Below the pieces are notes generated by a model that ran no database searches, was not told the origin of the DNA, and saw only the letters and a program-made list of their open reading frames with translations. From the NCBI RefSeq assembly GCF_000025725.1, contig NC_013943.1, forward strand, positions 1,240,001 to 1,304,000: DNA of 64,000 bases. The letters run 5' to 3'. This document shows positions 1 to 64,000 of the stretch, one piece after another (position 1 is the stretch's first letter; every line of letters starts with the position of its first letter). The stretch is from Denitrovibrio acetiphilus DSM 12809 (GTDB taxonomy: Bacteria > Chrysiogenota > Deferribacteres > Deferribacterales > Geovibrionaceae). The translations under genes were made by a program, and so were the position numbers.

Positions 1-618
1 AAAGAGCAGGAACCTGTCCTTGATGGTAACTTTGAATCTTGCCAGACATGCAGCTGTGTTCGAAGTCATATTGCTGTGAGTCAGCATTGCACCCTTTGGG
101 TGACCTGTCGTACCTGATGAATATATAAAAACTGCGAGGTCGTCTTTGGTTATTTCTATTTCTGGATTATTTTCATTTATGACTGCTGACGTGTTTACAT
201 TGTCTGAGCTGAAAGATGTTTCAGTGTATGCGATAACAGAGCTAAGGTTTTCGCAAAGAGCCTTTATCCCTGTGGCAACGTTTTCGAAGTTTTGTGATGT
301 CACAAAAAACTTAGCCTGACTGTCGTTAATCATATAGGCGACTTCTTCCTGCTTGAGGAATGTGTTCACCGGGATTGCTATTCCGCCGGATTTTAATATT
401 CCGAAGAATGTAACGAAAAACTCAGGGCTGTTTTCAAGCATAACGGCAACACGGTCACCTTTATTTATCCCTTTTTCTATAAGGATATGCGCCAGCCTGT
501 TAGCACGCTTATTTATATCTCTGTAGGTAAATTTCTCATCATTAAAAAATAAATATTTCTTTCTGCTTTGTCTTTCAGCCTGTCTTTCAAGGCATTTATG
601 AACTAGATCAATATGCAT
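1..618 (-). CDS. AMP-dependent acyl-CoA synthetase/ligase, N-terminal part (cut by window edge)
   Basis: The first 206 codons of an adenylate-forming ligase; the rest lies beyond base 1. These enzymes activate a carboxylic acid as acyl-AMP and pass it to CoA. The fragment has the fold's usual N-terminal half, with phrases such as NKRANRLAHIL and GDRVAVMLENSPEF, and the intact P-loop signature SSGTTGHPKGAM near residue 175. The ATG at 616-618 overlaps the maf stop by 11 bases, so it is the last visible gene of the minus-strand operon. A long-chain or medium-chain acyl-CoA ligase is likely, but substrate cannot be read from this half. Unlike the related gene at 55.7-57.6 kb, its nucleotide loop looks fully functional. 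Confidence 0.85.
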   Translation of the reverse strand, partial: MHIDLVHKCLERQAERQSRKKYLFFNDEKFTYRDINKRANRLAHILIEKGINKGDRVAVMLENSPEFFVTFFGILKSGGIAIPVNTFLKQEEVAYMINDSQAKFFVTSQNFENVATGIKALCENLSSVIAYTETSFSSDNVNTSAVINENNPEIEITKDDLAVFIYSSGTTGHPKGAMLTHSNMTSNTAACLARFKVTIKDRFLLF

Positions 619-1210
619 TCAGTCCTCCGGGACGTACACCAAACTTTATCAGTCTTTCAAAAAGTTCAGCAACCGGGAGCCCTACGACATTGTCGTAACA
701 GCCATCGATCTTTTCCACCATAAGGCTTCCTTTCCCTTGTATGGCGTAGGAACCTGCTTTATCAAAAGGTTCTTCAGATTTGATATACCATCTGATAAAT
801 TCATCAGAGTAATTTTTAAAATATACGTCAGTTGTGCGGTAGAATCTTTCGCACACGGCTGCACGTTTGTTTATTATGGCAACGCCTGTGGTGACCTGAT
901 GTTTCTTATTCCGGAGGAACTGGAGAGCATCCATGATGTCCTGCTCGCCTTTCGGTTTGCCAAATATTCTGTCTTCGCAGGATACTATTGTGTCGGCAGC
1001 TATTATAAAAGCTTCGTCGTAAAGGTTCGACACGTCATAGCCTTTCATTGCGGCATTTTTTATAGTGAGCTCACCAACTGGGATATTGGGGCTCATGTCT
1101 TCTTTTGCTTTGGATGTAACGTATTGGAAGTTAATACCTATTCTTGTCATGAGTTCGCGTCTGCGGGGTGACCCGCTTGCGAGTATTATTTTTTGAAAAT
1201 TTAAGTGCAC
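608..1210 (-). CDS. maf: Maf family nucleoside triphosphate pyrophosphatase
   Basis: Maf proteins hydrolyse non-canonical or pyrimidine NTPs (dTTP/UTP) to monophosphates, a housecleaning role in the cytosol. The 200-residue protein has the family's N-terminal substrate loop ILASGSPRRREL (residues 9-20), the acidic AADTIVSCEDRIFGKPK block near residues 70-86, and the GSYAIQGKGSLMVEKIDG block near 150. Length is normal. It overlaps the upstream Gx-type membrane protein gene by 10 bases and the downstream acyl ligase by 11, so it is translated as part of the same packed operon. No odd features. Confidence 0.93.
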   Translation of the reverse strand: MHLNFQKIILASGSPRRRELMTRIGINFQYVTSKAKEDMSPNIPVGELTIKNAAMKGYDVSNLYDEAFIIAADTIVSCEDRIFGKPKGEQDIMDALQFLRNKKHQVTTGVAIINKRAAVCERFYRTTDVYFKNYSDEFIRWYIKSEEPFDKAGSYAIQGKGSLMVEKIDGCYDNVVGLPVAELFERLIKFGVRPGGLNAY

Positions 1211-1716
1211 TCTTCAACCCCTGGGAAATTCTTTAGAATCTGTATGGTTATATAGCCTGTTACAGCGCCTGTAAGCACTGAAAATAGTGTGAAATACGGT
1301 AATAAGTTATAAATCGCATCAGCTTTGATGTAAAGGTTTTTTACAGCAAAAAACTGTACGGAGATGTGTACAAATGCCCCTACAGCTCCTGTGGACAAAG
1401 GGCTTGTGAATCTACCGGATAAAAATATATAAAGTGCCATAGCTGCTGTGGCACAGAGTGTTGCGGGCATACTTATAGACATTTTAACTAGCAGATTTCC
1501 CGTAAGGAGCGGTACAAGAATGGACTTAGCCAGTGCGACATATATTGCTGCTGGAAAGTCTAATATGTAAAGGCACATCATAATGCCTACATTAGAAAGC
1601 CCCATGCGAACCCCGGGAACAGGTAAAGCCACGAACGTTTCAAACACGCCCAGCGTTACAGTCAGTGCGGCAAATAGCCCTGTTGTTGCCAGACGCTTAC
1701 TCTGAGACTGCGTCAT
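1201..1716 (-). CDS. Gx transporter / HepPP_syn_I family membrane protein (EetB-like)
   Basis: A 171-residue polytopic membrane protein with about five hydrophobic segments. The N-terminal run TGLFAALTVTLGVFETF and PVPGVRMGLSNVGIMMCLYI match the family once called heptaprenyl diphosphate synthase component I, which resembles ECF-transporter substrate-binding subunits. In Listeria the homologue EetB is part of the flavin-based extracellular electron transfer (FLEET) locus. Here it overlaps the NusG-domain-II gene by 20 bases and follows ApbE, the same gene company. Its exact activity is not established in the family; a role in flavin or quinone handling for surface redox chemistry is inference. 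Confidence 0.8.
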   Translation of the reverse strand: MTQSQSKRLATTGLFAALTVTLGVFETFVALPVPGVRMGLSNVGIMMCLYILDFPAAIYVALAKSILVPLLTGNLLVKMSISMPATLCATAAMALYIFLSGRFTSPLSTGAVGAFVHISVQFFAVKNLYIKADAIYNLLPYFTLFSVLTGAVTGYITIQILKNFPGVEECT

Positions 1717-2041
1717 ATACGACCTCTCTGCACTCTATCACAAGAGCATATCTGTTCGGTACACAGACAGCGGTCTGTCCACATTCTTTTGCCCAGCCGG
1801 TATGTACGCATATCTGATTGGAACAGTCACTTTTAAGAAAGCGGGCCCCATCTTTGGTTACCTCAATAATCACATCACCGCCGTGGAGTTCTATCATCTG
1901 GTTTTCTAATTTTATCTGTTTTTTTACGTTATTACTGATCAGAAAGAGTTTCTTTTCACCATTTCCTTTGTTTAGCATCAGCATTAAAGAAAGGGCTATA
2001 AGAGCTGAAATAATCAGAAAGTCTGTTTTAGTTATTTTCAA
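1697..2041 (-). CDS. NusG domain II-containing protein (EetA-like)
   Basis: A 114-residue protein with one N-terminal membrane anchor (about residues 8-24, FLIISALIALSLMLML) followed by a small extracytoplasmic beta domain. The block SDCSNQICVHTGWAKECGQT, then AVCVPNRYALVIE, is the diagnostic NusG-domain-II pattern. The four cysteines could carry disulfides or a metal. In Listeria, EetA has this architecture and works with EetB and ApbE (FmnB). The ATG overlaps the apbE stop by 14 bases and its own end overlaps the EetB-like gene by 20, so the three are co-translated. It is not the transcription factor NusG. Confidence 0.82.
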   Translation of the reverse strand: MKITKTDFLIISALIALSLMLMLNKGNGEKKLFLISNNVKKQIKLENQMIELHGGDVIIEVTKDGARFLKSDCSNQICVHTGWAKECGQTAVCVPNRYALVIECREVVYDAVSE

Positions 2042-2936
2042 ATTTTTCCCACCCGCAGAGTTTTATCTTCTCTTTATCCTTGGTGAAAAGAAGCACAGGA
2101 GTTTTGAGCCTGCTGCATTGAATCTTTATATCCTCAGGGGGCAGCAGAAAGAACACTGTAGCGAGACCATCGGCTGTGACAGTATCATCTGCGATAACGC
2201 TTACACTGGAGTAAAATAGTGGATTTTTACCTGTCGTAGCATCGAATATATGAAAGATCATTGTGCCGTCATCCGCCTGAAAAAAACGTTCATAGTCTCC
2301 GCTGGTTGCAAGAGCCTTATTCCGCAGATTGACTATGGAGAGCATCTCTTCACTTGTTTCAGGGTGTTTTATTGCCACCCGCCATTTTCTGGCTCCCTTT
2401 GAGCCCATAGCGTAGAGGTCGCCTCCCGCATTAATGAGTGCACTGTTGATGTTTTCAGCTTTAAGGCGGCTCACAGCTTTGTCAACAATATAGCCTTTTG
2501 CGTATGCTCCCATATCCACCATGACATTTTGTTTCTTGTCGATGTTGTCCAGAGCTTGATCAAGCTCGTTATCGTCAGGCACTCTGAAAGGTCCTTCGGG
2601 AAAACCGTATAAAATTGATATGGTATGTGCAAAGATATTGAATCTGCCGTCTGTAATGTCAGAAAACTCTGAACCCCTTATGTTCAATTCCTGCATCACC
2701 CCGCTGAAGTTGAAGTTCTGCGTTTTGTTGGCAGTTTCAGTGGCAGATTTGATTGTATTTTCTAATTCCTGCATTTTTGCACGGATATCCTGTGTCTTGT
2801 CGAAGTTTTTTTCAGTCAGAGTTACACTAACAAATGTCCCCATGCTGTAAAACCGTTCCGTTCTGTAAGGATCACTGCATGCTGCAAGTGTTAAAATTAG
2901 AAATGAATAGAGAGTGAGGTGGAGCATTTTGTGCAT
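2028..2936 (-). CDS. apbE: FAD:protein FMN transferase, lipoprotein
   Basis: ApbE attaches FMN from FAD to a threonine of exported or membrane flavoproteins (RnfG/NqrC/FMN-bind type) outside the cytoplasmic membrane. The 302-residue protein begins with a lipoprotein signal ending in LAAC (Cys20). It then shows YSMGTFVSVTL, the DMGAYAKGYIVDKA block near residue 140, the flavin-binding ALINAGGDLYAMG, and the metal-site regions HIFDATTGKNP and DTVTADGLATVFF. The ATG at 2934-2936 has GGAAG six bases upstream and overlaps the AmrS gene by 40 bases. No FMN-acceptor protein lies in this window, so the substrate is encoded elsewhere. Confidence 0.92.
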   Translation of the reverse strand: MHKMLHLTLYSFLILTLAACSDPYRTERFYSMGTFVSVTLTEKNFDKTQDIRAKMQELENTIKSATETANKTQNFNFSGVMQELNIRGSEFSDITDGRFNIFAHTISILYGFPEGPFRVPDDNELDQALDNIDKKQNVMVDMGAYAKGYIVDKAVSRLKAENINSALINAGGDLYAMGSKGARKWRVAIKHPETSEEMLSIVNLRNKALATSGDYERFFQADDGTMIFHIFDATTGKNPLFYSSVSVIADDTVTADGLATVFFLLPPEDIKIQCSRLKTPVLLFTKDKEKIKLCGWEKFENN

Positions 2937-3880
2937 TTGTTATCTTCCGTTAGGCATTGGGTGTAATAGCCGTTGCGCTTTATTATTATTTCCCCGCATT
3001 GGGGGCATTTTGTGTCTGATGTTCCGGGGATGGATGCATTGCCGACATAGACATAGTTCAGGTACTGCATCGCCAGCTTTCGGAAATCCTTAAGCGTTGA
3101 TTCATTAGTTATACTTAAAGAGCTTTTATGCTGAGGGAAATATCTGGATATATGCAGAGGGATGTTTTTATCTATGTCCGCTATGAAGATACACATCTTT
3201 TTAAAGGTTTCGATGTTGTCGTTCAGCCCCGGGATGAGAAGATTAGTAAGCTCGATGTGCGTTCCCGCTTTGGCTGATGTTTCGATGGTGTCTAGAGTAG
3301 TCCGGAGATATCCGCCTTCGTCTTTATAAAATTTCTCTGTGAAGCCTTTGATATCTATGTTCATGGCATCAATAAACGGAAGTAGTTCCTTCAGCGGAGC
3401 GTTGTTTATCTGTCCGTTTGTAACCATAACGTTTGCCTGACCTGCTTCTCTGAATATTTTTGCACAGTCATATATAAATTCATACCAGACGATCGGTTCG
3501 TTATAAGTATATGCAATACCGAAGCTGTTGTTTGCTTTTGACAGTCTTAGGAGTCTTTCTGGGGTGGTGCTCTGACGTGTTGTTTCCTTTGTGCTTATCT
3601 GCCAGTTCTGACAGTGTCTGCATCTCATATTGCAGCCGTTTGTGCCGACAGAAAGTATGTCTTTGCCTGGGTGAAAATGATAAAGAGGTTTCTTTTCCAC
3701 AGGGTCAACTGAAACAGAGCAGGGCTCACCATATGCGGTCTGCTGGAGCATACCGTCTATGTTTCTGCGTATGAGGCAAATGCCTGTTTCCCCTTTTGAT
3801 ATGCGGCACATATGAGGGCACAGTCTGCACGTTACATCACCGCCGCCGGATTGTTCCCAATGCCTAGCGAGCACACCCAT
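2897..3880 (-). CDS. amrS: AmmeMemoRadiSam-type radical SAM enzyme
   Basis: A 327-residue radical SAM protein of the pyruvate-formate-lyase-activase-like AmrS family. The SAM-cluster motif CNMRCRHCQNW lies near residues 83-93, preceded by the family's CRLCPHMCRISKGETGIC cysteine block at 18-35. The C-terminus has a rubredoxin/zinc-ribbon-like set of CxxC pairs (CPQCG, CTKC). The usual partners MEMO and AMMECR1 are not in this window. It sits between the polyprenyl synthase gene (6-base gap) and apbE (40-base overlap). The biochemical reaction of the family was not settled to my knowledge, so no substrate is given. Confidence 0.85.
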   Translation of the reverse strand: MGVLARHWEQSGGGDVTCRLCPHMCRISKGETGICLIRRNIDGMLQQTAYGEPCSVSVDPVEKKPLYHFHPGKDILSVGTNGCNMRCRHCQNWQISTKETTRQSTTPERLLRLSKANNSFGIAYTYNEPIVWYEFIYDCAKIFREAGQANVMVTNGQINNAPLKELLPFIDAMNIDIKGFTEKFYKDEGGYLRTTLDTIETSAKAGTHIELTNLLIPGLNDNIETFKKMCIFIADIDKNIPLHISRYFPQHKSSLSITNESTLKDFRKLAMQYLNYVYVGNASIPGTSDTKCPQCGEIIIKRNGYYTQCLTEDNKCTKCSTSLSIHF

Positions 3881-3886
3881 AGGTTT

Positions 3887-4861
3887 TTACCTGTCTCTTG
3901 CAACCATATAGTCAGCCAGAAAATCGAGTGCATCCCTGTATTTACTTTTTTCAAAGAGGTTCAGGTTTGCTTTGGCTTCCTGAATGTATTTATCAACCAC
4001 AAGCTCGGATTTTGCTTTCACGTCGTAAGTGTTCATAAGATCCAGTATGTAGTTAAGGTTCTCTTCCGAAGACCGTTCGTCAACTATTATATTGCGTACA
4101 CGCTTCTTCTCTTCTTCGGCAGCGTTAGCCAGAAGGGTTATTATAGGAAGTGTTATCTTACCTTCTTTAAGGTCTGTACCGGGCTTTTTCCCTGTTTTTT
4201 CAGGGTCGCCGAGGTAGTCGAGGATGTCATCCGCCATCTGGAAAGCAATCCCCAGCGTCTTGCCGAAGTCTGCCAGTGCCTTTTGTTTTTCCACAGGCAT
4301 TTCACCCAGTATAGCTCCTATTTCGCAGCAAGTGGCGAACATCACGGCTGTTTTAGAATTAATTATTCTGAGATAGTCGTCCATTGTGATTTTGACATCT
4401 GCTGTTTTGATGAGCTGGAATACTTCCCCTTCGCTCATGGTGCGTGCTGCAACAGCCAGAAGCATCTGGGCACGGCTGTCTCCGTCTTTTACAAGGTTCA
4501 TGAAAGCTCTGGAGTAAAGGAAATCACCACAGAGAACGGTAATGTCGTTGCCAAAAACATTATTGGCGCTCTCTTTCCCTCTGCGGTATTTAGCACCGTC
4601 TATAACATCGTCGTGGAGCAGTGTGGCTGTGTGGATATATTCTACAACGCCGGCGAGGTTAATTGTTCTTTCACCGTCATATCCGCACATCAGTGCTGAA
4701 AGGATCATGAATACAGGGCGGAGTCTTTTGCCCCCGCTTTCGAAGATGTATTCGGCAACTTTATTTACCATTTCAACATCTGAATCGAGATTATCTATCA
4801 GGTTTTTTTCTACTGCTTCACGTTCATTTTCGACCAGCTTCATCACGTCATTTATATTCAT
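3887..4861 (-). CDS. Polyprenyl diphosphate synthase (isoprenoid quinone side chain)
   Basis: A trans-prenyltransferase of 324 residues that condenses isopentenyl diphosphate into the long prenyl tail of menaquinone. The first aspartate-rich motif is LLHDDVIDGAKYRRG (about residues 81-95) and the second is QMADDILDYLGD (about 210-221); the C-terminal KEGKITLPII block is also typical. Chain length (hepta- or octaprenyl) cannot be read. It is the first gene of the minus-strand operon leading to AmrS, ApbE and the EetA/EetB-like pair. In FLEET loci the prenyltransferase DmkB occupies a similar position, which makes the association notable. Confidence 0.9.
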   Translation of the reverse strand: MNINDVMKLVENEREAVEKNLIDNLDSDVEMVNKVAEYIFESGGKRLRPVFMILSALMCGYDGERTINLAGVVEYIHTATLLHDDVIDGAKYRRGKESANNVFGNDITVLCGDFLYSRAFMNLVKDGDSRAQMLLAVAARTMSEGEVFQLIKTADVKITMDDYLRIINSKTAVMFATCCEIGAILGEMPVEKQKALADFGKTLGIAFQMADDILDYLGDPEKTGKKPGTDLKEGKITLPIITLLANAAEEEKKRVRNIIVDERSSEENLNYILDLMNTYDVKAKSELVVDKYIQEAKANLNLFEKSKYRDALDFLADYMVARDR

Positions 4862-4989
4862 CCGGTGTCTACTCCAAAAAACTTAAGATTGTTGAATTAT
4901 TAAAACGGGTATATTGTTACTTTAATACGTGTTCAAACACATGTAGAATATACGATATTAAATTCACTGTAAAGCGAAAGGTAACACAT

Positions 4990-5664
4990 TTGAGCTATAG
5001 AGGACTGGAAGACGCACACCTTACATATTATAAACTTCTGGACGGGATGAACATCAAGCAGGGGGGGAAGGTCTGCGACTCTTCATTTAATGATTTTGTT
5101 ACGGCTAAGTATCTGGCAGAGAAAAACCTTTTTGATAAGGTTTATGCTATGACCGTTGATAAGATGATTGTTCAGGACAAAATCGAACCTATGAGATGCG
5201 GTCCTATGATAGCCCAGACGATGCGCAGGGTTCGTGTGGACGCACATATGTGTCTCGGCGGAACTTTTAACTATATACCTGTGCATGACGTAACCCACGC
5301 TTTGCACAGCTCTCTTAATGCCGGCGGCAGTATATATATCGCTGTTTATCCTAATGTTTACGATTCGCAGGGGCGTGATGTTCTTATGATGCTGTCTGAG
5401 CTTGCCCAGCTTCCTGTGAAAGATAAGCTTACAAGGTGGTCTGTAACAGTGACAAACTCAATTACAAATATGTTTACCCGTATTGAAAATGAAGAAGTTA
5501 TCGCAGATTCAAGTATCGGTGAGATAATCTCACTTTTATCCGCAGAACACTACAAACAGCAGCTTTTCCGCAGCAATGTCGAATATGAGAAGTTTTTTCA
5601 GCCTCTCAGTGCTGATCAGAAATATTATATGTCATGGAACGTTTTAAAGGGGATGAGATTATGA
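4990..5664 (+). CDS. Methyltransferase-fold-like protein, degenerate SAM site
   Basis: Not recognised as a named family. The 224-residue soluble protein looks like a class I methyltransferase fold: LLDGMNIKQGGKVCDSSFND (residues 17-36) sits where motif I would be, and HALHSSLNAGGSIYIAVYPN resembles the post-motif-III strand. The glycine-rich DxGxGxG loop is replaced by DSSFND, so SAM binding is doubtful. The start is TTG at 4990 with AAAGG eight bases upstream; no in-frame ATG fits the full conserved region. Its stop overlaps the RidA start as ATGA, so the two are translationally coupled. Function unknown. Confidence 0.7.
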   Translation: MSYRGLEDAHLTYYKLLDGMNIKQGGKVCDSSFNDFVTAKYLAEKNLFDKVYAMTVDKMIVQDKIEPMRCGPMIAQTMRRVRVDAHMCLGGTFNYIPVHDVTHALHSSLNAGGSIYIAVYPNVYDSQGRDVLMMLSELAQLPVKDKLTRWSVTVTNSITNMFTRIENEEVIADSSIGEIISLLSAEHYKQQLFRSNVEYEKFFQPLSADQKYYMSWNVLKGMRL

Positions 5665-6041
5665 ATATACCATTTCACACGACTAATGCACCGGACGCTA
5701 TAGGTCCTTATTCTCAGGCCGTTATGACAACAGGCAATATGCTTTTTGTCTCCGGTCAGATACCGCTTGTGCCTGCAACGATGAAGATTGTTGAAGGAGG
5801 AGTGGAGGAGCAGACTACAAGAGCTCTTACGAATCTTATGTGTATAGTTGAGGACGCAGGGTTTACGAAGCAGAATATAGCGAAAGTGACGATATTTATA
5901 AAAAATATGGACGATTTCGGTGTTATAAATGGTATCTATGCTGACTTTATGGGAGAGCATCGTCCGGCAAGGGCTGTTGTCGAAGTTGCAAGGCTGCCTA
6001 AAGATGTTCTCGTCGAGATCGAGTGTATCGCCTGTAAATGA
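5661..6041 (+). CDS. ridA: RidA family enamine/imine deaminase
   Basis: RidA proteins hydrolyse reactive 2-aminoacrylate-type enamines released by PLP enzymes. The 126-residue product has the family's FHTTNAPDAIGPYSQAV start, LFVSGQIPLVP, and the closing RPARAVVEVARLPKDVLVEIECIA with the substrate-binding arginine and catalytic glutamate. The start at 5661 is preferred to the in-frame ATG at 5634 because AAGGGG lies just upstream, it forms an ATGA overlap with the preceding stop, and the protein then begins where the family begins. A bidirectional terminator follows 110 bases downstream. Confidence 0.92.
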   Translation: MNIPFHTTNAPDAIGPYSQAVMTTGNMLFVSGQIPLVPATMKIVEGGVEEQTTRALTNLMCIVEDAGFTKQNIAKVTIFIKNMDDFGVINGIYADFMGEHRPARAVVEVARLPKDVLVEIECIACK

Positions 6042-6151
6042 TTAATGCATTTTCAATTTGGAAGACTGCTTTCGGATAAACCATCGCAGTGACGTTAAAA
6101 GTTTGGTAAGGCTTAGATGAGCTTATTCATGAAAATGTTATTTTAGAATAA

Positions 6152-6187
6152 AAAATCCCCAACCCTGTTATCAAAATTGGGGATTTT
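6152..6187. terminator. Bidirectional rho-independent terminator
   Basis: An 11-bp perfect stem, AAAATCCCCAA paired with TTGGGGATTTT around a 14-base loop, with A-rich and T-rich flanks on both sides. It sits between the convergent ridA and hflC genes and can end transcription from either side. Confidence 0.85.
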
Positions 6188-6252
6188 ATTGTTCTTCTTT
6201 AAACTTTCGACAAGTCTGGTAAGGGGCTAAAAGTTTTGCGCCCGCTTTTCAG

Positions 6253-7113
6253 CTATTTACCGTCTTCAAGTACTTTGAAGATGTTGTTGTCAGTACTGAG
6301 GAAGAATTGTGTTCCTTCTGTCAGCACATTTTCATAAACACTAAGCGACTTATAAAACTCAAAGAACTGCGGGTCTTTACCATATGCTTTAGAATAGATA
6401 TCTATAACCTTCGCATCGGTATCACCTTTTATCTCCTGAACTTCTTTATAAGCGTTTGCCAGTATGATAGCTTTCTCTTTCTCTGTTGTTGCCTTGATAA
6501 CCTGAGCTTTTTCCTGCCCTTCCGAGCGGTACTGTTTTGCTATACGCTCGCGTTCCGCCTGCATTCTGGCATAGACAGCTTTTTCATTCTGAACCGGCAG
6601 GTCTGCACGTTTGATTCGTACATCGTATATTTCTATGCCGTACTCTTTTGCTTTCAGCTTTGTCAGTGCAGTTACATTGTCCATTATCTTCTGGCGGTTA
6701 TGACTGACAGTTTCGAGCAGAGTGTGTTTTCCCAGCTCGTTTCTCATTTCAGAATAAATTATGTCATCCAGTCTGTTAAATGCTTCACCATAGCTTTTTA
6801 CAGTCAGGTAAAATTTCAGCGGATCAGAGATTTTCCATCGGCAGAAGTTGTCTATCACAAGATTCTTCTTGTCGTTTGTGATTATTTCCGATGGCGAAGC
6901 GTCGTATTCAATGAGTTTTTTAGAGAAGTATACAACCTGGTGTACAAAAGGGATTTTAAACCTGATACCCGGTGTTTTGTACTCTGCTACCGGTTTGCCT
7001 AGTCTGGTAAGGACTGCTGTCTGGTCAACTTGTACAGTGAAGGTTGCCATTTTATAAACAACAAAAAGAGCAATCAGGATAACCGGTACTACTGCTGTTG
7101 CGTATTTTTTCAT
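6253..7113 (-). CDS. hflC: Protease modulator HflC (SPFH/band 7 protein)
   Basis: HflC forms with HflK a large membrane cage around FtsH and tunes its proteolysis. The 286-residue protein has one N-terminal transmembrane anchor (about residues 5-22), then the SPFH domain starting FTVQVDQTAVLTRLGKP, and a long charged helix containing MQAERERIAKQYRSEGQEKA, a hallmark of the family. Its ATG overlaps the hflK stop as ATGA. Length agrees with E. coli HflC. FtsH itself is not in this window. Confidence 0.94.
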   Translation of the reverse strand: MKKYATAVVPVILIALFVVYKMATFTVQVDQTAVLTRLGKPVAEYKTPGIRFKIPFVHQVVYFSKKLIEYDASPSEIITNDKKNLVIDNFCRWKISDPLKFYLTVKSYGEAFNRLDDIIYSEMRNELGKHTLLETVSHNRQKIMDNVTALTKLKAKEYGIEIYDVRIKRADLPVQNEKAVYARMQAERERIAKQYRSEGQEKAQVIKATTEKEKAIILANAYKEVQEIKGDTDAKVIDIYSKAYGKDPQFFEFYKSLSVYENVLTEGTQFFLSTDNNIFKVLEDGK

Positions 7114-8105
7114 TTTGCACCCCCTGACATTGCTTTATCAAGCCCCAGGATAGGCGTGATTTCTTTTATGTTTGAATCGAAAATTTTCTTGTCGCTTTTT
7201 GCGAGAACTTTTTCCATTGTTTCAAGATAGAGCCTTTTCTTGGTGACCGCAGGGGCAGCTCTGTAGCTTTTAAGTACAGATTCAAATCTGTTTGTCTCAC
7301 CCTCTGCTCTTGCAACTTTTTCCTGCTGATAGCCTTCTGCCTGCTGGAGCATAGTTGCTGCTTCTGCTCTTGCTCTTGGTATCACTTCGTTCTGATATGC
7401 CTCTGCTTCGTTAATATATCTGTTTTTGTCCTCGCGGGCGCTGGCAACGTCTTTGAAAGCGTTTACAACTTCCTGCGGGGGTTCAACATCCTGAAGCTGA
7501 ACAGCAGTTATCTGTATTCCAGCCTCATATTTATTAAGTATAGCCTGTATCTCTTTCTGGGTTTCCGTCTGTATTCTGTTTTTCCCAGAGGTCAGGATAT
7601 CATCTATCTTTTCTCTGCCTGCAACCTCTCTGATAGCTGATTCTGTAATGTCGAGTATTGCATCTTCGACATCGTGTACATTGTAAAGATATTTAGTAAT
7701 ATCAGTTATCTTGTATTGTACACTCAGGTTGATGCTTACGATATTTTCGTCACCTGTGAGCATAAGAGATTCCTGAGGCAGTGACTTAGTGCCGCTTCTG
7801 GTGGTGCGGAAACCCACTTCGAGCCTGTGCACCTTTGTAACTTCTGCTTTGTCTACTGAGTCAATGGGGTAGGGTAGGTGGTAGCTAGGTCCTGAGCCTA
7901 CAACTTTCACCACCGTTCCAAACCTCTTCACCACAGCCTGTTCGGATGGCTTTACAATAAAAAATCCGCTTGCAAGCCATGCAACAATAACTACGATGGT
8001 GATCACACTTGCACCCGGTGCATTAAAGTTCATCTTCGGGAGCTTGTCCTTCAGGTCAAACTTATCGTCACCCCAGGGGCTTTGACCGCCGTTTCCGTTA
8101 TTCAT
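7110..8105 (-). CDS. hflK: Protease modulator HflK (SPFH/band 7 protein)
   Basis: Partner of HflC in the FtsH regulatory complex. The 331-residue product starts MNNGNGGQSPWGDD, the glycine-rich lead typical of HflK, then a membrane segment (VITIVVIVAWLASGFFIV) and the SPFH domain from KPSEQAVVKRFG. The coiled C-terminal helix holds NEAEAYQNEVIPRARAEA. The start at 8105 is chosen over the longer reading (8156) because GGAGGA lies six bases upstream and the extra residues are unlike HflK. First gene of a two-gene operon; 243 bases separate it from the divergent fusA2. Confidence 0.93.
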   Translation of the reverse strand: MNNGNGGQSPWGDDKFDLKDKLPKMNFNAPGASVITIVVIVAWLASGFFIVKPSEQAVVKRFGTVVKVVGSGPSYHLPYPIDSVDKAEVTKVHRLEVGFRTTRSGTKSLPQESLMLTGDENIVSINLSVQYKITDITKYLYNVHDVEDAILDITESAIREVAGREKIDDILTSGKNRIQTETQKEIQAILNKYEAGIQITAVQLQDVEPPQEVVNAFKDVASAREDKNRYINEAEAYQNEVIPRARAEAATMLQQAEGYQQEKVARAEGETNRFESVLKSYRAAPAVTKKRLYLETMEKVLAKSDKKIFDSNIKEITPILGLDKAMSGGAK

Positions 8106-8348
8106 CAATTCCTCCGTTAAATATAAATCAGATATGCAGAGCGTTGCGTTTTTCACGTCTGCACATGTTAGATTACTTTAGAAAATAACAGTATTTGGCA
8201 AAAAAGCAAATGTATTCGGCTGATATCAGACATCGGTGATATAAATATGATATCTATGTAATATTTTTTGAACAGTCAGGCTTGAGAGTGTGAAAAGTGG
8301 ATGATATAATTGATAATATTTGAATGTATTGCTCTGGAGGGTGACTAT

Positions 8349-10412
8349 ATGGAAACCAAAGACATACGTAACGTTGCATTTATATCCCATGGAGGTGCGG
8401 GTAAGACCAGCCTTGTGGAGGCTATCCTCTTCAACGCCAAGGCTACCGCCAGAATAGGGAGCGTCGATAACGGAACCAGTGTTATGGACTTTGACCCTGT
8501 TGAGATCGAGAGGGGCATCTCTCTCAGCTCAAAAGTTTGTACCATAGAGTGGCTTAAAACCCATATCAATATTGTTGATACGCCCGGGTATGCAAATTTT
8601 CTGCATGAGACGCGGGCAGGATTGTCGGCTGTAGGCGGCGCAGTTGTTATTGCTTCTGCCATTACAGGTGTTAAGGCTGAAACGAAGCGTGTGTGGGGAT
8701 TTTCAGAAGAATTTGACCTTGCTAAGGTCATTTTTGTTAACAAGATGGACAAAGACCGGGCTGACTTTTTCAGAGCATTAGGAGACATTGAAAAATCTTT
8801 TGGCGTAACGCCGATTCCGCTTTTTTTACCAATAGGGAAAGAAGACAGCTTCAGGGGAATTATTGACCTTGTGAAGATGAAAGCATATATATATCCTGCT
8901 GAACCGACAGCAGAATTTTCTGTTGAAGAGATACCTGCTGAAAGCATGGCAGATGTTGAAAATTATCGTAACAAGCTTCTGGAGGCTGTAAGCGAAACCG
9001 ATGATGCTTTGATTGAAAAGTATCTGGAAGGGGAAGAGCTGACAGAAGAAGAAATACTGAAAGGTATAAGAGAAGCTACGATTTCTAAGCAGTTTATCCC
9101 TGTTATCTGCGGTTCTGCTGTAAAAAATATAGGGAGTAAATTTCTGCTGGAGGCGATAATAAACTACCTTCCGTCACCGCTGGAGCGTGAGCATAAAATG
9201 GCGGTGGAAGAAGATACTGGTGAAGAAGTTTTCGTTGAACCTGCATCTGAAAATTTTACTGCATGGATTTTTAAAACATTCATGGATCCTTTTGCTGGTA
9301 AATTGACTCTGTTCAGAGTATATTCCGGCGAGATAACAAATGACACAGAGGTTTACAACTCTGCCAAAGGTAAAAAAGAGAAGATTTCCCAGCTTTATAT
9401 TTTGCAGGGTAAAAACCATATAAAAGTTGACAAACTCGTTGCCGGACAGATAGGTATGGTAAATAAGCTTAAAATAACCGATACTTTTGATACCTTTTGC
9501 GATCCGAAGCATAAACTGGTTTTCCCTAAATATCAGCTTATGGACCCTGTCCTTGCATATTCTCTGAAACCTAAGTCTAAAGATGACGAAGATAAGGTTT
9601 CAGGCGGTTTGCACAGGATTATGGAAGAGGATGTCGGACTTAGACTGGATAGAGATGAACGTTCCGGAGATATGCTTATCAAAGGTATGGGGCAGATGCA
9701 CATCGAAGTTGTTGTTGAGAAACTCAGCAAAAAATTTGGTGTGGAAGTTGAGCTCCAAGCTCCAAAAGTGCCTTATATGGAAACAATCAGGGCGTCTGCC
9801 AGAGGGCAGGGGAAATATAAAAAGCAGTCCGGTGGACGTGGTCAGTATGGTGATGTACATATAGAGCTTGCACCCCTGAAGAGTGGCGAAGGGTTTCAGT
9901 TTGAAAATAAAATTGTAGGTGGAGCTGTACCCAGAAATTATATCCCTGCTGTTGAAAAAGGGATTTATGATGCATCCAAAGAGGGTGTTCTGGCGGGGTT
10001 CCCGCTGATAGATTTTAAGGCTGTTCTTGTTGATGGATCATACCATTCGGTTGACTCATCGGAGATGGCGTTTACTATCGCAGGCTCAATGGCATTTAAA
10101 AAAGTTGCTCTGGATGCAAAACCTGTACTTCTCGAACCGGTTATGAATTTAGATGTTTTTGTGCCTGACGACATGACAGGGAACGTTATCGGTGACCTTA
10201 ATGCCAGAAGAGGAAGGATAATGAATGTGGAGCCAGAATCTAACGGTCAACACATAAGATCACAGGTTCCTATGGCTGAGGTCTTGAAATATGCACCGGA
10301 TCTTCGTAGTATGACAGGTGGTCACGGCATTTTTTCGATGGATTTCTCTCATTACGAAGAGGTTCCGTCACACCTTGCAGAAAAGGTTATAGCAGAAAAT
10401 AAAGGGGAATAA
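8349..10412 (+). CDS. fusA2: Elongation factor G-like GTPase (second EF-G type)
   Basis: A 687-residue translational GTPase with all EF-G domains. G1 reads SHGGAGKTS rather than the canonical AHIDAGKTT; G2/G3 read RGISLSSK and DTPGYANF; G4 is NKMDKDRAD. The lysine-to-glycine and aspartate-to-alanine pattern in G1 and the shifted switch I sequence mark the EF-G2/EF-G-like paralogue class, not the str-operon copy. It also stands alone without rpsL/rpsG/tuf. Start ATG 8349 has GGAGGGTG upstream; an earlier in-frame ATT/ATG reading (8310) adds nothing conserved. Probably a specialised ribosome translocation, recycling or stress factor. Confidence 0.9.
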   Translation: METKDIRNVAFISHGGAGKTSLVEAILFNAKATARIGSVDNGTSVMDFDPVEIERGISLSSKVCTIEWLKTHINIVDTPGYANFLHETRAGLSAVGGAVVIASAITGVKAETKRVWGFSEEFDLAKVIFVNKMDKDRADFFRALGDIEKSFGVTPIPLFLPIGKEDSFRGIIDLVKMKAYIYPAEPTAEFSVEEIPAESMADVENYRNKLLEAVSETDDALIEKYLEGEELTEEEILKGIREATISKQFIPVICGSAVKNIGSKFLLEAIINYLPSPLEREHKMAVEEDTGEEVFVEPASENFTAWIFKTFMDPFAGKLTLFRVYSGEITNDTEVYNSAKGKKEKISQLYILQGKNHIKVDKLVAGQIGMVNKLKITDTFDTFCDPKHKLVFPKYQLMDPVLAYSLKPKSKDDEDKVSGGLHRIMEEDVGLRLDRDERSGDMLIKGMGQMHIEVVVEKLSKKFGVEVELQAPKVPYMETIRASARGQGKYKKQSGGRGQYGDVHIELAPLKSGEGFQFENKIVGGAVPRNYIPAVEKGIYDASKEGVLAGFPLIDFKAVLVDGSYHSVDSSEMAFTIAGSMAFKKVALDAKPVLLEPVMNLDVFVPDDMTGNVIGDLNARRGRIMNVEPESNGQHIRSQVPMAEVLKYAPDLRSMTGGHGIFSMDFSHYEEVPSHLAEKVIAENKGE

Positions 10413-10420
10413 ACCTGTAG

Positions 10421-11314
10421 ATGAATGACATTAATTTGATCAGATACCATAACAGAAGCTCAAGTGAAATTAATATGCTTCTGGCTGGGGAGACAGCAGA
10501 TAAGCTTTTCTCCAGAGTGGTTCTGGGTGAATCTAAGAAAGGAGCCGGCTCTTCTATGCTGGTTCTTTTCGGTACTGTGGCGGCATCTTTTGCCTGTGCG
10601 GTTTTTGCGTCTTATGTCATTTATCATGTTGTCCTTGTTAAAGATATATCTTTGCCTGCCATAGATAAGACTAAGATAGCAAAGAAAGTTTCAGATTATA
10701 AACTTGAGCTGAGAACAGGTGGGGATCCTTACCTGAAAGACGGCTTTCAGAAGATCGCAGAGGTGGAAAAAACACCGGATGCGAATGCGCAGCCTGTTGT
10801 TGTGGTTTCCGGATATAAACCACCTGTAGATAAAGAGGCAAATCCGGAGCTTTTCACTAAACCTGTGGAACTGCAAGGAGAGCCTAAAAAGCGCAAAAGA
10901 GATAAACGTATGTTGGTTACCCCTATTTTTACGGGTAATCACGTTATACAATTTCTGGACGTTAATGAAAAAGAAGCAGCGAAGGTTAGGGTTCTTGCAG
11001 AAAATAACGATTTTAATCTTGAGATAATTGGTTCCAGTAAAAAGGCTTTCAGGAAATGGAAGGCATATAGAGAAGACAGAAGTTCCAGTGTGGTTATAGC
11101 GGGAATGAATGTCAAATATATGAAAACTTTTAAGAGCAGACAGGCCGCTCTTGACTATCTGGAAGAGAAAAGAATAGCAGGGATAGTTGCAACAGACACA
11201 ACTTACTATGACTATTACGATATGGAAGTTTGCTGCCTCGGAGACGAAGCTGCGGAAAAACTTGCCCGTGGAAGCGGTATTGCTATGAAGAAAATTAAAA
11301 TTCTTAAGAAATAG
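10421..11314 (+). CDS. Uncharacterised single-pass membrane protein
   Basis: Not recognised. The 297-residue protein has a short cytoplasmic head, one strong transmembrane helix at about residues 44-73, and a ~220-residue extracytoplasmic part. A proline- and lysine-rich linker around residues 115-165 leads to a C-terminal domain of two similar alpha-beta stretches (FLDVNEKEAAKVRVLAENND and FKSRQAALDYLEEKRIAG), reminiscent of small repeat domains such as SPOR, but no signature is clear. It starts nine bases after fusA2, so it is likely co-transcribed. It ends just before the ihf promoter. Confidence 0.75.
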   Translation: MNDINLIRYHNRSSSEINMLLAGETADKLFSRVVLGESKKGAGSSMLVLFGTVAASFACAVFASYVIYHVVLVKDISLPAIDKTKIAKKVSDYKLELRTGGDPYLKDGFQKIAEVEKTPDANAQPVVVVSGYKPPVDKEANPELFTKPVELQGEPKKRKRDKRMLVTPIFTGNHVIQFLDVNEKEAAKVRVLAENNDFNLEIIGSSKKAFRKWKAYREDRSSSVVIAGMNVKYMKTFKSRQAALDYLEEKRIAGIVATDTTYYDYYDMEVCCLGDEAAEKLARGSGIAMKKIKILKK

Positions 11315-11326
11315 CAACAAAAAGCG

Positions 11327-11355
11327 TTGACGGGTCTTTTTTTAACGGATAAAAT
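11327..11355 (+). promoter_or_regulatory. Sigma-70-type promoter for the ihf-merR operon
   Basis: TTGACG (11327-11332) and TAAAAT (11350-11355) are separated by 17 bases, 22 bases ahead of the ihf start. TTGGAGG (about 11363-11370) is the ribosome binding site. Both boxes are five-of-six matches to consensus. Confidence 0.75.
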
Positions 11356-11376
11356 CTTAATACTTGGAGGTTCGCT

Positions 11377-11652
11377 ATGACAAAAGCTGATATAGTTGAG
11401 TTGATTCACGAGAAACTAGGTCTTACTAAGAAAGACATTGCTAAAGTTGTCGATGAACTTTTTAACGAAGTTAGAGATCAGATACTCGGCAAAAACAATG
11501 TCAAAATATCCGGTTTTGGTAATTTTGAAGTTAAAAAGCGCGGGCGCAGAATAGGACGTAACCCTAAAACAGGAGTTGAGACTGTTATTGAACCAAGAAC
11601 AGTTGTCGTATTCAGACCTAGCCAGATTTTTAAAGATGAGGTAAATGACTAA
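11377..11652 (+). CDS. ihfA: HU/IHF family DNA-bending protein, IHF-alpha-like
   Basis: A 91-residue nucleoid protein. It has the family start MTKADIVELIHEKLGLTKKD, the beta-ribbon arm with GRNPKTGVE (proline that intercalates DNA), and the core ISGFGNFEVKKR and VVVFRPSQ. The overall sequence is closer to IHF alpha than to HU. It bends DNA and supports recombination, replication and sigma-54 promoters. A strong promoter lies just upstream, and the following MerR-type gene overlaps its end by eight bases, a pairing commonly seen for ihfA in delta-proteobacteria-like genomes. Confidence 0.92.
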   Translation: MTKADIVELIHEKLGLTKKDIAKVVDELFNEVRDQILGKNNVKISGFGNFEVKKRGRRIGRNPKTGVETVIEPRTVVVFRPSQIFKDEVND

Positions 11653-11950
11653 GCTATTTTATAAAATAGGCGAAGTCTGCGACATTACAGGTCTTAAACC
11701 TACAGTTCTTAGATTTTGGGAAAAAGAGTTCAGACAGCTTCGACCTACTAAATCATCTGGTGGTCAGCGTCTTTACACGGAAAAGCATATTGAACTTGCA
11801 AAACGTCTTAAGGTTATGCTTTATGATGAAAAGTTCACCATTGAAGGTGTAAAGAAAAAACTAGCTGAGTCTGAAGATTATGAAACTGGTCTTAATAAAG
11901 AACAGATTAAAAGCGAACTTAACAATATACTTAAACTATTAAACTCCTGA
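11645..11950 (+). CDS. MerR family transcriptional regulator, short
   Basis: A 101-residue protein made almost only of the MerR winged helix: FYKIGEVCDITGLKPTVLRFWEKEF (helix-turn-helix, residues 5-29), then the wing SSGGQRLYTEKHIELAKRLK. A short helix follows and there is no effector domain or cysteine set, so no metal or drug is implied. The ATG lies inside the end of the ihf gene (eight-base overlap). The terminator hairpin begins at its stop codon. Function probably general or linked to IHF. Confidence 0.9.
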   Translation: MTKLFYKIGEVCDITGLKPTVLRFWEKEFRQLRPTKSSGGQRLYTEKHIELAKRLKVMLYDEKFTIEGVKKKLAESEDYETGLNKEQIKSELNNILKLLNS

Positions 11951-11971
11951 CAGTCTCAGGAGTTTTTTTTT
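11941..11971 (+). terminator. Rho-independent terminator of the ihf-merR operon
   Basis: A 10-bp perfect stem, AAACTCCTGA and TCAGGAGTTT, with a five-base loop and eight or more T residues after it. The left arm includes the last codons and stop of the MerR-type gene. Confidence 0.92.
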
Positions 11972-12000
11972 ATGCGGTAGAAAACAGAACACCACGTATT

Positions 12001-12234
12001 TATGTGTGAATGAATGAGCTAATCACAGCTTTAGAACTTATGAGTCATTGCGAAGAATATAATGACGAAGCAATCTCAGGACTAACTAACGAGTCCAGAG
12101 ACTGCCACATCCCTGCGGACTTCGCAGTGACGTGTTTTGCATATACTCTGGCTGTGACAACGAAGTTGTAACTTCGTGTGTTAAGCATGTGCGAAGCAAT
12201 AGAACCACAGGTTTCTCCGAGGGAATCTATATGA
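12001..12234 (+). repeat. Interspersed ~230-bp non-coding repeat, copy A
   Basis: One of three related copies in the window (others at about 25765 and, inverted, 62486). Shared landmarks in order: GAATGAATGAGCTAATCACAG, GTCATTGCG, AATGACGAAGCAATCTCAG, CAGAGACTGCCACA, CAGTGACGT, TTTTGCATAT, ACGAAGTTGTAACTTCG, TTAAGCATGTG, AGCAATAGAACCACAGG. It contains small internal inverted repeats and no conserved reading frame. It fills most of the 352-base gap between the MerR-type and FecR-type genes. The remaining ~70 bases show nothing. Confidence 0.85.
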
Positions 12235-12302
12235 TCTACCAGCAATACAAATCACATCCTAATATGAAGAATATAAGTAAGATGTTATTAGAGCCTATCC
12301 GT

Positions 12303-13001
12303 TTATTCGACATCGTTAAGAAGATAAAATGCCTGCTCAATATCCTTGTTAAACTTTATCTCATGAACCTCGCTACCGTCTATTGCAAATGCGCTCCCTG
12401 CTTTCATTTTAAAGTTATGTACATATTCAACAAAATTTTCTTGAAGGTCTTTAACATATTGGTCATATTCGCCCATCATTTTTTTAACGTAAGCTTCATA
12501 TTCGTCTATCTGAACCTCTGAGTATTTTTTAAAGTTGCCCTCTTTGGATGTAACTTCGAGCTCTCCTTCTTTCAGGAAAATAGCATTTCTCCCTGTTTCG
12601 CTTGTGTCTACGACAAATTTTGTGCCTTTGACACCGATGACCGCAGTTGTGAGCGATATATTGACTCCTGATGTTTTGCCTCGGGTTTTAATGGAAAAGA
12701 CGACTCTTCCTGCTTCCGGAGCATAGGTGTTAGTGCTCTCCACTGTAAGTACAGAATTTTCCGCAAGTGCGATCTTATCTTCATTAATGAACTTCAAAAG
12801 AGCAGTTGCTTCTCTTTTGGTTGCTACACGGTTGTGCTCATATATTTCAGTCTTAGTTTCGGTCACGTTTTCAGGTCTTGGTGAAGTTCCGTCGTATATC
12901 TGTACACGACCTTCGAAATTTTCGATGATGCCTGCTTTTTCAGCACCATAAACTGAAATTGAGGAGACCATAAATATCAGTATTATTATCAGTTTTTTCA
13001 T
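12303..13001 (-). CDS. FecR-domain periplasmic protein
   Basis: A 232-residue exported protein: signal peptide MKKLIIILIFMVSSISVYG then the mature start AEKAGIIENFEG. The FecR beta domain covers about residues 22-160, with RVATKREATALLKFINEDKIALAENS and ISLTTAVIGVKGTKFVVDT, the standard FecR core. A helical tail of charged residues (about 165-205) follows. Such stand-alone FecR proteins are cell-envelope proteins, not classical iron regulators. Start 13001 chosen because GGAGAG lies seven bases upstream and the signal peptide begins there. It is divergent from the LPP20 lipoprotein cluster (160 bases between starts). Confidence 0.85.
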   Translation of the reverse strand: MKKLIIILIFMVSSISVYGAEKAGIIENFEGRVQIYDGTSPRPENVTETKTEIYEHNRVATKREATALLKFINEDKIALAENSVLTVESTNTYAPEAGRVVFSIKTRGKTSGVNISLTTAVIGVKGTKFVVDTSETGRNAIFLKEGELEVTSKEGNFKKYSEVQIDEYEAYVKKMMGEYDQYVKDLQENFVEYVHNFKMKAGSAFAIDGSEVHEIKFNKDIEQAFYLLNDVE

Positions 13002-13160
13002 TTTCAACTCTCCATAATACATTATGTCATGTATTAGATAATTATGTAGTGAATAATCACTTTATTTTTTGATATCATCTATTATGCTGTGTAATTATCA
13101 TGGTAACATGCATAAGTGTGTGGTAAATTATTATATTAAAAAAGTATACGGAGGTTCAAG

Positions 13161-13739
13161 ATGAAAAAGATAGTTCTGTTTCTTGCTGCTGTGGGATTAC
13201 TTATGGTTGGATGTGCAGGCAGCGAACCAAAACAGGAACTCGCGGATCCGTGTTTTCAGGGTGCTCCTAGCTGGGTTGTTAATCCACAGGTTGAAGGTGC
13301 GATTGCGGCAGCCGGTTCTGCTAAGAAATCTGCCGGTGGTATGCAGTTTACGAGAGACGCTGCTATGGCTAATGCCAGAAGCGAAATCTCCCGTGTTATA
13401 GAAGTTAAAGTTAATACAATGATGAAAGACTTTACTCAGGTTACCGGTGTTGGAGATGCAGAGACTGTTGATAAAGTGACATCTTCTGTTTCCAAACAGG
13501 TTTCAAGCCAGGTACTTCAGGGCACAATGCAGAAAGACGCATGGTTTTCTCCATGTGGCGAGCTTTATGTTCTCGTAGTTCTTGACCCTAGTAAAGTTGC
13601 TGACGCCACAAAGAAACAGGTTGTGACAAGCATGAAAAACGATCAGGCTCTGTGGCAGCAGTTTCAGGCTCAGAAAGCACAGGACGAGCTTGATGCAGCT
13701 GTTAATAAAGAGTTCGGTCAGGGCGGATTGGGTCAGTAA
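13161..13739 (+). CDS. LPP20-type lipoprotein
   Basis: A 192-residue lipoprotein with signal MKKIVLFLAAVGLLMVGC (lipobox Cys18). The domain WVVNPQVEGAIAAAGSA, then TRDAAMANARSEISRVIEVKV, matches the LPP20 family (Helicobacter Lpp20, flagellar outer-membrane protein FlgP relatives): a short strand, a long helix rich in AxxxAR, and a C-terminal strand ending YVLVVLDPS. The ribosome binding site is GGAGG. It is followed by a hairpin and then two more paralogues, suggesting an outer-membrane assembly built of related lipoproteins. Confidence 0.82.
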   Translation: MKKIVLFLAAVGLLMVGCAGSEPKQELADPCFQGAPSWVVNPQVEGAIAAAGSAKKSAGGMQFTRDAAMANARSEISRVIEVKVNTMMKDFTQVTGVGDAETVDKVTSSVSKQVSSQVLQGTMQKDAWFSPCGELYVLVVLDPSKVADATKKQVVTSMKNDQALWQQFQAQKAQDELDAAVNKEFGQGGLGQ

Positions 13740-13761
13740 GAGATATTTTATAAAATTTAAG

Positions 13762-13790
13762 AGGGCAGTCCGTTTGGCTGCCCTTTTTTT
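13762..13790 (+). terminator. Hairpin with T-tract between two LPP20-type genes
   Basis: Seven-bp stem AGGGCAG / CTGCCCT with a nine-base loop, followed by seven T residues. It lies 12 bases ahead of the next ATG, so it may terminate or only attenuate, giving more of the first lipoprotein than of the later ones. Confidence 0.75.
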
Positions 13791-13801
13791 ATAGGTGACT
13801 G

Positions 13802-14218
13802 ATGAAAAGACTATTTGCAATATTTCTTATATTTTCTTTATGTGTGCTGATGGCTGCATGTGCAGCAACAAGCGGAGGCGGACCGAACCTTGTAAACGGG
13901 AAACCTGAATGGTATTTCTCACCAGAGAAAGACGGAAAGATAGGCGGTGTAGGTGTTTCTGGTATCCATAAGGACGGAAAAACAGGGCAGAAGAAGCTGG
14001 CTGTGGAGAGAGCTCTCGGCGAGATCGCAAGACAGATGGGTGTCAAAGTTCAGAGCTTTTCAAATCTCACTTCACAGTCATCATCATATGGAACATCTGT
14101 AACAGGTACTGATCATTCGTTTTTTACTGTTGATGGTAAAATTGTTACTGCGCGCATAGTGGAAATATGGGAAGATTCCTATACTCATGAATTATATGTA
14201 TGGATGGTTGCAGAATGA
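13802..14218 (+). CDS. LPP20-type lipoprotein, short
   Basis: A 138-residue lipoprotein (signal ending LMAAC, Cys18). The body GKPEWYFSPEKDGKIGGVGVSG and ERALGEIARQMGVKVQSFSNL repeats the plan of its neighbours: an aromatic start motif, a glycine-rich strand, a long helix and a terminal strand (DSYTHELYVWMVAE). The stop overlaps the next gene as ATGA. Together with the genes at 13.2 and 15.4 kb it forms a set of three divergent paralogues. Exact role unknown. Confidence 0.8.
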   Translation: MKRLFAIFLIFSLCVLMAACAATSGGGPNLVNGKPEWYFSPEKDGKIGGVGVSGIHKDGKTGQKKLAVERALGEIARQMGVKVQSFSNLTSQSSSYGTSVTGTDHSFFTVDGKIVTARIVEIWEDSYTHELYVWMVAE

Positions 14219-15393
14219 AAAAAATTACTATAACTGTCGTGGTGCTGATGTGTTTTGTTCTGGCACATGCGGATGGATTTGAGGACTTTAAGGGGCAGAA
14301 TGAAAAGGAGTTTGAAAGCTCTAAAAAAGAGTTTACTTCCTATAAGCAGGAGACCGAAAAGGCTTTTGAAACATACAAAAATATAGTAAATGAAGAGTTC
14401 GAAAGTTATAAAAAAAATATTGAAAAATACTGGGATACTGTGGAAGTTTCCACTAATACAAAGTGGGTTGAATATCTGAACAACTATCGTATCAGAAAGA
14501 TAGTTGATTTCGAAACAGGTGAAATACGGATTGATGTTCTCGGCGGTACTCCATCAGACATCAAACCTGTCCTTAAAGACCTTTTGAAGGAAGACAAAGG
14601 AAATGCTTTCCGGCGGGATCCGGTTGCTTTTAACACTGAAAAGAAACTTCGTGAACAGGTTCCAGGAGTCGTGACGGAAAAGGTAAGTGATGACCCTGTA
14701 CTTGAGCCTGTTTTTTCTGACAACCCTCTTAATGCAACTGAGCTTGACCAGCTTGCAGATAAGCTTATAAATGATTCGTCTGTTTCAACGGAGATATCTG
14801 ATAAAACCGGCAAACATGTTACTACAGCAAAAATTAAACTGCCGGCAGACACTTATCAGAAATCAGCCGCAAAAGTGAAGCCTTTCGCTGAGAATTATGC
14901 AAAAGAGTTTAAGCTTAATCCGGCTCTGGTGATGTCGGTGATGTATAACGAAAGCCGCTTTAACCCTTTGGCAAAGTCACATGTTCCTGCATACGGTTTA
15001 ATGCAGATAGTTCCCCAATCTGCCGGAGTAGATGTTATGCAGTTTCTCGAAGGTAAGAAGAAGGTGCTTGCTCCATCTTATCTTTATAATGCAGAGAATA
15101 ATGTTAAAATCGGTTCAGCTTATCTGCATATTCTGTATTACCGATATCTGAAAGGTATAAACAACCCCGAAAGCAGGCTTTACTGCTCGATCGCTGCGTA
15201 TAATACTGGTGCCGGCAATGTCGCCTATGCCTTTAATAAAAATAACGGCGGACGATACAGCATATCCAGGGCTGTTCCTGTCATAAACAGCATGAGCCCG
15301 CAGAAAGTTTATGAGTATCTTAAATTTAACCTCAGATATGAAGAAGCGAGGAACTATATTGTTAATGTTTCAGCTAAAATGAAAGATTATTAA
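14215..15393 (+). CDS. MltC-like lytic murein transglycosylase
   Basis: A 392-residue exported enzyme that cleaves peptidoglycan between MurNAc and GlcNAc. After a signal peptide (MKKITITVVVLMCFVLAHA) comes a heptad-like coiled region (residues 20-70), then a domain like the MltC N-terminus (WVEYLNNYRIRKIVDFETGE). The SLT domain starts near 230: SVMYNESRFNPLAKS holds the catalytic glutamate, followed by YGLMQIVPQSAG and AAYNTGAGNV. E. coli MltC is a lipoprotein; this one has no lipobox, ending instead at a type I-like site. Start 14215 chosen for the ATGA overlap and the signal peptide. Confidence 0.87.
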   Translation: MKKITITVVVLMCFVLAHADGFEDFKGQNEKEFESSKKEFTSYKQETEKAFETYKNIVNEEFESYKKNIEKYWDTVEVSTNTKWVEYLNNYRIRKIVDFETGEIRIDVLGGTPSDIKPVLKDLLKEDKGNAFRRDPVAFNTEKKLREQVPGVVTEKVSDDPVLEPVFSDNPLNATELDQLADKLINDSSVSTEISDKTGKHVTTAKIKLPADTYQKSAAKVKPFAENYAKEFKLNPALVMSVMYNESRFNPLAKSHVPAYGLMQIVPQSAGVDVMQFLEGKKKVLAPSYLYNAENNVKIGSAYLHILYYRYLKGINNPESRLYCSIAAYNTGAGNVAYAFNKNNGGRYSISRAVPVINSMSPQKVYEYLKFNLRYEEARNYIVNVSAKMKDY

Positions 15394-15408
15394 TTTCAGG
15401 AGCACATT

Positions 15409-16038
15409 ATGGGAAAGATAATTATTTTTAGTATAACTGTTGTGCTGTTTCTGACTGGATGCGGAGGCGCTGCAAAGCCCACAGCAAAACAGGATAGCGC
15501 GAAAATTCAACAGCAGAGAGCCGAACAAGCTCAAAAAGAGATGGAACAGGACATTACATCAGGAACTCTTAATATGGATTTCGGGGGCTCTTCAGCTATA
15601 TCCAAACCCGTAGAAAAACCAGAAGCCGTTATGCCTCCTAAAAAACAACCCGGAAAGGTCGGTTCTTTGATGCCTGAAACCAAATATCCTATGAGGGATG
15701 GTTTTCCTGAATGGTTTTATACTCCTGTTTATGATGGATACATAGGGGCTGTAGGTATAGCTCCGAAGCAGAGAAGCAACAGCCTTTCTGCGCAGAAAAG
15801 GGTTGCGAGGGTGCAGGCACAAAAAAATCTGGCAAAGCAGATCGAGGTACTCATAAACTCAGACTTGAATGTTGAATCCCTCAGCTCAGGCACTGCAACT
15901 GTGGAAAGCTACAGGCAAAAGGTTACTTCCATGACAAGGGAGCAGGCTGATCAATTTCTCAACGGGTTCAAGGTGATGGATGAATGGGTAGACCCAAAAA
16001 CCGATGATTACTATATATGGATGATACTAGAAAAGTAG
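15409..16038 (+). CDS. LPP20-type lipoprotein with extended linker
   Basis: A 209-residue lipoprotein (lipobox LTGC, Cys18). A glutamine- and lysine-rich linker of about 80 residues precedes the LPP20-like domain, which reads FPEWFYTPVYDGYIGAVGIA, then KRVARVQAQKNLAKQIEVLI, and ends DDYYIWMILEK, closely parallel to the 138-residue paralogue two genes upstream. It starts 16 bases after the transglycosylase stop with AGGAG in front. The long linker could span the periplasm toward peptidoglycan. Function is not known. Confidence 0.8.
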   Translation: MGKIIIFSITVVLFLTGCGGAAKPTAKQDSAKIQQQRAEQAQKEMEQDITSGTLNMDFGGSSAISKPVEKPEAVMPPKKQPGKVGSLMPETKYPMRDGFPEWFYTPVYDGYIGAVGIAPKQRSNSLSAQKRVARVQAQKNLAKQIEVLINSDLNVESLSSGTATVESYRQKVTSMTREQADQFLNGFKVMDEWVDPKTDDYYIWMILEK

Positions 16039-16069
16039 TAATTTCTTTGATATGTATTGAATAATAAAC

Positions 16070-16099
16070 TTGCAATTGTACTTAAGATTCCAGTATGCT
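16070..16099 (+). promoter_or_regulatory. Possible promoter for the STAS gene
   Basis: TTGCAA (16070-16075) and TATGCT (16094-16099) with an 18-base spacer, about 40 bases upstream of the STAS gene. Each box is a four-of-six match, so this is weak. Confidence 0.35.
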
Positions 16100-16140
16100 A
16101 ATTTAAATGCGTTAATATGATTAATACTTAAGGAACTGAT

Positions 16141-16446
16141 ATGAAGATAATTGTTGAAGAAATAGCAGACGGTAAAACAATAAAACCTCACGGAAAGATT
16201 GATATACTGACATCTGCCGAGCTCCGCTCAATGCTGAACGACCTGACAAAGAAAAAGGTTATGCTTATTGTTGTGGATCTCGAACAAGTGACATATATCG
16301 ATTCATCAGGGCTTGCCACTCTTTTGGAGGGGCTTAAAAACCTTAAAGAATATGACGGCAAAATGAAACTTGTTAATGTTCCGGAAAGAATACTGAAGGT
16401 TCTCTCACTGATGAAACTTGATATGATATTTGATATCTCAAAATAA
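16141..16446 (+). CDS. STAS-domain anti-sigma factor antagonist
   Basis: A 101-residue single STAS domain of the SpoIIAA/RsbV kind. The phosphorylatable serine is in VTYIDSSGLATLLEGL (Ser55 or Ser56). The beginning KTIKPHGKIDILTSAELR and the end MKLVNVPERILKVLSLMKLD fit the family. Such proteins bind a serine kinase/anti-sigma factor when dephosphorylated and so release a sigma factor or other target. No RsbW-type kinase or SpoIIE-type phosphatase lies nearby. It has its own terminator. Confidence 0.9.
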   Translation: MKIIVEEIADGKTIKPHGKIDILTSAELRSMLNDLTKKKVMLIVVDLEQVTYIDSSGLATLLEGLKNLKEYDGKMKLVNVPERILKVLSLMKLDMIFDISK

Positions 16447-16447
16447 G

Positions 16448-16486
16448 ACCTCATGCCCGTGCCCGTTGCATATGTGAGGTTGTTTT
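16448..16486 (+). terminator. Probable terminator after the STAS gene
   Basis: ACCTCA (16448-16453) pairs with TGAGGT (16475-16480), extended by an inner TGC/GCA pairing with a bulge, followed by TGTTTTG. The T-run is short. Confidence 0.5.
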
Positions 16487-16501
16487 GTAATGAATAAAAA
16501 G

Positions 16502-16537
16502 AAATCCCCGATACTTTTTAAGTGCCGGGGATTTTTT
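16502..16537. terminator. Bidirectional terminator between STAS and cytochrome b genes
   Basis: AAATCCCCG pairs with CGGGGATTT around an ~18-base loop, with a run of six T on the plus side and A-rich sequence on the other. It separates the convergent STAS and cytochrome b genes. Confidence 0.8.
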
Positions 16538-16580
16538 AGTTTTGCTATAATAACGGTGTTTGCCGTTTTAATTGTACTTA

Positions 16581-17273
16581 TTAATCTTCAATGTCAGCTT
16601 TCCACCCAGAGAAAATAGAGCTGATATCCCCTGCATGTGTACGGAAGTCAACGAGTACGGCGGCATACAGGTGTGCCATAAGGAATATTGCAATGACAAA
16701 TATTGAGAAGTAATGCAGATACCTTACCCATTGGTTGGACATCAGGGAGAATATTGATCCGAATATTGCATATGCTGTGCCGTCAGGGTTTATCTGAGAC
16801 CAGAGGGCGAATCCGCTGAATATCTGGAACATGAACACTAAAAATATCCCTATATATGCATATTGTGCCATAGGGTTGTGTGTAAGTACATGTTTCGGTT
16901 TTTTTTCCAGAAAGCAGTAGTACTTCAAATATGAGATGATATATTTTCTGTCATCTTTGTTGAACGGATTATAGAACGTCCTTATATGAGCGTATTTATT
17001 GCCAAGGAAAGCCCACATCCCTCGCACTATTATACTGGTGGTAAATATCATGGCAGTGAGGTAGTGTGTGTACCTTATACTGCCCATCATGTAAGGGTGG
17101 TCTACGGGGTTATGTTTAACGAAAGGATAATGTATGTATAGACCGGACATGACAAGGATGATGATACTGGCGACATTGACCCAGTGCGTTATTCTGATTG
17201 GTCCTTCCCAAACATATACAAAACCTCTGGCGGGACAGTTTTTGTACATTCTTTTTGCTTTTTTTGTTGCCAT
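16581..17273 (-). CDS. Ni/Fe-hydrogenase b-type cytochrome subunit (HyaC-like)
   Basis: A 230-residue integral membrane dihaem cytochrome b that passes electrons from a periplasmic uptake hydrogenase to quinone. Typical blocks: YVWEGPIRITHWVNVASI (first haem histidine), IRYTHYLTAMIF, GMWAFLGNKYA, HNPMAQYAYIGIFLVFMFQIFSGFALW, and RYLHYFSIFVIAIFLMAHLYAA. Four transmembrane helices. The gene stands alone: the hydrogenase at 26-31 kb already has its own HybB-type membrane subunit. It may serve another hydrogenase encoded elsewhere. A terminator lies at its 3' side. Confidence 0.87.
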   Translation of the reverse strand: MATKKAKRMYKNCPARGFVYVWEGPIRITHWVNVASIIILVMSGLYIHYPFVKHNPVDHPYMMGSIRYTHYLTAMIFTTSIIVRGMWAFLGNKYAHIRTFYNPFNKDDRKYIISYLKYYCFLEKKPKHVLTHNPMAQYAYIGIFLVFMFQIFSGFALWSQINPDGTAYAIFGSIFSLMSNQWVRYLHYFSIFVIAIFLMAHLYAAVLVDFRTHAGDISSIFSGWKADIED

Positions 17274-17444
17274 CTCCGCATTCCTCCATATCTTTTATAT
17301 GCTAATTGTAACGCTGTTTTGCACTTATGTCTAATAGATTTATAAGAAAATCGTGTTTTATTGCTGGTTGAAAAGTGTCAGAGGTTGTTGCGCGGGCTAA
17401 CTTTGTGGCTTTGGGCTATTAAATAGCGTTGCAGGGTTATTTAT

Positions 17445-18782
17445 ATGATGCTATATACTTTTAACCCGGAGAAAATGATGAGAGAGAAAAAATATCAGAT
17501 ATCCAAAAGACAGCTTATAGAGTGTCTTTCTTCTGCCCTGGAACTTATTAACCCGACGGTAGCAGGTCATAATCAGCGAGTAGCTCTTTTTTCAAAAGAG
17601 ATCGCAAAGGTCATGGGGCTGAGCGATGATGCTGTGAATGAAATCTATTATGCTGCATTACTGCACGATATCGGTGCTGCGCCGCTTACTATCAGAGAAA
17701 AGAACGACCTTATAGAATTTGATGTAAATATGCCGTATAAGCACTGCCTTATCGGTTATCTCTTGCTGAAAGACTATAAACCGTTTCAAAAGATTGCAGA
17801 GATAGTTCATTATCATCACTCGAACTGGCTGTATGGTGCCAACAGGACATTTGACGGTGAGATGATACCTGTTGGAAGCTATATAATACATCTTGCAGAC
17901 AGAGTGGATATACTCATCAGGCAGAATCAGCATATACTTCTTCAGAATCATAAGATTACTGACTATATAAAAAGCAGGGTTGGGAGTGTATTTGCTCCAG
18001 ATGCTGTGGCTGCCCTTGAAGTGCTCAGCACACAGGAATATTTCTGGCTGGGAGCAACGTCTAAGAGCTATTGCAATACATGTATGACAGCTAAACAGTC
18101 AGAAGAATATATCACACAGGGAGATCTGGAGCAGTTTACAAAGCTGGTATCTTTTGTCATAGATTTTAAGAGCCGGTTTACAGCTTCTCATTCTTGCGGG
18201 GTTTCCGCAGTGGCAAGGCTCATGGGGGAAGCTTTCGGTCTCTCCCGCAGCGACTGTGGAGAGCTCTCTATTGCAGGTAATCTGCACGATCTTGGCAAAC
18301 TCGTTGTGCCTAACGAAGTACTCGAAAAAAAAGGTGCTTTGAACACTGAAGACGAAGCATACATAAAGAGCCATTCGTATTTTACTTATTCTGTTCTTTC
18401 GCAGGTGGAGGAGATAAGCAATATCGCCTCGTATGCAGCACAGCATCATGAAAAGATAGACGGCAGCGGATATCCCTTTCACATCAGGGATGATGAGCTG
18501 AGTCCACAGTCAAGACTGCTTTCTGTCGCAGATATATTTACAGCTCTTGCGGAGGACAGACCTTACAGAAAAGGTATGCACAGAGAGGAACTTATGGCGG
18601 TTATGTATCAGATGGCGCAGAGTAAACATCTTGACTATGATATGGTAAAGATGGTGGATAACAACTTTAGCGACTTCGATCTGAAGAGGGACTCGATGCA
18701 GCAGTATGCCGTTGGCAAATACAAAAATTTCTGGAAAAACATAAACCGTACACTTGCAGGATATCGTGAGGAAGCAGGCTAG
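17445..18782 (+). CDS. Two-domain HD / HD-GYP protein
   Basis: A 445-residue cytosolic protein with two HD-type phosphohydrolase domains. The first (about residues 25-190) has GHNQRVALFSKEIA, LLHDIGAAPL and YHHSNWLYG. The second (about 235-410) is closer to HD-GYP: SHSCGVSAVARLMG, NLHDLGKLVVPNEVLEKKG, QHHEKIDGSGYPF and ADIFTALAEDRPYRK. HD-GYP proteins degrade c-di-GMP. The GYP triad region here reads GSGYPF. No sensor domain is visible; the first domain may be regulatory. Start uncertain: ATG 17445 (AGGG upstream) or ATG 17475/17478 (GGAG upstream). Confidence 0.85.
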   Translation: MMLYTFNPEKMMREKKYQISKRQLIECLSSALELINPTVAGHNQRVALFSKEIAKVMGLSDDAVNEIYYAALLHDIGAAPLTIREKNDLIEFDVNMPYKHCLIGYLLLKDYKPFQKIAEIVHYHHSNWLYGANRTFDGEMIPVGSYIIHLADRVDILIRQNQHILLQNHKITDYIKSRVGSVFAPDAVAALEVLSTQEYFWLGATSKSYCNTCMTAKQSEEYITQGDLEQFTKLVSFVIDFKSRFTASHSCGVSAVARLMGEAFGLSRSDCGELSIAGNLHDLGKLVVPNEVLEKKGALNTEDEAYIKSHSYFTYSVLSQVEEISNIASYAAQHHEKIDGSGYPFHIRDDELSPQSRLLSVADIFTALAEDRPYRKGMHREELMAVMYQMAQSKHLDYDMVKMVDNNFSDFDLKRDSMQQYAVGKYKNFWKNINRTLAGYREEAG

Positions 18783-18784
18783 GG

Positions 18785-19363
18785 TCACTCCAGAAGTTCT
18801 TCATATTCCGGCAGAACTTTCTCAATAAAGAATTGAACGCTTGTAAGGGGAGACTTTTTAAGCTTTTCCCGAATTTCTGAATATTTCTTTTTAAATGGCG
18901 GGTTGTTCCCAAGTTTTGTTTCTGTGAGGCACTCAAGCATTGCATCGATATTATCAGAATAACGCAGTATCTGCCCTTCGAGTGATTCATCTTTCCCATC
19001 GAAAATCATATCTCTGTACATGTCTCTGTACGGCGGTTCCATTTTGGAGAAGAGAAGCTCGTCGGCTATCATATTTTCGATGTCGTCCACTGCTGTTTTC
19101 ATCTTTGGGGTCATGTTTTTTACATTGCTGAGGATGTCCCCTGTGAATGCCTCCACAACGTCGTGGTTCAGGGCTTTTTTATAGAGTTTTTCCCAGTTTA
19201 CACTATTACCGTGCTCTTCTTCTATCATGCCGAGCATTTGTGCCACCTGAGTAACAAAGAATGAGTGTTCGGAAACGGAAGCGCGTATGTGCATAAAGTC
19301 ACTTGCCCATCTGCCGATGTTGTTCAGCTTTCTTGCTGCATAAAGAAATTGTGCCAGACCCAT
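18785..19363 (-). CDS. HD-domain nucleotidase, YfbR-like
   Basis: A 192-residue HD-domain phosphohydrolase. The metal-ligand histidines sit in SVSEHSFFVTQVAQML (residues 30-45) and KKALNHDVVEAFTGDI (residues 62-77); the downstream helix ILRYSDNIDAMLECL carries the last aspartate. This matches YfbR and relatives, 5'-deoxynucleotidases acting on dNMPs. It is convergent with the two-domain HD protein, the two stops being three bases apart. Substrate is inferred from family resemblance only. Confidence 0.82.
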   Translation of the reverse strand: MGLAQFLYAARKLNNIGRWASDFMHIRASVSEHSFFVTQVAQMLGMIEEEHGNSVNWEKLYKKALNHDVVEAFTGDILSNVKNMTPKMKTAVDDIENMIADELLFSKMEPPYRDMYRDMIFDGKDESLEGQILRYSDNIDAMLECLTETKLGNNPPFKKKYSEIREKLKKSPLTSVQFFIEKVLPEYEELLE

Positions 19364-19486
19364 ATTATATACTCCTGATGATAAAGAATATCGTCTTAAG
19401 ATTAATTATGTTAAGTAGTGATTTTGTTATTATATAGTGCTATATTATTCATTATACATCAATAACTCATTGCTTAAGGTTGGATT

Positions 19487-20740
19487 ATGAGATTTGATAA
19501 TTTTCTTGTGGGAAGGCAGCCTATTTTTGCTGTTGACGAATCTGTTTTCGGCTATGAATTTCTTTTTCGTAAAGCCGGAACAGATGAGCGTGCAGAGTTT
19601 TATGACCCTGTGACAGCTACCTCCAGAGTCCTGATTAATATCTTTCAGAATTTTGGTGTAAAATCCCTCACGTCCGGCAGAAAAGCGTTTATCAATGTTG
19701 ATGACAACATTATTATGCAGGATGTTCTTGATGTTTTGCCGAAAGAGAATTTGGTGCTGGAGATTGTTGAAACAACCAATGTTACCCCGGAAGTAATAAA
19801 TCGTATTGACGCTTATTATAGGGACGGGTATACATTTGCATTAGATGATTTTGTTCTGAATGCTGATTATTTTAGTATGTTTATGCCGCTTTTTTCCTAT
19901 GTGGAATATCTGAAGGTCGATATGAAAGAAAACTGTCTGGCTAAGATGGACAGGGTGGAAAAGATATTTCATGGCAGACACATGATGCTTTTGGCTGAAA
20001 AAGTTGAGACAAGAGAAGACTTTCTTTTTGCGAAGGATTGCGGATTTGAGCTTTATCAGGGGTTCTTTTTCGAGAAACCGGCTGTGATAGAGAAAAAGAA
20101 CATTGAACCTTCTAAAGCCTGCATACTGCGCTTGCTTTCAAAGCTGTCACAAAATACAGATATTGGCGAGATTGAAAGGGAGTTTCGGCTTCAGCCTGAG
20201 CTGACACTTAAACTCCTGAAACTTATAAATACATGCTCTTTTTGTCTGCGCCACGAGATAACCAGCATTAAGCACGCACTCAACCTGATAGGGCGCGAAG
20301 CAATGCGTAAATGGCTGACTATTATGCTTTATGCAGGCAAGAAAGGAGACCCGGTTAAGTCCACACTGCTGGAAACTTCCATGCTTAAGGCTCATATACT
20401 GGAGCTTCTTGCCAAGAAGGTTTTCGGTGATAACTATAGGGGACTTGCTGACGCTTTTTTTATTGGGCTTTTGTCACATCTGGATGTTATCCTCGGCATT
20501 TCAAAAGAAGAACTGCTTGAGATGATAAACGTAAGCGAAAAGATAAAACATGCTCTGCTTTATAAAGACAATGAGCTTGGCGAGCTTTTGGGACTGCTGG
20601 AAGCAACAGATGACATCCACAGTGATGTAAACCAGCATGTGCTGGATAAGCTGAAACTGTCTGAACAGGATATATCTGAGATTAAATTTGAAGGTCTTAA
20701 CTGGCTCGCTGATCAGCAGGAAATTTATAAGAATCTGTAA
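19487..20740 (+). CDS. EAL-HDOD signalling protein
   Basis: A 417-residue protein of the YuxH/CdgJ type: N-terminal EAL-like domain (about 5-205) and C-terminal HDOD domain (about 210-400). The EAL start is FLVGRQPIFAVDESVFGYEF; ALDDF, LKVDMKEN, LLAEKVETREDF and YQGFFFEKP follow, so most metal and acid residues are kept. However the EAL triplet is EFL and loop 6, normally DDFGTGYSS, reads DDFVLNADYFS, so phosphodiesterase activity is doubtful. The HDOD part includes LLKLINTCSF and LNLIGREAMRKWLTIM. Likely a c-di-GMP-responsive regulator of motility or surface functions. Confidence 0.87.
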   Translation: MRFDNFLVGRQPIFAVDESVFGYEFLFRKAGTDERAEFYDPVTATSRVLINIFQNFGVKSLTSGRKAFINVDDNIIMQDVLDVLPKENLVLEIVETTNVTPEVINRIDAYYRDGYTFALDDFVLNADYFSMFMPLFSYVEYLKVDMKENCLAKMDRVEKIFHGRHMMLLAEKVETREDFLFAKDCGFELYQGFFFEKPAVIEKKNIEPSKACILRLLSKLSQNTDIGEIEREFRLQPELTLKLLKLINTCSFCLRHEITSIKHALNLIGREAMRKWLTIMLYAGKKGDPVKSTLLETSMLKAHILELLAKKVFGDNYRGLADAFFIGLLSHLDVILGISKEELLEMINVSEKIKHALLYKDNELGELLGLLEATDDIHSDVNQHVLDKLKLSEQDISEIKFEGLNWLADQQEIYKNL

Positions 20741-20801
20741 AACACCAAAATAGTCTTGTTAATAGCGTAGACATTTTATAGCTCTAGGGGTATATTTTTT
20801 T

Positions 20802-21008
20802 ATGAGTATTAATATTGAGGAGTCGTTGTGCGGGTGTTGTCTTCATTTCAGGAGATTATTAATAACAGAGATGAAGAATACATTCAGTCTTAAATGTGCC
20901 TCTATGGGAAGGTATATAAAAACTCCTAAAAAATCGTGTAACTATTATGAACCGCTGACATGGGAAATTTTTCTGACAGAAGAGGACGGAGGCACTAATG
21001 AGAATTGA
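20802..21008 (+). CDS. Small cysteine-rich protein upstream of malic enzyme
   Basis: Not recognised. A 68-residue protein with Cys10, Cys12, Cys13, Cys27 and Cys40 and conserved-looking FSLKCASMGRYIKTPKKSCNYYE, suggestive of a small metal-binding fold. Its stop lies 11 bases inside the malic enzyme gene, so it is probably translationally coupled. The start is uncertain: ATG 20802 has only a distant AGGGG. The coupling and cysteine spacing argue that it is real, though it could be a chance frame. Confidence 0.55.
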   Translation: MSINIEESLCGCCLHFRRLLITEMKNTFSLKCASMGRYIKTPKKSCNYYEPLTWEIFLTEEDGGTNEN

Positions 21009-22338
21009 ATATTCTAATAAAGTCATAAAGACATTAAGAATCAAAATAATTGATAAGCCTGGTTATCTGGGCAATATTACATCGATCATAGGCGCAAACA
21101 GCACCATGATCGGGGATATTAAAACTGTACATCTCGGCAAAGGTTATAAAATAAGAGATATTGATATTTATGCTGACGAGAATAATGTGCTCGATAACAT
21201 CCTATCAAGTATTAAAGATTTCGAAGGCGCAGATGTTATAGAAGTTGTAGACGTTGTGGAGAAGATGCATGTTAATGGCAAAATTGCTGTTAAACCCACT
21301 GTAGACATTAACTCCATTGATGACCTCAAGATAATTTATACCCCGGGCGTAGCTTCCATATGCAAGAAAATTCATGACAATAAAGCACTTGCGGATAAGT
21401 ATACATCTATCAGAAATAATGTTGCAATAGTCACAAACGGAACAGCTATCCTTGGTCTTGGTGATATAGGCGCAGTTGCAGGAATGCCTGTGATGGAAGG
21501 GAAGGCTCTTCTGTTCAGTCTGCTTGCCGGCATAAACGGGTTTCCGATACTGCTGGAAACTCATAAACCTGAAGAAATCATAGAGACAGTAAAGCATATA
21601 GCCCCAACCTTCGGCGCTATTAAGCTCGAAGATATAAAAGCACCAGAATGCTTTGAAATAGAAGATAAATTGGATGCAATGCTAGATATTCCTGTTCTAC
21701 ACGACGATCAGCATGGTACTGCTGTTGTTGTGCTTGCAGCATTGCTGAACATTGCTAAATACACTTTTGTGAACCTGAAAGAGTCCAGTGTCGGGATAAT
21801 AGGTCTCGGTGCAGCAGGGACAGGTATCATGAAACTGCTTAAATCATACGGAATCAAAGAATTTAATGGTGTAGACCTTGACAAGTCAGCTCTTGAGCGT
21901 TTTGAATCCCTCGGCGGCAGTCCCAAAGATCTTCGCGGAGTAGTAGAGCAGTCTAAGATTGTCATAGCTACAACAGGATGCCCTGACCTTATAACACCGG
22001 ATATGATACAGCCGGGGCACGTCATACTTGCACTTTCTAACCCGAATCCGGAGATAGATCCTGATCTCGCAATGAAGCACGGCGCTATTTTTGCAGCAGA
22101 CGGAAAGTCTGTTAATAATGCATTGGCTTTCCCTGGTCTGTTCAAGGGTGCTTTGCAGGCTCATGCTTTTACTATTAATAACCAAATGAAAATCGCTGCG
22201 GCAAAAACCATAGCGTCTTTTGCTCTTGAGGGTGACCTTGTGCCAAACATCCTGGATAAAAAAGTTCATGAGGCTGTGGCAAAGGATGTTGAAGCGGCAG
22301 CATACAGAACAGGTGTCGCAAAAATATATGAAGATTAG
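20998..22338 (+). CDS. NAD(P)-dependent malic enzyme with N-terminal ACT domain
   Basis: A 446-residue malic enzyme, oxidising malate to pyruvate and CO2. An N-terminal ACT domain (about residues 8-85, [20 protein letters not shown]) precedes the catalytic part. The latter shows [29 protein letters not shown], the metal motif [13 protein letters not shown], the Rossmann loop [13 protein letters not shown] and [11 protein letters not shown]. The ACT domain suggests allosteric control by a small molecule, as in other bacterial ACT-malic enzymes. It precedes the TAXI-TRAP importer, which may supply a dicarboxylate, but the importer has its own promoter. Confidence 0.93.
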
Positions 22339-22495
22339 TTAACATAGGTTATAAACTTCAGACTGTTAATCCATAAGGCTTAACGAAAAGAAAACATTGA
22401 CAGTGTTAATATCCTATACAGTTTATGATTAAGTTTTGCTCAGTTATGCTTATGAATCTCTTGTTTGATAGTGCTTTAAATATGATCAAAAAAGA

Positions 22496-22524
22496 TTGAC
22501 AGGTTAACCTGAGTTTGGTTTACT
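22496..22524 (+). promoter_or_regulatory. Promoter of the TAXI-TRAP genes with a palindrome in the spacer
   Basis: Perfect -35 TTGACA (22496-22501), 17-base spacer, -10 TTTACT (22519-22524), 29 bases before the start codon of the binding protein. The 10-base palindrome AGGTTAACCT (22501-22510) begins on the last base of the -35 box and lies in the spacer, a position suited to a repressor. GGAGG precedes the ATG. Confidence 0.6.
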
Positions 22525-22552
22525 TTAATGTAATTTATGTTAGGAGGAAAGA

Positions 22553-23584
22553 ATGAAAAGACTTGCACTTTTGGCGCTTCTCGTAGTTTTTGTTGCATTT
22601 GGTTGCTCACAGCAGCCTGCACAGGAAAAGAAGGAGGAAGCAGCAGCTAAACCTTCAGGAGTTACTTATGTAACAATAGGTACTGGCGGCGTTACAGGAG
22701 TTTACTACCCAACTGGCGGCGCTATTAGCCGTATTGTTAATAAGAAAGCCGCTGAATATGGAATCAAAGCTACTGTTGAGTCAACAGGTGGTTCTGTTTA
22801 TAACATTAACGCTGTTCTCGCCGGCGACCTTGAATTCGGCGTCGCTCAGTCGGACAGACAGTCTCAGGCATATAACGGTCAGGCAGAATGGTCTGAAAGA
22901 GGACCTCAGACAAAACTTCGCTCTGTGTTCTCTATCTACCCTGAGCTTATAACTCTTATTGCTTCTGAGGCCAGTGGTATCAACTCTATTGAAGATCTTA
23001 AAGGTAAGATTGTAAACATAGGAAACCCTGGTTCCGGTCAGCTCCAGAATTCTAAAGATCTGTTTGAAGCTGCCGGATTTACAGAAGACGATATCAAAGC
23101 TGAGTACGCAAAAGCTGTTGAATCTCCAGGTCTCCTTCAGGATGAAAGAATTGATGCATTCTTCTATACTGTCGGTCACCCTAACGGTAACATCAAAGAG
23201 GCTACATCCGGACGTGTGAAGGTTAAGATTGTTCCTATTACAGGTAAAACAGCTGATAACCTCATTGCTAAATACCCATACTATGCAAAATCAAAAATCG
23301 CTATCTCCAACTACCCTACAGCAGTAAATGAATCTGATGTTGAGTCTGTTGGTGTTAAAGCTGTTTTCGTTACATCTTCAGATGTTTCCGAAGATGTAGT
23401 TTATGCGATCACAAAAGAAGTTTTTGAAAACTTTGAAGAATTCAAAAAACTTCACCCGGCATATGCCGTTATAACAAAAGAGAGCATGTTGGAAGGGCTT
23501 ACAGCTCCTATGCATAAAGGTGCTCTTAAATACTACAAAGAAGCAGGACTTGATCAGTACATCAAACCTGAACTTATGCAGTAA
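22553..23584 (+). CDS. TAXI family TRAP transporter solute-binding protein (lipoprotein)
   Basis: A 343-residue periplasmic binding protein of the TRAP-associated extracytoplasmic immunogenic type. The signal peptide ends VAFGC (Cys18), so it is lipid-anchored. The mature start VTYVTIGTGGVTGVYYPTGG is the family signature, followed by STGGSVYNINAVLAGDLEFGVAQSD and EDLKGKIVNIGNPGSG. TAXI proteins bind dicarboxylates or amino acids such as glutamate or alpha-ketoglutarate; the ligand here is unknown. Its permease gene follows after an intergenic hairpin. Confidence 0.93.
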   Translation: MKRLALLALLVVFVAFGCSQQPAQEKKEEAAAKPSGVTYVTIGTGGVTGVYYPTGGAISRIVNKKAAEYGIKATVESTGGSVYNINAVLAGDLEFGVAQSDRQSQAYNGQAEWSERGPQTKLRSVFSIYPELITLIASEASGINSIEDLKGKIVNIGNPGSGQLQNSKDLFEAAGFTEDDIKAEYAKAVESPGLLQDERIDAFFYTVGHPNGNIKEATSGRVKVKIVPITGKTADNLIAKYPYYAKSKIAISNYPTAVNESDVESVGVKAVFVTSSDVSEDVVYAITKEVFENFEEFKKLHPAYAVITKESMLEGLTAPMHKGALKYYKEAGLDQYIKPELMQ

Positions 23585-23608
23585 TTAACTACTTAGACAA
23601 ATATATTT

Positions 23609-23648
23609 GAGGGCAGTGTAAACAAACACAGCCCTCTTTTTCTTTTTT
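23609..23648 (+). terminator. Attenuating hairpin between TAXI binding protein and permease genes
   Basis: GAGGGC-AGTGT pairs with ACACA-GCCCTC (about 11 bp with a central mismatch), loop AAACAA, followed by a T-rich tract. It probably stops most transcripts so that the binding protein is made in excess over the permease. Confidence 0.8.
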
Positions 23649-23672
23649 TAATTTTTTTCGGGAGGGTACTGC

Positions 23673-25718
23673 ATGGCTAGAAAAATCAAAACCGCAGAAG
23701 AGATACTGAAGGAAGAAACGGGGGAGGTCAGATCACTGCGATCCTACGAAAGCTATCTTATCTCTACAATAGCAATAGCTTGGGCGTTCTTTCAGCTTTC
23801 TCTTGCCAGTTTTCTTATTTTGGATGGTACAAAGACGAGAGCAATCCACCTCGCTTTTGCTATGTCAATTTTGTTTTTAAGCATGCCTATTGTAAAAAGA
23901 CCACCCAGGTTTTTAAGATATTTTGCAGCTACAGACAAAATCCCTGTTAACGATTATATTTTTGCTATACTCGGTGCAGCCGCAGCGCTTTATATTGCTG
24001 TTGATGCTAACGGGCTGGCTATGAGAGCCGGTTTTCCCATTACCAGAGATGTTGTTTTTGGCTTTGCAACTGTGATACTTCTGCTTGAAGCAACTAGAAG
24101 ATCAATCGGACCGGCACTCACTATCATTGCGCTGGCTTTTTCCGCATATGCTTTTTTAGGACCGTATATGCCTCAGTTTATGGCTTTCAAAGGTGTTTCA
24201 CTCAATAAATATCTGAATCAGATTTCTCTTTCCACAGAGGGTATTTACGGTATACCTCTCGGGGTATCCGCTTCTATTGTCTATCTCTTTGTTCTGCTTG
24301 GGTCTATGCTTGATAAGGCTGGGGCGGGCAAATTTTTTATAGATATGTCTCTCTCACTTCTTGGAAGGTTTAAAGGCGGTCCGGCGAAAGCAGCAATCGT
24401 TGCTTCCGGTTTTACAGGGCTTGTTTCAGGCTCTAGTATTGCAAATATCGTTACAACAGGTACTTTTACAATTCCGCTGATGAAAAAGGTTGGTTATCCG
24501 GCAACAAAGGCTGCTGCAACGGAGGTTGCTGCTTCAACAGACGGTCAGCTCATGCCTCCGATAATGGGTGCTGCCGCTTTCATCATCGCAGAGTATGTGA
24601 ATGTTCCATATATAGAAGTGGTGAAGGCCGCTGCTGTTCCTGCTTTTGTTTCGTATTTTGCACTGTTCTATGTGACACATCTTGAAGCGAGCAAGCTCGG
24701 AATGAGAGGGCTCACTAAAGATGAATGCCCTAAATTTTTTGAAGTTATAAGGAATGGTGCTCACTATCTTATTCCGATATTCATGCTGGTATACGAGCTT
24801 GTTATTGTAAGACATTCACCTGAAATGGCTGCCTATAACGCTGTGCTCATACTTGCGCTGATCATTTTTTATCAGGAGATCAGAAAGGAGTTTAAAACAG
24901 GCGGCTCAAAGAATTTTGCCGCGGCTATGATAAACTCTATTAAGACAATAGGGAATGGGCTTATTGGTGGTTCCAGAAATATGGTTTCTGTTGCTCTCGC
25001 CACAGCTTCTGCCGGAATTATCGTCGGAGTAGTTGGCATGGGGATAGGCGGAATGATAACCCAGATAGTTGAAACTCTGGCTCAGGGTAATATCTTCCTT
25101 CTTCTTCTCATTACAGCGATAGCATCTCTGCTGCTTGGAATGGGGCTTCCTACCACCGCGACTTATATAGTAATGGCTTCGCTCACTGCGCCTATCATAG
25201 TTAACCTTGGGGCATCATACGGCTTCTTTATACCTCTTATGGCTGCGCATCTGTTCTGTTTCTACTTTGGTATTCTGGCTGATGACACGCCTCCGGTGGG
25301 GTTGGCCTCGTATGCCGCCGCCGCTATTGCGGATTCACCTCCGATAGCAACAGGTATTCAGGGCTTTACATATGACCTGAGAACAGCAATTATCCCTTTC
25401 ATGTTTGTGTTTAACACAGATTTGATACTCCATAACATTTATAGCTGGCCCTTAGGGATACTGATATTCGTTATGGCTTGTTTCGCTGCTTTTGCATTTA
25501 CAGCAGCTATCCAGGGGTGGTTTATCACCAAAAATAAATTCTGGGAAATTCCTTTCCTTCTTGCTACAGCCTTTATACTTTTCCGTCCGGGCACTTTGTT
25601 GCCTATACTAGGACTTGGGGAAGATATGAAATACTGGATGTATCTGATAGGAATGGCTTGTTTCGGGCTGATAGTGCTGGAACAAATGTTTCGTATACGT
25701 TTAGCAAAAAAAGCTTAG
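23673..25718 (+). CDS. TRAP transporter fused permease (4TM/12TM, DctQM type)
   Basis: A 681-residue inner-membrane protein combining the small (DctQ) and large (DctM) TRAP subunits. About sixteen hydrophobic segments can be traced. The large-subunit signatures are GLVSGSSIANIVTTGTFTIP, AASTDGQLMPPIMGAAAF and LLGMGLPTTATYIVMASLTA, and the C-terminal LFCFYFGILADDTPPVGLA. It imports the TAXI ligand using a sodium or proton gradient. GGGAGGG precedes the ATG. Downstream is a hairpin and then repeat copy B. Confidence 0.94.
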   Translation: MARKIKTAEEILKEETGEVRSLRSYESYLISTIAIAWAFFQLSLASFLILDGTKTRAIHLAFAMSILFLSMPIVKRPPRFLRYFAATDKIPVNDYIFAILGAAAALYIAVDANGLAMRAGFPITRDVVFGFATVILLLEATRRSIGPALTIIALAFSAYAFLGPYMPQFMAFKGVSLNKYLNQISLSTEGIYGIPLGVSASIVYLFVLLGSMLDKAGAGKFFIDMSLSLLGRFKGGPAKAAIVASGFTGLVSGSSIANIVTTGTFTIPLMKKVGYPATKAAATEVAASTDGQLMPPIMGAAAFIIAEYVNVPYIEVVKAAAVPAFVSYFALFYVTHLEASKLGMRGLTKDECPKFFEVIRNGAHYLIPIFMLVYELVIVRHSPEMAAYNAVLILALIIFYQEIRKEFKTGGSKNFAAAMINSIKTIGNGLIGGSRNMVSVALATASAGIIVGVVGMGIGGMITQIVETLAQGNIFLLLLITAIASLLLGMGLPTTATYIVMASLTAPIIVNLGASYGFFIPLMAAHLFCFYFGILADDTPPVGLASYAAAAIADSPPIATGIQGFTYDLRTAIIPFMFVFNTDLILHNIYSWPLGILIFVMACFAAFAFTAAIQGWFITKNKFWEIPFLLATAFILFRPGTLLPILGLGEDMKYWMYLIGMACFGLIVLEQMFRIRLAKKA

Positions 25719-25730
25719 TTTATATAAATT

Positions 25731-25765
25731 ACTTACCCCCGTGTATTTTATGCATGGGGGTAAGT
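25731..25765 (+). terminator. Hairpin downstream of TRAP permease
   Basis: ACTTACCCCC pairs with GGGGGTAAGT around a 15-base loop, 12 bases after the stop codon. The tail is only weakly T-rich, so termination efficiency is uncertain. Confidence 0.6.
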
Positions 25766-25998
25766 ATATGTTTAAGTGTGGATGAATGAGCTAATCACAG
25801 TATAAGTCATTGCGGGGAATGTAATGACGCGAAGCAATCTCAGGATTAAATCACGAGTTCAGAGACTGCCACAACTCTGCGGGTTTCACAGTGACGTATT
25901 TTGCATATGCTCTAGCGAACTGTACAACAAAGTTGTAAACTCGTGCATTAAGCACGTGTGAAACAGTAGAACCACGGGTTAATCCGTAGATATTTATC
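25765..25998 (+). repeat. Interspersed ~230-bp non-coding repeat, copy B
   Basis: Same order of landmarks as copy A: GGATGAATGAGCTAATCACAG, GTCATTGCG, TAATGACGCGAAGCAATCTC, CAGAGACTGCCACA, CACAGTGACGT, TTTTGCATATGCTC, CAACAAAGTTG, TTAAGCACGTG, CAGTAGAACCACGGGTTAA. Divergence from copies A and C is scattered, with small insertions and deletions, and no frame is kept. The 130 bases from here to the hyb terminator show nothing recognisable. Confidence 0.85.
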
Positions 25999-26132
25999 CC
26001 CAGTCTCTGCTCAAAATTAATACCAATTGCACAATCCGATTTAATAAGCTTATCCCAATGCGGTTAAATTCTTACTGTAAATTTTATGTCTTCATTTGCG
26101 TCTGTTGTCGCATATATAGTCAGGATATTGAA

Positions 26133-26167
26133 CAAAAAAAGGGGCAGAAACATAAATGCCTCTGCCC
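26133..26167 (-). terminator. Rho-independent terminator of the hyb operon
   Basis: On the minus strand GGGCAGA pairs with TCTGCCC around a 12-base loop and is followed by CTTTTTTT. It sits 30 bases after the stop of the maturation protease gene. Confidence 0.85.
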
Positions 26168-26198
26168 TTGATAAGAATCATAAAGTGTATCTTAGCTT

Positions 26199-26678
26199 TT
26201 ATTTTTGAGTGAGTTCTATTCCCATTGCATTAAGCTCTGAAACTATCATCTGATCTATCTCTCCCACACGTTTTTGAACAGAAGAGCTGAGTTCCACAGA
26301 ACTTTCAAGGCTTTCAGGGATAACACCGTAAAAGGTTATAGTTTTCGGTGCTTTGCCTCTGAGTTCGCTCAGTGTGAGGACTTCCTGAAGTCCTATCTGG
26401 TGTGGAGACATTTTTGCAGGAATTTTATCCAGCATAATGTCATCTTTTTCGTACACACGCAGTTCTCCAGGCTCACCTTCTGCTTCCAGAGAGTCAACAA
26501 TAATAACATGCTGAGTCTCTTCCAGCTTATGTATAGCAAGTATGCCCATTGTTCCGGCGTCATAAAATTCGACATCGTCACACGCTTCATACTTCTTATT
26601 CATATGTTTGATAAGGTGAACGCCTAATCCTTCATCACTGAGGAGCAGGTTCCCTGCACCAAAAACAACCGTTTGCAT
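26199..26678 (-). CDS. hybD: Hydrogenase maturation endopeptidase
   Basis: A 159-residue cytosolic protease that removes the C-terminal peptide of the NiFe large subunit after nickel insertion. The start MQTVVFGAGNLLLSDEGLGVHLI holds the conserved glutamate, DAGTMGIL the second metal-site acid region, and KMSPHQIGLQEVL the histidine. Length and layout fit HybD/HyaD. It overlaps the large subunit gene by one base, so it is the last gene of hybOABCD. Its expected target is the 15-residue tail after His545 of the neighbouring large subunit. Confidence 0.93.
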   Translation of the reverse strand: MQTVVFGAGNLLLSDEGLGVHLIKHMNKKYEACDDVEFYDAGTMGILAIHKLEETQHVIIVDSLEAEGEPGELRVYEKDDIMLDKIPAKMSPHQIGLQEVLTLSELRGKAPKTITFYGVIPESLESSVELSSSVQKRVGEIDQMIVSELNAMGIELTQK

Positions 26679-28360
26679 TATCTCACCTTTACGCTTGTAA
26701 CTTCTTTGCCTTCAGGGTCGATGGAGTGAACAGCACATGCGATACAAGGATCGAATGAGTGTACCGTTCTGATAACTTCAAGTGGTTTTTCGATATCAGC
26801 CACAGGATTGCCGAGGATACTTTGTTCGTATGGTCCGGCAACGTTTTCTTCATCCCTTGGGCTTGCGTTCCATGTTGAAGGTACAACAGCCTGATAGTTT
26901 GTCAGTTTACCGTTGTTAATTACCATCCAGTGGGAGAGAGTACCTCTAGGGGCTTCGTGAAAGCCTACACCCTGATATTCGCCCATAGGCATTTCAACGT
27001 GGTTAGTATAAACATTGTCGCCTTTTGCAAGGTTGTCAATGAGCATGTCAAGGTATTTGATGGATTTATCAGCCATGATAACTGAGCGGATAGCTCTTGT
27101 TACGTGGCGTCCCATAGTAGACTGAAGGTCATTAACAGTGATACCGATTTTACTTACTGCATTGTCAACAAGTGTTTTAACATGTTTGTCGCCGGCAGCG
27201 TATGAAGCGAGAATCTGAGCTACAGGTCCAACCTGAATAGCTCTTCCATCAAGTCTTGGAGCCTTACACCATGTATATTTACCGTCAGGGTCAAACTCAG
27301 AGTATTTTGGCTCTGTTTCACCCTGGAATGGGTTTTTAGGTTTACCGTCTTCATACCATGCATGTTTTGTAGACTCTGTGGTTCCGTTTATAAGAGCTTC
27401 ATCTTTGTGGTCTTTAAGAAGTCTGAAGTTTTTCAGGTCTCCGTCGTGGATGATACCACCGGACATATCAAATTTTGTCATTGTGGCATCGAGCGGGAAC
27501 TCAGGTATAGCAAGGTAGTTATCAACACCTCTGCCGTACTTAAACCACTCTTTGTACATGCTGCCTATGGCAAGCACGTCAGGGTAAAGAACATTTTTAA
27601 CGAAATCTCTGGTCTCTTCCATAAGTGAACGGAGTAGCGCAACACGTTCCATATTAAGTGTTGCTTCGTTATCCATATTGATAGCAGTGGCTACACCACC
27701 CATGCAGAGGTTCTGAATGTGTGGGTCTTTACCGCCGAGTATTGCAACAGCGGAAGCTGCTTTTTTCTGATAATCAAGGGCTTTCAGATAGTGTGCAGCA
27801 GCCATGAGGTTAACTTCCGGGCTAAGTTTCATTGCCGGGTGTCCCCAGTATCCTGAACCAAATATCCCGAGTTTGCCTGTTTGGACGAATGCTGTAAGTC
27901 TCTCTTTCACTGCTTTGAACTCTGTTACAGAGTTACCGTGCCAGTTAGAAAGGGACTGAGCTATCTGAGCTGTTTTCTTAGGGTCTGCTGAAAGTGCACT
28001 TACGATGTCCACCCAGTCAAGTGCTGAAAGGTGATAGAAATGCACAATGTGGTCTTGCAGGGAGTGCTGAGCTATCATTATGTTTCTGACAAGCTGAGCG
28101 TTCAGAGGTACTTCAACATTATATGCGTTCTCAAGTGAACGGATTGAGCTGATGGCGTGCACTGTTGTACAAACTCCACAGAATCTCTGAGCAAAAACCC
28201 ATGCATCTCTCGGGTCTCTGCCGATAAGTATCTTCTCGATACCTCTCCACATCTGAGCAGATGACCATGCTTTTGACACTTTCCCGCCGTCAACTTCGAA
28301 ATCAATTCGGAGGTGTCCTTCAATTCTTGTAATCGGATCTATTGTTATTCTCTTTCCCAT
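26678..28360 (-). CDS. hybC: NiFe hydrogenase large subunit (Hyb type)
   Basis: The 560-residue catalytic subunit binding the Ni-Fe(CN)2CO centre. The nickel ligands are in QRFCGVCTTVHA (Cys61, Cys64) and DPCIACAVH (Cys539, Cys542); His545 is the cleavage point, leaving a 15-residue tail (SIDPEGKEVTSVKVR) for removal. The N-terminus RITIDPITRIEGHLRID is also typical. No signal peptide: export occurs with the Tat-signal-bearing small subunit. The gene company (HybA ferredoxin plus HybB membrane protein) places it in group 1, HybC-like, a periplasm-facing H2 uptake enzyme. Confidence 0.96.
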   Translation of the reverse strand: MGKRITIDPITRIEGHLRIDFEVDGGKVSKAWSSAQMWRGIEKILIGRDPRDAWVFAQRFCGVCTTVHAISSIRSLENAYNVEVPLNAQLVRNIMIAQHSLQDHIVHFYHLSALDWVDIVSALSADPKKTAQIAQSLSNWHGNSVTEFKAVKERLTAFVQTGKLGIFGSGYWGHPAMKLSPEVNLMAAAHYLKALDYQKKAASAVAILGGKDPHIQNLCMGGVATAINMDNEATLNMERVALLRSLMEETRDFVKNVLYPDVLAIGSMYKEWFKYGRGVDNYLAIPEFPLDATMTKFDMSGGIIHDGDLKNFRLLKDHKDEALINGTTESTKHAWYEDGKPKNPFQGETEPKYSEFDPDGKYTWCKAPRLDGRAIQVGPVAQILASYAAGDKHVKTLVDNAVSKIGITVNDLQSTMGRHVTRAIRSVIMADKSIKYLDMLIDNLAKGDNVYTNHVEMPMGEYQGVGFHEAPRGTLSHWMVINNGKLTNYQAVVPSTWNASPRDEENVAGPYEQSILGNPVADIEKPLEVIRTVHSFDPCIACAVHSIDPEGKEVTSVKVR

Positions 28361-28378
28361 TTATATCTCTCCTGAAAA

Positions 28379-29575
28379 TTAATGAACGTCTGCAGTGTTA
28401 TTGTGTACTTTGGGCATTATAGGAAATAGTTTTACCAGTACCATATAACCAAGTATTTCAAATGCAACCAGACCGATAGTGATAAAGAACTCCGGTAGTG
28501 ACGGGAAGTAGCTCCAGTTACCGTGCGGATTATATCCTACGAGGTACACATTAAACCTGTACCATCCGCCACCGACAAGCAGTAGCATCGCGGATATAAA
28601 CACCATTCGCGGTGATGAGCGGAATTGCTTCCACATCAATATGAACGACCCTGCTGCTATTAGCACTATTTCTGCAAGGAACATCATAGAGTTATAGTCA
28701 CCTGCAAAGGCTCTTCCGAGCTCTCCTCTGTATATGAGGTCTGCAAGTCTGATTGTGAGCCATACGGCTGTAACATATGGGATAACCCTTGAGAGACGCT
28801 GTGTCTCTGACTCAAAAGGTCTGTTAAATGCCATTGATGAAGCAAAAGATTCAAAAATAACAACAGAGTAACCTATGTAGAGTGCATTAATGACGAACAG
28901 CAGAGGAAGAAACTCTGTGTGCCATATCGGGTCAACCTTTGATTTTGCGATAATCAGCATAGAGCCGAGTGATGATTGGTGCATTGTCGGCAGTGTTATA
29001 CCAAGAACAACGATAAAGATAAGGACTTTATCGAGTTTCGGGTATAGCTTCATTGCGAACTTCTTAACTTTAGGGAACTTCGGTGTTTTGGAATGAATAA
29101 ATTTTTCCAGAATAGCCGGGAGAACCTCAAGCATAAGTACCACGTTGTATGCCATAATACATACCGCAACTTCGAACATTACGGAGTTGGGCTGCCATCT
29201 TGTCGGGATAAAAAAGCTGTAAGCGTTCCAGTAGCGTCCTATATCCACCATAACAGAGAGACCTGCAAGCATGTAGCCAAACAAACTTGTTACAAGGGCA
29301 GAGCGTATCAGCGGGTGATACTTCATTCTGTTCATGATGTAGATGATGATAGCCATAGCGTAACCACCACAGGCAAGAGCTGTACTTGTGGCAACATCAT
29401 ATGCGATCCATATACCCCATGGGTAGCCGTCGGACATGTTTGTAACAGCGCCGATCCCTTTTACGAAACGGACGCCGACAAGGAAAAAGCCGATTACTAC
29501 AAAAAACAGGAGCACATAAAACGAAGGGGTGAGTATCTTTGCCCTGTGGATATGATATTCATCGTTATGGGTCAT
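28379..29575 (-). CDS. hybB: Hydrogenase membrane subunit HybB (NrfD/PsrC family)
   Basis: A 398-residue membrane protein with about ten transmembrane helices and no haem motif, which links the hydrogenase and the HybA ferredoxin to the quinone pool. Recognisable parts are the N-terminal FYVLLFFVVIGFFLVGVRFV, DGYPWGIWIAYDVATSTALACGG, and HQSSLGSMLIIAKSKVDPIWH. The ATG overlaps the hybA stop by one base. It is 19 bases ahead of hybC. In E. coli HybB this subunit is thought to couple H2 oxidation to charge movement. Confidence 0.93.
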   Translation of the reverse strand: MTHNDEYHIHRAKILTPSFYVLLFFVVIGFFLVGVRFVKGIGAVTNMSDGYPWGIWIAYDVATSTALACGGYAMAIIIYIMNRMKYHPLIRSALVTSLFGYMLAGLSVMVDIGRYWNAYSFFIPTRWQPNSVMFEVAVCIMAYNVVLMLEVLPAILEKFIHSKTPKFPKVKKFAMKLYPKLDKVLIFIVVLGITLPTMHQSSLGSMLIIAKSKVDPIWHTEFLPLLFVINALYIGYSVVIFESFASSMAFNRPFESETQRLSRVIPYVTAVWLTIRLADLIYRGELGRAFAGDYNSMMFLAEIVLIAAGSFILMWKQFRSSPRMVFISAMLLLVGGGWYRFNVYLVGYNPHGNWSYFPSLPEFFITIGLVAFEILGYMVLVKLFPIMPKVHNNTADVH

Positions 29576-30531
29576 TATTTGTCCCCTCCTTCATCTTCGT
29601 GTTTAAGCTCAGTTTCGATCTCTTTTTCTATTACGTGTTCTTTTTCAACCTGTTGAGCTGTTTTTCTGTTTTTCAGCGCAACCATGGCAAGAAAACCGTA
29701 AAGAGCAACAGGAGCAATGAAACCTTTGTAAAGTGTGTGCTGAATGTGTTCAGAACGCACCGCGGCAGATTCTTTTTCCAGCTCCGGGAAGCCCAGATTA
29801 GAGAAGTCTGTTCCGGCAAGGTAAAGGACGTTTGTTCCGCCAACTTCGTATTCACCGTAGATCTCTCCGGTATATTTTTCAGGAGAAGTGACTAGTCTTC
29901 TCTTAGCTTCAGCCAGAAGGTCTTTACGTTTACCGTATATCACAGCCTGGGTAGGACATGTTTCAACACATGCCGGTTCGCCTTTGACCTTAAGGTTGGT
30001 ATATTTGCAAAGGTCGCATTTAACGATCTTAGGGAACGTTTCAGGCCAGCCGAACTTTGGAATGTTGAACGGACAGGCAATCTGGCAGTATCTGCAGCCG
30101 ATGCATTTATTTTTGTCATAGAAAACAATGCCTCTCTCTTTCTCTTGTTCCATAGCGCTGACAGGGCAGGCTGAAACACAGGAAGGTTTGATGCAGTGCA
30201 TACACTGGTATTTTACGTAATCCCAGTTTGCTTCATTTTCTTTATCTTTGTAGAGTTTGATAATGTTTCTTGTGCGATAGTCAAGGTCTTCCGGTGAGTC
30301 CCATATTCTGTCTTCGTCACTCGGAGAAGGCACCGCCTCCATGTCATTGACCTGTTTGCACTTGGTCACACAAGCTTTGCATCCGACACACAGGGTGGAG
30401 TCATAAAGCATCCCTACTGCTTCGTCGGATTCCTTCAGGTGTTCCTCTTCGGCATGGAGACTGAAGGGTGCAGCGACAAGAGCACCGCCCGCCGCAGCGG
30501 ACTTCAGAAAATCACGCCTGGTCTTCTTCAT
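29575..30531 (-). CDS. hybA: Hydrogenase 4Fe-4S ferredoxin subunit HybA
   Basis: A 318-residue periplasmic electron carrier. The N-terminus has a Tat signal (TRRDFLKSAAAGGALVAAP). Four iron-sulfur clusters are indicated: CVGCKACVTKC near residue 48, CMHCIKPSCVSACP near 109, CIGCRYCQIACP near 142 and CDLCKYTNLKVKGEPACVETCP near 170. A C-terminal membrane anchor (FIAPVALYGFLAMVALK) holds it beside HybB. It overlaps hybO by 20 bases and hybB by one, with GAGGGAG in front of its ATG. Confidence 0.94.
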   Translation of the reverse strand: MKKTRRDFLKSAAAGGALVAAPFSLHAEEEHLKESDEAVGMLYDSTLCVGCKACVTKCKQVNDMEAVPSPSDEDRIWDSPEDLDYRTRNIIKLYKDKENEANWDYVKYQCMHCIKPSCVSACPVSAMEQEKERGIVFYDKNKCIGCRYCQIACPFNIPKFGWPETFPKIVKCDLCKYTNLKVKGEPACVETCPTQAVIYGKRKDLLAEAKRRLVTSPEKYTGEIYGEYEVGGTNVLYLAGTDFSNLGFPELEKESAAVRSEHIQHTLYKGFIAPVALYGFLAMVALKNRKTAQQVEKEHVIEKEIETELKHEDEGGDK

Positions 30532-31615
30532 CTTCTCCCTCCTTTGGAAGCTTCTTAGCCATCATTGCGCTGGCTCCGATACCTGCACCTGCAAACATAC
30601 CTACTACAGCAGTCGTAAGCGGATCAGCACCTTTGCCACGCTTGGACGGGTTAGCATTAGGATAGAAGTCAGGAGGTGTAACCTCGTGTATCTGAACTCT
30701 GTCATATATTGATGTGTGGAACATTACGTCAGGCTCTGTACACCCGATACAAGGGTGACCCATAGCGACTGGCCATACGCCGACATCGTTGAATCTTTGT
30801 GTTGAACAGTTAGCAAATGTTACAGGACCTTTGCAGCCGAGTCTGTAAAGACAGTAACCGAGTGTATGCCCTTCGTCTCCGAACTGTTCTGCGAAACGTC
30901 CTGCATCGAAATGCGGTCTGCGTTCACAGTGTTCGTGGATACGTCTGCCGTAGGCAAATTCAGGTCTGTTAAGCTGGTCAAGTTTAGGAAGTTTTTTTAA
31001 TGTGAGATAGTAAAGTATAACAGCAAGAAGATTATAAGGGCTTGGAGGGCATCCTGGTACATTAATAACAGGCTTATCTTTTACAAGACTTGCTGCCGAC
31101 ACTGCTTTTGTCGGGTTAGGAGCAGCAGCCTGAACACCGCCGAACGATGAGCAGGTACCGATGTTAATAACCATTGCCGCACCTTCGGCAACCTCTTTCA
31201 GAGAATCCTGAGCTGTTTTACCTGCTACTTTGCAGTAAACTCCATTCTCAGCAAGTGGGACAGCACCTTCCACAACCAGTATGTATTTGCCCCAATTGTT
31301 TTTCATACTGTTGTGAAGTGATTCTTCCGCCTGATATCCGGAACCTATCATAAGTGTTTCATGGTAGTCCAGAGAGATGAGATCAAGAATAAGAGAAGCA
31401 GTATCCGGATGTCCTGAACGGATAAGGGATTCGGAGCATCCAGTACACTCCTGAAAATGAAGCCAGATAACCGGCGGTCTGTTGTCTGCTGTTGCTGCTT
31501 CAGCAACTTTTGAGCTCATAGAGACCGGAAGTCCCATCATGGCTGTCAAGCCTGCTGTCAACCGCAGAAAGTCACGCCTTTTTATGCCGGCGCTGAATAG
31601 TGAATTGTCAGACAT
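30512..31615 (-). CDS. hybO: NiFe hydrogenase small subunit
   Basis: The 367-residue electron-transfer subunit. A Tat signal (KRRDFLRL, residues 12-19) is followed by the mature part with three clusters: proximal cluster in QECTGCSESL and CSSFGGVQAA, then CLYRLGCKGPVTFANC and HPCIGCTEPD. A C-terminal hydrophobic helix (PLTTAVVGMFAGAGIGASAMMA) anchors it in the membrane. Start 31615 is preferred over 31627 because GAGG lies six bases upstream. First gene of the operon; about 890 bases of AT-rich DNA lie upstream. Confidence 0.95.
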   Translation of the reverse strand: MSDNSLFSAGIKRRDFLRLTAGLTAMMGLPVSMSSKVAEAATADNRPPVIWLHFQECTGCSESLIRSGHPDTASLILDLISLDYHETLMIGSGYQAEESLHNSMKNNWGKYILVVEGAVPLAENGVYCKVAGKTAQDSLKEVAEGAAMVINIGTCSSFGGVQAAAPNPTKAVSAASLVKDKPVINVPGCPPSPYNLLAVILYYLTLKKLPKLDQLNRPEFAYGRRIHEHCERRPHFDAGRFAEQFGDEGHTLGYCLYRLGCKGPVTFANCSTQRFNDVGVWPVAMGHPCIGCTEPDVMFHTSIYDRVQIHEVTPPDFYPNANPSKRGKGADPLTTAVVGMFAGAGIGASAMMAKKLPKEGEDEEDQA

Positions 31616-31639
31616 AGTAAACCTCATAATAATGTTATC

Positions 31640-32346
31640 GATTAAAGTTCAAGTTAACTTAGCGTTTACTCAATAAAATGATCCTCTAGTTGGATCTTAT
31701 ACTTTATGTTTTATATCAACAACATAACTGTAATATAAATGCAACATCTTTTTAATCAAGGGTACATTTTAAAACGCTGAACCATATTATGTTAGAGATG
31801 ATGATGTTATGTATGGTTGAAATATTTTATAAAAAAAGTTTAGTATACGTACTTTTTTTGAGCTTGATTTTATAATACTTTAGGTGCTCATATTATGTTT
31901 TTTGATTATATGAGGGTATGTTATTATGTATGCTTATAAATGAACCAGTGCTTGTTTTTTAAATTGATAAATTCAATTAAAATAATTTTGGAAATATTTT
32001 TGATAACATGGTTATAATAATATCAACTATTAGACGTTTGAATAATGGTTACTTTCAGAAAGATTATACAGCAATTCAGGCATATGTATATTTAGAGCAT
32101 GTGTTTAGTATGGTTTTTCATTTATTTTGCAAAAATTGTTATGTATTAGCATTTTATGGGGTGAGCGAATTTGTCTTAAGTGATAGTTTTATATGCAGAA
32201 ATTTATTAGATACTTTAATTCATAAACTTAATATGCAATCATTGTTTATTAATCTCATACAAGTATTAATGACGTGACGAGATGTCGGCATAATTCATGT
32301 TTTTGACTATTTGACAGGGCTTCTATGGTATGTTGTGTTATTATAA
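31640..32346. other. AT-rich intergenic stretch without a convincing gene
   Basis: Very AT-rich DNA upstream of the hyb operon. The only frame of note is an 89-codon one on the plus strand (32008-32277), whose cysteine- and phenylalanine-rich product resembles nothing and which lacks a good ribosome binding site. The region probably carries the hyb promoter, but no clear pair of boxes was found. Regulatory sites for the hydrogenase are expected here. Confidence 0.5.
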
Positions 32347-32379
32347 GAACAATATTTTTGTTTCAGTATTGTTCTTTTT
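32347..32379 (+). terminator. Terminator-like hairpin with no assigned upstream gene
   Basis: GAACAATA (32347-32354) pairs perfectly with TATTGTTC (32367-32374), followed by TTTTTG. A perfect TTGACA (32311-32316) lies just upstream, so the hairpin may instead be the 5' end of the transcript of the methyltransferase gene downstream. Confidence 0.45.
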
Positions 32380-32503
32380 GACAGCAAAAATTTAACAATA
32401 GAAAAGCGTAATATAAGTGATTAGGGAAACTGATCAGGTTTCTCTGGTAATAATACTTTCATTTTTAATTCTTATGCAGTATATTCCAAATCCGGTGGTG
32501 AAC

Positions 32504-33667
32504 ATGAACTTTAAAGAGAAAAGCGAAATACTGATAACCTGTCCGAAAGAGATACCTCAGTACCTCGAAAAAGAGATCAAAGCACTTGGCTTCCCTGTCC
32601 TTTATACAAGGAAAGCCGCAGTGGCAACAGAGGGCACACTTGAAGACTGTATGTTTCTTAATATGCACATAAGAACAGGGCACAGAGTGCTTTACCTGCT
32701 TGAGAAGATGCGTGTGCAGAATGGGGATGTTCTCTATAAAAATGCTAAAAAGATCAAATGGGAAGAGATAATACCTATTGACGGATACTTTAGCGTCTCG
32801 TCTGCTGTGCTCAACACTACCATCAAAGACACGAGATTTGCATCATACAAGCTAAAAGATGCGATAGTAGACAGACTGCGTGACACAAAAGGCAAACGCC
32901 CTGATTCCGGTCCTGACGAAGAGAAGACGGTAATCTTTCTCTACTGGAAAGAGAATGACTGCTCTATATATATAGACACATCGGGTATCCCGCTTACCAG
33001 AAGAGGCTACAGGAAAAACCCGCTGAAGGCCCCTATGCAGGAAACTCTTGCTGCTGCCGCTCTTATGGCCGCTGGTTTTGACGGTACTGTCAATCTTGCA
33101 AACCCTATGTGCGGAAGCGGGACGATTCTCATCGAAGCTGCAATGATGGCAACTAATACCCCTTCAGGCGCTTTCAGAACAAATTTTGGTTTTATGCATC
33201 TTATTGGATATGATCATAAAGTTTTTGATAAAATATGCAACGAAGCTGCATCTAAAATCAAAAAATGTGAAATTAAGCTTTCCGGTTCAGACATAAGCCG
33301 TGATGCTGTACTGGCATCAAACATGAACATAGGCAATGCAGGATTTTCTAACCTGATACACATACAGAGATGTGATTTTCGTGAAAGTCACATTCCGAAA
33401 GGCGGAAAATTTCTGCTGATAGTAAACCCGGAGTACGGAATGCGTATGGGGGATGAGAAAAACCTTGAAGGAACCTACAGAGATATTGGAGATTTCTTTA
33501 AGAATAAGTGTCAGGGCGGAAAGTGTTTCATCTTTACCGGAAACCTTGGATTAGCCAAAAAAGTTGGTCTCAAGGCTGACAAGAGACACGTTTTCTGGAA
33601 TTCTAACATAGAATGCAGACTGCTTGAATACGAGGTTTATGAAGGTTCAAAGAGGTTTGACGACTGA
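32504..33667 (+). CDS. THUMP-domain 23S rRNA guanine methyltransferase (RlmL-N-like)
   Basis: A 387-residue SAM-dependent RNA methyltransferase. N-terminal ferredoxin-like and THUMP region (ILITCPKEIPQYLEKEIKALG to about residue 150) is followed by the Rossmann domain: NLANPMCGSGTILIEAAM is motif I, SGSDISRDAVLASNM motif II and LLIVNPEYGMRM the NPPY-like catalytic motif, here NPEYG. This matches YcbY/RlmL N-half proteins making m2G in 23S rRNA. Start at ATG 32504; the GTG at 32417 would add a hydrophobic stretch not seen in the family. Confidence 0.88.
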   Translation: MNFKEKSEILITCPKEIPQYLEKEIKALGFPVLYTRKAAVATEGTLEDCMFLNMHIRTGHRVLYLLEKMRVQNGDVLYKNAKKIKWEEIIPIDGYFSVSSAVLNTTIKDTRFASYKLKDAIVDRLRDTKGKRPDSGPDEEKTVIFLYWKENDCSIYIDTSGIPLTRRGYRKNPLKAPMQETLAAAALMAAGFDGTVNLANPMCGSGTILIEAAMMATNTPSGAFRTNFGFMHLIGYDHKVFDKICNEAASKIKKCEIKLSGSDISRDAVLASNMNIGNAGFSNLIHIQRCDFRESHIPKGGKFLLIVNPEYGMRMGDEKNLEGTYRDIGDFFKNKCQGGKCFIFTGNLGLAKKVGLKADKRHVFWNSNIECRLLEYEVYEGSKRFDD

Positions 33668-33755
33668 TATCACGGGGCGATGTCACTTAACATTTGCAAA
33701 AACAGCCGTGTGAGTTATAATTATATATATAAGAATAGTTTAAGGTGGTTTAACA

Positions 33756-33974
33756 ATGTTAAAGACTGGTTCAATCCTGTTTATCATCTCCCTGATTCTC
33801 GGGTTTAAATTCAAGATATTTCAGCTTATAGCTCTTATTATCGTTGCTGTTTACGCTCTTGTGATCCCATATTACTTTCTAATAATGAAGACATGCCGTA
33901 ACTGCGGTGTTAAAAACCCTCCTTTTAAAGAGGTTTGTCCTGTTTGTGGTGAGAAGGACTGGAAACGTCGTTAA
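33756..33974 (+). CDS. Small membrane protein with C-terminal zinc ribbon
   Basis: A 72-residue protein with two hydrophobic segments (about residues 5-20 and 22-43) and a short tail holding CRNCGVKNPPFKEVCPVCG, two CxxC knuckles 12 residues apart that probably bind zinc on the cytosolic side. AAGGTGG precedes the ATG. It lies between the rRNA methyltransferase and the helicase genes and may be co-transcribed with either. Function unknown. Confidence 0.75.
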   Translation: MLKTGSILFIISLILGFKFKIFQLIALIIVAVYALVIPYYFLIMKTCRNCGVKNPPFKEVCPVCGEKDWKRR

Positions 33975-34018
33975 AAGAAGTTGACCACGCTGGTGAGACT
34001 GTTTAGAATCTCTGACAA

Positions 34019-36835
34019 ATGAACAAAATTGAAAAGATAGTCTCCCATATCAAAAATAGTAAAGTCGGCGGATCCATAGCTTTCGAACACGTATTTTCAG
34101 AAAAAAAAGCGGATCTTTGCGGACTGGACATTATAGAGTCACAGATTATAAGGGATTCTGTAGCAGACAGCGGTATTCCATCACTTTTTACACATCAGTC
34201 AGAAGCATATCAACAGGTAAAATCCGGACGTGATGTTCTTATCACTACTCCCACATCTTCCGGTAAGACATTATGTTACAATCTGCCGATTATTGAAGAC
34301 ATGTATCACAACAGGAATGTTACAGCACTTTATCTCTTCCCTCTGAAAGCTCTCGGGCGTGACCAGATGCGGCATCTTGAGAATTTTCTAACGAATATTC
34401 CCCTTGGAGAAGGTATCGGTCTTGCTGTTGTGGATGGCGACACAGATAAAAAAGTACGTAGAAAAATTCAGAAAGACAGACCTAACATAATCTTCAGCAA
34501 TCCGGATATTCTGCACTATGCCGTTTTGCCTAAAAGGAACGAGTGGGCAGATTTTCTGAATAATCTCAAATACATTGTAGTGGATGAACTTCATACATAC
34601 CGGGGTATATTCGGCAACCATGTGTATAACCTTTTTGCACGTTTTATGCGTCTTTATCCACATGTTCAGATAATAAGCTGTTCGGCTACGATAGGTAACC
34701 CGAAAGAATTTGCAGACACTATGTTTTCAAGAGATTTCTACCACGTATCCAAAAGCGGTGCCCCCTCCGGTAAAAAGCATTTCCTGTTGATAAACTCAGA
34801 CCTTCCTGTTGTAAGCATTTCAAATTATCTGCTTAAAACTAATCTTGAAGCAGGGCTTAAAACGATATGTTTCACCAAATCAAGAAAACAGACAGAACGG
34901 ATATTTGCTAACCTGCTCGCTGCTGATCCGGGATATGGAAAGACCGTTTCATCATACCGTGCAGGCTTTCTGCCGGAAGAACGGCGTGAGATTGAAGCTG
35001 ATCTCGCAGAAGGACGGCTGAAGGCTGTTATATCCACCTCTGCATTCGAGTTGGGTATTGATATCGGCGGTGTTGACTGCACAGTTCTTGCAGGATATCC
35101 GGGGTCTCTTATGAGCCTCTGGCAGAGGGCAGGGCGAAGCGGGCGGAGGGGTGAGGACAGTCTGGTTATTATGATTGCGGGCTTTGATGCTCTTGACCAA
35201 TACTATGTCAAACATCCAGAAAAACTTTATGATGCCGCATTCGAAAATGTTGTTATAGATACGGGGAATGAAATAGTTAACACTGCTCACATCCGCTGTG
35301 CTGCATACGAAAAACCTATTGAAGAAACAGAAGAATATTTTTTAAAACACAGAGCTGTAATTGAAAAAATGGTTATGGACAGCATCATTTTCAAAGATGA
35401 AGAGAATGAACGGTACTTTACGCTGGTCAGGTATCCATACGGGGATGTTGATCTTCGCATGGCAGGTGATAACTATAACATTTATTGCGGAGATACGCTG
35501 ATAGCTACTGCATCGGGCAGGCGTGCCTATATGGAAAACTTCAAAGGAGCTGTATACATGCACCGTGGGAACAGCTTTATAATACGCAACGTTGACAGAT
35601 CGAAAAAAAATATAAAGACAGAACCTTTCACCGGAAATTATTATACCATGCCCACAACGGATAAGAATACTATGGTTGAAGCTACTTTCAGTCGAAAAGA
35701 ACAATCAGGCATGGCTTCCGCTTTTTGCGGGCTGAAAGTTACCGAACAGCTCACAGGGTTTCAGCAGATATCAAGCAGGACAGGTGAAAAAATAGCTGAT
35801 GTGGAGCTTGAGGAATCACCAATTCAGTTTTCTACAAAGGGGATGTATGTTCTTGTCCCGGACAGCATAAGAAAGCTTATACTGGATGCAGAGCTTGATT
35901 TTATGGGAGCGATACATGCATTTGAGCACGCTATGATATCAGTTGTCCCTACATTTTACCTTGCCAGCCGTGATGACATCGGCGGTATATCTTATCCATA
36001 TCATCCACAGCTTGGCGGTGCTGCTGTTTTTATGTATGACGCTTATCCGGGGGGAATAGGTATAAATGAACGTGTTTATGATCGGTTTACTGAAGTTGTT
36101 GAGCGCACTCTTGATCTGGTCGAGCATTGCGAATGCGAGTCTGGATGTCCAGCCTGTATATACAGCCCTAAATGCGGCAGCGGAAATTACCCTCTGGACA
36201 AAGCAGGCGCTGTTATGCTTATGAAGGCTCTTCTCTCCGGCAAACATCTTCCGTCTGAAATACCAGAGATAAAAGAACAGCCGAGGACTGATGTTCTCGT
36301 ATATGACATAGAGACAAAACGCTCCGCAGATGATGTCGGCGGATGGAATAACGCTCATAAAATGGGGATATCTGTCGCTGTAGTCTATTCCTTTGAAAAT
36401 GATGTATATGAAACATATACCGAAGAGCAGGCAGAGGACTTTATCGTTCGCCTTGAAGGCGCGAAGTGCATTATGGGATTCAACAATATAGGCTTCGACA
36501 ACAAAGTTATCACAGGATACCGTGTACCGGATTTTAACAAAACAATGGTCTTTGACATCCTTGCAGATGTGCGTGCAAAAACCGGACGCAGATTCTCTCT
36601 GGATAATATGGCAGGGACAACTATAGGCGCAGCAAAAACAGCAGATGGTCTTCAGGCTCTCCAGTGGTATAAAGAGGGGAAGATAGATCAGATTATTGAA
36701 TATTGCAAAATGGATGTTGAGGTGACAAAAAACCTCTTCCTGCACGGGGCTGAAAGAGGCTTTGTGAATGCTCTGTTAAAAGAGGGAGCTGTTATACGGA
36801 TTCCTGTGGAATGGAACTCCCTAAGCCTTATGTAA
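34019..36835 (+). CDS. MrfA-type DEAD/DEAH helicase fused to RNase H-like exonuclease domain
   Basis: A 938-residue protein. Residues 1-430 are a superfamily 2 helicase: Walker A TTPTSSGKT (76-84), DELH box (189-192), SATIG and the arginine finger region GRSGRRGEDS. Residues ~640-745 are the DUF1998 zinc-binding part, with CECESGCPACIYSPKCGSGN. Residues ~758-925 form a DEDD exonuclease-like domain: VLVYDIET (Asp763, Glu765), GFNNIGFDNKVI and IIEYCKMDVEVT. In Bacillus, MrfA and MrfB are separate proteins in mitomycin C adduct repair; here both activities appear in one chain. Its end overlaps the Na/Pi gene by 15 bases. Confidence 0.9.
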   Translation: MNKIEKIVSHIKNSKVGGSIAFEHVFSEKKADLCGLDIIESQIIRDSVADSGIPSLFTHQSEAYQQVKSGRDVLITTPTSSGKTLCYNLPIIEDMYHNRNVTALYLFPLKALGRDQMRHLENFLTNIPLGEGIGLAVVDGDTDKKVRRKIQKDRPNIIFSNPDILHYAVLPKRNEWADFLNNLKYIVVDELHTYRGIFGNHVYNLFARFMRLYPHVQIISCSATIGNPKEFADTMFSRDFYHVSKSGAPSGKKHFLLINSDLPVVSISNYLLKTNLEAGLKTICFTKSRKQTERIFANLLAADPGYGKTVSSYRAGFLPEERREIEADLAEGRLKAVISTSAFELGIDIGGVDCTVLAGYPGSLMSLWQRAGRSGRRGEDSLVIMIAGFDALDQYYVKHPEKLYDAAFENVVIDTGNEIVNTAHIRCAAYEKPIEETEEYFLKHRAVIEKMVMDSIIFKDEENERYFTLVRYPYGDVDLRMAGDNYNIYCGDTLIATASGRRAYMENFKGAVYMHRGNSFIIRNVDRSKKNIKTEPFTGNYYTMPTTDKNTMVEATFSRKEQSGMASAFCGLKVTEQLTGFQQISSRTGEKIADVELEESPIQFSTKGMYVLVPDSIRKLILDAELDFMGAIHAFEHAMISVVPTFYLASRDDIGGISYPYHPQLGGAAVFMYDAYPGGIGINERVYDRFTEVVERTLDLVEHCECESGCPACIYSPKCGSGNYPLDKAGAVMLMKALLSGKHLPSEIPEIKEQPRTDVLVYDIETKRSADDVGGWNNAHKMGISVAVVYSFENDVYETYTEEQAEDFIVRLEGAKCIMGFNNIGFDNKVITGYRVPDFNKTMVFDILADVRAKTGRRFSLDNMAGTTIGAAKTADGLQALQWYKEGKIDQIIEYCKMDVEVTKNLFLHGAERGFVNALLKEGAVIRIPVEWNSLSLM

Positions 36836-38491
36836 GGTTTCGTCTTTAGAATACATCATGACCTGTGCGATGTTGTAAACATGGTCGCCGATCTTTTCGA
36901 GATTATTAATTATATCAACAAAAACTATGCCTGAATTGATTTCACAATTACCTTTGGACAGGCGTTTCATATGATTGTTTTTAAATTTTTTACGCATATT
37001 GTCAATGAGGTCTTCGTCCGATGTGTCCAAAGTTGTAATTGACCCGGGGTTATTATAGAAATGGATGGTTTGTTCTGTGAACCTGAGAACTACGTCCATG
37101 AGATTAAGAACTTCCTGCTCGGCATCATGGCTGAAGGAGATATCTTTTTTAAGCATCTTGTCTTTAAATCTTGCTATATTTTCGACATGGTCACCGATTT
37201 TTTCGAGGTTATGTATAACGTGGGTCAGGTCATTGATTATATGAGAAGTTCTTTCAGAAATGTTCTGCTGAGTGAGGAGTGTTAAAAAAGCTGAAAATTC
37301 GTGGTTTAGTTCGTCCAGCTTAGCCTCAATCTTTTTGACTTCCTTTAGCTTAGAACAGTTGGTGACTAATGCTTCCTGAGTTAGTTTCAGCATTTCTATC
37401 GGAAGTTTAGACATCTCCTCGACTTCTATTTTTGCCTGAGCTATTGCTATGGATGGGGTCTTTGCCATGTTATCATCCAAGCGCAAGAGCTGACCTTTCT
37501 TCTTTTTCGGTTCTGACTTTATTACTCTTTCACAAATTCTGGCAAGTATGTGTATGAATGGTAGAAATATCACCATATTTATAATATTAAATGCTGTATG
37601 CAGGTTTGCTACGTGCCTTGCTATATAAGGCTTTGTACCATCAGCAGCAACAAAGTCCACTGCGCCGGGGGTGTAAAAATCTATGAATTTTATAAGAAAA
37701 CTTAAGAAAATGAGCATGTATGCAACACCGAAAAAATTGAGCAGGAAATGCCCGAATGCTGCTTGTTTAGCAGTTCTGCTCCCTCCTAGTGCCGCAAGGT
37801 TGGCTGTGATGGTTGTACCTATGTTTTCGCCTAGAACCAGCGCAGCCGCCGCGTGGAAATCGAGAAGACCGGTTGAAGCCATTGCTATAGTGATGCCTAT
37901 TGTGGCAGAACTACTTTGAACTATAACTGTCAGAATTGCACCGGCAGCCGCAGCTGCAACAGGGTTTACAGACAGGTAAACGAAAAGGTCGGCAAACTCC
38001 TTTGCTTCTTTAAGAGGTATGAAAGCCTGTTTCATTACTGAGAGACCGAAGAAAAGCAGACCGAAGCCTAATATTATTTCACCATAGTATCTTTTTCTCG
38101 CATCTTTTGAAAAGAGTGCGAGACCAACGCCTAAGCCTATGGCAGGCAAAGCGAATTTCGTTATCTTAAATGCTATGAGCTGTGCGGTTATGGTTGTGCC
38201 TATGTTTGCGCCGAGAACAACGCTGAGAGCCTGAAACAGGTTCATGAGCCCTGCGTTGACAAAGCTTACAACCATTACTGTTGTTGCTGACGAGCTTTGT
38301 ACTATAACTGTGACAAGTGTTCCTACCAGAACACCGATGAATCTGTTTGACGTGAATTTTTCAATAATGTTTTTAAGACTTGATCCGGCTGTTTTCTGAA
38401 GTCCCTCCGACATCAGTTTCATACCGTACAGAAAGAGTCCTAGCCCTCCGATGAAGCCGAATAGGATGGCTCCCCAGTTCAGTTCGTGCAT
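36821..38491 (-). CDS. Na/Pi cotransporter family protein with PhoU-like tail
   Basis: A 556-residue inner-membrane protein that moves phosphate with sodium. The two inverted repeats carry the QSSSATT motif twice: TVIVQSSSATTVMVVSF (about residues 62-78) and TVIVQSSSATIGITIA (about 190-205), and LGANIGTTITA/LGENIGTTITA. The C-terminal ~190 residues are PhoU-like helices, with LEKIGDHVENIARF and LEKIGDHVYNIAQV. It lies 98 bases after phoR on the same strand, so phosphate-dependent control by PhoBR is likely. It converges on the helicase gene with a 15-base overlap. Confidence 0.92.
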   Translation of the reverse strand: MHELNWGAILFGFIGGLGLFLYGMKLMSEGLQKTAGSSLKNIIEKFTSNRFIGVLVGTLVTVIVQSSSATTVMVVSFVNAGLMNLFQALSVVLGANIGTTITAQLIAFKITKFALPAIGLGVGLALFSKDARKRYYGEIILGFGLLFFGLSVMKQAFIPLKEAKEFADLFVYLSVNPVAAAAAGAILTVIVQSSSATIGITIAMASTGLLDFHAAAALVLGENIGTTITANLAALGGSRTAKQAAFGHFLLNFFGVAYMLIFLSFLIKFIDFYTPGAVDFVAADGTKPYIARHVANLHTAFNIINMVIFLPFIHILARICERVIKSEPKKKKGQLLRLDDNMAKTPSIAIAQAKIEVEEMSKLPIEMLKLTQEALVTNCSKLKEVKKIEAKLDELNHEFSAFLTLLTQQNISERTSHIINDLTHVIHNLEKIGDHVENIARFKDKMLKKDISFSHDAEQEVLNLMDVVLRFTEQTIHFYNNPGSITTLDTSDEDLIDNMRKKFKNNHMKRLSKGNCEINSGIVFVDIINNLEKIGDHVYNIAQVMMYSKDETLHKA

Positions 38492-38589
38492 ACCAACACC
38501 ACCGCTTTATTAAGTCAGCGATAGGATAACTACGTGTCAGAAAAATGCAAGAAAAAAGTAAAAAAGTTATGTGTCAAATAATTGTTAAA

Positions 38590-40308
38590 TTAAGATTCTT
38601 CTTCAATAGGAGGCTTTTCCTTGAGTTTGATTATAAAAGTGTTTCCGCCTTTCTGATTGTTGATAACTTTAGCATTTCCTCTGTAGAGAGTGGCTATGTG
38701 TTTGACTATGGAAAGCCCAAGTCCCGTACCTGTATCTTTTTGGTTTTTAGCTTTGTCCATTGTGTAAAAGCGTTCAAAAATCCTTTCCTGTTCTTTAACG
38801 GGGATGACGGGACCGTGGTCTTCAACCTTTACTACAACGTAATCATCCTCTTTGACCACAACAAGGTGTATATGGTCACCTGTAGAGTATTTCATAGCGT
38901 TATCTATAAGGTTAGTGATAATGCTCATTATGTGTTCTCTGTTTATGAATATTTCGTCATTGCCTGTATCAACCTGAACTTGTTTTTGTCTGTCTGTATA
39001 GTAATTTGCAACTTCATCGCGAAGGTCAGCGAGAATAGTTGGTTCTTCAACTGTAATGCTGTCCTGAAGCATTTCGAGTTTATGAAGCTTGAGTATGTCG
39101 TTTATCAGGATATTAAGCCTGTTTGAGCTGTTGTAGATTATTTTTATAAATTTGTCGTGAAACTCAGTGTCCATCTCCGGATCGTTCATTATAGTTTCAG
39201 AATAACCCATAATCATTGCCAGAGGTGTTTTAAGTTCGTGGGTGATATTGCCGATCAGTTCTGCTTTAAAGTTTTCATATTCGGCTCTTTCTGTAATGTC
39301 AAAGAATACAACAAGCTTTTCTTCTTCAAAAACTCTGACATATATCTCATATATTTTGCCTTTATGTTCTTTCTGGAGCCGGCAGTCTTCGTTATGTGAC
39401 ACAACCTCGGAGAAGAACGATAGGGCAGCGATGTTATTCGTCTGAGTCAGGACGTTTTTTCCATGCTGGAGCTGGACTCCGAGATTTTCTATTGCGGTGT
39501 CATTGTAATGTTTGACATTATTTTTGTTGTCGAGCAGAACAATCCCTTCGTCAAGTATCGAAAAGATGTGGTTCAGTTTGATCTTTTCTTGTTCCAACTG
39601 TTTGGTTTTCTGGTTCATAGAGCTGTATATTCGATATATTACACTGACAAGTTTTGTTATTGTCTTGTCTCTGAAGGAGGGGAAGTATATCTGTGTATCG
39701 CCGGCTTCTATTTTATCCGCTATTATGGAAAGGTGCTTTATCGGGCTGTTGATGCGCCTTGCAAGGTATATCGTCACAACTCCTATCATAAATATAAGCA
39801 CAAAATAAACAGTAAGGTTCTGCTTGAGCATATCACTCTGAAGCGATTCTATGTATGACATAGGGTAGGATATGCGTACAACGAGATTGTTATTATATTT
39901 TGCTGCGTAGTAATACATACCCTGCTCAGTTGTTGTGCTCCGCCTGACTACGATGCCTGAGCCGGTTTCGAAAGCTTCTCTGACTTCCGGTCTGTTGGAG
40001 TGATTTTCCATCTGGGCAATTTGAGCCTGTTCATAGTATGAGTCATCAACGACAAAACCGTCTTTGCGGATTACAGTTATCCTTAGTTTAGAATTTTTAG
40101 ATACCGTTACAAATTTATCATGAATGTGCTGATCAAAAGAAGTATTAAGGTCATATCCCTTAAGGATTTCTGCCTTAGAGACCATTTCTGACTGTAGCTC
40201 TTTCTCTGCCGACTGGATTGTCAGTTTATTTGTGATATTCCATGTGATCCCCAGCATAACAGCAATGGGGATATAGATTATAAGGAAAACTTTTATGAGT
40301 GATCTCAT
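38590..40308 (-). CDS. phoR: Phosphate-regulon-type sensor histidine kinase
   Basis: A 572-residue membrane kinase. Two transmembrane helices (about 7-25 and 165-182) flank an extracytoplasmic sensor of ~140 residues. HAMP (183-235) and a PAS-like region (245-340, ILDEGIVLLDNKNNVKHYND) follow. The phosphoacceptor is His357 in ITHELKTPLAMIMGY; the ATPase has NLIDNAMKYS and TGTGLGLSIVKH. Its ATG overlaps the phoB stop by four bases, and phoU is the gene before that. The larger periplasmic domain differs from E. coli PhoR, which lacks one, and agrees with Bacillus-type PhoR. Confidence 0.9.
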   Translation of the reverse strand: MRSLIKVFLIIYIPIAVMLGITWNITNKLTIQSAEKELQSEMVSKAEILKGYDLNTSFDQHIHDKFVTVSKNSKLRITVIRKDGFVVDDSYYEQAQIAQMENHSNRPEVREAFETGSGIVVRRSTTTEQGMYYYAAKYNNNLVVRISYPMSYIESLQSDMLKQNLTVYFVLIFMIGVVTIYLARRINSPIKHLSIIADKIEAGDTQIYFPSFRDKTITKLVSVIYRIYSSMNQKTKQLEQEKIKLNHIFSILDEGIVLLDNKNNVKHYNDTAIENLGVQLQHGKNVLTQTNNIAALSFFSEVVSHNEDCRLQKEHKGKIYEIYVRVFEEEKLVVFFDITERAEYENFKAELIGNITHELKTPLAMIMGYSETIMNDPEMDTEFHDKFIKIIYNSSNRLNILINDILKLHKLEMLQDSITVEEPTILADLRDEVANYYTDRQKQVQVDTGNDEIFINREHIMSIITNLIDNAMKYSTGDHIHLVVVKEDDYVVVKVEDHGPVIPVKEQERIFERFYTMDKAKNQKDTGTGLGLSIVKHIATLYRGNAKVINNQKGGNTFIIKLKEKPPIEEES

Positions 40309-40976
40309 ATATCTGCTCTGTATCCTATTTTTGGTACTGATTTTATAAATGAACCCCTTGTGCCCAGTTTTTTACGAAGGGATGAGACGTGAGTGTCCAC
40401 TGTTCTGGTGTAAACGTCAGATTCATACCCCCATACAGCGTTAAGTATCTGGTTTCTGGTGAAAACCCTCTTCGGATGTTTCAGCAGAAGCTGAAGGAGT
40501 TCGTATTCTTTGTTGGTCAGGCTGATCTCCTCGCCGTCTACGGTGACAACATAGTTATTGGTGTCTATGTTTATGCCGTTGATCGAAATCACCTTAGACT
40601 TGATTGCAGGGTTTCTGCGGAGGATAGCGTTTATCTTTGCTATTAGGATTTTTATGGAGAATGGTTTTGTGAGATAATCATCTGCGCCCATTTCAAGACC
40701 GTTGATTATGTCCTGTTCAGTGTTTTTCGCTGATATTATTATTATGGGGACGCCTGAATATTTCTTGTTGTTCCGTACGATCTGAAGGAACTGCATCCCT
40801 TTAAGCCCCGGCAGCATAAGGTCCAGCAGGATGATGTCCACATCGTTGTTTTCAAGGTGGATAAGTCCTTCATTTGCGTTGTCAAAGCATATTGTTTCGA
40901 AACTCTCTTTGCCGAGGTTATAAGAGATAAGGTCTCTTATCTCTTCATGGTCTTCAATAACAAGGACTTTAATCAT
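40305..40976 (-). CDS. phoB: Phosphate-regulon-type response regulator (OmpR/PhoB class)
   Basis: A 223-residue regulator: receiver domain with acidic pocket IEDHEE, phosphoacceptor Asp52 in LLDLMLPGLKG and lysine in IISAKNTEQD; C-terminal winged helix with LTNKEYELLQLLLKHPKRVF and VDTHVSSLRKKLG. The start is ATG 40976, one base after the phoU stop and with GGAAA upstream; a longer reading to 41081 runs into phoU and is not family-like. It should activate phosphate-starvation genes when phosphorylated by the adjacent PhoR. Confidence 0.93.
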   Translation of the reverse strand: MIKVLVIEDHEEIRDLISYNLGKESFETICFDNANEGLIHLENNDVDIILLDLMLPGLKGMQFLQIVRNNKKYSGVPIIIISAKNTEQDIINGLEMGADDYLTKPFSIKILIAKINAILRRNPAIKSKVISINGINIDTNNYVVTVDGEEISLTNKEYELLQLLLKHPKRVFTRNQILNAVWGYESDVYTRTVDTHVSSLRKKLGTRGSFIKSVPKIGYRADI

Positions 40977-40977
40977 A

Positions 40978-41658
40978 TTAATTTTCCTCTTCGGTTTCTT
41001 CAATATATGTGTGTCTGATAATTTTTCCTTCAACCATGTAGTAAACCATCTCTGCGATGTTTGTCGCGTGGTCTGCCACACGTTCCAGCCTTCTGGATAC
41101 GTTCATTAAGGAGAGCACAGTATGTAGTGTTTTGATGTCTTCCATGGAGTAGGTGAGCAGTTCTCTGATAACCTGATCATTAAGCTGGTCTATTGTGCTG
41201 TCTCTCTTAATAACATCGAATGCAAGCTTGGTGTCTGCGTCAAAGAATGCCTGAAGAGAGTCATTGATCATCTTTACGGCATTTTCAGCCATTTTAGGAA
41301 GGTCGATATAAGGTTTAAGCTGGGGGGTGTCGTTTATCTGGAGTGCTTCCCTGCTTATGCTGACACAGTGGTCACCGACACGCTCCAGATCGATTATTAT
41401 CCTTGATGCTGTTATGATATACCGCAGGTCAACTGCTTTCGGCTCAAAAAGTGCCAGCATCTTTATGCAGTGTTCATCAATGTCAACATCCAGCTGGTCA
41501 AGGTGCTCGTCCTTCTCGACTACTTTTCTGGCAAGGTCAGAATCCCTGTCTACGAGAGACCTGATTGATTCCGACACCATAGACGATGCCATAGTAGCCA
41601 TCTCTGCCAGCATCCCTTTAAGCTGTACATATTCCTTTTCATGTCTGAATATTGTCAT
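40978..41658 (-). CDS. phoU: Phosphate signalling protein PhoU
   Basis: A 226-residue all-helical protein with two PhoU repeats. The metal-binding EXXXD signatures appear as IIIDLERVGDHCVSI and SRRLERVADHATNIAEM. The start MTIFRHEKEYVQLKGMLAEM and length are typical. It restrains PhoR and phosphate import when phosphate is sufficient. It leads the phoU-phoB-phoR-Na/Pi operon, and no pstSCAB genes occur in the window, so here it may act with the Na/Pi cotransporter or a distant Pst system. Confidence 0.94.
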   Translation of the reverse strand: MTIFRHEKEYVQLKGMLAEMATMASSMVSESIRSLVDRDSDLARKVVEKDEHLDQLDVDIDEHCIKMLALFEPKAVDLRYIITASRIIIDLERVGDHCVSISREALQINDTPQLKPYIDLPKMAENAVKMINDSLQAFFDADTKLAFDVIKRDSTIDQLNDQVIRELLTYSMEDIKTLHTVLSLMNVSRRLERVADHATNIAEMVYYMVEGKIIRHTYIEETEEEN

Positions 41659-41687
41659 TGATTAACACCTCATGTGAGTATCTGTAT

Positions 41688-41716
41688 ATTATAATGTCTA
41701 TAAGACGATACAGCAA
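41688..41716 (-). promoter_or_regulatory. Promoter of the phoU operon
   Basis: On the minus strand TTGCTG (41711-41716) and a perfect TATAAT (41688-41693) are separated by 17 bases, 30 bases ahead of phoU. The -35 is weak, which suits an activated promoter; no clear E. coli-type pho box could be read. Confidence 0.55.
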
Positions 41717-41808
41717 TCTATCTTAATGATACGAATTAAAAATACTCAATAGCTGTAAAGACTCTGTGAAAATAATGTCAATTAATTGTAAAATAGTAAA
41801 AAGAGGGG

Positions 41809-42531
41809 TTATTTTTTGATTTTATTCAGAAGATATGAGTATCTGGATATACTTTTACCGAAGACAGAGAGCATGAGTTCTGCCTCTCTTTTGGTAAGCC
41901 TTTTAGATTCTATCATCTGTCTTATCTCTTTCCAGATATGGTCGGGGTTCTGGTCGTTAAAATATTCTATTAGCTCCAGATGATCTTTTATTCTTTGGAG
42001 AAGGGTGCCGATGGTATTTCTGTCGGCATATTCAGCTTCAGCTTCTTTGTCAGGTTCTATATCTTTTATCTGCCACAGGCTAACAAGTACAGCCTGAGCG
42101 AGGTTCATGCTGATGTAGTCTGCGCTTGTGGGGAGGCTCACTCTGTGTGCGCACGCTGAAAGCTCTTTATTGTTCAGCCCGCTGGCTTCGTTGCCGAATA
42201 GCAGCCCGACTTTAAGCCCTGTTGATACTGTTTCAGATACAAAGTCTTTTAACTCTTCGTAAGGCAGGTTGTTTGTGCTGAAAGGGCTTCTGGGGGTAAA
42301 ACCTATTACAACATCACTTGTACTTATCAGCTCTTCGAAAGTTTCCGGATGATAAGCATTTTCAAGGATATCTGATGCATGTACGGCAAACTTGAGGGCA
42401 TCTTCATGGTTATATGGTACTGTACCGGTATATGAAAGTGAGCTGAAACCTGTGTTTGCCATGGCTCGGGCGATGAAGCCGAGATTCACAGGACCTTCCA
42501 GACGTGATAAGAGAACGTTTACCCCTTTCAA
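41809..42531 (-). CDS. trmJ: tRNA 2'-O-methyltransferase TrmJ-like (SPOUT)
   Basis: A 240-residue SPOUT-class enzyme methylating the 2'-OH of residue 32 in tRNA. The knot motifs are VNVLLSRLEGPVNLGFIARAM at the N-terminus, GLLFGNEASGLNNKEL near residue 113 and ISMNLAQAVLVSLWQI near 145. The C-terminal ~80 residues (MIESKRLTKREAELMLSVFG) are the helical extension of the TrmJ type. It is six bases after the stop of a transglycosylase gene and so shares its transcript. Target nucleotide inferred from family. Confidence 0.88.
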   Translation of the reverse strand: MKGVNVLLSRLEGPVNLGFIARAMANTGFSSLSYTGTVPYNHEDALKFAVHASDILENAYHPETFEELISTSDVVIGFTPRSPFSTNNLPYEELKDFVSETVSTGLKVGLLFGNEASGLNNKELSACAHRVSLPTSADYISMNLAQAVLVSLWQIKDIEPDKEAEAEYADRNTIGTLLQRIKDHLELIEYFNDQNPDHIWKEIRQMIESKRLTKREAELMLSVFGKSISRYSYLLNKIKK

Positions 42532-42537
42532 AATATA

Positions 42538-43230
42538 TCAGACCCTGCCTGACTTGCTCAGGATATAGCTATAATTACGCATGACACTGCGGTAATATCT
42601 GTTAGGCAGAACGTTGCCGGTTTTTATCCTTCTGACAAGATTTGTTGGGCCCATGTTGTAAGCTATGAGGGCATACTTTTGGTTGTCGAACTTGTTAATC
42701 AGGTATGAGAGGTAGCTGATGCCTATTGTGATATTTGTCTGTGGTTCGAAGAGTTCCTGAGTGCTTGTAAGCTCTATGTGGTCGTGCATTGAGGAAACGT
42801 ACTGAGCGGTGTTAGGCAGTATTTGCATAAGCCCGATCGCTCCTTTGTTTGAGACAATGCTTTTCCTGAAGGAGCTTTCAGTCTGTATTACTGCAAGTAC
42901 CAGAAGCGGGTCAAGGTCATTATCCAGAGACTCTTTAGCTATCAGATAGGCGAAGTCCATTGTGTTGTATGAGCTTGTTGTGCTGCCCATGTCATCTAAT
43001 ACGTTTTTGATGTCCAGCACGTGTGCCATAAAGGACATTTTATCCTTTTCATGTTTAAGTTCGTTTTTCGTATTGATGTACTGGTCAGATTTTTCCATAG
43101 TTTTTTCGCTGAGCTTTTCAACAGTATTGCCCATCTTGAACAGATAGACTACATTAAAAGCGGCGAATGCAGAAAGTACGACAGCAGACATTATGAATGC
43201 TGAAGTAAAGCGTTCAAAAGTTTTTTTCAT
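42538..43230 (-). CDS. Membrane-anchored lytic transglycosylase (SLT domain)
   Basis: A 230-residue protein with an N-terminal transmembrane anchor (about residues 12-30), a coiled stretch (35-75) and an SLT catalytic domain. VLAVIQTESSFRKSIVSNKG carries the catalytic glutamate, then GAIGLMQILPNTAQ and YALIAYNMGPTNLVRRI. It trims peptidoglycan at the periplasmic face. First gene of a pair with trmJ; starts on the opposite strand from sfsA with 110 bases between them. No partner protein nearby suggests a particular machine. Confidence 0.87.
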   Translation of the reverse strand: MKKTFERFTSAFIMSAVVLSAFAAFNVVYLFKMGNTVEKLSEKTMEKSDQYINTKNELKHEKDKMSFMAHVLDIKNVLDDMGSTTSSYNTMDFAYLIAKESLDNDLDPLLVLAVIQTESSFRKSIVSNKGAIGLMQILPNTAQYVSSMHDHIELTSTQELFEPQTNITIGISYLSYLINKFDNQKYALIAYNMGPTNLVRRIKTGNVLPNRYYRSVMRNYSYILSKSGRV

Positions 43231-43340
43231 ATTTGTTTAGATTCTCGTTGTTTTAGATTTTTGATCATGTTGATGGTTGTAAAAATAGTCATATAAATTT
43301 TTTTTGTAAAGTAAAAAATACGTCAAAGGAGCCCCATAAG

Positions 43341-44045
43341 GTGTACAAATACCCCAAGTTATTGAAAGCAAAGTTTATTAAAAGATACAAAAGATTCTTT
43401 ACGGATGTAGAAACATCAGGAGAAATACTCACTGTGCATAATCCTAATACAGGCTCAATGAAATGTATTGTGAAAGAGGGGAGAGATGTTCTGATCAGCG
43501 AGTCGGACAACCCTAAAAGAAAGCTGAAACATACTCTGGAGGCTTTTCTTATTGATGGTGAATGGATACTGACGAATACTATCCTTATGAACAGAATAGT
43601 GAAGCACGGCATTCAGGATGGCGAAATACCTGAACTCGGTGTGATAAGCTATCTTAAAAGTGAATACAAGTATGGTGACGGGCGGATAGATTTTCTGGTG
43701 GAGTGTGAACTAGGGAAGTGTCTCATAGAGGTAAAGAATGTCACTATGTTTGATGAGGATACTTGCATTTTTCCTGATGCTGTTACTGAGCGCGGTAAAA
43801 AGCATCTCGGGCTGCTGGTGAAGTCCATTGAAGAAGGCTATACCCCGATCATGTTTTATGTGTGTCAGATAGACAAACCATATTTCCGTCCCGCATGGGA
43901 GATAGACCCTGCATACTCAGCGGCTCTTTATGATGCGGTTGATAAGGGTGTTCGTGTTGTAACCCTGCATACAGTTTTTGATGAAGAAGAGGGGACTGTT
44001 TTCCTCGAGAAAGGCGGGGAGCTTATAAAGCGGCAACAAGCCTGA
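43341..44045 (+). CDS. sfsA: DNA/RNA nuclease SfsA family protein
   Basis: A 234-residue SfsA protein: OB-like N-terminal half (KAKFIKRYKRFFTDVE, VHNPNTGSMKCIVKEG) and a nuclease-like C-terminal half (GDGRIDFLVECELGKCLIEVKNVT, with the D-ExK type acidic motif, then FPDAVTERGKKHL and MFYVCQIDKPYFRPA). In E. coli it was linked to maltose metabolism and later described as a nuclease. GTG start at 43341 with AAGGAG ten bases upstream. Its end overlaps the convergent holA gene by 23 bases. Confidence 0.92.
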   Translation: MYKYPKLLKAKFIKRYKRFFTDVETSGEILTVHNPNTGSMKCIVKEGRDVLISESDNPKRKLKHTLEAFLIDGEWILTNTILMNRIVKHGIQDGEIPELGVISYLKSEYKYGDGRIDFLVECELGKCLIEVKNVTMFDEDTCIFPDAVTERGKKHLGLLVKSIEEGYTPIMFYVCQIDKPYFRPAWEIDPAYSAALYDAVDKGVRVVTLHTVFDEEEGTVFLEKGGELIKRQQA

Positions 44046-44928
44046 GCATGTAATTCTGTGTGGATATCTGCCCTGTTTTGTTCTTGTAGTCCAACTCAGC
44101 AAAAAGCCCGTAAAGCCTTATAAGGTCTTCGTGGCGCCATGCTCTTACACCCGCTTTCAGTTTATCCAGCATCCATGGACGGTTTTCTTTTACCTGTTCT
44201 TTAAGATTGATGTATAAGTAAAGCTCTCTCATTCTTTTGAACAGGAGACTTATCAGTATGTTGAGGTTCTCTCCGGAAGATATAAAGCCGTCCAGCATAA
44301 CATTGCATACATTTCTGCTGCGTGCAGTATAGGCGTCGATAAAGGTGAATATACTGTCGTGCTTTCTGGCTGTTACAGCCTTTATGACATCTGCTGCGGA
44401 CTTAGGCTTTTTATAAGCAAAATAGAGAGTCAGTTTTTCTATTTCGTTCGTAATTTGTTTCAGGTCGCCTTCGAATATTTCGTTTATCTCTGCTGCACTT
44501 GATGAATCTATTCTGAAATCAGCATCGGCAAACATCTGAAGTATTTTACCTGTCAGATCATATTTCCTTGCCTTCTTTTCGATTTCAGTTTCAAAGCCGG
44601 CTTCTTTTAAAGCCTTGTTTATCTCTTTGGAAATTTTCAGTTCAGGAGTCAGGAATATGAGGTGGGTTTCCACACAATCTTTGCATTTGGTTATGACATC
44701 AGCAGCATTTTTGATCTTGTGAGCAGATTTGACTATTGCTGCTTTGTTCTCCTGAAAGAGGGAAGCGGAATTTATGAAATTAAAGAAAAATTCAGGATTG
44801 AAGTCCTCAGCAGAGAAGCCTTCTGTTTCGCAATCCTCAATGGAACCGAGTATTTTTTTAAGCTCCTGCTCCTGAAAATAATCGCTTCCGGCTATATATT
44901 TAAATTTCCCATCACTTTTCGAAGGCAT
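44023..44928 (-). CDS. holA: DNA polymerase III delta subunit
   Basis: A 301-residue clamp-loader subunit. The sequence is weakly conserved as usual for the family, but the plan fits: start FKYIAGSDYFQEQELKKIL, central helical part with SSAAEINEIFEGDLKQITNEIEKLTLYF (a hallmark region) and C-terminal KAGVRAWRHEDLIRLYGLFAELDYKNKTG. The order leuS-lptE-holA is a well-known conserved arrangement and supports the call. It overlaps lptE by 17 bases and the convergent sfsA by 23. Confidence 0.87.
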   Translation of the reverse strand: MPSKSDGKFKYIAGSDYFQEQELKKILGSIEDCETEGFSAEDFNPEFFFNFINSASLFQENKAAIVKSAHKIKNAADVITKCKDCVETHLIFLTPELKISKEINKALKEAGFETEIEKKARKYDLTGKILQMFADADFRIDSSSAAEINEIFEGDLKQITNEIEKLTLYFAYKKPKSAADVIKAVTARKHDSIFTFIDAYTARSRNVCNVMLDGFISSGENLNILISLLFKRMRELYLYINLKEQVKENRPWMLDKLKAGVRAWRHEDLIRLYGLFAELDYKNKTGQISTQNYMLRLVAAL

Positions 44929-45394
44929 TTCTGAAATCCGTCATAATCTTATTAATAGCATCATCAACAGCTTCGTCCCTGTTTGATCTTGTCTCAGACA
45001 TTGAAGACGTGTTGGCGTAATCCTCGGAAGCGTTAAAAGTCCTCATGAAGACTTCGTCACCTTTTTTGTCTTCGATCAATATCCTTATAGACATATTTGC
45101 ATATGCAGTTGTAGTGGTTGAGGATGAGGACGCACCGGTAAATTGCAGTGATGTAAGCGTAAATTCACCAGTATAGTCTGCATTGTTTTCAGATGCGAGA
45201 GCGTTTATAGTCGCCAGATAAAGGTTAATAGAGTCTTTAAACTGAGATGTAACTTCTATTTCGCCTGATTCGTTTGCAATGACTGACGGGAAGATTGTAA
45301 AAGCCGCTTTTTTACCTGTTATAACAATTCTATATCCGCATCCGGTCATGATTATCAGAGCCAGCAGAGCTGACAGAACGGCTTTCTTAGTCAT
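44912..45394 (-). CDS. lptE: LPS assembly lipoprotein LptE-like
   Basis: A 160-residue lipoprotein with signal ending IMTGC (Cys19) followed by GYRI, a frequent start of mature LptE. The body FTIFPSVIANESGEIEVTSQF and the C-terminal RDEAVDDAINKIMTDFRNAF fit the LptE plug protein, which sits inside LptD at the outer membrane. It implies an LPS-bearing outer membrane. It overlaps leuS by one base and holA by 17. A run of serines and threonines near residues 91-98 is unusual but not disabling. Confidence 0.85.
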   Translation of the reverse strand: MTKKAVLSALLALIIMTGCGYRIVITGKKAAFTIFPSVIANESGEIEVTSQFKDSINLYLATINALASENNADYTGEFTLTSLQFTGASSSSTTTTAYANMSIRILIEDKKGDEVFMRTFNASEDYANTSSMSETRSNRDEAVDDAINKIMTDFRNAFEK

Positions 45395-47946
45395 TATTTC
45401 ACCACAAAGTTTACCAGTTTGTTTGGTACATAGATTTCTTTTATCATATTGAGCCCTTCGATATGTTTCTGAACATTTTCATTCTGTTTTGCAGTTACAA
45501 AGACCTCATCTTTGCCCATGTTGCGGGGGATATCAATTTGTCCCCTGAGTTTTCCATTTACCTGTACAGCAACTGTGATTTCGTCTTTCTGTGTGAGTTT
45601 TTCGTCAAACGAAGGCCAGTCGCTCCTTGATATGTGACCTGGCAGCCCTGTCATCTCGTAAAGTTCTTCCGCTGCGTGAGGTGTAAATGGGGCCATAAGC
45701 TTCATCAGTGTCAGTATAGCATCTTTGAAGTGCGTTTTGTGTCCATCCTGTATTTTTGGCTCAATGGCATATAGGTTATTCACAAACTCCATCATAGCTG
45801 CAACACATGTATTAAGCTGATATCTTTCTATATCTTCTGTAACTTTTTTTACAGTGACGTTAGTATGAAAGAGTATTTCTTTTGTTATATCATCTTCTGT
45901 GGAGGTGGGGAGCTCTTCCTTAAATAGGTTTACATTGTTTTGTATAAGTCTCCAGACCCTGTTTATGAATCTGAAAGAGCCTTCCACAGCAGTATCACTC
46001 CACTCAAGTTCCCTTTCCGGTGGGGAGGCGAATAGTATGAAAAGCCTTGCTGTATCTGCTCCGTACTCTTGAATGAGTTTGTTTGGATCCACAACATTCT
46101 TTTTGGATTTGGACATCTTTTCAACACGTCCTACAGTAACGTCTTTACCGCATTTGGAGCATTTGCCGTCTGTCGAATCTTCAGGGAAGAGCCATCCATG
46201 ATCAGGACATTTGTATGTTTCTTTGCATACCATCCCTTGGGTAAGGAGCCTTTTGAATGGCTCGTCTATATTTATATAACCGAGGTCGCGGAGAACTTTT
46301 GTGTAAAAACGGGCATAGAGCAGGTGTAGTATAGCGTGTTCGATACCGCCGATGTACTGGTCAACATTCATCCAGTAATTAGCCTGATCTTTATCAAAAG
46401 GCGCAGTGTCACAGTCAGGTGATGTGTATCTCATGAAATACCATGAAGACTCCATAAATGTGTCCATAGTATCGGTCTCTCTCACTGCTGCGCCGCCGCA
46501 TTTCGGACAGGTAGTATTTTTGAAGCTTTCGACTTTGTCCAGAGGGTTTCCTCTCATGTCCGGGTTAAAGTTCACATCAGGGAGCTTCACCGGAAGCTGA
46601 TCCATAGGAACCGGCACTGTGCCGCATTTGTCACATGAGATGAACGGAATTGGTGCCCCCCAGTATCTCTGGCGTGATATCTGCCAGTCCCGAAGGCGGT
46701 AGTTGATTGTGCTCTCACCTATGTTCTGGTCGTCCAGCCAATCAATAATCATTTTTTTAGCATCCTCATTAGGGATACCGTCAAACTGACCGGAGTTAAC
46801 AAGTTTGCCTGCACCGGAATAGGCTTCTGTCATTGTTTCCAGAGAGAGCTCTTCTTTGGGCTGTATAACTATTCTGAGGTCACATCCGTATTTTTTCGCA
46901 AATTCGAAGTCGCGCTGGTCGTGTGCAGGGACAGCCATAACTGCACCTGTACCGTAATCCATAAGGACAAAGTTTGCTATATATATAGGCATATCAATGC
47001 CTGTGACAGGGTTGAGAACATATCTCCCTGTGAAAAATCCTCTTTTTTCTTTATCATCATCCATTCGGCTTATCTTGTCGTCTTTGAGAATAGAATCTAT
47101 GAAAGCCAGTCCGTCTTTCTCTTTCTCTGTACCTGCGAGAAGAGTTTTTACAATAGGATGTTCGGGGGCGACAGACATAAAAGTAGCACCGAAAAGAGTG
47201 TCAGGTCTTGTTGTGAAAACAGTTATTTTATCATCTATATCTTTGATCTTAAAGTCGATTTTTGCACCGTATGATTTGCCTATCCAGTTGGATTGCATGG
47301 TGAGAACTTTCGAAGGCCAACCTGGGAGTTTATCAGTATATTCCAGAAGTTCATCAGCATAATCTGTTATTTTGAGATACCATCCGTCCAGCTCTTTTAT
47401 AGCAACCTCGTTGCCGCATCTCCAGCATGCACCGTCTTCAACCTGTTCGTTAGCGAGGACAGTGTTACAGTCGTCGCACCAGTTCAGGTGGGATTTCTTT
47501 TTATAGATTAGTCCTTTTTCCCACATCTCAATAAAGATTTTCTGCTCCCATTTGTAATACTCGGGATCACATGTGGCAATTTCTCTGTCCCAGTCATACG
47601 CAAGACCGAGTTTTTTGAGCTGCTGTTTCATGTAGCTGATATTTTGTTTTGTCCAGACAGCGGGGTGGGTTGAATTTTCTATAGCTGCATTTTCAGCGGG
47701 CAGTCCGAAGGCGTCCCATCCGATAGGGTGCAGTACATTGAGCCCCTGCATGAATTTATATCTTGAAATAACATCCCCGATAGCATAGTTGCGGACGTGC
47801 CCCATATGGATTTTACCAGAAGGGTACGGAAACATTTCAAGGCAGTAGAACTTTTCTTTGGTATCGTCCTTTTCTACTTTAAAAAGTTTTTCGTCCTCCC
47901 AGATTTTCTGCCACTTGGTCTCTATGCCCGCAGGGTTGTATTTCAT
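45394..47946 (-). CDS. leuS: Leucyl-tRNA synthetase
   Basis: An 850-residue class I synthetase charging tRNA-Leu. The HIGH motif is in MFPYPSGKIHMGHVRNYA (about residue 38-55), the zinc/editing insert has TTRPDTLFGATFMSVAPEHP, and the KMSKS loop is VEKMSKSKKNVVDPN. Zinc-ribbon CxxC pairs (CDKCG, CPKCGG) are present. Start at 47946 has AGGAGG six bases upstream; the longer reading to 47982 adds 12 unrelated residues. First gene of leuS-lptE-holA. Confidence 0.97.
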   Translation of the reverse strand: MKYNPAGIETKWQKIWEDEKLFKVEKDDTKEKFYCLEMFPYPSGKIHMGHVRNYAIGDVISRYKFMQGLNVLHPIGWDAFGLPAENAAIENSTHPAVWTKQNISYMKQQLKKLGLAYDWDREIATCDPEYYKWEQKIFIEMWEKGLIYKKKSHLNWCDDCNTVLANEQVEDGACWRCGNEVAIKELDGWYLKITDYADELLEYTDKLPGWPSKVLTMQSNWIGKSYGAKIDFKIKDIDDKITVFTTRPDTLFGATFMSVAPEHPIVKTLLAGTEKEKDGLAFIDSILKDDKISRMDDDKEKRGFFTGRYVLNPVTGIDMPIYIANFVLMDYGTGAVMAVPAHDQRDFEFAKKYGCDLRIVIQPKEELSLETMTEAYSGAGKLVNSGQFDGIPNEDAKKMIIDWLDDQNIGESTINYRLRDWQISRQRYWGAPIPFISCDKCGTVPVPMDQLPVKLPDVNFNPDMRGNPLDKVESFKNTTCPKCGGAAVRETDTMDTFMESSWYFMRYTSPDCDTAPFDKDQANYWMNVDQYIGGIEHAILHLLYARFYTKVLRDLGYINIDEPFKRLLTQGMVCKETYKCPDHGWLFPEDSTDGKCSKCGKDVTVGRVEKMSKSKKNVVDPNKLIQEYGADTARLFILFASPPERELEWSDTAVEGSFRFINRVWRLIQNNVNLFKEELPTSTEDDITKEILFHTNVTVKKVTEDIERYQLNTCVAAMMEFVNNLYAIEPKIQDGHKTHFKDAILTLMKLMAPFTPHAAEELYEMTGLPGHISRSDWPSFDEKLTQKDEITVAVQVNGKLRGQIDIPRNMGKDEVFVTAKQNENVQKHIEGLNMIKEIYVPNKLVNFVVK

Positions 47947-48181
47947 TTGTTCCTCCTGAATATTGAAGACGTAAACTAACATAACTGTTCAGTGCTTATC
48001 AAGTATTAAACGTTTAATTTAATATATGATATACTCCGTTATTATATGTATTTCCAGTGTATTTCTATTGAAAACATGTTTCTTGTTTGCTACTGTTTAT
48101 AGTTGCTTCAGATCAGACATATAACGAAGCATCCTTACTGAAAACTGGTATACTTACATATTATGATTTAAAGAGTGGCTT

Positions 48182-49642
48182 ATGCTTACAGACAGTGCGT
48201 TTATTGATCTTGCATCTTCGCTGATCCGTATAAGGGATCTGGACGAATTGCTTGATGTTATGCTTACCCGTATCAGGCATATACATGATGCTGATGCAGG
48301 CAGTATATTTATATATGACGATAACACCGATGAACTTGTTTTTAAGTATACTCAGAACGATTCTATAAATTTACCTTTCAACCAATTTCGTATTCCAGCC
48401 GACGAACACAGTATTGCAGGTTACTGCGCAGTTAAAAACAATATCCTTGCGCTCAGAGATGTTTACAATATTGATGACAGCTTCCCTTTTGACTTTAATC
48501 CAAGCTTCGACAAAATGTCAGGCTACAGAACAGTCTCGATGTTGGTGTTTCCTATAAACGATATTAACGGCAGACTGATAGGGGTGCTTCAGCTTATAAA
48601 TAAAAAGACAAAACCTATTGAAATTTCTTCTGAGAACTTTTCCGAGATAGTTGTTCCATTTACAAAAGAAGATGAACGGACAGCTCATTCCCTTAGCGGC
48701 ATAATAGGCATGGCACTTGAAAACGCAATGCTTTATAACAGCATAGAACAGATGTGGGAAGGCTTTATTTCTGCATGTATGACAGCGATTGATTTGCGTG
48801 ATCCGGTTACAAGCGGTCATAGTGAAAGAGTCACTGGGTATACAGTGCTGACCGCAGAGGCTATGAGTGCTGATGATGATACCTTCCCCGATTTCCAGCT
48901 CACTCCGGCAGAGCTGAAGTCTTTAAAATATTCATGTATGCTGCATGATTTTGGGAAGCTGGTCATAAACGAAAATGTCCTTCAGAAAGCAAATAAACTT
49001 TACCCGGGAATGCTTGAAGTGATAGAGTTCCGTTTCTGTGCTGCAAAGGCTATGATTAAAATGCGGGGAGGATCCGACGAAGAGATCAACGAGCTTAACG
49101 GGCTCCTCACCCTTATAAAAAAGGCTAACATACCTACTTTTCTCGACGATGATACCAGCACAGGACTTGAGAAGTGCCTCAGTTACGAATTTGAAGATTT
49201 TGATGGAATAAAGCATACTTTACTTACAGAAAAAGAATATTATTATCTTGCGATAAAGAGAGGTTCTCTGACAGAGGAAGAACGTGAGATCATACAAAGC
49301 CATGCTAACTATACTTTTGACTTTCTGGTGAAAATTCCTTGGACCAACGAGCTTAAGCTTGTTCCGGTTCTTGCGTCTTTGCATCACGAAAGAATGGACG
49401 GCAAGGGATATCCTTTCGGGCTTTCAGGTGAGCAGATACATATGCAGGGGCGCATAATGGCTGTTGCTGACATCTTTGATGCTCTGACAGCCGCCGACAG
49501 ACCTTACAAAAAGGCGATGCCGGTGGAAAAGGCGTGTGCTATACTGAAAGATGAAGCTGAGAGGAACGCTCTTGATAAAAGGGTTGTGGACTACTTTGTT
49601 GATAACGCTCTCTACGAAAGTGTAATCAGGAGGGAAGATTGA
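48182..49642 (+). CDS. GAF-HD-GYP cyclic-di-GMP phosphodiesterase
   Basis: A 486-residue cytosolic signalling protein. GAF domain about residues 18-180 (DADAGSIFIYDDNTDELVFK, MLVFPINDINGRLIGVLQLINK). The HD-GYP part begins near 195 with DLRDPVTSGHSERVTGYTVLTA and MLHDFGKLVINENVL. A ~120-residue insert (residues ~275-385) then separates it from HANYTFDFLVKIPW and SLHHERMDGKGYPFG, ADIFDALTAADRPYK. Both HD and GYP signatures are intact. The receiver-domain gene overlaps its stop by four bases, so the two are co-translated. Confidence 0.9.
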   Translation: MLTDSAFIDLASSLIRIRDLDELLDVMLTRIRHIHDADAGSIFIYDDNTDELVFKYTQNDSINLPFNQFRIPADEHSIAGYCAVKNNILALRDVYNIDDSFPFDFNPSFDKMSGYRTVSMLVFPINDINGRLIGVLQLINKKTKPIEISSENFSEIVVPFTKEDERTAHSLSGIIGMALENAMLYNSIEQMWEGFISACMTAIDLRDPVTSGHSERVTGYTVLTAEAMSADDDTFPDFQLTPAELKSLKYSCMLHDFGKLVINENVLQKANKLYPGMLEVIEFRFCAAKAMIKMRGGSDEEINELNGLLTLIKKANIPTFLDDDTSTGLEKCLSYEFEDFDGIKHTLLTEKEYYYLAIKRGSLTEEEREIIQSHANYTFDFLVKIPWTNELKLVPVLASLHHERMDGKGYPFGLSGEQIHMQGRIMAVADIFDALTAADRPYKKAMPVEKACAILKDEAERNALDKRVVDYFVDNALYESVIRRED

Positions 49643-49989
49643 AAACTTTGCTTGTTGTCGATGATGATGAGAGCATAAGACTGCTGCTTAGAGACGAGTT
49701 CTGCGACAACGGATATAATGTCGTCACAGCAGTTGACGGAGAAGAAGGGCTTGTGGCGTTTAATGAGCAGCATATTGATGTTGTTGTTCTTGATCTTAAT
49801 ATGCCGAAGCTCACAGGTGAGCAGGTAGCTGCTAAGCTTAAAAGGAAAGCACCTCAGGTTCCTGTTGTGATATACACAGCAAATCCTGAAAGACTGGAGA
49901 AACAGGAGATAGCATACGACTCTCTCGTTTATAAATCCAGTGATCTGGAGGAACTTGTCGCAAAGGTGACACACCTTGCCAATGTTTGA
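49639..49989 (+). CDS. Single-domain response regulator
   Basis: A 116-residue receiver domain alone: acidic pocket VVDDDES, phosphoacceptor Asp52 in VLDLNMPKLTG, the Thr in VIYTANPE, and Lys in LVYKSSD. Start is TTG at 49639 with AGGAGGGAAGA in front, overlapping the HD-GYP stop. It has no output domain and no adjacent kinase, so it may act by protein-protein contact, perhaps with the HD-GYP protein. It overlaps birA by eight bases. Confidence 0.87.
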   Translation: MKTLLVVDDDESIRLLLRDEFCDNGYNVVTAVDGEEGLVAFNEQHIDVVVLDLNMPKLTGEQVAAKLKRKAPQVPVVIYTANPERLEKQEIAYDSLVYKSSDLEELVAKVTHLANV

Positions 49990-50737
49990 TGTTTCTGTTT
50001 ATTCGCAATTTTATGGGAAGTCCGGAAAGCTTTTATATTTAGAAGAAATTGACTCTACTAACGCATATGCGGTCAGGACAGATCTTGAACCTTTTACATG
50101 TGTTGTTGCGGATGTTCAGACATCCGGTAGGGGGCGCAGCGGGCGCGTCTGGCATTCAGATACAGACACAAATCTTTACTTTTCGGTAGTTATAGGCGGG
50201 CTGGATTCATCCATGCTCCTACCGCTTAATATTTTTGCGGGCTACATCCTGTCGGATACGCTGAAGCATCTTGTGGATGCAAAGGTGAAGTGGCCTAATG
50301 ATATTATAGTAAACGGGAAAAAACTTGCCGGGATACTTATGGAAACTTCCTTCTCCGGAGGAGTGCTGGAAAAGGCTGTGCTTGGTATAGGACTCAATGT
50401 TAACAGAGAAGTTTTCCCTGATGACATTAAGGATATCGCCACATCTCTTTATATCGAAACAGGTGAAAAGCACAGCCGGGAACAGATACTGGCTTCCTTT
50501 ATGACATCTTTTGAGAACTCTTTTGATCTTTTCCGGTCAAATAGAATAGATATAGTAAAACTTTGGTCTTCATACTCTGCTTATCTTGACAAAAAAATTA
50601 CAATACATAAAGATGGTGTGAAAACCGGATATACTGAAAAAGGTATAGATGCAACAGGCTGTTTGCAGGCCATTGACAGCACCGGAAGCCTTAAAACTAT
50701 AATCACAGGGGATATAGGATATGATATTTGCCGTTGA
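49982..50737 (+). CDS. birA: Biotin--[acetyl-CoA-carboxylase] ligase, no DNA-binding domain
   Basis: A 251-residue biotin protein ligase. The catalytic domain shows LEEIDSTNAYA, the biotinyl-AMP loop TSGRGRSGRVWHSDTDTNLYFS, and VKWPNDIIVNGKKLAGILMET. The helix-turn-helix of the E. coli BirA repressor is absent, so this is a monofunctional ligase. Start at ATG 49982, two codons after a possible TTG. It overlaps coaX by 17 bases, a common birA-coaX arrangement. Confidence 0.93.
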   Translation: MFDVSVYSQFYGKSGKLLYLEEIDSTNAYAVRTDLEPFTCVVADVQTSGRGRSGRVWHSDTDTNLYFSVVIGGLDSSMLLPLNIFAGYILSDTLKHLVDAKVKWPNDIIVNGKKLAGILMETSFSGGVLEKAVLGIGLNVNREVFPDDIKDIATSLYIETGEKHSREQILASFMTSFENSFDLFRSNRIDIVKLWSSYSAYLDKKITIHKDGVKTGYTEKGIDATGCLQAIDSTGSLKTIITGDIGYDICR

Positions 50738-51494
50738 TATAGGCAATACGAACGTAGTTATCGGTGTTTTTGACGGAGATAAAATAAAAACCAGTTACCG
50801 TGTTCAGGCAGATACAATGCGCACCACAGACGAATATGCTTCGACACTGTTGCGCCTGATGGAGTCGGAAGGTATAAGTAAGTCAGATATTACAGGGGTG
50901 ATAATATCTTCTGTTGTGCCGAGGCTTATATATACGTTTTCCAAACTCTCTAAGAAGTATCTGAATAAGGAACCACTGGTTATAGCCCCGGGGATAAAAA
51001 CAGGGGTGAGTATCAAGATGGAAAACCCGAAAGAAGTCGGTGCGGACAGGATTGTCAACGCTGTCGCTGCAAAGCAGCTTTACGGGTATCCGGCAATTGT
51101 AGTGGATTTCGGCACTGCAACAACTTTTGATGTTATTGATTCAAACGGAGATTATATCGGCGGTGTTATATGCCCCGGGGTGAAGCTTTCTTCGCAGATA
51201 CTGCACTCTAATACGGCGAAGCTGCCTGAAGTTGAGATTGAAAAAGTCAATACGGTTATAGGTAAAAATACTATACATTCGATACAGTCAGGCATATATT
51301 ACGGATATCTTGCTATGCTGGACGGTATACTTGAACGTATCATCGCCGAAGAGTTTAAAGGCATGGACGTAAATGTTATTTCCACAGGCGGGCTCGGCAG
51401 TATTTTTACAGGCGAATGTGCGTATATCCAGAGCTATGCTCCAAACCTCACCCTTGACGGGCTGAGACTGATATACGAGAAAAATCTGATATAA
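50721..51494 (+). CDS. coaX: Type III pantothenate kinase
   Basis: A 257-residue kinase for the first step of coenzyme A synthesis. The ASKHA-fold motifs are FAVDIGNTNVVIGVFDG (phosphate 1), GADRIVNAVAA, VVDFGTATTFDVID (phosphate 2 with catalytic Asp), and STGGLGSIF (adenosine). Type III enzymes need a monovalent cation and resist CoA feedback. It is translationally coupled to birA (17-base overlap) and 11 bases from the RodZ-like gene. Confidence 0.95.
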   Translation: MIFAVDIGNTNVVIGVFDGDKIKTSYRVQADTMRTTDEYASTLLRLMESEGISKSDITGVIISSVVPRLIYTFSKLSKKYLNKEPLVIAPGIKTGVSIKMENPKEVGADRIVNAVAAKQLYGYPAIVVDFGTATTFDVIDSNGDYIGGVICPGVKLSSQILHSNTAKLPEVEIEKVNTVIGKNTIHSIQSGIYYGYLAMLDGILERIIAEEFKGMDVNVISTGGLGSIFTGECAYIQSYAPNLTLDGLRLIYEKNLI

Positions 51495-51505
51495 AGGGCA
51501 TAAAA

Positions 51506-52441
51506 ATGAGTAAACTGGGATCAACCTTAAAGAATAAAAGAGAGACGCTTGGCTATGATCTAGACAAAGTTACAGAGCAGACAAGGATTAGTGCAGACAT
51601 AATTGCTGTGCTTGAAAGGGGCGAGTATAAAAGTATGCCCTCCTACAACCATGCAAAGAATTTTGTCAAAAACTATGCTGAATACCTGAAAATGGATCTT
51701 GACGAAGTTCAGAGTCTGCTTGACGATGAATGCACAAAAGAAGATTTTAATCGTGAAGTTAAATATGTTGCTGCTCCTGTTACAAAAGAAACATCAGCGG
51801 CTCCTTCTGGTGTTAAATATATTATCCCCGCAATACTTATTATAATTATCTTATTTACAGGGTTTAAAGTTTTCACTGCTATGGAGAAGGGGAAAGACCT
51901 CAAACAAACCGAAATCAACGAAAATATTAAAAAAGAAGTTGATGAGACAGTAGATAACCCTGTAAGCAATGATGAAGTGAAAGAAGTGATAGAAAATCTC
52001 AATCAGACTGAACAGCAGGACTCCCTCTCTGATCAACCTGTGCCGGATAAAGAAAACAAACCGCAAACCCCGGCAAAAGAAAACAGCGATTCAGGCAAGG
52101 TAGATAAAGATGAAAATGCAGCTATGGCTGCATTTATGCCAGAGAAGAAAGAGGAACCTGCTGCGGTTGCTAAAACTGCTTATGTTAACTTTGCTGATGT
52201 CTGCTGGGTGCACATAAGCATAGACGGGAAAGAAGAGATGGACTTTATCGCTGAAAAAGGCAATCAGCGTGAGGTCACTTTCCGTGATTATTTCCTTATG
52301 GATATCGGGAACGCAGCGGTTGTTTCTATATCTTACAACAATAGAACCATTGCCGGACTGGGTGCCTATAAGCAACCTGTTAAGGGACTCAGATTTGCCG
52401 TTGACGACAGCAACAGACTCAGATACAAATCTATAAAATAA
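51506..52441 (+). CDS. rodZ: RodZ-like protein (HTH, membrane anchor, DUF4115)
   Basis: A 311-residue bitopic membrane protein. Residues 1-75 are a Xre-type helix-turn-helix (LGSTLKNKRETLGYDLDKV), one transmembrane helix lies at about 100-117 (YIIPAILIIIILFTGFKVF), an acidic Gln/Pro/Lys-rich linker covers ~120-220, and the C-terminal DUF4115 domain starts VCWVHISIDGKEEMDF. RodZ links MreB to the cell wall and sets cell shape. The order coaX-rodZ is not diagnostic; mreB is not in the window. Confidence 0.85.
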   Translation: MSKLGSTLKNKRETLGYDLDKVTEQTRISADIIAVLERGEYKSMPSYNHAKNFVKNYAEYLKMDLDEVQSLLDDECTKEDFNREVKYVAAPVTKETSAAPSGVKYIIPAILIIIILFTGFKVFTAMEKGKDLKQTEINENIKKEVDETVDNPVSNDEVKEVIENLNQTEQQDSLSDQPVPDKENKPQTPAKENSDSGKVDKDENAAMAAFMPEKKEEPAAVAKTAYVNFADVCWVHISIDGKEEMDFIAEKGNQREVTFRDYFLMDIGNAAVVSISYNNRTIAGLGAYKQPVKGLRFAVDDSNRLRYKSIK

Positions 52442-52497
52442 AAGCTTGCATTATTTCCAACCGATCACTAAATTAACAAGACAATAAAGGTGTTTTT

Positions 52498-53313
52498 ATG
52501 CGTCAATATTCCGCGGCCATTTATGCTAACGAGAATCTGCTTTTGTCAGAAGTGCTTGAGAGAATAGAAAACGATCTGCCGACATTCGGTATAAACGTTT
52601 ACGGAAGCTCTCTTGCGGGGACTATGGTGACAACAGCGACTGATGAATATCATGTTAATTCTGCTGAAAGTTTTGGTGACGAAGAGATACTTATAGTCCT
52701 CTCGGATCCAAAGGCGGATGTGGATGCTATCAGGAAATTTGACGGCAGTGTGATAGATCTAACAGGTTCCTTTGAAGGGTTGATGGATGAAGTTTTTACC
52801 ATCGAAGACCCTGTTACGTATATCCTGAAAGCTTTGGATGCTGATGTTGCGGCAGCCGTTGCAACAGTGCCTGCTTCCGTGTTTGGCAAGAGCGGTATAG
52901 ATGACCTGCTCAATCAGACAAGGGAGCTTTTTGCGTTCAGCAATGCTGAGACAAAAGTTTTTGATGAGAGATTGGCGTTTAATATGTTTTTTTCTGACGG
53001 CAAAGACAGCTTACTGGCAGGCTACAGAGAGAAACTTAAACAGGATACCGGAGTTGATGTTGATGTTAGGATGATTGCGGTATCGACAGGATTTGTCCTT
53101 GACGTATATTTTAAAAAAGAGGTAAAAAGTAATTTTACTTTTGCGAAAGCATCGGAAGAATCTTTTTCAACTCTTTCCGATGTTATCGGAGCGGACGGAC
53201 TTGTTCTGATCTCTGCTACAGAAACCAGAGCCACTTTCGCAGGGGATTATATACACACAATAGTCAGACAGGTAACTGACGCGCTTAAAGACATAACTGG
53301 AGAGGATGAATGA
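52498..53313 (+). CDS. Aspartate-semialdehyde dehydrogenase-like protein lacking the catalytic cysteine
   Basis: A 271-residue protein that resembles the Asd/Usg family by pattern. ILIVLSDPKADVDAIRKFDG then VIDLTGSF matches the end of the nucleotide-binding domain, PASVFGKSGIDDLLNQTREL (126-144) matches the QAVSGAGxxGxxEL segment of Asd, and AVSTGFVLDVYFKK the later substrate region. The catalytic PNCS motif expected just before is absent (residues 105-125 have no Cys), and the N-terminal GxxGxxG loop is missing. Probably non-enzymatic. It overlaps the next gene as ATGA, coupling it to the IscS-like protein. Family call is inference. Confidence 0.6.
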   Translation: MRQYSAAIYANENLLLSEVLERIENDLPTFGINVYGSSLAGTMVTTATDEYHVNSAESFGDEEILIVLSDPKADVDAIRKFDGSVIDLTGSFEGLMDEVFTIEDPVTYILKALDADVAAAVATVPASVFGKSGIDDLLNQTRELFAFSNAETKVFDERLAFNMFFSDGKDSLLAGYREKLKQDTGVDVDVRMIAVSTGFVLDVYFKKEVKSNFTFAKASEESFSTLSDVIGADGLVLISATETRATFAGDYIHTIVRQVTDALKDITGEDE

Positions 53314-54494
53314 TATATCTTGACAATGTTGCAGGAACAAAGCCCGACCAGCGTGTTATCGAAAAGATGATGCCATTTTTTACAGAGCATTACGGGAATC
53401 CCAGTGCTCACTTTTACCCTATCGGACGTGAAGCTTTTGAAGCTATGGAAGCTGCAAGAGTTCAGGTCGCCGAGTTTATAGGAGCCAAAGCTGACGAGAT
53501 CGTTTTTACGTCCAGCGGTACAGAGTCTAATAATCTTGCCATAAAAGGATTTCTCGGTCATACAGCGAACAAGGGTAAGCATATCATCATCAGTGAAATA
53601 GAGCATTTCTCTGTTGATACCGTGGTTACTAAGCTTTTAAACGACGGATACAAAATAACTAAGCTCAAGGTTGATAATGGCGGTCTAGTTAACCCGGCAG
53701 ACCTTGAGAAAGCTATAAACGAAGATACAGTTCTTGTCTCCATACAGTATGTTAACCCTGAAATAGGGACTATTCAGTATACTGAAAAACTTGGCGAAAT
53801 CTGCAAGTCAAAGGGCGTTGCTTTTCATGTGGATGCAGTTGCAGCAGCAGGTTTTGTTGAAATAGATGTTAACAAACTGAACTGCGATATGCTCTCAATC
53901 GCTTCACAGAACTTTTTCGGACCGAAAGGTGCGGCAGCTCTCTTTATAAAAGAGGGAACCAAGCTTATAGGTCTTATGGATGGAGGTTTTCAGGAGCGTG
54001 GTTACAGGAGCGGGACAGAAAACGTGCCGGCAATAGTCGGTATGGGTGAAGCTTGTGCTTTAGCTAAAGCCGAGATGGGAGACTATGTCCCCAGGCTGGT
54101 TGCTATGCAGAAAAAACTGTGGGAAGGGCTTAGCGGTCAGTTTGATTTCCTTCACTTCACTGGGCACGAATCTCGCAGGAGACCCGGACATGTTAGTTTC
54201 TGGATTGAGTATATCGAAGGGGAATCACTCCTCATGTGGCTCTCTCTGAAAGGGATTGCCTGTGCCAGTGGTTCTGCATGTTCCTCTAATATCCTTGCGG
54301 ATGATGAGGACGATCTTGTGGCATCATCAGTGCTTACAGCCGTTGGTGTTCCTACAGACATTTGTGCCGGTTCCCTTGGTATGTCAATGTCCAGATACAA
54401 TATAGAAGAAGATGTCGACAAAGTTCTTGAGGTTATGCCGGAAACTGTTCAGAAGCTTTGCGAGATGTCTCCTATGTATAACAGAGATAAATAA
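53310..54494 (+). CDS. NifS/IscS-like protein without the PLP-binding lysine
   Basis: A 394-residue protein with the full cysteine desulfurase fold and landmarks: YLDNVAGT start, TSSGTESNNLAIKG, HFSV at the PLP-stacking histidine, GGFQERGYRSGTENV, and the mobile catalytic loop CASGSACSS (Cys324). But where the family has SxHKxxGPKG, this one reads SIASQNFFGPKG: His and the Schiff-base Lys are Gln200 and Asn201. The Asn of VNNEIG is Pro150 and the Gln of DATQS is Ala. A. fulgidus IscS is known to lack the lysine too. Adjacent IscU is normal; this may be a scaffold partner rather than a classical desulfurase. Confidence 0.88.
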   Translation: MIYLDNVAGTKPDQRVIEKMMPFFTEHYGNPSAHFYPIGREAFEAMEAARVQVAEFIGAKADEIVFTSSGTESNNLAIKGFLGHTANKGKHIIISEIEHFSVDTVVTKLLNDGYKITKLKVDNGGLVNPADLEKAINEDTVLVSIQYVNPEIGTIQYTEKLGEICKSKGVAFHVDAVAAAGFVEIDVNKLNCDMLSIASQNFFGPKGAAALFIKEGTKLIGLMDGGFQERGYRSGTENVPAIVGMGEACALAKAEMGDYVPRLVAMQKKLWEGLSGQFDFLHFTGHESRRRPGHVSFWIEYIEGESLLMWLSLKGIACASGSACSSNILADDEDDLVASSVLTAVGVPTDICAGSLGMSMSRYNIEEDVDKVLEVMPETVQKLCEMSPMYNRDK

Positions 54495-54518
54495 GTTCAG
54501 GACCTTCAGGAGGATACA

Positions 54519-54953
54519 ATGGCTAAAGGACCATACAGCGAAAAAGTAATGGATCACTTTATGAACCCAAGAAATATGGGTGAAATAGAAGATGCTAACG
54601 GAATCGGAGAAGTCGGGAATCCGGCTTGTGGCGACGTTATGAAGATATTCCTTAAGATCAATGATGATATGATCGTCGAAGATGTTAAGTTTAAAACATT
54701 TGGCTGCGGAGCTGCTATCGCTTCCAGCTCAATGGCAACAGAGCTTATGATAGGCAAAAGTGTTGAAGAACTTCTTCAGCTAACAAACGATGCTATCGTC
54801 GAAGCTCTCGGCGGACTTCCGCCTGCGAAAATACATTGTTCCGTAATGGCGGAAGAGGCTATCGAAGAAGCTCTTAAAGATTATTATAAGAGTAAAGGCG
54901 AAGATCCTTCTGTTGTTGATGATATGAAAGCCAAAGTAAAGAAAGATAATTAA
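54519..54953 (+). CDS. iscU: Iron-sulfur cluster scaffold protein IscU (NifU N-domain type)
   Basis: A 144-residue scaffold. All ligands are present: Cys37 and Asp39 in GNPACGDVM, Cys63 in FGCGAAIASSS, and His106-Cys107 in PAKIHCSVMAEEAIEEAL. Start MAKGPYSEKVMDHFMNPRN is family-typical. AGGAGG precedes the ATG. It lies 25 bases after the IscS-like gene and 16 before the Nfu-like gene. No IscA, HscAB or Fdx are in the window, so this is a minimal Isc set. Confidence 0.95.
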   Translation: MAKGPYSEKVMDHFMNPRNMGEIEDANGIGEVGNPACGDVMKIFLKINDDMIVEDVKFKTFGCGAAIASSSMATELMIGKSVEELLQLTNDAIVEALGGLPPAKIHCSVMAEEAIEEALKDYYKSKGEDPSVVDDMKAKVKKDN

Positions 54954-54968
54954 TCGGAGGATACACTA

Positions 54969-55196
54969 ATGAGCCTTAAACAAAGAGTAGAAGAAGTTCT
55001 TGATCAGGTCAGACCAACACTTCAGGCTGACGGAGGGGATATCGAGCTTCTTGATGTTTCTGAAGACGGTATAGTAAAAGTTCAGCTTACAGGTGCTTGC
55101 GGCTCTTGTCCTTTCAGCACAATGACTCTCAAACATGGTGTAGAAGCAAGACTCAAAGACATGATTCCAGAAGTTAAAGAAGTTCTTTCCATATAA
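54969..55196 (+). CDS. nfuA: NifU C-terminal-like (Nfu) iron-sulfur carrier
   Basis: A 75-residue Nfu domain: VEEVLDQVRPTLQADGGDIELLD and the cluster-binding GACGSCPFS (Cys44, Cys47), then MTLKHGVEARLKDMIPEV. It probably holds a labile 4Fe-4S cluster as a dimer and hands it to target proteins. Together with IscU it amounts to a split NifU. GGAGG precedes its ATG. A bidirectional terminator follows. Confidence 0.92.
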   Translation: MSLKQRVEEVLDQVRPTLQADGGDIELLDVSEDGIVKVQLTGACGSCPFSTMTLKHGVEARLKDMIPEVKEVLSI

Positions 55197-55217
55197 CAGA
55201 AACTGCTTAAAGAATAA

Positions 55218-55249
55218 TAAAAAAGGGAGCTTTCGGGCTCCCTTTTTTT
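55218..55249. terminator. Bidirectional terminator after the isc-like operon
   Basis: AAAGGGAGC pairs with GCTCCCTTT around a six-base loop, with A-run on the left and seven T on the right. It separates the nfu gene from the convergent CBS gene. Confidence 0.9.
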
Positions 55250-55258
55250 GTTATAAAA

Positions 55259-55672
55259 TTACTTATTAAGAAGTGCTTTCAAAATATCGCCAAGTGTAAC
55301 AAGACCTATAAGGTGCCCGGCATCGTCTACCACAGGGAGTCTGTGACGGAATTTTTCCAGTACGATACGGGCCGCTTCTGTAACATTAGTATCAGCTTTG
55401 ATACTGTACGCAGGGATTTCCATAACGCGTTTGATAGGCTCACTTGTGAGCTCTCTTACGTCTACCAGTGGTATATACTGGGCTTCGTTCAGAATGTCGG
55501 GGAGTGCTTTTGCGACATCTGTTTCGCTGAATGTGGCAAGAACCTTATTGTTTTTGTCCACAACAGGCAGACCGGAAACATTTTTCTTCCTCATTTTGAG
55601 TATGACGTCTTTAATCGTCTCTTCCGGGTCAGCCGTAATCAAATTGGTTGTCATGATCTCAGATACTTTCAT
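55259..55672 (-). CDS. CBS-domain protein
   Basis: A 137-residue protein made of two CBS repeats (about 7-60 and 77-133), e.g. SGLPVVDKNNKVLATFSETDVAKAL and HRLPVVDDAGHLIGLVTLGDI. CBS pairs bind adenine nucleotides and sense energy state. It is the last gene of the minus-strand symporter operon, 17 bases after the acetyl-CoA-synthetase-like gene, with AGGAG in front. The same operon carries another CBS pair in the DUF294 protein. Confidence 0.9.
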   Translation of the reverse strand: MKVSEIMTTNLITADPEETIKDVILKMRKKNVSGLPVVDKNNKVLATFSETDVAKALPDILNEAQYIPLVDVRELTSEPIKRVMEIPAYSIKADTNVTEAARIVLEKFRHRLPVVDDAGHLIGLVTLGDILKALLNK

Positions 55673-55689
55673 CTCTTGAGTCTCCTTTT

Positions 55690-57576
55690 TTACATCTGCA
55701 TTGCGATCTCTTTCAAAAGGTCGCGCAGTATAGCTCCATCTGGTGATTTAGGGATTGTTCTGGAGAATCTGATTTCTCCTGGGAGTGCAACTTCGCCTAT
55801 TTCATCCAGTATTGTTTCTCTTATTTCACGCACGGTCTGGTCATAATAGCTTTCATCAAGCTGCTTATGGAGCACACAGAAAGCTATGAGTTTTTCACCC
55901 CGTTTTTCATCATTGATGTTAATAACGGCGCATTCTTTGACCTTTTCGTATTTTTTAATAGCCTCTTCAATCTGGACAAGGCTGATTCTTTTGCCGCCTA
56001 TGTGCAACACGTCATCTAGCCTTCCGGTTAAGACCATAAATCCGTTCTCATTCAGTTTCCCACCGTCACCTGTACTGAAATAATAGCTGTCGTCAACTTG
56101 CTTCCAGTAAATCTTTTCAAAAGTTCCCGGCTGGTTGTGAATACCGGTGCAGAGTGCGGGGAATGGAGATTTTAGTACAATTTCACCCTGTTTGTCATTA
56201 TCAGAAATAAAATTCTTTGTTGTTTTGTCAAAAAGTACAGCAGGAACAGAGGGTAAACGCTCTGAAACAGTTCCGTACTCAAGCTTGCCATAGCCTGGTA
56301 GGGCTGCAAATATAGCTCCGCCGGCTTCTGTAAGTGAATATATGTCAATAAAAGCAGCTTTATTTTTACAAAGCTTGGCAGATGCCCATTCCAGAATTTC
56401 TTCGGGGAGTTTTTCACCGCCTGTCGCAATTAGCTCCAGTGTTTTAATGTCGCTGAATATCTTTTTTTTCTGTGCCGCATTCATCAGTGATCTAAGCATA
56501 GCTGGAGTGGTGTATAGTTTATTAACGCTGAATTTATCACAAATTTCATAGAACTTTGCTGCATTGTCAGAGTCAATTGAGTCCTCATGTATAAGAACAG
56601 TCTGACCAGCCATAAGCGGACCATAGACAAGATATGAGTGACCTGTTATCCATGATATGTCCGCAGTGCACCAGAATGTATCAGTTTCCTTCATGTCGAA
56701 AAGCATCAGATAAGAAACATATGCCCAGAGCAGATAACCTGCGTAGCTGTAGGTGAGAGCTTTAGGTTCCGCCATATTGGTAGATGTATAGAGCATAAAC
56801 ATTGTGTCATCGGCATTGTGCGGTTCATAGGGGAGGGTGTTTGCATTAGAGTGTTTTTCGTCAGATATAAGGTCGTGATACCATAGATCCCGCAGAGGCT
56901 TCATGTGTACCCGTTTCCTTGTCCTTTCAACAACCACACAATATTTTGGCTCAAAGGTGGCTTTAGAAAGAGCATTATCAAGCTTTTCTTTCATCTTTAT
57001 GTAACCACCGGTTATGGATTCGTCTGTGGTTACAATTATACATGGTTTACAGTCGTTAATGCGTTCTGCCAGTGATTCTGAAGAATAGCTTGCGTGGTAG
57101 ACAACGTGAACGGCACCCAGCTTAGTGCATGCCAGCATAAATATAACAAGTTCAGGCATGTTCGGCATATGGAGCAGAACCCGGTCACCTTGCTTGACAC
57201 CAAGTTTCCGCAGTGCTGCTGAGGTTTTTACTACATCGGAAAATAACGACTGATAAGTATAAACACGCTGCATTCCGTCAGCTCCTATCCATATGAGAGC
57301 TGCTTTATTTTTTTTGGCAGTGGTAAGGTGTTTACGCAGGATATTTTTGAGCGGACACAGCGTACCGCCTTTGAAAAACGTATAGCCGGAAGTTTCGTCC
57401 CCTGTCATGACAGTTTTAAACGGTTCATCCCAAAGGAGATATTTTTCTGCTAAGTATTTGTAAGATTCTTCATAGTTTTCGCCAAAAGAATTTATCTTGT
57501 CAATTTCCTCTTTTGGAAGACTAATTCTTTCAAATTCTCTGAAGTTTCTCTCAAGTTCTTTCAAGTATAAGCTCAT
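55690..57576 (-). CDS. Acetyl-CoA synthetase-like protein with degraded active site
   Basis: A 628-residue protein of the Acs/AMP-ligase fold, recognisable by the length, LLHMPNMPELVIFMLACTKLG, WCTADISWITGHSYLVYGPL, and STGDGGKLNENGFMVLTGRLDD. Two key sites are lost. The phosphate loop, YTSGSTGxPKG in Acs, reads YTSTNMAEPKA (263-273). The catalytic lysine of the C-terminal SGK motif is missing: SPDGAILRDLL (Ala615 in its place). Adenylation of acetate is therefore doubtful. It sits between a cNMP/CBS/DUF294 regulator and a CBS protein in the symporter operon, hinting at a sensory or binding role. Confidence 0.85.
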   Translation of the reverse strand: MSLYLKELERNFREFERISLPKEEIDKINSFGENYEESYKYLAEKYLLWDEPFKTVMTGDETSGYTFFKGGTLCPLKNILRKHLTTAKKNKAALIWIGADGMQRVYTYQSLFSDVVKTSAALRKLGVKQGDRVLLHMPNMPELVIFMLACTKLGAVHVVYHASYSSESLAERINDCKPCIIVTTDESITGGYIKMKEKLDNALSKATFEPKYCVVVERTRKRVHMKPLRDLWYHDLISDEKHSNANTLPYEPHNADDTMFMLYTSTNMAEPKALTYSYAGYLLWAYVSYLMLFDMKETDTFWCTADISWITGHSYLVYGPLMAGQTVLIHEDSIDSDNAAKFYEICDKFSVNKLYTTPAMLRSLMNAAQKKKIFSDIKTLELIATGGEKLPEEILEWASAKLCKNKAAFIDIYSLTEAGGAIFAALPGYGKLEYGTVSERLPSVPAVLFDKTTKNFISDNDKQGEIVLKSPFPALCTGIHNQPGTFEKIYWKQVDDSYYFSTGDGGKLNENGFMVLTGRLDDVLHIGGKRISLVQIEEAIKKYEKVKECAVININDEKRGEKLIAFCVLHKQLDESYYDQTVREIRETILDEIGEVALPGEIRFSRTIPKSPDGAILRDLLKEIAMQM

Positions 57577-57677
57577 TTTAATCCTCAGTTATGACTTTGG
57601 TATATAATATAACGTAATTTTAAGCAATAGTTTCATGATTAGAAAATCTAAAGGCGCCATAATCCTCTTCAATAATA

Positions 57678-59567
57678 CTAAAAAGGCGATCCGCTGAAGT
57701 ATCTGAGTCCGCTGTTTAAAAACTTTGATATGTGGTTCAGGGCATTTTTTAATCTCTCCTGGTTATAGAGAGATAATTTATGTGGATTAACAAATTTATG
57801 CTGTTTTTCGCCTTCTTTTGCCAGAGCTATCTGACTGTTTAATATTATATCCGTCACAATTTCGTAAGCGTGTATCATATTGCTGACAGTTTCTTCTGCC
57901 AGAGTCCCTTGTCTGCCCAGATGTTTCAGCCTCTCAATGGTGTTTAGGTCGCCGAAGGATTTGCTCAGGGTGAAGCATCTGGTGACATCCACGATGAATG
58001 ACAGAGCAGCACGTTTCAGGTTTATTAAACCTTTATATTCTCCTTCTTTTTCAACCACAAACTTTCCGAACAGAGATATAGGTATTTTGAGGTTAGCATC
58101 TGCCTGAAGGGTTTGTAGTAAAAACACCGGTCTCTGTGCTGTTTTAAAAAGGATAAACTGTTTTAGCTCCATGGCAAGTTCAGGTGTCCCTGCCAGCAGT
58201 GCAACGTCAAATGTTATAGAAGACCATCTGAGCCCCTTTTCGCCCGGGTTATCGACCCAGCCGCTGATAAGTTTTTTCCATTCAGATATAGTGTTCTGCA
58301 TTTCAGGGTTTGTAACCATCACATCCCCTTTACAATACTCATATCCTACGAAGTCAAGGTTATCCGAGAGTTTTTTAGCGAAAGCGACAAGATGTCCTTT
58401 GTCTTCTTCCGTTATGTCGTCAGGGAACACAAAGCCGTTGTCCTGGTCAGGGTCAAGCATTGCCTCTTTTCTAGCGACGCTGCCCATAACAATTACGGCA
58501 TGTTTTATCAGACGGATATCTTTTCCGGTTTCTTTCAGGTAGTTGTCAGAGGTAATGCTGTATATACGTTTTTGAATTTCAATATGCATGGATGTCAGGA
58601 CGGGGAGAATCTGACTTGTCAGTTTCGAATTGTTCATCATCTGTTCTGCAATGGTATAAAGCCCGATATGGACTTCTTGAAGTCTTTCGAGTGAGTTGGT
58701 TTCGTTTATATCTATCCCGTATATACTTGCGTCACTGAAAAGTATGCGCAGTATATCCTTACCGGAGATTATTCCCACCGGCTCGCTGTTTCGGACAACA
58801 ACTGCATAGTCCTCATCCTGCTTCTGCATTTCAGACAGGGCGTTGACAAGTGGGTGTTCCGGTGAGAGGTGCACTGGGTTGGGAGTCATATAGTCTTTAA
58901 CATCTGTGCATACGATATCGCAGGAACCATCATTGAAAAGCCTGTATATGACAGATTTTGCCGTGATGACTCCTATGAAACGGTTGTGTTCGCATGTGAC
59001 AACCACAGAGCCTATTTTATGACGTGACATAAGCACGGCTGCGTCTTTTATATTGTCGTCCTCTTTTACTGTCATTACAGGAGACATCATGTATGTTCCC
59101 ACAGACTTAAATGTTGAATGCAGGATAGAATCTGTCTTACTGCCTGAAAGTCCGTTTATACGGGCGAATATAAGCTTCTGCAGCTTCTCTTTAAAGTTAG
59201 CGTAGTCGCTCATCAGTTTGTATATGCATGTTTCAGGGAAAAATATCAGTGAGCACCCTTCGGCACATTTAGCTGTGACAGAATATCTGGATTTTGCAAG
59301 AAAAGTTGAAAGCCCTATTAAGTCGCCTGTGCCGATGGTCAGGCTTGAACCACTGTCGTCAGAATCAAGGAGGACTTTACCATCCAGAAGAAGATAAAGC
59401 CCTTTGTGATATTGATCATTTTTATAAAAAATAACATCTTCATTTTCAAGTTCCACCAGAGAAGAGTTGCTGGTGAGTATTTCGAGTCTTTCAGAGTCCA
59501 CCCCCTGAAATAGATAAAAACGTGTTAGAATTTTGATTATTTCGGATGTGAGCATATCACTCTTCAC
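57678..59567 (-). CDS. Cyclic-nucleotide-binding, CBS and DUF294 nucleotidyltransferase-like protein
   Basis: A 629-residue soluble regulator with four parts: cNMP-binding-like domain (about 10-145, GLYLLLDGKVLL), two CBS repeats (about 165-290), a GlnD-like nucleotidyltransferase domain with GSVARKEAMLDPDQDNGFVF (near 353-372), and the C-terminal DUF294 part. Such proteins recur beside VC_2705-type symporters, as here. The nucleotidyltransferase G-S and D-x-D residues appear kept. Start GTG 59567 overlaps the small membrane gene by 11 bases; ATG 59555 is an alternative. Confidence 0.9.
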   Translation of the reverse strand: MKSDMLTSEIIKILTRFYLFQGVDSERLEILTSNSSLVELENEDVIFYKNDQYHKGLYLLLDGKVLLDSDDSGSSLTIGTGDLIGLSTFLAKSRYSVTAKCAEGCSLIFFPETCIYKLMSDYANFKEKLQKLIFARINGLSGSKTDSILHSTFKSVGTYMMSPVMTVKEDDNIKDAAVLMSRHKIGSVVVTCEHNRFIGVITAKSVIYRLFNDGSCDIVCTDVKDYMTPNPVHLSPEHPLVNALSEMQKQDEDYAVVVRNSEPVGIISGKDILRILFSDASIYGIDINETNSLERLQEVHIGLYTIAEQMMNNSKLTSQILPVLTSMHIEIQKRIYSITSDNYLKETGKDIRLIKHAVIVMGSVARKEAMLDPDQDNGFVFPDDITEEDKGHLVAFAKKLSDNLDFVGYEYCKGDVMVTNPEMQNTISEWKKLISGWVDNPGEKGLRWSSITFDVALLAGTPELAMELKQFILFKTAQRPVFLLQTLQADANLKIPISLFGKFVVEKEGEYKGLINLKRAALSFIVDVTRCFTLSKSFGDLNTIERLKHLGRQGTLAEETVSNMIHAYEIVTDIILNSQIALAKEGEKQHKFVNPHKLSLYNQERLKNALNHISKFLNSGLRYFSGSPF

Positions 59568-59784
59568 ACTCTCTGAGCTGTCTCCTCATCTTTTTGATCT
59601 GCCCGTCAAAGAAGATAGCAAACCCGAAAGAGAGCAGGCTGGTTATCATAAATTCGCCGACATGGATGAACAGATTACCTGTTCGGAGGATATCAGCAAG
59701 CATGCATAGGAGCGCGATAGCTATAAAACCGTTCATTAGATATTTGCGGATTTTTATCCCTTTTTTAATTTTTATTCTGTCCAC
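59557..59784 (-). CDS. Small two-helix membrane protein
   Basis: Not recognised. A 75-residue protein: basic N-terminus (DRIKIKKGIKIRKYL), two hydrophobic segments (about 17-32 and 39-58), and a charged C-terminus (KKMRRQLRECEE). GGAGGCGG lies upstream of its ATG and it overlaps the DUF294 gene, so it is probably a genuine co-translated subunit, perhaps tethering that regulator to the membrane. It follows a hairpin placed after the symporter gene. Confidence 0.7.
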   Translation of the reverse strand: MDRIKIKKGIKIRKYLMNGFIAIALLCMLADILRTGNLFIHVGEFMITSLLSFGFAIFFDGQIKKMRRQLRECEE

Positions 59785-59812
59785 TTTGCCGCCTCCTGAG
59801 AAAGTTGAAAAG

Positions 59813-59840
59813 AGTGGAGCAGGTGTTTTAGACCTGCCCC
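59813..59840 (-). terminator. Attenuator-like hairpin after the symporter gene
   Basis: On the minus strand GGGGCAGGT and ACCTGCTCC pair around a seven-base loop, followed by ACTCTTTTC. The tail is only moderately T-rich; it would lower expression of the regulator genes relative to the symporter. Confidence 0.5.
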
Positions 59841-59873
59841 GATAATTTCAGCACAGTGAATTGTGCCGCTTTG

Positions 59874-61520
59874 TTAGTCTATTATATTATGCATTACTTT
59901 AAGAACTTTGTTGCCTTCTTCGATATCTTTTGCTGTCATGCTCGCCGCAGTCATGTTCGATACCACAATATTAGTGATAAAGTTCAGCGGAGCAAGAATC
60001 AGAGCTGAAGATGTAGCCGGCATAATGCCTGTTGCGCCAAAGAATTCAACGTTATTTATCCAACCTACCATAGAAACAACAGCACCTATGAGACCGACAA
60101 GCATACCTGCCATTGCACCATACTTGTTTGACTTACCATACCATACCCCTAGAACTATTGCAGGGAATATAGCAGAACCTGCAATAGCAAACGCCATGGC
60201 AACTATCTGAGCGATAAGAGCTGGTGGTTTGAGTGCGGTTATGATGACACAGCATACGAGAACTGCTGTAAAGATACGGGCAGCCATAAGCTTCTCCTGC
60301 TCTGATGAGTCAGGGCGGAAGATTGTTGCGTACCAGTCGTGTGCGATAGCAGCGGCACCGGCAACCATAAGTCCTGCAACCGTGGAGAGACCGGCAGCCA
60401 GAGCACCGGAAGCAAGGTAACCCATGAAGAACAGTCCGAGACCAGCTCTTTCCGGTGCTGACAGTATGATAACGTCAGCGACGGCTTTACCGCCAGCCGG
60501 GTTGAAGAACTGACCAAGAGCTGCATAAGCAGGTGACGACCAGTACAGGATACCTATAAAGAACAGACCGTATACAACAGATTTTCTTGCGACATCTTCG
60601 TCTGTAACTGTATAGAAACGTACGAGGATGTGAGGCAGACCTGCTGTACCCACCATCAGCGTGAACGCAAGGGCGAAAAACTGATAGAATGTTCCGTTTG
60701 CCCATGGGGCTGTATAGTTTGCTGCCCAGTGAGCGCCTTCGCCTGTTGCTGTTGCAGCATTTGATATTATTGCACCGTATTCAATCTGCGGGAGTATTCC
60801 AGGTGTTCCGATCTGTGCGCCGTATTTGGCAAAGATGATAAACAGCGGAAGGAGGAAACCCGTGATAAGAACCACATATTGGATCTGTTGATTCTTTGTA
60901 ACTCCTTTTTGTCCTGACATGAGCATGTAAACAAGCACGATGCCCGCAGCAAAGAATACTGAACCTACATAGTTCATGCCGAATATCCAGCCGGAGATCA
61001 GTGCGATACCTTTGAACTGAGCTGTTGAGTAAGTTATAGCTATGATAACTGTAACAACTGCTGTGATCATTCTGATACCGTGAGAGTTATATCTGTCTCC
61101 GAGGAACTCGGGGATGGTGTATTTGCCGAAACGGCGCAGCTGTGAAGCTGTCAGTGTCAAGAGCAGAACATACCCGCCTGTCCAGCCGATAATATAGCCA
61201 AGTCCGAAAAAACCTTTGAGATAAAGCAGACCAGCAACACCCATAAAGGATGCAGCAGACATCCAGTCGGATGCAATCGCCATTCCGTTACCTACTGCGC
61301 CGATGTTACGCTCGGCAACCCAGTAGCCTTCGGTAGTTTTTACTTTCATCATCCAGCCTACTGTAAGGTAAAGACCTATGAAGGCTATCATGATGATTGC
61401 AGGCAGAAGTTTAAAACCTTTTTCAAGCTGAAAGAGCTCTTCGCCGGCAGCTGCATATGCGCCGCTGAAGGAGCCAATGACTAAAACGAGTGTAAAAAAC
61501 ATTTTCGTGTATTTGTTCAT
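59874..61520 (-). CDS. Sodium/solute symporter, VC_2705-type (acetate-permease-like)
   Basis: A 548-residue SSF-family transporter with about 13 transmembrane helices. After an apparent cleavable N-terminus (SFSGAYAAAGEE), it shows EGYWVAERNIGAVGNGMAIASDWMSAASFMG and ASGALAAGLSTVAGLMV, both characteristic of the ActP-like subfamily that pairs with a DUF4212 small subunit. Acetate or another short carboxylate is a likely substrate. It lies 11 bases after the DUF4212 gene, and shares the strong promoter at 61.9 kb. Strictly, specificity cannot be read from sequence. Confidence 0.9.
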   Translation of the reverse strand: MNKYTKMFFTLVLVIGSFSGAYAAAGEELFQLEKGFKLLPAIIMIAFIGLYLTVGWMMKVKTTEGYWVAERNIGAVGNGMAIASDWMSAASFMGVAGLLYLKGFFGLGYIIGWTGGYVLLLTLTASQLRRFGKYTIPEFLGDRYNSHGIRMITAVVTVIIAITYSTAQFKGIALISGWIFGMNYVGSVFFAAGIVLVYMLMSGQKGVTKNQQIQYVVLITGFLLPLFIIFAKYGAQIGTPGILPQIEYGAIISNAATATGEGAHWAANYTAPWANGTFYQFFALAFTLMVGTAGLPHILVRFYTVTDEDVARKSVVYGLFFIGILYWSSPAYAALGQFFNPAGGKAVADVIILSAPERAGLGLFFMGYLASGALAAGLSTVAGLMVAGAAAIAHDWYATIFRPDSSEQEKLMAARIFTAVLVCCVIITALKPPALIAQIVAMAFAIAGSAIFPAIVLGVWYGKSNKYGAMAGMLVGLIGAVVSMVGWINNVEFFGATGIMPATSSALILAPLNFITNIVVSNMTAASMTAKDIEEGNKVLKVMHNIID

Positions 61521-61530
61521 AGTGCGCTCC

Positions 61531-61833
61531 TTAATGCTCTGAATTCTTTACAAGTTTGTTCCACAGGATCACAAAGAAAAGACAAAGCAGAACAAAGCCG
61601 ACAGTTGTCCCCTGAGCTACCAGCCAGTAGTGCAGAGGGAAACCAATAAATGTTGCCTTGGTGAGCGGACCAATCCCTTGTGAGTCACCGGTAAGTTTCA
61701 AAAGTATTGGAGTTGTCATCCAGCAAAGAGCCCACAGCACGATGATGATCGATGCTGCCTTAACTTCAGCCTTAACGTGTGCACGTTTAGGGTTAAAAAA
61801 GCTGATGTCTAGCATTTTTTCTTTTTCGGTCAT
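61531..61833 (-). CDS. Symporter small subunit (DUF4212)
   Basis: A 100-residue protein with two transmembrane helices: ASIIIVLWALCWMTTPILL (about 27-45) and LVAQGTTVGFVLLCLFFVIL (about 71-90), joined by FIGFPLHYWLVAQ. This is the DUF4212 partner of VC_2705-type sodium/solute symporters. GGAGG lies upstream of the ATG. It is the first gene of the operon and directly precedes the permease gene. Confidence 0.92.
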   Translation of the reverse strand: MTEKEKMLDISFFNPKRAHVKAEVKAASIIIVLWALCWMTTPILLKLTGDSQGIGPLTKATFIGFPLHYWLVAQGTTVGFVLLCLFFVILWNKLVKNSEH

Positions 61834-61884
61834 ACATTACCTCCTTCTTGTCGCACCACAGTGAACTTTTTAAGGTGTCTGTTA

Positions 61885-61900
61885 ACTGTAGTATTACAGT
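61885..61900. promoter_or_regulatory. Operator-like interrupted palindrome at the symporter promoter
   Basis: ACTGTA and TACAGT form a perfect inverted repeat separated by GTAT. It covers the position where transcription from the adjacent promoter should start (about 61895), a classic place for a repressor site. Confidence 0.55.
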
Positions 61901-61901
61901 A

Positions 61902-61931
61902 ATAATAATATGACGTTTTAAAATATGTCAA
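61902..61931 (-). promoter_or_regulatory. Strong sigma-70-type promoter of the symporter operon
   Basis: On the minus strand: perfect TTGACA (61926-61931), 18-base spacer, TATTAT (61902-61907, five of six). It is 69 bases ahead of the DUF4212 start codon and drives the whole operon down to the CBS gene. Confidence 0.75.
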
Positions 61932-62485
61932 CAAAAAAATAACTACCAAGAAGGGCTTTGAGGCTGAAAATTGAAAATCAATTTTGTAAACCATGATTAA
62001 ATATAGTGATATTCTGATTTTTATTGTTGTGATAAAGTTAACAAAATATGCCGAAGTTTAAAATGAATTAAAGAATAAAGCAGGATTTGAAAAGTATAAT
62101 CGGCTATATATTTGTTTTTATATACTTGTAAAATCAGACTATTTGTAAATAATGTAAATTTTATAATATCATATGTAGAAAGATGAATTGAGTGACTCGG
62201 GAGTTAATTGCAGTGTGGGATTTATTCATAAAATCGCAGATTTAATAATGATATAAAAAATCAATTATGTATACTGTATACGAGCTCGTGTAATTATAAT
62301 AGTGTTATATAAAAATCAAAATACTTCATTGTCTGCTGATGCAGGTGTTCACAGCAGATGCTTGATTACAGAAATTAAGATGCATTTCTCAATTTTCATG
62401 AGTGGTTATAAACAAGAATACACTATGGATGAACAAATTCATATCGAAGTTGACTTCTGAGTAATTTAATTAATTCAAAAAAAAA
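61932..62485. other. AT-rich intergenic stretch with two abutting palindromes
   Basis: No gene seen. At 62269-62281 GTATAC-T-GTATAC and at 62280-62289 ACGAGCTCGT are palindromes that touch each other. They could be a protein-binding site, but they lie ~340 bases from the symporter promoter. The rest is AT-rich and featureless. Confidence 0.4.
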
Positions 62486-62730
62486 TAGATTCCCACGGGT
62501 AAACCCTTGTTTCTATTGCTTCGCATGTGCTTAACACACTAAGTTACAACTTCGTTGTCACAGTTAGAACATGTGCAAAATACGTCACTGCAAAGCCCAC
62601 AGGGCTGTGGCAACCTCTGAACTCGTTAGTTAATCCTGAGATTGCTTCGTCATTTTACATTCCTCGCAATGACTTTTAAGCTCTAAAGCTGTGATTAGTT
62701 CATTCATCCACGCATAAATGCCTGGTGTCC
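62486..62730 (-). repeat. Interspersed ~230-bp non-coding repeat, copy C (inverted)
   Basis: Read on the minus strand it matches copies A and B in order: GGATGAATGAACTAATCACAG, GTCATTGCGAGGAATG, ATGACGAAGCAATCTCAGG, CAGAGGTTGCCACAG, CAGTGACGTATTTTGCACAT, GACAACGAAGTTGTAACTT, TTAAGCACATGCGAAGCAAT, and it shares with copy A a closing GGGAATCTA. It is closest to copy A. Confidence 0.87.
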
Positions 62731-62798
62731 TGCCTTAGACCGCATAAAATATACCGAAAATGGGTATGGGGTTTGTTCTGAGTTGTTGAAAGTGAAAA

Positions 62799-62828
62799 GC
62801 GGTTTTTAGCATTAAAACTAAAAACCGC
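62799..62828 (-). terminator. Rho-independent terminator after the lipoprotein gene
   Basis: An 11-bp perfect stem (GCGGTTTTTAG with CTAAAAACCGC, eight-base loop) five bases after the stop codon, followed on the minus strand by TTTTCACTTTC. Confidence 0.8.
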
Positions 62829-62833
62829 AATTA

Positions 62834-63310
62834 TTATTTAATGAAAAGTATAATTTCCCCTGTAACCTCATCAGGTTCAACAAGGGGGGTAGCTTCGTCT
62901 CTGGTAATAAGGAAGCTGTCTTCCTGTACTGGTAGATATTTGTAATGGATTTTGATCACCCCTGCTGTTTCTTTGGCAATGTTGAGTGTCATTTTTTTGT
63001 GGGCTCTGTTTTTTAGGCTGCCCAGATTCTTATAATTATAAGAAACCTTTGAATCAGAAGTTATCTGACCTCCATCCTCATAGTTTACAGTGAGGCTTTT
63101 CATAAATATCTTTCCGACATTTTTTACAGACATATTTATGATTTTTTTATCCGGCATGTCCTTAACGCTGTAGAATATTGCTATATGATCATCTTTTGCA
63201 GATTGATCATAGGTTGTTTTCAGGTCATCTGTGGAGTTAAAGCCCATTTTTGGTCCATAGCAGCCGACAAGCAGCAGCAGAAGCACTGGCAGTAGATAAA
63301 ATTTGCGCAT
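62834..63310 (-). CDS. Uncharacterised lipoprotein
   Basis: Not recognised. A 158-residue protein with a clear lipoprotein signal (LLLLVGC, Cys17) and a single beta-rich domain: HIAIFYSVKDMPDKKIINMSV, VGKIFMKSLTVNYEDGG and VIKIHYKYLPVQED look like strands of an immunoglobulin-like sandwich. AGGAGAT-like sequence (GGAGATC) precedes the ATG. It lies 19 bases after the coiled-coil gene and three genes run together here toward the window end. Confidence 0.75.
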   Translation of the reverse strand: MRKFYLLPVLLLLLVGCYGPKMGFNSTDDLKTTYDQSAKDDHIAIFYSVKDMPDKKIINMSVKNVGKIFMKSLTVNYEDGGQITSDSKVSYNYKNLGSLKNRAHKKMTLNIAKETAGVIKIHYKYLPVQEDSFLITRDEATPLVEPDEVTGEIILFIK

Positions 63311-63329
63311 AATGATCTCCGGTTTAGTT

Positions 63330-63740
63330 TTAGTTGTTATTTTTCCCCTCTTGCTCCTCTGTGTCTTCTTCAGATGGTTCCACAGGGATAGAGTTCGCCG
63401 TCAGAACCTTCTGTGATTCTATATTTACAATATCAACATCATCATCAGCTTCATCTGGAAGGTCTTCTTCAGATTCTGTTGAGGCAGCCTTCAGCAGTTC
63501 TTCTTTCTCACTGATATCGTTTTCTATGTTTTTAATATAAGTGTAGTCAGGCTCAAAAAGTTCCGGATCAAGCTCCCCGTTCTCAATAAGCTCCAGAACT
63601 TTGTTTCCCAGTAATGTTGTTCGTTCGTCTTTCTTTTTGTTGAGAGAGGTGATCTCTATTTTGATCTTACTGGTTTTGGCAAATTTAAGGATTTCATTTT
63701 TCCCCTTATCAAAGCTCTCTTTAACCCATTTGGTATCCAT
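63330..63740 (-). CDS. Uncharacterised acidic coiled-coil protein
   Basis: Not recognised. 136 residues: a basic helical N-terminus (WVKESFDKGKNEILKFAKTSKIKIEITSL is helix then strand), a heptad-like centre (about 62-85), and a very acidic tail rich in Glu and Asp (about 88-136). No signal peptide or membrane segment. GGAGGAA precedes the ATG. It is co-directional with its neighbours, 12 bases after the partial gene at the window end. Confidence 0.7.
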   Translation of the reverse strand: MDTKWVKESFDKGKNEILKFAKTSKIKIEITSLNKKKDERTTLLGNKVLELIENGELDPELFEPDYTYIKNIENDISEKEELLKAASTESEEDLPDEADDDVDIVNIESQKVLTANSIPVEPSEEDTEEQEGKNNN

Positions 63741-63752
63741 TGGTTCCTCCGG

Positions 63753-64000
63753 TTAGTTAATGATCTGGTCTATTCTGGACTTTTGCCAGAATATCATAGC
63801 CATCATTATTATATTTAATATAAACGAGATGAAGAATAATGCCATCCATCCGTTGAAACTTTTATCAGTAATTTCTAAAAACGATGAATCCTTGAGGTGT
63901 ATCCAGTTACCGTCGGATGTGGCAACGAAATCAGACGGAAGATATTTGCCTGTTTTTATCCCTTCTGCTACCTGTTTCGCTGAAATGTTTTTAATTACCA
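63753..64000 (-). CDS. C-terminal part of a membrane protein with a GYF_2-like domain (cut by window edge)
   Basis: The last 82 codons of a gene whose start lies beyond base 64000. The readable part includes ISAKQVAEGIKTGKYLPSDF and SDGNWIHLKD, which resemble the GYF_2 fold, then one transmembrane helix (GWMALFFISFILNIIMMAMIF) near the C-terminus and a short basic tail. Such domains often pair with zinc ribbons, but the N-terminus is missing. It precedes the coiled-coil gene in the same operon. Confidence 0.6.
   Translation of the reverse strand, partial: VIKNISAKQVAEGIKTGKYLPSDFVATSDGNWIHLKDSSFLEITDKSFNGWMALFFISFILNIIMMAMIFWQKSRIDQIIN

Follow-up and report, generated by a model that had tools for sequence, protein, structure and literature searches.

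In enzymes related to acetyl-CoA synthetase (Acs), the adenylation half-reaction requires the A10 lysine and is lost upon its mutation, the second half-reaction (thioesterification) is mostly retained in such mutants, the Ser/Gly loop binds the beta and gamma phosphates and pyrophosphate, and the A8 residues make contacts to the ribose, provide the hinge and border the CoA tunnel (PMC11255334). Control of AcsA in Bacillus involves the Bateman protein AcuB, an AMP sensor that governs the deacetylase responsible for reactivating AcsA (PMC13121692). Also, a Marivivens plasmid carries a canonical acs in the arrangement acs-DUF4212-SSF-DUF294. Here we describe PAcs, an Acs-like protein from Denitrovibrio acetiphilus DSM 12809 that lacks the catalytic lysine and the Gly-rich phosphate loop. 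Its gene lies in a stretch of 64,000 nucleotides (NC_013943.1, positions 1,240,001 to 1,304,000; hereafter the window, in whose numbering unprefixed coordinates are given), on the minus strand in the order DUF4212, symporter, cNMP/CBS/DUF294, PAcs, CBS2, with gaps of 10, 306, 101 and 17 nt:

61902..61931, minus strand: sigma-70-like promoter TTGACA-18-TATTAT (11/12) upstream of the DUF4212 gene; consensus match only
61531..61833, minus strand: DUF4212 symporter small subunit (TIGR03647 and PF13937 over cut-off)
59874..61520, minus strand: sodium:solute symporter (SSF), VC_2705 family (TIGR03648, 459 bits, over cut-off)
59816-59840, minus strand: weaker terminator-like hairpin in the symporter-DUF294 gap; consensus match
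57678..59567, minus strand: protein with cNMP-binding, two CBS, DUF294 and DUF294_C domains (domain search)
55690..57576, minus strand: PAcs, 628 residues (ORF, TIGR02188, AF2 model, fold matches)
55259..55672, minus strand: CBS2, a 137-residue two-CBS (Bateman) protein (two PF00571 domains; co-occurrence; adjacency)
55219..55248, minus strand: intrinsic-terminator-like hairpin after CBS2; consensus match only

An earlier sequence-only reading had placed these genes in one operon. In agreement, the DUF4212, SSF, DUF294 and two-CBS neighbours share the strand of PAcs and are bracketed by the promoter-like and terminator-like matches, the hairpin at 59816-59840 being a possible attenuation point. 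The same gene set surrounds the Acs-family gene of the Marivivens plasmid; since the plasmid has the canonical version, the association of Acs with symporter and DUF294 genes is ordinary, and the novelty of the D. acetiphilus locus lies in an Acs that appears to be a dead version; unlike the plasmid, this locus also has an added two-CBS protein.

Fold and active site of PAcs

The PAcs ORF is full-length and stop-free, as the sequence-only reading had stated. Its best family matches are acetate-CoA ligases and the closest solved structure by sequence is Salmonella Acs (E ~1e-102). The AF2 model (pLDDT 85.5, pTM 0.80) has the Acs fold with both the N- and the C-terminal domain, and in Foldseek searches its best matches were Acs structures over the whole length (E ~1e-64); confidence was lowest at the P-loop, the HMKP segment, the A8 loop, residues 556-559 and A10. 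PAcs thus resembles canonical Acs (Salmonella 1PG4 and 2P2F, ~31-34% identity) in length, fold, domain order, ribose/adenylate residues and hinge. Unlike canonical Acs, it lacks the A10 lysine, the Gly-rich phosphate loop and Arg191, its pocket is opened (V386G, W414S/T), its C-terminus is shortened, with a conserved QM end, and it scores below the family cut-off: D. acetiphilus PAcs reaches 521 bits against TIGR02188 (AcsA, acetate--CoA ligase), where the curated cut-off is 724.95, and falls outside the family, as do all PAcs (404-552 bits). The positions concerned, assigned by alignment to Salmonella Acs, are the following:

57010..57012, minus strand: T189, at the position of CoA-site Arg191, which is Arg in every canonical Acs aligned
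56896..56907, minus strand: HMKP (residues 224-227), candidate new contact site; invariant in PAcs alignment A1, low model confidence
56758..56790, minus strand: A3 phosphate loop YTSTNMAEPKA (residues 263-273), in place of YTSGSTGKPKG
56419..56421, minus strand: G386, at the position of acetate-pocket Val386; Gly in 23/23 orthologues
56335..56337, minus strand: S414, at the position of acetate-pocket Trp414; Ser or Thr in 23/23
55990..55992, minus strand: K529, in the A8 loop GKR, replacing the invariant His525 of canonical Acs; Lys in 23/23
55720..55752, minus strand: A10 motif PKSPDGAILRD (residues 609-619)
55732-55734, minus strand: codon of A615, at the position of the catalytic lysine K609

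In Salmonella Acs, R191 belongs to the CoA site, and V386 and W414 to the acetate pocket. The two motif changes pointed out by the sequence-only reading, SPDGA and YTSTNMAEPKA, are both present in the translated ORF. We compared residues after realigning 23 PAcs, from five Deferribacterales families, with 14 canonical Acs, leaving out one wrong-frame row (L153). The canonical enzymes share 99 fixed positions, of which 20 have been lost throughout PAcs (R191, G266, K270, V386, H525, K609 and R613 among them) and 38 are kept in every PAcs, including T264, K272, T416, E417, D500, R515, D517 and G524. In the phosphate loop, G266 is replaced by Thr and K270 by Glu, Asp or Val in every sequence while T264 and K272 are retained, so that the loop reads T[STP]T[NAH]xx[EDV][PQ]K and departs from the canonical TSG[ST]TGxPKG. 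R613 is now Asp or Glu, the region 163-166 is replaced in all or nearly all PAcs, and P227 of HMKP is not present in the canonical Acs compared. Losses of R194 and R584 were dropped as evidence, as canonical Acs also vary there.

The catalytic lysine column contains Ala, Val, Ile, Gly, Glu, Ser, Thr or Asn, and never lysine. With these eight residue types it lies at the 96th percentile of variability among PAcs columns, and the flanking columns P603, K604, G608 and L615 are invariant; this high variability between invariant neighbours indicates that the position was released and not reassigned. The possibility that close homologues keep the lysine, and that the change is a local one, can be set aside: the losses are common to all orthologues, which rules out a local mutation or a sequencing error and makes the change ancient. 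That PAcs has lost both its A10 lysine and its Gly-rich pyrophosphate loop argues strongly against ATP-dependent adenylation of acetate, and the alignments strongly support catalytic incapacity, at least for adenylation. The changes at Arg191 and in the 163-166 region argue weakly against the use of CoA. In turn, T416, E417, D500, R515 and R526 (ribose, Mg and adenylate residues) are invariant in all PAcs, and the hinge D517 is also kept in all of them, which leaves room for an adenylate ligand, although these residues may be retained for the fold alone. V386G and W414S/T, found in every orthologue, should open the pocket to larger groups, so acetate or acetyl-AMP is doubtful as ligand; the pocket changes likewise argue against acetate itself being the preferred acyl group.

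Distribution, selection and the CBS2 partner

Besides D. acetiphilus, 23 Deferribacterales genomes encode PAcs orthologues (46-79% identity), and the 24 genomes together represent five families; no orthologue was found in the remaining Deferribacterales families sampled, nor outside the order when ~85,000 species genomes were scanned for two peptide patterns specific to the family, a search limited by those patterns. PAcs forms one clade in a tree that took in one wrong-frame outgroup row (L153), its stem support being indicative only. The dN/dS ratio is ~0.03-0.05 in most close pairs and 0.11 in the very closest, comparable to the neighbouring nifS and coaX; such values exclude decay, and with it the possibility of a pseudogene. 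The gene is intact in 23 of the 24 genomes. In genome G005, PAcs (L048, G005:C4:312448-314332) has a frameshift near codon 505-510, either a sequencing error or a recent loss, and His at the position of K272 of the loop. With catalytic residues lost under purifying selection, as defines a pseudoenzyme, the sequences support well that PAcs is a selected, conserved pseudoenzyme. A literature keyword search for pseudoenzymes in this family, in one library and with narrow terms, gave nothing on Acs.

The description of PAcs as a paralogue does not hold, because D. acetiphilus has no other Acs-clade gene (the next-best TIGR02188 match scores 168.9 bits). Moreover, no Acs above the TIGR02188 or PRK04319 cut-offs was found in any PAcs-bearing genome, which rules out a paralogue beside a working Acs; some of these genomes encode a short-type Acs relative of 547-613 residues, also below the cut-off. 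Among the relatives, only G015 has an Acs that exceeds the cut-off, and it has neither PAcs nor CBS2. The Acs-type genes of this genome (L145:79-2043 and L146:2976-5027; one Deferribacterales family) have the lysine and the phosphate loop intact.

Acetate can be activated by other routes in these organisms. D. acetiphilus encodes a ScpC-type succinyl-CoA:acetate CoA-transferase (570.7 bits, cut-off 500) as well as Pta and AckA, and genes for acetate kinase and for members of the CoA-transferase family are widespread across Deferribacterales. A TCA cycle with a CoA-transferase was proposed for a member of the same phylum (PMC9768450). In Deferribacter autotrophicus, acetate activation was assigned to two acetyl-CoA synthetase genes and Pta-AckA (PMC6896113); one of the genes FHQ18_05360 and FHQ18_07465 may be that of PAcs.

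The constant gene partner of PAcs is CBS2, and not the symporter/DUF294 module. In 21 of the 24 genomes the CBS2 gene immediately follows PAcs on the same strand, and in the remaining three it is found no more than 7 kb away; it is present in 24/24 genomes with PAcs vs 1/37 without (Fisher p 4e-16, relatedness ignored), although shared ancestry inflates both the linkage and the co-occurrence and neither proves contact. The exception, in genome G022 (64% complete), is a CBS2 orthologue of 47% identity (L144:8001-8426) which adjoins an enoyl-CoA hydratase-like gene, with no PAcs detected. The symporter/DUF294 module is near PAcs in 11/24 genomes and its type varies even within the genus; elsewhere in Deferribacterales, PAcs and CBS2 occur without transporter genes. 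In this sense, the proposal of a ligand-sensing pseudoenzyme for acetate uptake is partly supported: the selected, conserved pseudoenzyme stands, and homologues with the same losses do occur beside a symporter in those 11 genomes and not in the others, which gives weak support to a control of uptake when compared with a CBS2 linked in all 24. Other neighbours were also observed. A DUF169 (PF02596) gene, absent from the Denitrovibrio window, adjoins the CBS2 gene at L050:10567-11316 (family f3), L055:10342-11097 (f8) and L057:1763-2512 (f7), and is a possible further member of the module; in f3 genomes a 2-oxoacid:ferredoxin oxidoreductase-like gene pair precedes PAcs (L050:5102-7671).

By sequence search, the relatives of CBS2 with known structures include MJ1225, AMPK gamma and the Bateman domain of AcuB. 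AMPK gamma and MJ1225-type CBS proteins are among its best solved relatives; nucleotide binding by CBS2 is putative. As in the Bacillus AcuB-AcuC-AcsA system (PMC13121692, PMC13039410), a Bateman-domain protein is encoded beside an Acs-family gene, and CBS2 resembles the Bateman half of AcuB (1.8e-17). Unlike AcuB, CBS2 has only CBS domains in its 137 residues, without the C-terminal ACT domain through which AcuB binds AcuC, and acetylation of an A10 lysine is impossible in PAcs, where this residue is missing; the AcuB-AcuC circuit therefore cannot operate on PAcs. By analogy, PAcs and CBS2 may work like the AcuB axis without being a member of it.

Proposed role of PAcs and alternative explanations

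In our view, PAcs probably has a regulatory function, and its database annotation as an enzyme would be an error. Our main reading, to which we give a probability of roughly 0.55, is that it is a pseudo-Acs with an adenylate-type ligand, acting together with CBS2 as an energy or metabolite sensor; the ligand, the complex of both proteins and its target are what we infer. An Acs-family protein of these bacteria would have turned into a pseudoenzyme keeping the fold, the ribose/adenylate residues and the hinge. With its widened acyl pocket it may bind AMP, an acyl-AMP or a larger adenosine-bearing metabolite, and binding would change its domain orientation. This state would be passed to, or received from, CBS2 by protein contact, CBS2 itself perhaps reading adenine nucleotides. 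In bacteria using CoA-transferase and Pta-AckA for acetate activation, the two proteins together might adjust acetate metabolism, with uptake as one possible target in those genomes that have the symporter and DUF294 genes linked to PAcs. In a more specific form that we put forward only tentatively, PAcs would read acyl-adenylate or AMP and CBS2 adenine nucleotides, and this two-protein sensor would control CoA-transferase-based acetate oxidation across Deferribacterales.

The alternatives differ in how much of the Acs chemistry they keep. PAcs might still be catalytic without the A10 lysine, for example forming or hydrolyzing a thioester on acyl-AMP made elsewhere, with a larger acyl group and perhaps through K529. 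Partial activity on a supplied acyl-AMP is possible because related enzymes mutated in the A10 lysine still perform the second half-reaction to a large extent (PMC11255334), and the fixation of K529, V386G and W414S/T together with the retained hinge D517 and tunnel Gly524 would suit such a role; we nevertheless regard it as doubtful, as the CoA-site R191 and the 163-166 region are replaced, no source of free acyl-AMP is known and the lysine column, rather than having settled on a new residue, is free to vary. Rather unlikely, in our opinion, is that PAcs has no small-molecule ligand and only holds together CBS2 and, where linked, the transporter or the DUF294 protein: the fixed surface motif HMKP, the shortened C-terminus with its QM end and the constancy of CBS2 are consistent with a scaffold, but the five invariant ribose, Mg and adenylate residues exceed what a scaffold is expected to need.

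Automatic annotation would make PAcs a still functional acetyl-CoA synthetase whose motifs are unusual, which seems improbable. The full-length Acs fold, the acetate-CoA ligase matches and the acetyl-CoA synthetases listed for acetate activation in D. autotrophicus, in a study that does not establish their identity with PAcs (PMC6896113), speak for it; a score of 521 of 725 bits, under the equivalog cut-off, the absence of the A10 lysine, the P-loop glycine and Arg191 from all PAcs and the presence of other acetate-activating genes speak against it. We give hardly any credence to a decaying acs relic with no function left, to which the lost active-site residues and the frameshift in G005 could be ascribed, given the low dN/dS in most close pairs, the intact gene across five families and the conserved partner.

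If the main reading is true, the central metabolic family of Acs would include an order-wide pseudoenzyme that, in an acetate specialist and related bacteria, is accompanied by a nearly obligate partner. In addition, Acs-based acetate activation in Deferribacterales may be misassigned when it is inferred from annotation.
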